A DNA stretch of 10,313 nucleotides from Deltaproteobacteria bacterium (GTDB lineage: Bacteria; Bdellovibrionota_F; JAHFAK01), in NCBI GenBank assembly GCA_023250585.1, contig JAHFAK010000091.1:1-10313 (forward strand). Reading direction: 5' to 3'. How positions within the stretch are numbered: the stretch's first letter is position 1; each line of letters begins with the position of its first letter. This document shows positions 1-10,313 of this stretch, one piece after another. Position numbers and translations under genes: made by a program. The notes below the pieces were generated by a model that saw nothing but the letters and a program-made list of their open reading frames with translations, did not search any database and was not told the origin of the DNA.

Positions 1-1
1 T

Positions 2-274
2 ACGGGAAAAAAACAAGGAGTACGAATCAGTGTCTATGCTGATCCTGATGAGTTTTTGCACCATGCATCTCAGTATCGAAATGATACGCCTATTTATATT
101 GATTCACATTTAAAAGATGGCAAAAAAGGAGAGATCGTGAGCAAAGAAATTAAAGCCCGAGGTTTTACCACAATCTATCTTGCTACGGGCTCATCACCGG
201 AGGAATTTGGTGAACTTCCATGGATCACAAAGATTGTCGGCAAGAATCCACCCTGGTTTGAGGAGACACTATGA
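2..274 (+). CDS. C-terminal receiver domain of a truncated signalling protein, probably a hybrid histidine kinase (5' end outside window)
   Basis: The frame is open from base 2 to the TGA at 272-274, so the 5' part lies outside the window; a TTG at 56 is just an internal codon. The 90 visible residues look like the second half of a receiver domain. There is an acceptor-type Asp in PIYID (Asp codon 101-103), a beta-4 IYLATG with the usual Thr, and a terminal VGKNPPW whose Lys fits the conserved receiver lysine. The end aligns well with the last 80 residues of the hybrid kinase at 2907-5258: LPWITKIVGKNPPW against LLPWITGVIDKNPPW, and GFTTIYLAT against GFTKVFVTA. Unlike that paralogue, this copy keeps the acceptor Asp. 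The downstream gene starts inside its stop codon (ATGA), so the two are translationally coupled. That the missing part is a kinase is inferred from the paralogue. Confidence 0.8.
   Translation, partial: TGKKQGVRISVYADPDEFLHHASQYRNDTPIYIDSHLKDGKKGEIVSKEIKARGFTTIYLATGSSPEEFGELPWITKIVGKNPPWFEETL
259..265 (+). promoter_or_regulatory. Ribosome binding site for the DHp mini-protein
   Basis: The purine run GAGGAG lies within the last codons of the upstream gene, about six bases before the ATG at 271. It fixes the start of the mini-protein and makes the later ATG at 289 unnecessary. Confidence 0.6.
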
Positions 275-474
275 ACCATAAAAACCATATGAGAGAAGCA
301 GTACATGGAGCGCGAGGATCATTGAATCCTATCGTTGGATTTTTTAACCTCATTGACGAACAAAAACTTACTCACGATGAGAAAGAGCTTTATGATGCCG
401 CTCGAATAAGCATCAAAAAAATCGAACGAGAACTTGATACCTTAAGAATGCTTATAAACGAAGAAGACCTGTAG
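271..474 (+). CDS. Stand-alone HisKA-like (DHp) mini-protein, 67 residues
   Basis: The ATG at 271 overlaps the stop of the preceding gene and has GAGGAG about six bases upstream, so this start is well supported. The protein reads as a helical hairpin. His12 begins an H-box-like run (HGARGSLNPIVGF), with Arg at +3, Leu at +6, Ile at +9 and Gly at +11 as in the HisKA family. A short loop near residues 31-36 follows, then a second amphipathic helix (about 37-64) of the HisKA alpha-2 type. There is no ATPase domain and no room for one. The residue after His is Gly, where autophosphorylating HisKA kinases have Glu or Asp, and the usual Pro at +5 is Ser, with Pro at +8. It may act as a dimeric phosphotransfer protein (compare Spo0B or Hpt proteins) or as a decoy for the upstream kinase; this is inference. 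Its 3' end overlaps the convergent aminotransferase gene by 23 bases. Confidence 0.75.
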   Translation: MNHKNHMREAVHGARGSLNPIVGFFNLIDEQKLTHDEKELYDAARISIKKIERELDTLRMLINEEDL

Positions 475-1711
475 GGATACTTTTTTCAAAAATTCTCATC
501 GCTTTTTGGATTACATCAATGGATGTAACTAAAGGAGGTAAAAATTTTATAACTTGATCGTTCGAACCACAACGTTCAAGAATTAGTCCATTTTGAAATG
601 ATTGATTAGTAATTTGTTTTGCCAACTCTGGCTTCTTACAATCAACTCCTAATATAAGACCTTTCCCTCTTAGTTCTCCATTTGACAGATGAGTTTTAAT
701 AATTGTTTCCAACGCTGTCTTGAGAATTTTTGCCCTTTCGTTTATCTCCTTTTCAAACTTTTGTATGGACCAAAATTGTTTTAGTGTTTCAGTAGCACTG
801 ACAAAAGCCAAATTATTACCTCTGAAAGTACCATTATGTTCTCCTGGTTTCCATATATCTATCTCAGGTTTTAGAAGAAGTACCGCAAATGGCAAACCAA
901 ATCCACTAAGCGATTTCGACAAAACTACAACATGAGGTATAATGTGCGATTCCTCAAAACTAAAAAATGTTCCCGTCCTACCGCAACCAACCTGTATATC
1001 ATCAATTATAAGAAGAATTTTAAGTTGATTACAAAGTTCATAAAGCGATTGAAGCCATTTATTGCTCGCAACGTTAACTCCCCCTTCTCCTTGTATGGTT
1101 TCAACAATGATAGCTGCAGGAAGATCTATCCCACTACTTTCATCCTCAAGAAAACGCCTCAAATAATCTATGGTATTTACCTTATCTCCAAGATAGCTAT
1201 CATACGGCATAAAAGTAACATTGTTTAAAGATCCTTCAGAACCTTTTCTATAATATGAATGTCCTGTAACAGCGAGAGCTCCCAAAGAAACACCATGAAA
1301 AGCATTGGTAAATGAGATTATTTGTTTTCTGCCGGTCACCTTTCGTGCAATTTTCAATGCAGCTTCTACTGCGTTAGTACCTGTAGGCCCAGTAAATTGG
1401 ATTTTATAATTCAGTTTTCTGGGTTGTAAAATTAAAGCATAAAAGGTTTCTAAAAATTCCTGTTTTGCAGTTGTTGCTAAATCTAGGCTATGAACGATTC
1501 CATCGTTATTGAGATATTCGATTACTTTTTGTTTAATCTGTAGATTATTATGGCCATAGTTTAATGATCCTGCACCACACAGAAAATCAATATACTCTTT
1601 CCCATCCTTATCATAAAGATAAGAATCCTTTGCAGATTTAAATATAACAGGAAAATTGCGACAATAGGAACGTACATTAGATTCCAAGCTTAAATATTCT
1701 TCATCTTTCAT
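452..1711 (-). CDS. Class III PLP-dependent aminotransferase, EctB/diaminobutyrate-2-oxoglutarate transaminase-like
   Basis: This 419-residue protein has the usual length of EctB/Dat enzymes, which form L-2,4-diaminobutyrate from aspartate semialdehyde with glutamate as amino donor. Visible motifs are the phosphate-binding region GPTGTNAVEAAL (108-119), FHG with LGALAVTG (138-150), the cofactor-ring aspartate region IIDDIQVGCGRTG (235-247), and the Schiff-base lysine Lys266 in LSKSLSGFGLP. GPTGTNAVEAALK is typical of the EctB branch rather than of ornithine or GABA aminotransferases. It should be a soluble cytoplasmic enzyme. The start at 1711 has GAGAGGAT a few bases upstream. No ectA or ectC is visible: the neighbours are a signalling mini-protein (convergent, 23 bp overlap) and a divergent lipoprotein gene. 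A role in ectoine, siderophore or other diaminobutyrate chemistry therefore cannot be assigned. Confidence in the family is high; confidence in the exact substrate is moderate. Confidence 0.92.
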   Translation of the reverse strand: MKDEEYLSLESNVRSYCRNFPVIFKSAKDSYLYDKDGKEYIDFLCGAGSLNYGHNNLQIKQKVIEYLNNDGIVHSLDLATTAKQEFLETFYALILQPRKLNYKIQFTGPTGTNAVEAALKIARKVTGRKQIISFTNAFHGVSLGALAVTGHSYYRKGSEGSLNNVTFMPYDSYLGDKVNTIDYLRRFLEDESSGIDLPAAIIVETIQGEGGVNVASNKWLQSLYELCNQLKILLIIDDIQVGCGRTGTFFSFEESHIIPHVVVLSKSLSGFGLPFAVLLLKPEIDIWKPGEHNGTFRGNNLAFVSATETLKQFWSIQKFEKEINERAKILKTALETIIKTHLSNGELRGKGLILGVDCKKPELAKQITNQSFQNGLILERCGSNDQVIKFLPPLVTSIDVIQKAMRIFEKSIPTGLLRL

Positions 1712-1744
1712 TTAGATCCTCTCTCCCCAGAGACACATTACCTT

Positions 1745-1773
1745 TTCATAGGCTATCTGTAAGCCTTTGACAA
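1745..1773 (-). promoter_or_regulatory. Probable sigma-70-type promoter of the aminotransferase
   Basis: Read on the minus strand, TTGTCA (1768-1773) and TATGAA (1745-1750) are separated by 17 bases. Transcription would start around 1738, giving a leader of about 27 bases before the ATG. The -35 element coincides with the TTTGACAAGAA block shared with the other divergent region, so activity here could be linked to the rightward promoter. Confidence 0.4.
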
Positions 1774-1790
1774 GAACATTTTGGCATAAT

Positions 1791-1820
1791 TTGACAATTT
1801 TCCCTAAATCAAGGTATACA
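1791..1820 (+). promoter_or_regulatory. Sigma-70-type promoter of the lipoprotein gene
   Basis: A consensus -35 TTGACA (1791-1796) and a -10 TATACA (1815-1820) are separated by 18 bases. Element sequences, spacing and part of the spacer (ATTTT, CC, ATC, GG) are repeated at 10243-10272 ahead of the gene at the right edge. That conservation between diverged copies is the best evidence for function. Confidence 0.65.
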
Positions 1821-1839
1821 TTTTTTGTAATTTTTAAAC

Positions 1840-1845
1840 GGGAGG
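1840..1845 (+). promoter_or_regulatory. Ribosome binding site deciding the lipoprotein start
   Basis: GGGAGG followed by exactly five T bases precedes the ATG at 1851. The same arrangement, base for base, occurs at 10296-10306. It selects 1851 over the in-frame TTG at 1767, which would put the promoter inside the coding region. Confidence 0.75.
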
Positions 1846-1850
1846 TTTTT

Positions 1851-2588
1851 ATGCGAAAATTATTGAGTGTATTTTCTTTCATTCTTCTTTCTTTATCTAT
1901 CATTTCCTGCCAAGAAAATGCTGATTTAGATGCCTATGATGAGGGTGAAGATCTGTATAAAGATTCCCATATTAATTACTATCTCTTTGATGGGAGTGAT
2001 CAAGGGTATAGTGATACGCAATTTATTCCTACAATGACAACTAGTTATGAGGGCACAAATGAGTATCTAATTACGACTACAAAATCTAAAAAGAAGATTA
2101 TTAAAAATGCGGTGCCTGAGATATATTATCAAGATGATCCTAAGGCATATGGTACAATATACTATATGATCAATGAAAATAATGTAGATAAATTTGTTGA
2201 AGAATATTATGAATGGTACCCAGAAGACGAATACGAAGAACTGGTTGAAAAAGCAGAAGCACGATTAAAGGACTGGTTTGGAACTGCAGGTACTCCCCCA
2301 TCGAATGCATTCTATGAACGAGTATTTTGGTACGCTGATAGTATAACTTTCAATGGAGAGCCAAATAATGGTGAAAATGGATATGAAATCATCACACAAG
2401 CCGAATATTTACCTTTTCAAGATGTGTATGGAAATGGGAAAAGACTTATTATGAAAAAAGATGGTATTAAAGTCTATGATTTTAATGATGTTGTAAACTC
2501 GCCTCTTGGCTCGACAGTTAATCCTTTATCTAAGATTGATTTCCAGAATACCGTAAATGTTATCCATCCCGTTCCTAATGGAAAATAG
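1851..2588 (+). CDS. Lipoprotein of unknown function, 245 residues
   Basis: I do not recognise the family. The N-terminus is a clear lipoprotein signal: basic MRK, a hydrophobic run (LLSVFSFILLSLSI), and lipobox ISC with Cys20, followed by Gln. It should be lipidated on the outer side of the inner membrane or sorted to the outer membrane. The mature 226 residues are hydrophilic, acidic and rich in Tyr (for example EEYYEWYPEDEYEEL near 117-131), with no further membrane segment and only the lipobox Cys. A short basic run (KSKKK) lies near residues 78-82. The start at 1851 is fixed by GGGAGG five bases upstream and by the identical leader at 10296-10313. The stop falls one base from the end of the convergent EF-hand gene. 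The conserved promoter suggests co-expression with the gene at 10307. Confidence 0.85.
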   Translation: MRKLLSVFSFILLSLSIISCQENADLDAYDEGEDLYKDSHINYYLFDGSDQGYSDTQFIPTMTTSYEGTNEYLITTTKSKKKIIKNAVPEIYYQDDPKAYGTIYYMINENNVDKFVEEYYEWYPEDEYEELVEKAEARLKDWFGTAGTPPSNAFYERVFWYADSITFNGEPNNGENGYEIITQAEYLPFQDVYGNGKRLIMKKDGIKVYDFNDVVNSPLGSTVNPLSKIDFQNTVNVIHPVPNGK

Positions 2589-2589
2589 A

Positions 2590-2859
2590 TTAATGAGGTA
2601 AGCATTCAGGAACATTGATTATGAGTAACTTCTGTTCAAATATATCCAACCTACCATTACCATTTTTGTCGTACATTCCTTTAAACTCAGAACCATCGAA
2701 AACTTTTAAACCAGACTCTTGTTTGTAAACACTATAGTTAGAATCCCATTTGATCAAACCTTCTAATATTAACTTACCATCTAAAATTCTAAATAATGGA
2801 GAACCATCTTTTTTAGCTACAACAGGAGCATCGAGTATATGAAATCCATTAATCTTCAT
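2590..2859 (-). CDS. Small protein with a single EF-hand loop, 89 residues
   Basis: The family is unknown. The striking feature is a canonical 12-residue EF-hand loop at 64-75 (DKNGNGRLDIFE): ligand positions are Asp1, Asn3, Asn5 and Glu12, with Gly at 6, an aliphatic residue at 8 and Asp at 9. One bound Ca2+ per chain is therefore plausible. The flanks are short and the N-terminal half (DAPVVAKKDGSPLFRILDG) looks like beta structure, so it is not a classic paired EF-hand protein. There is no signal peptide and no good SD before the ATG at 2859, although the frame is open for 12 more codons upstream. It lies 47 bp downstream of the kinase on the same strand and may be translated from that mRNA, or may be the surviving end of a larger gene. 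It meets the lipoprotein gene tail to tail with a one-base gap. The composition looks protein-like, but reality of the gene is only moderately supported. Confidence 0.5.
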   Translation of the reverse strand: MKINGFHILDAPVVAKKDGSPLFRILDGKLILEGLIKWDSNYSVYKQESGLKVFDGSEFKGMYDKNGNGRLDIFEQKLLIINVPECLPH

Positions 2860-2906
2860 GGTAAAGGATATAGCACAAATATTTTGTAACTCATTGCTTT
2901 AATTTA

Positions 2907-5258
2907 TTAATTTATCCGTACCCAAGGAGGATTCTTATCAATAACACCAGTAATCCATGGAAGTAAATGAATTTTATCTGGATCATCGGCGGTTACAAAT
3001 ACTTTCGTAAATCCATAGTCGGTAATCGCTCGATATAATGTGTGAATGTACTGGTCTTCTGAAACACGTTCTCCTATATATACGGGAACATTACGATCAA
3101 TAGTCTTTGCGTCTAACACAAAATCCTCGGCTCGAGAATAATAGCAGACCTCTTTATTATGCTCTTGGGCCGAAAGTTTCCAGTGAAGCTCAAGACTATT
3201 ATCTCGTCCAATGAATATGGCATCGTATACTTCTCGAAGATGAACCTCGATGGGCACAAGATATGCAAGTCCTTTAGGAAGCAATCTTACCCCTAAAGTC
3301 TCACAACGCTTTTGTATTACCGAGTCCTCACAATGGCTCGTAACGAGAATGGACTCTCGGCCAATAGAGTGTTTCTCTATAACATCAAGGCCAGTTTCTG
3401 GCTCACCGATCAATTCATAGTCACTTAAGATAAGGCATTTTGGAAATCGCTGAGCCTTATACCACTCTGAAAAACTTCGAGCGGTGGTAAAGTGTAGAAG
3501 TCGGATGTCTCCATCGGCAAGGTCGTAATCACGAAATCGCGTCTTCCATATATCATGAATCGATTGATCATCATCGAGAATTAAAATGTTCGTTCGAGGA
3601 TTCACCATAATAGAAGGTAAAAACCATGCTGGCGATTCTGCACGTTTAAATACCAGAGTTACTGTCGTGCCTATGCCAACTTCAGATTCAATACGAATAC
3701 ATCCTTTCATCTTCTCCATTGTTTCTTGTGCATGAGCTAATCCAAGTCCTGAGCCATGCTTTTTGTCAAAGGAAACACCTCGATCAAAGACTGTATCGAT
3801 GCGATCGCGGGGAATGCCTTGTCCCGTATCTGCAATCGCTAAAATAACATCTGTTTTCGTAGCACTTAAAGATATCGTCACGGTCCCAGTATCTTTTAGA
3901 GCCTCCACCGCATTATTAACAAGATTCGAAATAACGCGTTTAAACTCTACGGGTTCAATAGCAGCAAATGCTCCATAGGATGACTCATCAAAGTGTTCTT
4001 CAATGACGACTCCCTGTCGATCACGATATTGTGTTCTCTTTTCTGATATAACATTTTCAGTAAGACTCGAGAGCAATTCTACACGAGATGGTTTACTTCC
4101 AATCTTTGGTAGTGCTGTTTCAATAGTCCGCTCTTTCATCTGTGATAAATTATTCACAATATCCTGAATCCGCTTTGCCGAGCTTCGAAGCGATATCCTC
4201 TCTGCTTCAGGAATCTTCTGACTCATCTTTGCAATCATCATCGTCAATGCAGCTAGTGGTGATTTAATGTCATGCGCTACTTGCGCTGCGATTTCGATTA
4301 ATCTTTCTGAAACTACTTTACTCCTTTTTTCTTCTTCTAATCTACTTCGCTGACTATGCATCTCAAGCAATGCATTAGCCACTTTCTTAAATAGCGGATC
4401 TTTAGGAATGCTGTCTTTGAAATTCTCATCTTCTCTATTCGAAACATGAGAAACAATCTTTATTAGTTCATTCACTGGCCTCTTAAGGCTATTGTAAAGT
4501 AAAATGGAAAAAATAAATAAAATACAACCAGCAACTATCATAATAGTTATAAAATCTTTGCGAATTAACATGAAAGTTCTTGAAATAGGGTCCGAATAAG
4601 TAAATTTTATCCCTAATCCGTAAATAGGAAACACTCTTTTGGTTCTATTGGTTTCTCTTGATGAATCTGTAACATATAATATAACTTTAGGTTTAAAGTG
4701 AGAGTAATTAAATGTTATTTCCTTGTACGCATTTTCAATTACATTAATAATCGATTTTAAAGGACAAATACCAATTAAGTAACCTGTTAATACCTTTGAG
4801 TTGATATTGTAAAAAGGTTTTATATACATTACATGATTCTTCTCATACTTTATAGGATTTATATTAAAATCATTACTATCAAAATGAGTAATCAATGTAG
4901 TTAACGCTTCGTCCATAACCCTAGAAACATTACCTTTGGAGTCTATAAGTATAATGTTGAGTGGTTCTAAATCATTATCAAGTTGATCTATAACTTTATT
5001 AAACTGATCAAACATTCCAAATGTAACTGCTACCTCTGGGTAAGCAGTATTTGTAAGAAAATTAATAAGCCTAAATTTTTCTTCTATTACTAATTGAATC
5101 TTGCTCGTAAATTTTTCATTTATTTTTTCTAATTCTTTTCTTTCTTTAAATACAACTTCTCTATCTAAAGAAAGATACTGCACCGTTCCCACAGCCATAA
5201 TTGATACTAGAACTACACCAACGAAAAGAACGAGATTTTTAATAACATAACTATTCAT
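2907..5258 (-). CDS. Membrane hybrid sensor histidine kinase with Cache-like sensor, HisKA, HATPase, one receiver and a terminal degenerate receiver
   Basis: This 783-residue inner-membrane kinase has a TM helix at about 8-28 and a periplasmic sensor at about 30-233. The sensor shows Cache-like strands (IILIDSKGNV 102-111; LTGYLIGI 157-164). A second TM helix lies at 237-257, with a short HAMP-like linker and coiled coil to about 325. HisKA carries His329 in AHDIKSPL. The ATPase has the N-box (NLVNNAVEAL 445-454), DTGQGIP (477-483) and GSGLGL (502-507). Receiver 1 (about 556-670) has Asp562-564, acceptor Asp613, Thr640/Ser641 and Lys662, so it looks functional. The final 110 residues form a second receiver-like domain, homologous to the protein ending at 274, in which the acceptor position reads YIG (Gly729) and the acidic pocket reads FIGRD (683-686). 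It therefore probably cannot be phosphorylated there. The gene follows the binding-protein gene by 24 bp, suggesting LuxP/LuxQ-like ligand relay. The sensor part is far more AT-rich than the kinase part. Confidence 0.95.
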   Translation of the reverse strand: MNSYVIKNLVLFVGVVLVSIMAVGTVQYLSLDREVVFKERKELEKINEKFTSKIQLVIEEKFRLINFLTNTAYPEVAVTFGMFDQFNKVIDQLDNDLEPLNIILIDSKGNVSRVMDEALTTLITHFDSNDFNINPIKYEKNHVMYIKPFYNINSKVLTGYLIGICPLKSIINVIENAYKEITFNYSHFKPKVILYVTDSSRETNRTKRVFPIYGLGIKFTYSDPISRTFMLIRKDFITIMIVAGCILFIFSILLYNSLKRPVNELIKIVSHVSNREDENFKDSIPKDPLFKKVANALLEMHSQRSRLEEEKRSKVVSERLIEIAAQVAHDIKSPLAALTMMIAKMSQKIPEAERISLRSSAKRIQDIVNNLSQMKERTIETALPKIGSKPSRVELLSSLTENVISEKRTQYRDRQGVVIEEHFDESSYGAFAAIEPVEFKRVISNLVNNAVEALKDTGTVTISLSATKTDVILAIADTGQGIPRDRIDTVFDRGVSFDKKHGSGLGLAHAQETMEKMKGCIRIESEVGIGTTVTLVFKRAESPAWFLPSIMVNPRTNILILDDDQSIHDIWKTRFRDYDLADGDIRLLHFTTARSFSEWYKAQRFPKCLILSDYELIGEPETGLDVIEKHSIGRESILVTSHCEDSVIQKRCETLGVRLLPKGLAYLVPIEVHLREVYDAIFIGRDNSLELHWKLSAQEHNKEVCYYSRAEDFVLDAKTIDRNVPVYIGERVSEDQYIHTLYRAITDYGFTKVFVTADDPDKIHLLPWITGVIDKNPPWVRIN

Positions 5259-5282
5259 TTACTAAGGCCTACAAAAATATTA

Positions 5283-6347
5283 TTAATTGTTAAATAAAAT
5301 ATTTGATACTCCTGCATAGGTCAAAATACTATAAGGAATTTCAATAGCTAAGTTTTTAGCACGATCTCTATTAATAACGAGTGAAAGCGGATTTTTTCTC
5401 CGAATAGAGTATTCTTTATTCTCATTATTTTGAAGTAATCTTTGAAACAACTCCTTAGCACTATAAGAACCCATTTCTTCTGCAGAAATGGCAAGGGATA
5501 TTAGTCGCCCTCCCTTTACATTAAAAACAGCACATCCTACATCAAGAAATTTTGTATTTTCATTTACCCACTTATCAATCTGCTTATATGAGACATACTG
5601 ACCTTTTTTATCTCGATAAGTAAAAAATGCTACAAAGACAACAACGGTTTTTTTAGGATCAACTCTCTTAAGACGGGCTTTTAGTCGTTCAAAGTCAGTA
5701 TCCACAAACTCATCGATTTTTTTTATCCCGAGTGTTTTTAAAGAAGAGTCTTTGAGTAATTGGTCCTTAAAGTCCTTGAGCATATATTGTCCCGTAATAC
5801 TTGTTTCACTTATTAAGAGGACCTTCTTAATTGTTGGTCTCAAATGTTTGACGATCTTTATTACCGGAGAAATGTTATGGCGCTCAAGAGAACCGACGAT
5901 ACCTTTTTCTCCATTAACATAGCCATAATCTTCTATTTTTCCATTAATTCCAGCAACGCTTACTAAAGTATTCTTTGTCTTTAAATAAGTTAAAAGGCCT
6001 TTTGCAGCATCATCATCAGTAAGTATTACTGCCTGAGGACTCAATTGAGCTATTTTCTTCTTCGCATTGTGAATAGCTTTTTTTATTTGCTGTGATTGAC
6101 TGCTTTTCTTTGTATCTAAAAATATTCTCTCAATCTTCCAGCCCTTATTGGCAAGATGATATTCACTGAAGGCTTTTACAATTCCTTTATCTTCTTCAGC
6201 AGTCCACTCATAATCCATAGCATAACTATGAACTACCAATAAAACTTTCTTTTCAAGAAAAGGGGCAGTGCTTTTTCTACTCCAAGTATTCTTTAGGGGA
6301 GTTATTAAGAATAGTAGTATTAAAAGGTTAAAGGTGCATTTATTCAT
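5283..6347 (-). CDS. Periplasmic substrate-binding protein (ABC_sub_bind-like), likely sensor partner
   Basis: This 354-residue protein has an N-terminal signal peptide: hydrophobic FNLLILLFLITPL at 6-18, with cleavage probably near residue 23. The mature start KVLLVVHSYAMDYEW (34-48) and the acidic VILTDDDAAKGLL (107-119) match binding proteins of the ABC_sub_bind type, a two-lobed periplasmic-binding fold; VAGINGK (131-137) and VLLISETSITGQ (176-187) look like further strand-loop elements. There are no permease or ATPase genes nearby. Its neighbours are a methyltransferase, ending three bases upstream, and a hybrid kinase, starting 24 bases downstream, so it is more likely a signal receptor presenting a ligand to the kinase than a transport component. 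That role is inferred from context. The ATG at 6347 lacks a strong SD at normal distance, in keeping with translational coupling to the methyltransferase. The ligand is unknown. Confidence 0.88.
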   Translation of the reverse strand: MNKCTFNLLILLFLITPLKNTWSRKSTAPFLEKKVLLVVHSYAMDYEWTAEEDKGIVKAFSEYHLANKGWKIERIFLDTKKSSQSQQIKKAIHNAKKKIAQLSPQAVILTDDDAAKGLLTYLKTKNTLVSVAGINGKIEDYGYVNGEKGIVGSLERHNISPVIKIVKHLRPTIKKVLLISETSITGQYMLKDFKDQLLKDSSLKTLGIKKIDEFVDTDFERLKARLKRVDPKKTVVVFVAFFTYRDKKGQYVSYKQIDKWVNENTKFLDVGCAVFNVKGGRLISLAISAEEMGSYSAKELFQRLLQNNENKEYSIRRKNPLSLVINRDRAKNLAIEIPYSILTYAGVSNILFNN

Positions 6348-6350
6348 ATT

Positions 6351-7334
6351 TTACTTTTTTCCTTTTCTACCAACAACCTGATATATAGTAGGAATACTCA
6401 TGGTAGTCCGAGGATTCGCAGTAAATCTCCTTAATTCAGAGACTAAATTATGAAGTTCCTCTGTTGATGCCAACCCTAATGTTATTGCCTTTTCTTGTAT
6501 TGCTTCCATTGTTAAAAGAGCCATTCGTTTTCCCGCTCCATCTGAAAACATTGGAGTAACTTTTTCAATTTTTATCTTATTTAAGCCAACTTCTCTGAAA
6601 AGATCTTCCAAGACAGGACCTATATTTGGATTAGTACCTTGTTTGAATGCTACCTCTTTGAATAATGCAACATAACGATCAAAGGCCCAGTCCGTTGGCT
6701 GACTTCTATGCCCGTCAAAATAAGTATCTTCTACAGCAATAATACCTGTCGGTTTAAGTTTTGAAACTAACTTACTTAACACTGCTCTTGGATTTTTGAG
6801 ATGGGAAAGAAGAAATCGTGCGTAGATAAAATCATAGCTATGAATATCATCTAATTGCTCATTCTCAATATTGATTACCTCGTAAGTAATATTTTTTTTA
6901 TCTCGCTGCAAAGAGCTCTTTGCAAATTCGATAACAGATTTATCGACATCAATGCCAACAATGCTTCCTTGAGGGCCAATAAAATCAGCTATCTTCTTTG
7001 TAATAACCCCATTACCGCATCCAACATCTAAGAGGTTTACACCTTGCTTGAGGCCCGCTCTTTTTAAGAAAGTAAAAGTTGTTGGCCATGTAGCACGAGC
7101 TAATGTATTGAGGCGCTCTGATCCTTGTCTTCCGCCGGCAATAATGTATGGTATTTCAGAATCTCCACTCGCAAAGATCTTGGGACATCTGTTAAGGTTG
7201 TTAACTCTTTGTTTTTCTTTATATGAAGGGTGTAATTTATTTTTCATAGGAAAAAAAATTAAAATAAAGATTATAATTATAACGAAGGGCCTCCTATATA
7301 TCCCTAGTATATTTTTATATCTCACTCCACACAT
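6351..7334 (-). CDS. Class I SAM-dependent methyltransferase with N-terminal membrane segment
   Basis: The catalytic part (about 60-325) has motif I LLDVGCGNG (101-109), the acidic end of beta-2 in GIDVD (127-131), YDFIYARFLLSHLKNP (167-182) and LKPTGIIAVED (193-203). It resembles UbiE/Methyltransf_25-type small-molecule methyltransferases, and the pre-motif YIIAGG..GSERLN is typical of that group. The substrate cannot be read from sequence. Oddly, residues 1-30 contain four basic residues and then a hydrophobic helix (PFVIIIIFILIFF), suggesting a membrane anchor or uncleaved signal. The start at 7334 has AGGGAG only three bases upstream; the alternative ATG at 7247 (Met30) removes the helix but has no SD. 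The gene sits between the threonine-aldolase-like gene (43 bp upstream) and the binding protein (3 bp downstream), almost certainly co-transcribed with the latter. Confidence 0.9.
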   Translation of the reverse strand: MCGVRYKNILGIYRRPFVIIIIFILIFFPMKNKLHPSYKEKQRVNNLNRCPKIFASGDSEIPYIIAGGRQGSERLNTLARATWPTTFTFLKRAGLKQGVNLLDVGCGNGVITKKIADFIGPQGSIVGIDVDKSVIEFAKSSLQRDKKNITYEVINIENEQLDDIHSYDFIYARFLLSHLKNPRAVLSKLVSKLKPTGIIAVEDTYFDGHRSQPTDWAFDRYVALFKEVAFKQGTNPNIGPVLEDLFREVGLNKIKIEKVTPMFSDGAGKRMALLTMEAIQEKAITLGLASTEELHNLVSELRRFTANPRTTMSIPTIYQVVGRKGKK

Positions 7335-7377
7335 ATACTCCCTAAGATAATAAAACTCAGTCTTTCCATAGTTTTTT

Positions 7378-8577
7378 TCATAGGTACTTCGCTGTTTTGA
7401 TAATTTCTAAAACACGATTGATTTGGGCTTCATTGATGTCAAGATGAGTAACTGCTCGAATCTGATTTGTATTATAAAGCTTAACCAAGACACCGTGTTT
7501 GCGAAGGTTTTCGACGAAGCTCAGAGAGTATGTCTCCTGTATAGTAAAATTAACAATATTGGTTTTGGGAAAGGGCTGTACTTGATAACCAAGAGCTATT
7601 AATCCATGTGCAAGTCGTTCTGCATTAGAATGATCGATACTCAATTTTTGAACATTGGTTCGGAGTGCAACGAGGCCTGCGGCAGCCAATATCCCTGCTT
7701 GACGCATACGACCACCAAGCAAGGTTCTGAACTTACGAATGTGGTCTATAGTTTCTTTGTCTCCTACAACCATAGAACCAACAGGTGCACCGAGCCCTTT
7801 CGAAAGACAGAACATGACCGTGTCGAAATGACGAGCCCATTGGGCTACAGAAATTCCTGTGGCAACAGCAGCGTTGAAAAGCCGGGCTCCATCTAAGTGC
7901 AATTTAATGTGATGTTTTCTGGCAGAAGCAGAGATCTGCTCGATGTACTCAAAAGGAAAAACGATGCCACCAGCAAAGTTGTGGGTATTTTCTATAACAA
8001 TGAGACTTGGCTTCTGATTATGACTGTCAGTGTCCTGTAGAAACAACTCAAGATCACTCTCTGTAAAAAGCCCATCATGACCGAGCTCCACGATTTGTAC
8101 TCTGGATAGCTTTTCAGTCGATTCACGTTCTCTAGTCACAATATGGGCGTCTTTTACAGCAAGTAAGATATCTCCAGGACTCGTTTGAGCCAAAATAGCA
8201 GCTTGATTAGCCATTGTACCAGAGGGCATGAAAACGGCAGCTTGTTTTCCGAAAAGATTGGCAACTTCAGATTCCAATTGATTGACTGACGGATCTTCTC
8301 CATACCCGTCATCGCCAACAACTGCTGAGGCAATTGCTCCCCGCATCTCTTTTGAAGGACGCGTCACCGTGTCGCTTCTCAAATCGATTACTTCAAAAAC
8401 TGCTTGTTCCTCTTGAATTGATCGATCTACTCTTCTATCTTTTGGCTCGAATTTCATATCTTGTTCTCCGGATTTAAATATATGTTCACATCCATCATTA
8501 TGGTTACCAAGAGCATAACAGATATAGTTACAACTAAGTATAATTTCTATCGTAGTTATTAATGTGAGGTACTTCAT
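7378..8577 (-). CDS. ltaE: Low-specificity threonine aldolase-like PLP enzyme with N-terminal extension
   Basis: Residues 64-399 match fold-type I threonine aldolases, which cleave L-threonine or allo-threonine to glycine and acetaldehyde. Motifs are IDLRSDTVTRP (64-74), GDDGYGEDP (88-96), IENTHN (195-200), HLDGARLFNA (227-236) with Asp229/Arg232 for PLP, CLSKGLGAPVGS (257-268) with Schiff-base Lys260, and MRQAGILAAAG (291-301). Where E. coli LtaE has HNYLFEAGG, this protein has HIVTRERES (145-153), so the substrate may differ. The family normally begins at IDLRSDT; here about 63 residues precede it, including a signal-like hydrophobic stretch (4-24). An internal ATG at 8457 (Met41) has GGAG eight bases upstream and a clearly better SD than 8577, so a 359-residue cytoplasmic form is a serious alternative. 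The extension is also much AT-richer than the body. It is first in the likely operon with the methyltransferase, binding protein and kinase. Confidence 0.85.
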   Translation of the reverse strand: MKYLTLITTIEIILSCNYICYALGNHNDGCEHIFKSGEQDMKFEPKDRRVDRSIQEEQAVFEVIDLRSDTVTRPSKEMRGAIASAVVGDDGYGEDPSVNQLESEVANLFGKQAAVFMPSGTMANQAAILAQTSPGDILLAVKDAHIVTRERESTEKLSRVQIVELGHDGLFTESDLELFLQDTDSHNQKPSLIVIENTHNFAGGIVFPFEYIEQISASARKHHIKLHLDGARLFNAAVATGISVAQWARHFDTVMFCLSKGLGAPVGSMVVGDKETIDHIRKFRTLLGGRMRQAGILAAAGLVALRTNVQKLSIDHSNAERLAHGLIALGYQVQPFPKTNIVNFTIQETYSLSFVENLRKHGVLVKLYNTNQIRAVTHLDINEAQINRVLEIIKTAKYL

Positions 8578-8609
8578 AAGTCTTAATCTCTTTACAAGAT
8601 TCTTTATTC

Positions 8610-8623
8610 GTTAACTTGTTAAC
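8610..8623. promoter_or_regulatory. GTTAACTTGTTAAC operator-like double palindrome
   Basis: Two copies of the self-complementary hexamer GTTAAC are separated by two bases. The site lies about 25-38 bases downstream of the predicted start of the leader transcript, a position that would suit a repressor. It could also be chance in AT-rich DNA. Confidence 0.35.
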
Positions 8624-8654
8624 AGCAAACTTCATACCAATTATTCAGAAAACA

Positions 8655-8683
8655 TTTATAATCCTCAAGTTCATGTGTCTCAA
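8655..8683 (-). promoter_or_regulatory. Probable sigma-70-type promoter of the aldolase-methyltransferase-binding protein-kinase operon
   Basis: On the minus strand, TTGAGA (8678-8683) and TATAAA (8655-8660) are separated by 17 bases. Transcription would begin near 8648, leaving a leader of about 70 bases to the ATG at 8577 or about 190 bases to the ATG at 8457. It would drive the four or five genes down to 2590, since no later gap is long enough for an obvious further promoter. Confidence 0.45.
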
Positions 8684-8783
8684 GGCTTACATACTGTATC
8701 ACTCACCATACGAAACCAAATGGACCGAGTTTTAACCTCTACTATTTCATTAGTGGAAACTTTCATTTCATGTATGGAATACA

Positions 8784-10160
8784 TTATTTCAACCCAAATT
8801 CCTTAAGTTTTCTCGAAAGCGTAGCAGGAGAGGTTTTGAGGAGTTTTGCACATTCTGCTTGATTGGTACATTTTTGCAATGCTTCTCGAAGAACTGATCT
8901 TTCTACATTTTCCGCTACGGAATTAATTCCATGAATTGTTGCTTGTTCACATAGTGTAGCAATAAAATCTTCATTCGAGAGTGGTTTTCGTACCTCACGT
9001 GTCAGCAGTTGCGGGGGAATATCAGCACACGTGATCTTTCCTGATCGCTTCAGTGCAATCATTGTCTTAATAACATTTTTGAGTTCTCGAACGTTTCCCG
9101 GCCATGGATAACTTCGAAATACCTTTCGTACCTCTTCGGCACATTCTACCTGACTTCCCATCGTAAAATGATCGATGAGAAGATCAATGTCTTGCGGGCG
9201 TTCTCGTAATGGAGGAATCGTCACCTGCATGCAGGCGATGCGATGATATAAATCAAGACGAAATCGCTTTACCTTTACAAGAGCATCAAGATCCTCATTC
9301 GTAGCCGCAATGACTCTGCACTGTATCTTACGTGTATGGTGAGATCCCACACGTTCTACCTCACCCTCCTGCAGCACTCGCAAGAACCGTGTCTGCATTT
9401 CACCATTGAGTGTACTGATCTCATCTAAAAATATATCTCCACCGTGAGCAAGCTCGAACTTTCCAATACGATCTTCGGTGGATCCCGTAAACGAACCCTT
9501 CTTATGACCAAACAACGTCGATTCTAGTAATGTCTGAGGAAGTGCAGCGCAATTGACTACTACAAAAGGTCGATCAAGGCTACCTAATCCATGAATATAG
9601 CGAGCAATTAATTCTTTCCCTACACCAGACTCACCGGTAATGAGAATATTAATGGCTTCATTGCCGTTAATATAATTAAGACGAGAAAGCGTGGAGAGTA
9701 AGCGAGGATCTTCGGTCATGAATGAATACTCAGTGGTTGATAGAGCAATAACATTACGAAGGCGCACAATGTCTTCCTGGTATTTTTTATTCTCGGCAAT
9801 AAGACGAATGCGTTCAAGGATTTCATCAAAGGTATTACTCTTTGATACAAAATCAACAGCGCCTGAAGCAAGTGAATCCTGAATAGTCTTGGAATCATCA
9901 TGGCCGCTGAGCATCACTACATAAGAAGGTACAGGAGAATTCTTAATCTTTGAAAGAAGCGAGAATCCTCCATAGGATGATTTACCAAGGCCGATGTCGA
10001 GAAGAACAAGATGATAGGGATATTTTTGTAATGCTTCTTCTGCTTTCGGGAGTGAATGAACGTGATCAACGAAAAAGGCTTTATCTAAATGGTCTTTCAA
10101 CGAATGGGCATATGAAACATCATCTTCTACAATGAGTATACGAAACTTCCCGTCTTCCAT
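8784..10160 (-). CDS. NtrC-family sigma-54-dependent response regulator
   Basis: This 458-residue protein has three classical parts. The receiver (about 6-120) has Glu12/Asp13/Asp14, acceptor Asp55, Ser85 and Lys107. The AAA+ domain (about 150-375) has Walker A GESGVGKE (176-183), GSFTGS (222-227) in place of the canonical GAFTGA loop that contacts sigma-54, Walker B DIFLDE (242-247) and arginine-finger candidates in FRLDLYHR (300-307). The C-terminal Fis-type helix-turn-helix is at about 432-456 (NQAECAKLLKTSPATLSRKLKEF). It should be phosphorylated by a histidine kinase and activate sigma-54 promoters. The start at 10160 has GGAGG seven bases upstream. It is separated from the kinase gene by three genes, so it may serve this kinase or another one. 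It is divergent from the gene at 10307, whose upstream region contains a -24/-12-like element. Confidence 0.96.
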   Translation of the reverse strand: MEDGKFRILIVEDDVSYAHSLKDHLDKAFFVDHVHSLPKAEEALQKYPYHLVLLDIGLGKSSYGGFSLLSKIKNSPVPSYVVMLSGHDDSKTIQDSLASGAVDFVSKSNTFDEILERIRLIAENKKYQEDIVRLRNVIALSTTEYSFMTEDPRLLSTLSRLNYINGNEAINILITGESGVGKELIARYIHGLGSLDRPFVVVNCAALPQTLLESTLFGHKKGSFTGSTEDRIGKFELAHGGDIFLDEISTLNGEMQTRFLRVLQEGEVERVGSHHTRKIQCRVIAATNEDLDALVKVKRFRLDLYHRIACMQVTIPPLRERPQDIDLLIDHFTMGSQVECAEEVRKVFRSYPWPGNVRELKNVIKTMIALKRSGKITCADIPPQLLTREVRKPLSNEDFIATLCEQATIHGINSVAENVERSVLREALQKCTNQAECAKLLKTSPATLSRKLKEFGLK

Positions 10161-10215
10161 GCTCTATCCTCCATATCCCCAGAGTTCATCCCTCTTAGCG
10201 TATTATCCTAACGTT

Positions 10216-10231
10216 TGGCAAGAAAATTGTT
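10216..10231 (+). promoter_or_regulatory. Possible sigma-54 (-24/-12) promoter element
   Basis: TGGCAAGAAAATTGTT has the -24 TGGCA and -12 TTG at the correct spacing; the only important mismatch is T for the -12 C. It lies beside a sigma-54 activator gene and points toward the gene at 10307. The corresponding place in copy 1 (1768 on) has TGACAAGAACATTTTG, which lacks the GG and the TTG, so the site is not conserved there. Confidence 0.35.
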
Positions 10232-10242
10232 GTTCCAGACAT

Positions 10243-10272
10243 TTGACAATTTTACCCACATCGGGGTATAGA
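10243..10272 (+). promoter_or_regulatory. Sigma-70-type promoter of the gene at the right edge
   Basis: TTGACA (10243-10248) and TATAGA (10267-10272) are separated by 18 bases, matching the lipoprotein promoter at 1791-1820 in elements, spacing and several spacer bases. It is followed after 40 bases (from the first T of the -10) by the ATG. Confidence 0.6.
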
Positions 10273-10306
10273 TCATCTTCGTAACTTTGTTATATGGGAG
10301 GTTTTT

Positions 10307-10313
10307 ATGCGAA
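10307..10313 (+). CDS. Start of a further gene, probably a lipoprotein paralogue (cut off by window end)
   Basis: Only ATGCGAA is inside the window. The call rests on the upstream GGGAGG plus five T bases and on the 18-base identity with the start of the lipoprotein at 1851, whose product begins MRK. The identity of the product is inferred from the shared leader, not read from its sequence. Confidence 0.55.

Follow-up and report, generated by a model that had tools for sequence, protein, structure and literature searches.

In the usual view, the carrier in a multi-step phosphorelay is either an Hpt domain or else a pseudo-kinase, Spo0B and ChpT being examples. Could less suffice? A small gene near the edge of a bacterial contig raises the question. 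Its product, P0001, looks like the dimerization and phosphotransfer (DHp) hairpin of a histidine kinase and little else, and it is encoded directly behind a receiver. Is it a working phosphotransfer protein, an accessory of the kinase upstream, or a relic?

The gene and its surroundings

The window—the whole stretch of DNA analyzed, an entire contig of 10,313 bases—belongs to a genome estimated to be 96.7% complete. P0001 occupies positions 271..474 (+) and is classed as a DHp-like hairpin protein of 67 amino acids (aa), a candidate histidine phosphotransferase, from its sequence, a PDB search, a DHp HMM and a predicted structure. An AGGAG ribosome-binding site (261..265, +) stands five bases before the ATG, and the start codon overlaps the stop of the upstream gene in an ATGA (271..274, +; TGA at 272–274). 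The translation contains the stretch H12-G13-A14-R15-G16-S17-L18-N19-P20-I21-V22-G23, in which His12 (codon 304–306, +) is the candidate phospho-acceptor by structural and sequence register. The sequence bears out the preliminary description on several counts: the reading frame, the His12 motif, the ATGA coupling, the want of an ATPase domain in a 67-aa product predicted to be hairpin only, and a Gly in place of the acid after the His (H-G-A-R-G). The last bases of the gene overlap those of a class-III aminotransferase gene that converges on it, and no room is left behind P0001 for a lost ATPase domain.

Upstream lie the last 90 aa of a kinase-family gene, the C-terminal part of its second receiver, REC2 (2..274, +), cut by the contig start. 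The fragment keeps the phospho-acceptor Asp in IYIDSHL, a Thr in LATG and a Lys in VGKNPPW. The earlier statement that the coupled gene ends in an intact receiver therefore stands for this C-terminal part; because the contig begins inside the gene, the N-terminal Asp pair of the receiver falls outside the window. No response regulator gene directly adjoins P0001 in the window, its immediate upstream neighbor being the receiver-bearing gene. An NtrC-type response regulator (REC–sigma-54 AAA–Fis HTH) is encoded at 8784..10160 (−), and is a possible candidate for the final phosphate acceptor. At 7378–8577 (−) is a gene for a threonine-aldolase-like (beta-eliminating lyase) protein whose N-terminus resembles a secretion signal, unusual for such an enzyme.

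A DHp-like hairpin

Curated models are silent on P0001: it matches nothing in Pfam at E ≤ 10, including HisKA (PF00512) and Hpt (PF01627), and nothing in NCBIfam, so HisKA membership is not readable from such models. Among 177,635 distinct PDB sequences searched with phmmer, just two match at E ≤ 10, and both are histidine-kinase DHp domains (KinB, 3d36, E 0.019; 7n0e, E 1), with His12 aligned on the H-box. Against an HMM built from 49 DHp domains excised from the loci we retrieved, P0001 scores 8.8 bits, a score that 10 of 10,000 control shuffles reach. Its likeness to HisKA is weak, yet above chance.

Sequence relatives are scarce. Among 59 genomes there are weak matches only, several of which fall on kinase DHp domains with the register kept; the genome contigs, plasmids and phages searched contain no relatives, and the collections searched no orthologues, the genome set including one other member of the phylum to which the window's genome belongs. 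Profile comparison with the DHp sequences of the same genome's own kinases gives no significant similarity.

Structure prediction is more telling. AlphaFold2, run on the single sequence without an alignment and as a monomer, models an antiparallel two-helix hairpin (helices 3–29 and 35–64; pLDDT 90.7) with the candidate phospho-His in helix 1. In Foldseek the most probable match to this model is the kinase DHp 7n0e (prob 0.94, TMq 0.85); ERS1 (4mt8) reaches 0.91, and a designed bundle comes close behind the kinase DHp matches. Ungapped VIA-align superpositions place His12 on residue 353 of ERS1, 424 of RetS and 23 of ShkA, which we take to be their phospho-acceptor positions. The aligned range of CpxA starts at 237, so His12 falls at about residue 248, and His248 is the confirmed phospho-histidine of CpxA. 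GacS residues 282–348 align without gaps onto all 67 residues of P0001 (Z 8.8, rmsd 1.2), and His12 coincides with residue 293, the GacS phospho-histidine (PMC4866733). Helical hairpins are common in fold searches, so Z values of 8–9 say little by themselves; the agreement of these registers on one His is the stronger point. Hence the free-standing HisKA/DHp hairpin first proposed finds backing in the predicted fold, the His register and the above-chance likeness, and none in the curated profiles.

The catalytic residues are reduced. The HisKA motif is H-[E/D]-x-x-[T/N], in which the acid serves the kinase reaction and the Thr/Asn the phosphatase reaction (PMC3510030); P0001 has Gly at both of these positions, +1 and +4. 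Kinase activity of CrdS is lost in the E372G variant, and its phosphatase activity requires N375 (PMC3510030). A role in transfer only would fit these data. What is left in P0001 is a His that could take a phosphoryl group from a receiver and hand it on.

The kinase family and the missing Hpt domain

The upstream fragment matches the last receiver in one family of membrane-bound hybrid kinases, and ends with the conserved C-terminus of that family, GKxPPW/F; in motif it is nearest to REC2 domains from Legionella. A complete, paralogous member of the family, P0003, is encoded in the window (2907..5258, −), and is organized, by Pfam and motif comparison, as HisKA–HATPase–REC1–REC2. Its REC1 motif is intact, its REC2 has no phospho-acceptor Asp, and no DHp-like mini-protein follows it. 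What does follow it directly (2590–2859, −) is an 89-aa reading frame with no Pfam match; a stretch within it, DKNGNGRLDIFE, is similar to the calcium loop of an EF-hand. Upstream of P0003 is a gene for an ABC-type substrate-binding protein (5283..6347, −). Of the three Legionella plasmids examined, two likewise have a gene of this kind before the kinase.

Several hybrid kinases of the P0003 family are encoded by the window's genome. In those on contigs C5 and C153 the REC2 Asp is gone and no mini-protein adjoins them, whereas the receiver before the 67-aa gene keeps its Asp. An intact REC2 does occur with no mini-protein next to it, in another gene of the same genome (C101), at L077, L079 and L080, in G034 and in the genus of G346. 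In P0003 and a paralog (L023, 928–2961) the REC2 fold is kept and the Asp is gone (VYIGERV and LYIEEEF, respectively), suggesting that such domains are receivers turned into non-phosphorylated modules. Other kinase genes of this family in the window's genome end at contig edges or are broken within a shared HisKA stretch, LLIRGAVQRIDDIANDLASKKK (L029; L042, 1–942; L044, 898–1719). The near-identical HisKA repeat probably split the assembly at these places, and the gene upstream of P0001 may belong to one of them. Duplicated and broken kinase genes, in the genome or in its assembly, are also seen on contigs C34, C64 and C160.

Pfam Hpt finds no match at E ≤ 0.01 in the window's genome, and at least one in each of seven comparison genomes. 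With several family hybrid kinases and no Hpt match, a carrier of another type is to be expected, and within that genome P0001 is the one candidate seen.

Small proteins in the same slot elsewhere

Using the receiver pair as bait, we found 27 loci, mostly from Legionella. A protein of 72–75 aa directly follows the REC–REC kinase in 18 of 20 Legionella-group loci (L060–L079), mostly with an ATGA overlap at the junction and sometimes with a short gap. H11-D12-x-x-N15 is invariant in the nine members aligned, and dN/dS is about 0.06–0.3 for most pairs, which signifies purifying selection. In nearly all loci carrying a mini-protein, a convergent gene for a receiver-bearing regulator adjoins it (44–100% identity to P0008); nothing in the window's genome matches this regulator. 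The model of the Legionella mini-protein is a longer, generic hairpin for which the fold search shows no preference for DHp, and against the 49-domain DHp profile the Legionella proteins do not clearly beat their shuffles.

Two genomes of one phylum, not that of the window, offer a different arrangement. In G386 and G179 the last receiver is a separate gene, its neighbors encoding a DHp protein and a regulator of the NtrC type. The DHp protein of G386 is 81 aa long, DHp only, and ATGA-coupled to the regulator; that of G179 is a 225-codon reading frame with a DHp and an ATPase domain that appears degenerate. The two DHp domains are homologous (34% identity; raw score 129 versus a shuffle mean of 25), and the regulators are 56% identical. 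To judge from the sequences, then, the same gene slot is filled by a hairpin-only form in one genome and a ChpT-like form in the other. We considered the NtrC-type regulator of the window as an ortholog of these regulators and rejected it: at about 33% identity it is no closer than other NtrC proteins. Stand-alone receivers of about 86–111 aa that match the hybrid kinases' last receiver occur at L102 (5214–5549, −), L104 (4700–4960, −) and L121 (15009–15329, −), in genomes where the family kinases end after REC1.

Gene pairs comparable to the one in the window thus exist in Legionella and in other bacteria. The similarity of P0001 to the Legionella mini-proteins (by profile comparison) and to the G386 and G179 proteins is not significant, however, and their occupying a like slot may reflect convergence. 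Sequence does not establish homology of P0001 to any of these proteins, and what they have in common with it is the slot and the His. We suggest, tentatively and with rather more doubt than conviction, that hairpin-only phosphotransferases form a natural class that has arisen more than once, serves REC–REC hybrid kinases, and replaces Hpt in some genomes.

What P0001 might do

On balance, P0001 is probably a DHp-type histidine phosphotransferase, like Spo0B and ChpT in function, cut down to the bare hairpin. Two copies would come together in a four-helix bundle. The membrane kinase would phosphorylate its own receiver, the phosphoryl group would pass from the receiver Asp to His12, and His12 would then donate it to a response regulator, at its Asp. 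The phosphorylation of His12, the direction of flow and the identity of the acceptor are all inferred. The phosphotransfer reading gains support from the register of the His, from the loss of the +1 and +4 residues, from the recurrent pairing of this kind of receiver with small DHp-like proteins, and from the genome's want of an Hpt domain. Of the two functions initially put forward, a mini-phosphotransfer protein and a heterodimerizing inhibitor, positive evidence has accrued to the first and none to the second.

An inhibitor or, more broadly, a modulator would work by pairing the hairpin of P0001 with the DHp of the upstream kinase, and so block or tune autophosphorylation, much as RetS acts on GacS, or Sda, a small hairpin, on KinA. 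The best structural relatives of P0001 include the RetS–GacS DHp complex, and RetS, whose DHp is able to pair with that of GacS, provides a precedent, although RetS is a full hybrid kinase rather than a stand-alone hairpin. Expression coupled to that of the kinase would suit a subunit, and Gly at +1 a non-catalytic partner. Such a protein has no need of a His placed precisely where a phospho-acceptor would be, yet P0001 has one, and in the Legionella proteins it is invariant. Moreover, in G386 and G179 the DHp gene is accompanied by those for a regulator and a separate REC2, and not directly by a kinase gene. We regard modulation as unlikely.

P0001 might also act as a sink, or damper: His12 would take the phosphate of REC2 and lose it by hydrolysis or back-transfer, and the pathway would be shut off with nothing relayed. 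The window, with no regulator gene directly adjoining P0001, agrees with this, and REC2, since it stands alone in other genomes, could be a side branch. But a regulator does adjoin the mini-protein in nearly all the Legionella loci that carry one, as well as in G386 and G179, and P0001 has no +4 Thr/Asn for phosphatase chemistry; a sink is decidedly improbable.

That P0001 is an unrelated helical hairpin whose likeness to HisKA is coincidental would explain the want of a curated family match, a shuffle test that amounts to just about 1 in 1,000, and a fold of a kind that searches commonly return. It would leave to chance that sequence and structural registers point to the same His, and that the gene comes straight after a receiver of the type that recurrently neighbors DHp-like mini-proteins, and we hold it to be very unlikely. 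Scarcely credible, finally, is the idea that P0001 is what decay has left of a complete histidine kinase and is retained by chance, the outcome that the preliminary description would have taken as fatal: kinase genes are indeed duplicated or broken in this genome or assembly, and a degenerate ATPase domain persists in the comparable slot of G179, but P0001 has its own ribosome site and a precise ATGA coupling, the gene before it runs to the family's conserved C-terminus, the convergent gene behind it leaves no space for an ATPase domain, no specific match links it to its own genome's kinase DHp sequences, and the Legionella counterparts are under purifying selection.

Known systems compared

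Spo0B, ChpT and PhyT are degenerate kinases that work as histidine phosphotransferases, and Spo0B and ChpT, which are dimeric, resemble the carrier proposed here in having a DHp fold, a His phospho-acceptor, no working ATPase, and the role of go-between from a phosphorylated receiver to a response regulator (PMC9981736, PMC5898713). They differ in keeping a degenerate CA domain, which is found in the G179 protein only and is absent from P0001 and the Legionella and G386 proteins. If the class is real, G386 and G179 would show the ATPase domain absent in one lineage and present in the other, in the same slot.

Hpt proteins (PF01627), such as LuxU and YPD1, have the multi-step relay role proposed for P0001, and H-x-x-[K/R]-G-S locally resembles their motif. 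On account of this HxxRGS likeness we considered P0001 as an Hpt and dropped the idea: Hpt is a monomeric four-helix bundle, and DHp agrees better with both the downstream L18-N19-I21-G23 pattern and the prediction of two helices.

Similar in size and hairpin fold is domain A of EnvZ, a DHp isolated as a piece some 67 residues long (5b1n is a structure of the DHp); this, however, was made in the laboratory and is not the product of a natural gene. A DHp in isolation is capable of phosphotransfer, and domain A keeps the +1 Glu and the +4 Thr.

Stand-alone HisKA proteins are already an existing catalog category. The ‘phosphotransfer proteins’ of P2CS are defined as HisKA without HATPase or receiver (PMC2716373)—by definition the domain content of P0001—but the bin rests on domain hits and would miss a Pfam-negative protein like this one. 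A survey of cyanobacteria counted a few stand-alone HisKA proteins (PMC9953108). In the literature searched we found no description of hairpin-only carriers paired with REC–REC kinases, an absence that is no proof. Such a carrier in nature, if that is what P0001 is, would be a minimal form of the phosphotransfer step, and since standard profiles miss proteins of this kind, the relays of many genomes may be misread as having no such step.

Legionella, with its conserved module of sensor kinase, 72–75 aa protein and regulator, opens the idea to direct testing in culturable bacteria or with purified proteins. The module is also carried on conjugative plasmids. On Legionella longbeachae plasmid pB1445CHC_150k (L053, 5372–8700) the kinase and the regulator are annotated as several broken pieces, and the gene for the 75-aa protein is whole. 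On the Legionella plasmids bearing this module, csrA is also present, a few kilobases from it (L052, 682–906).
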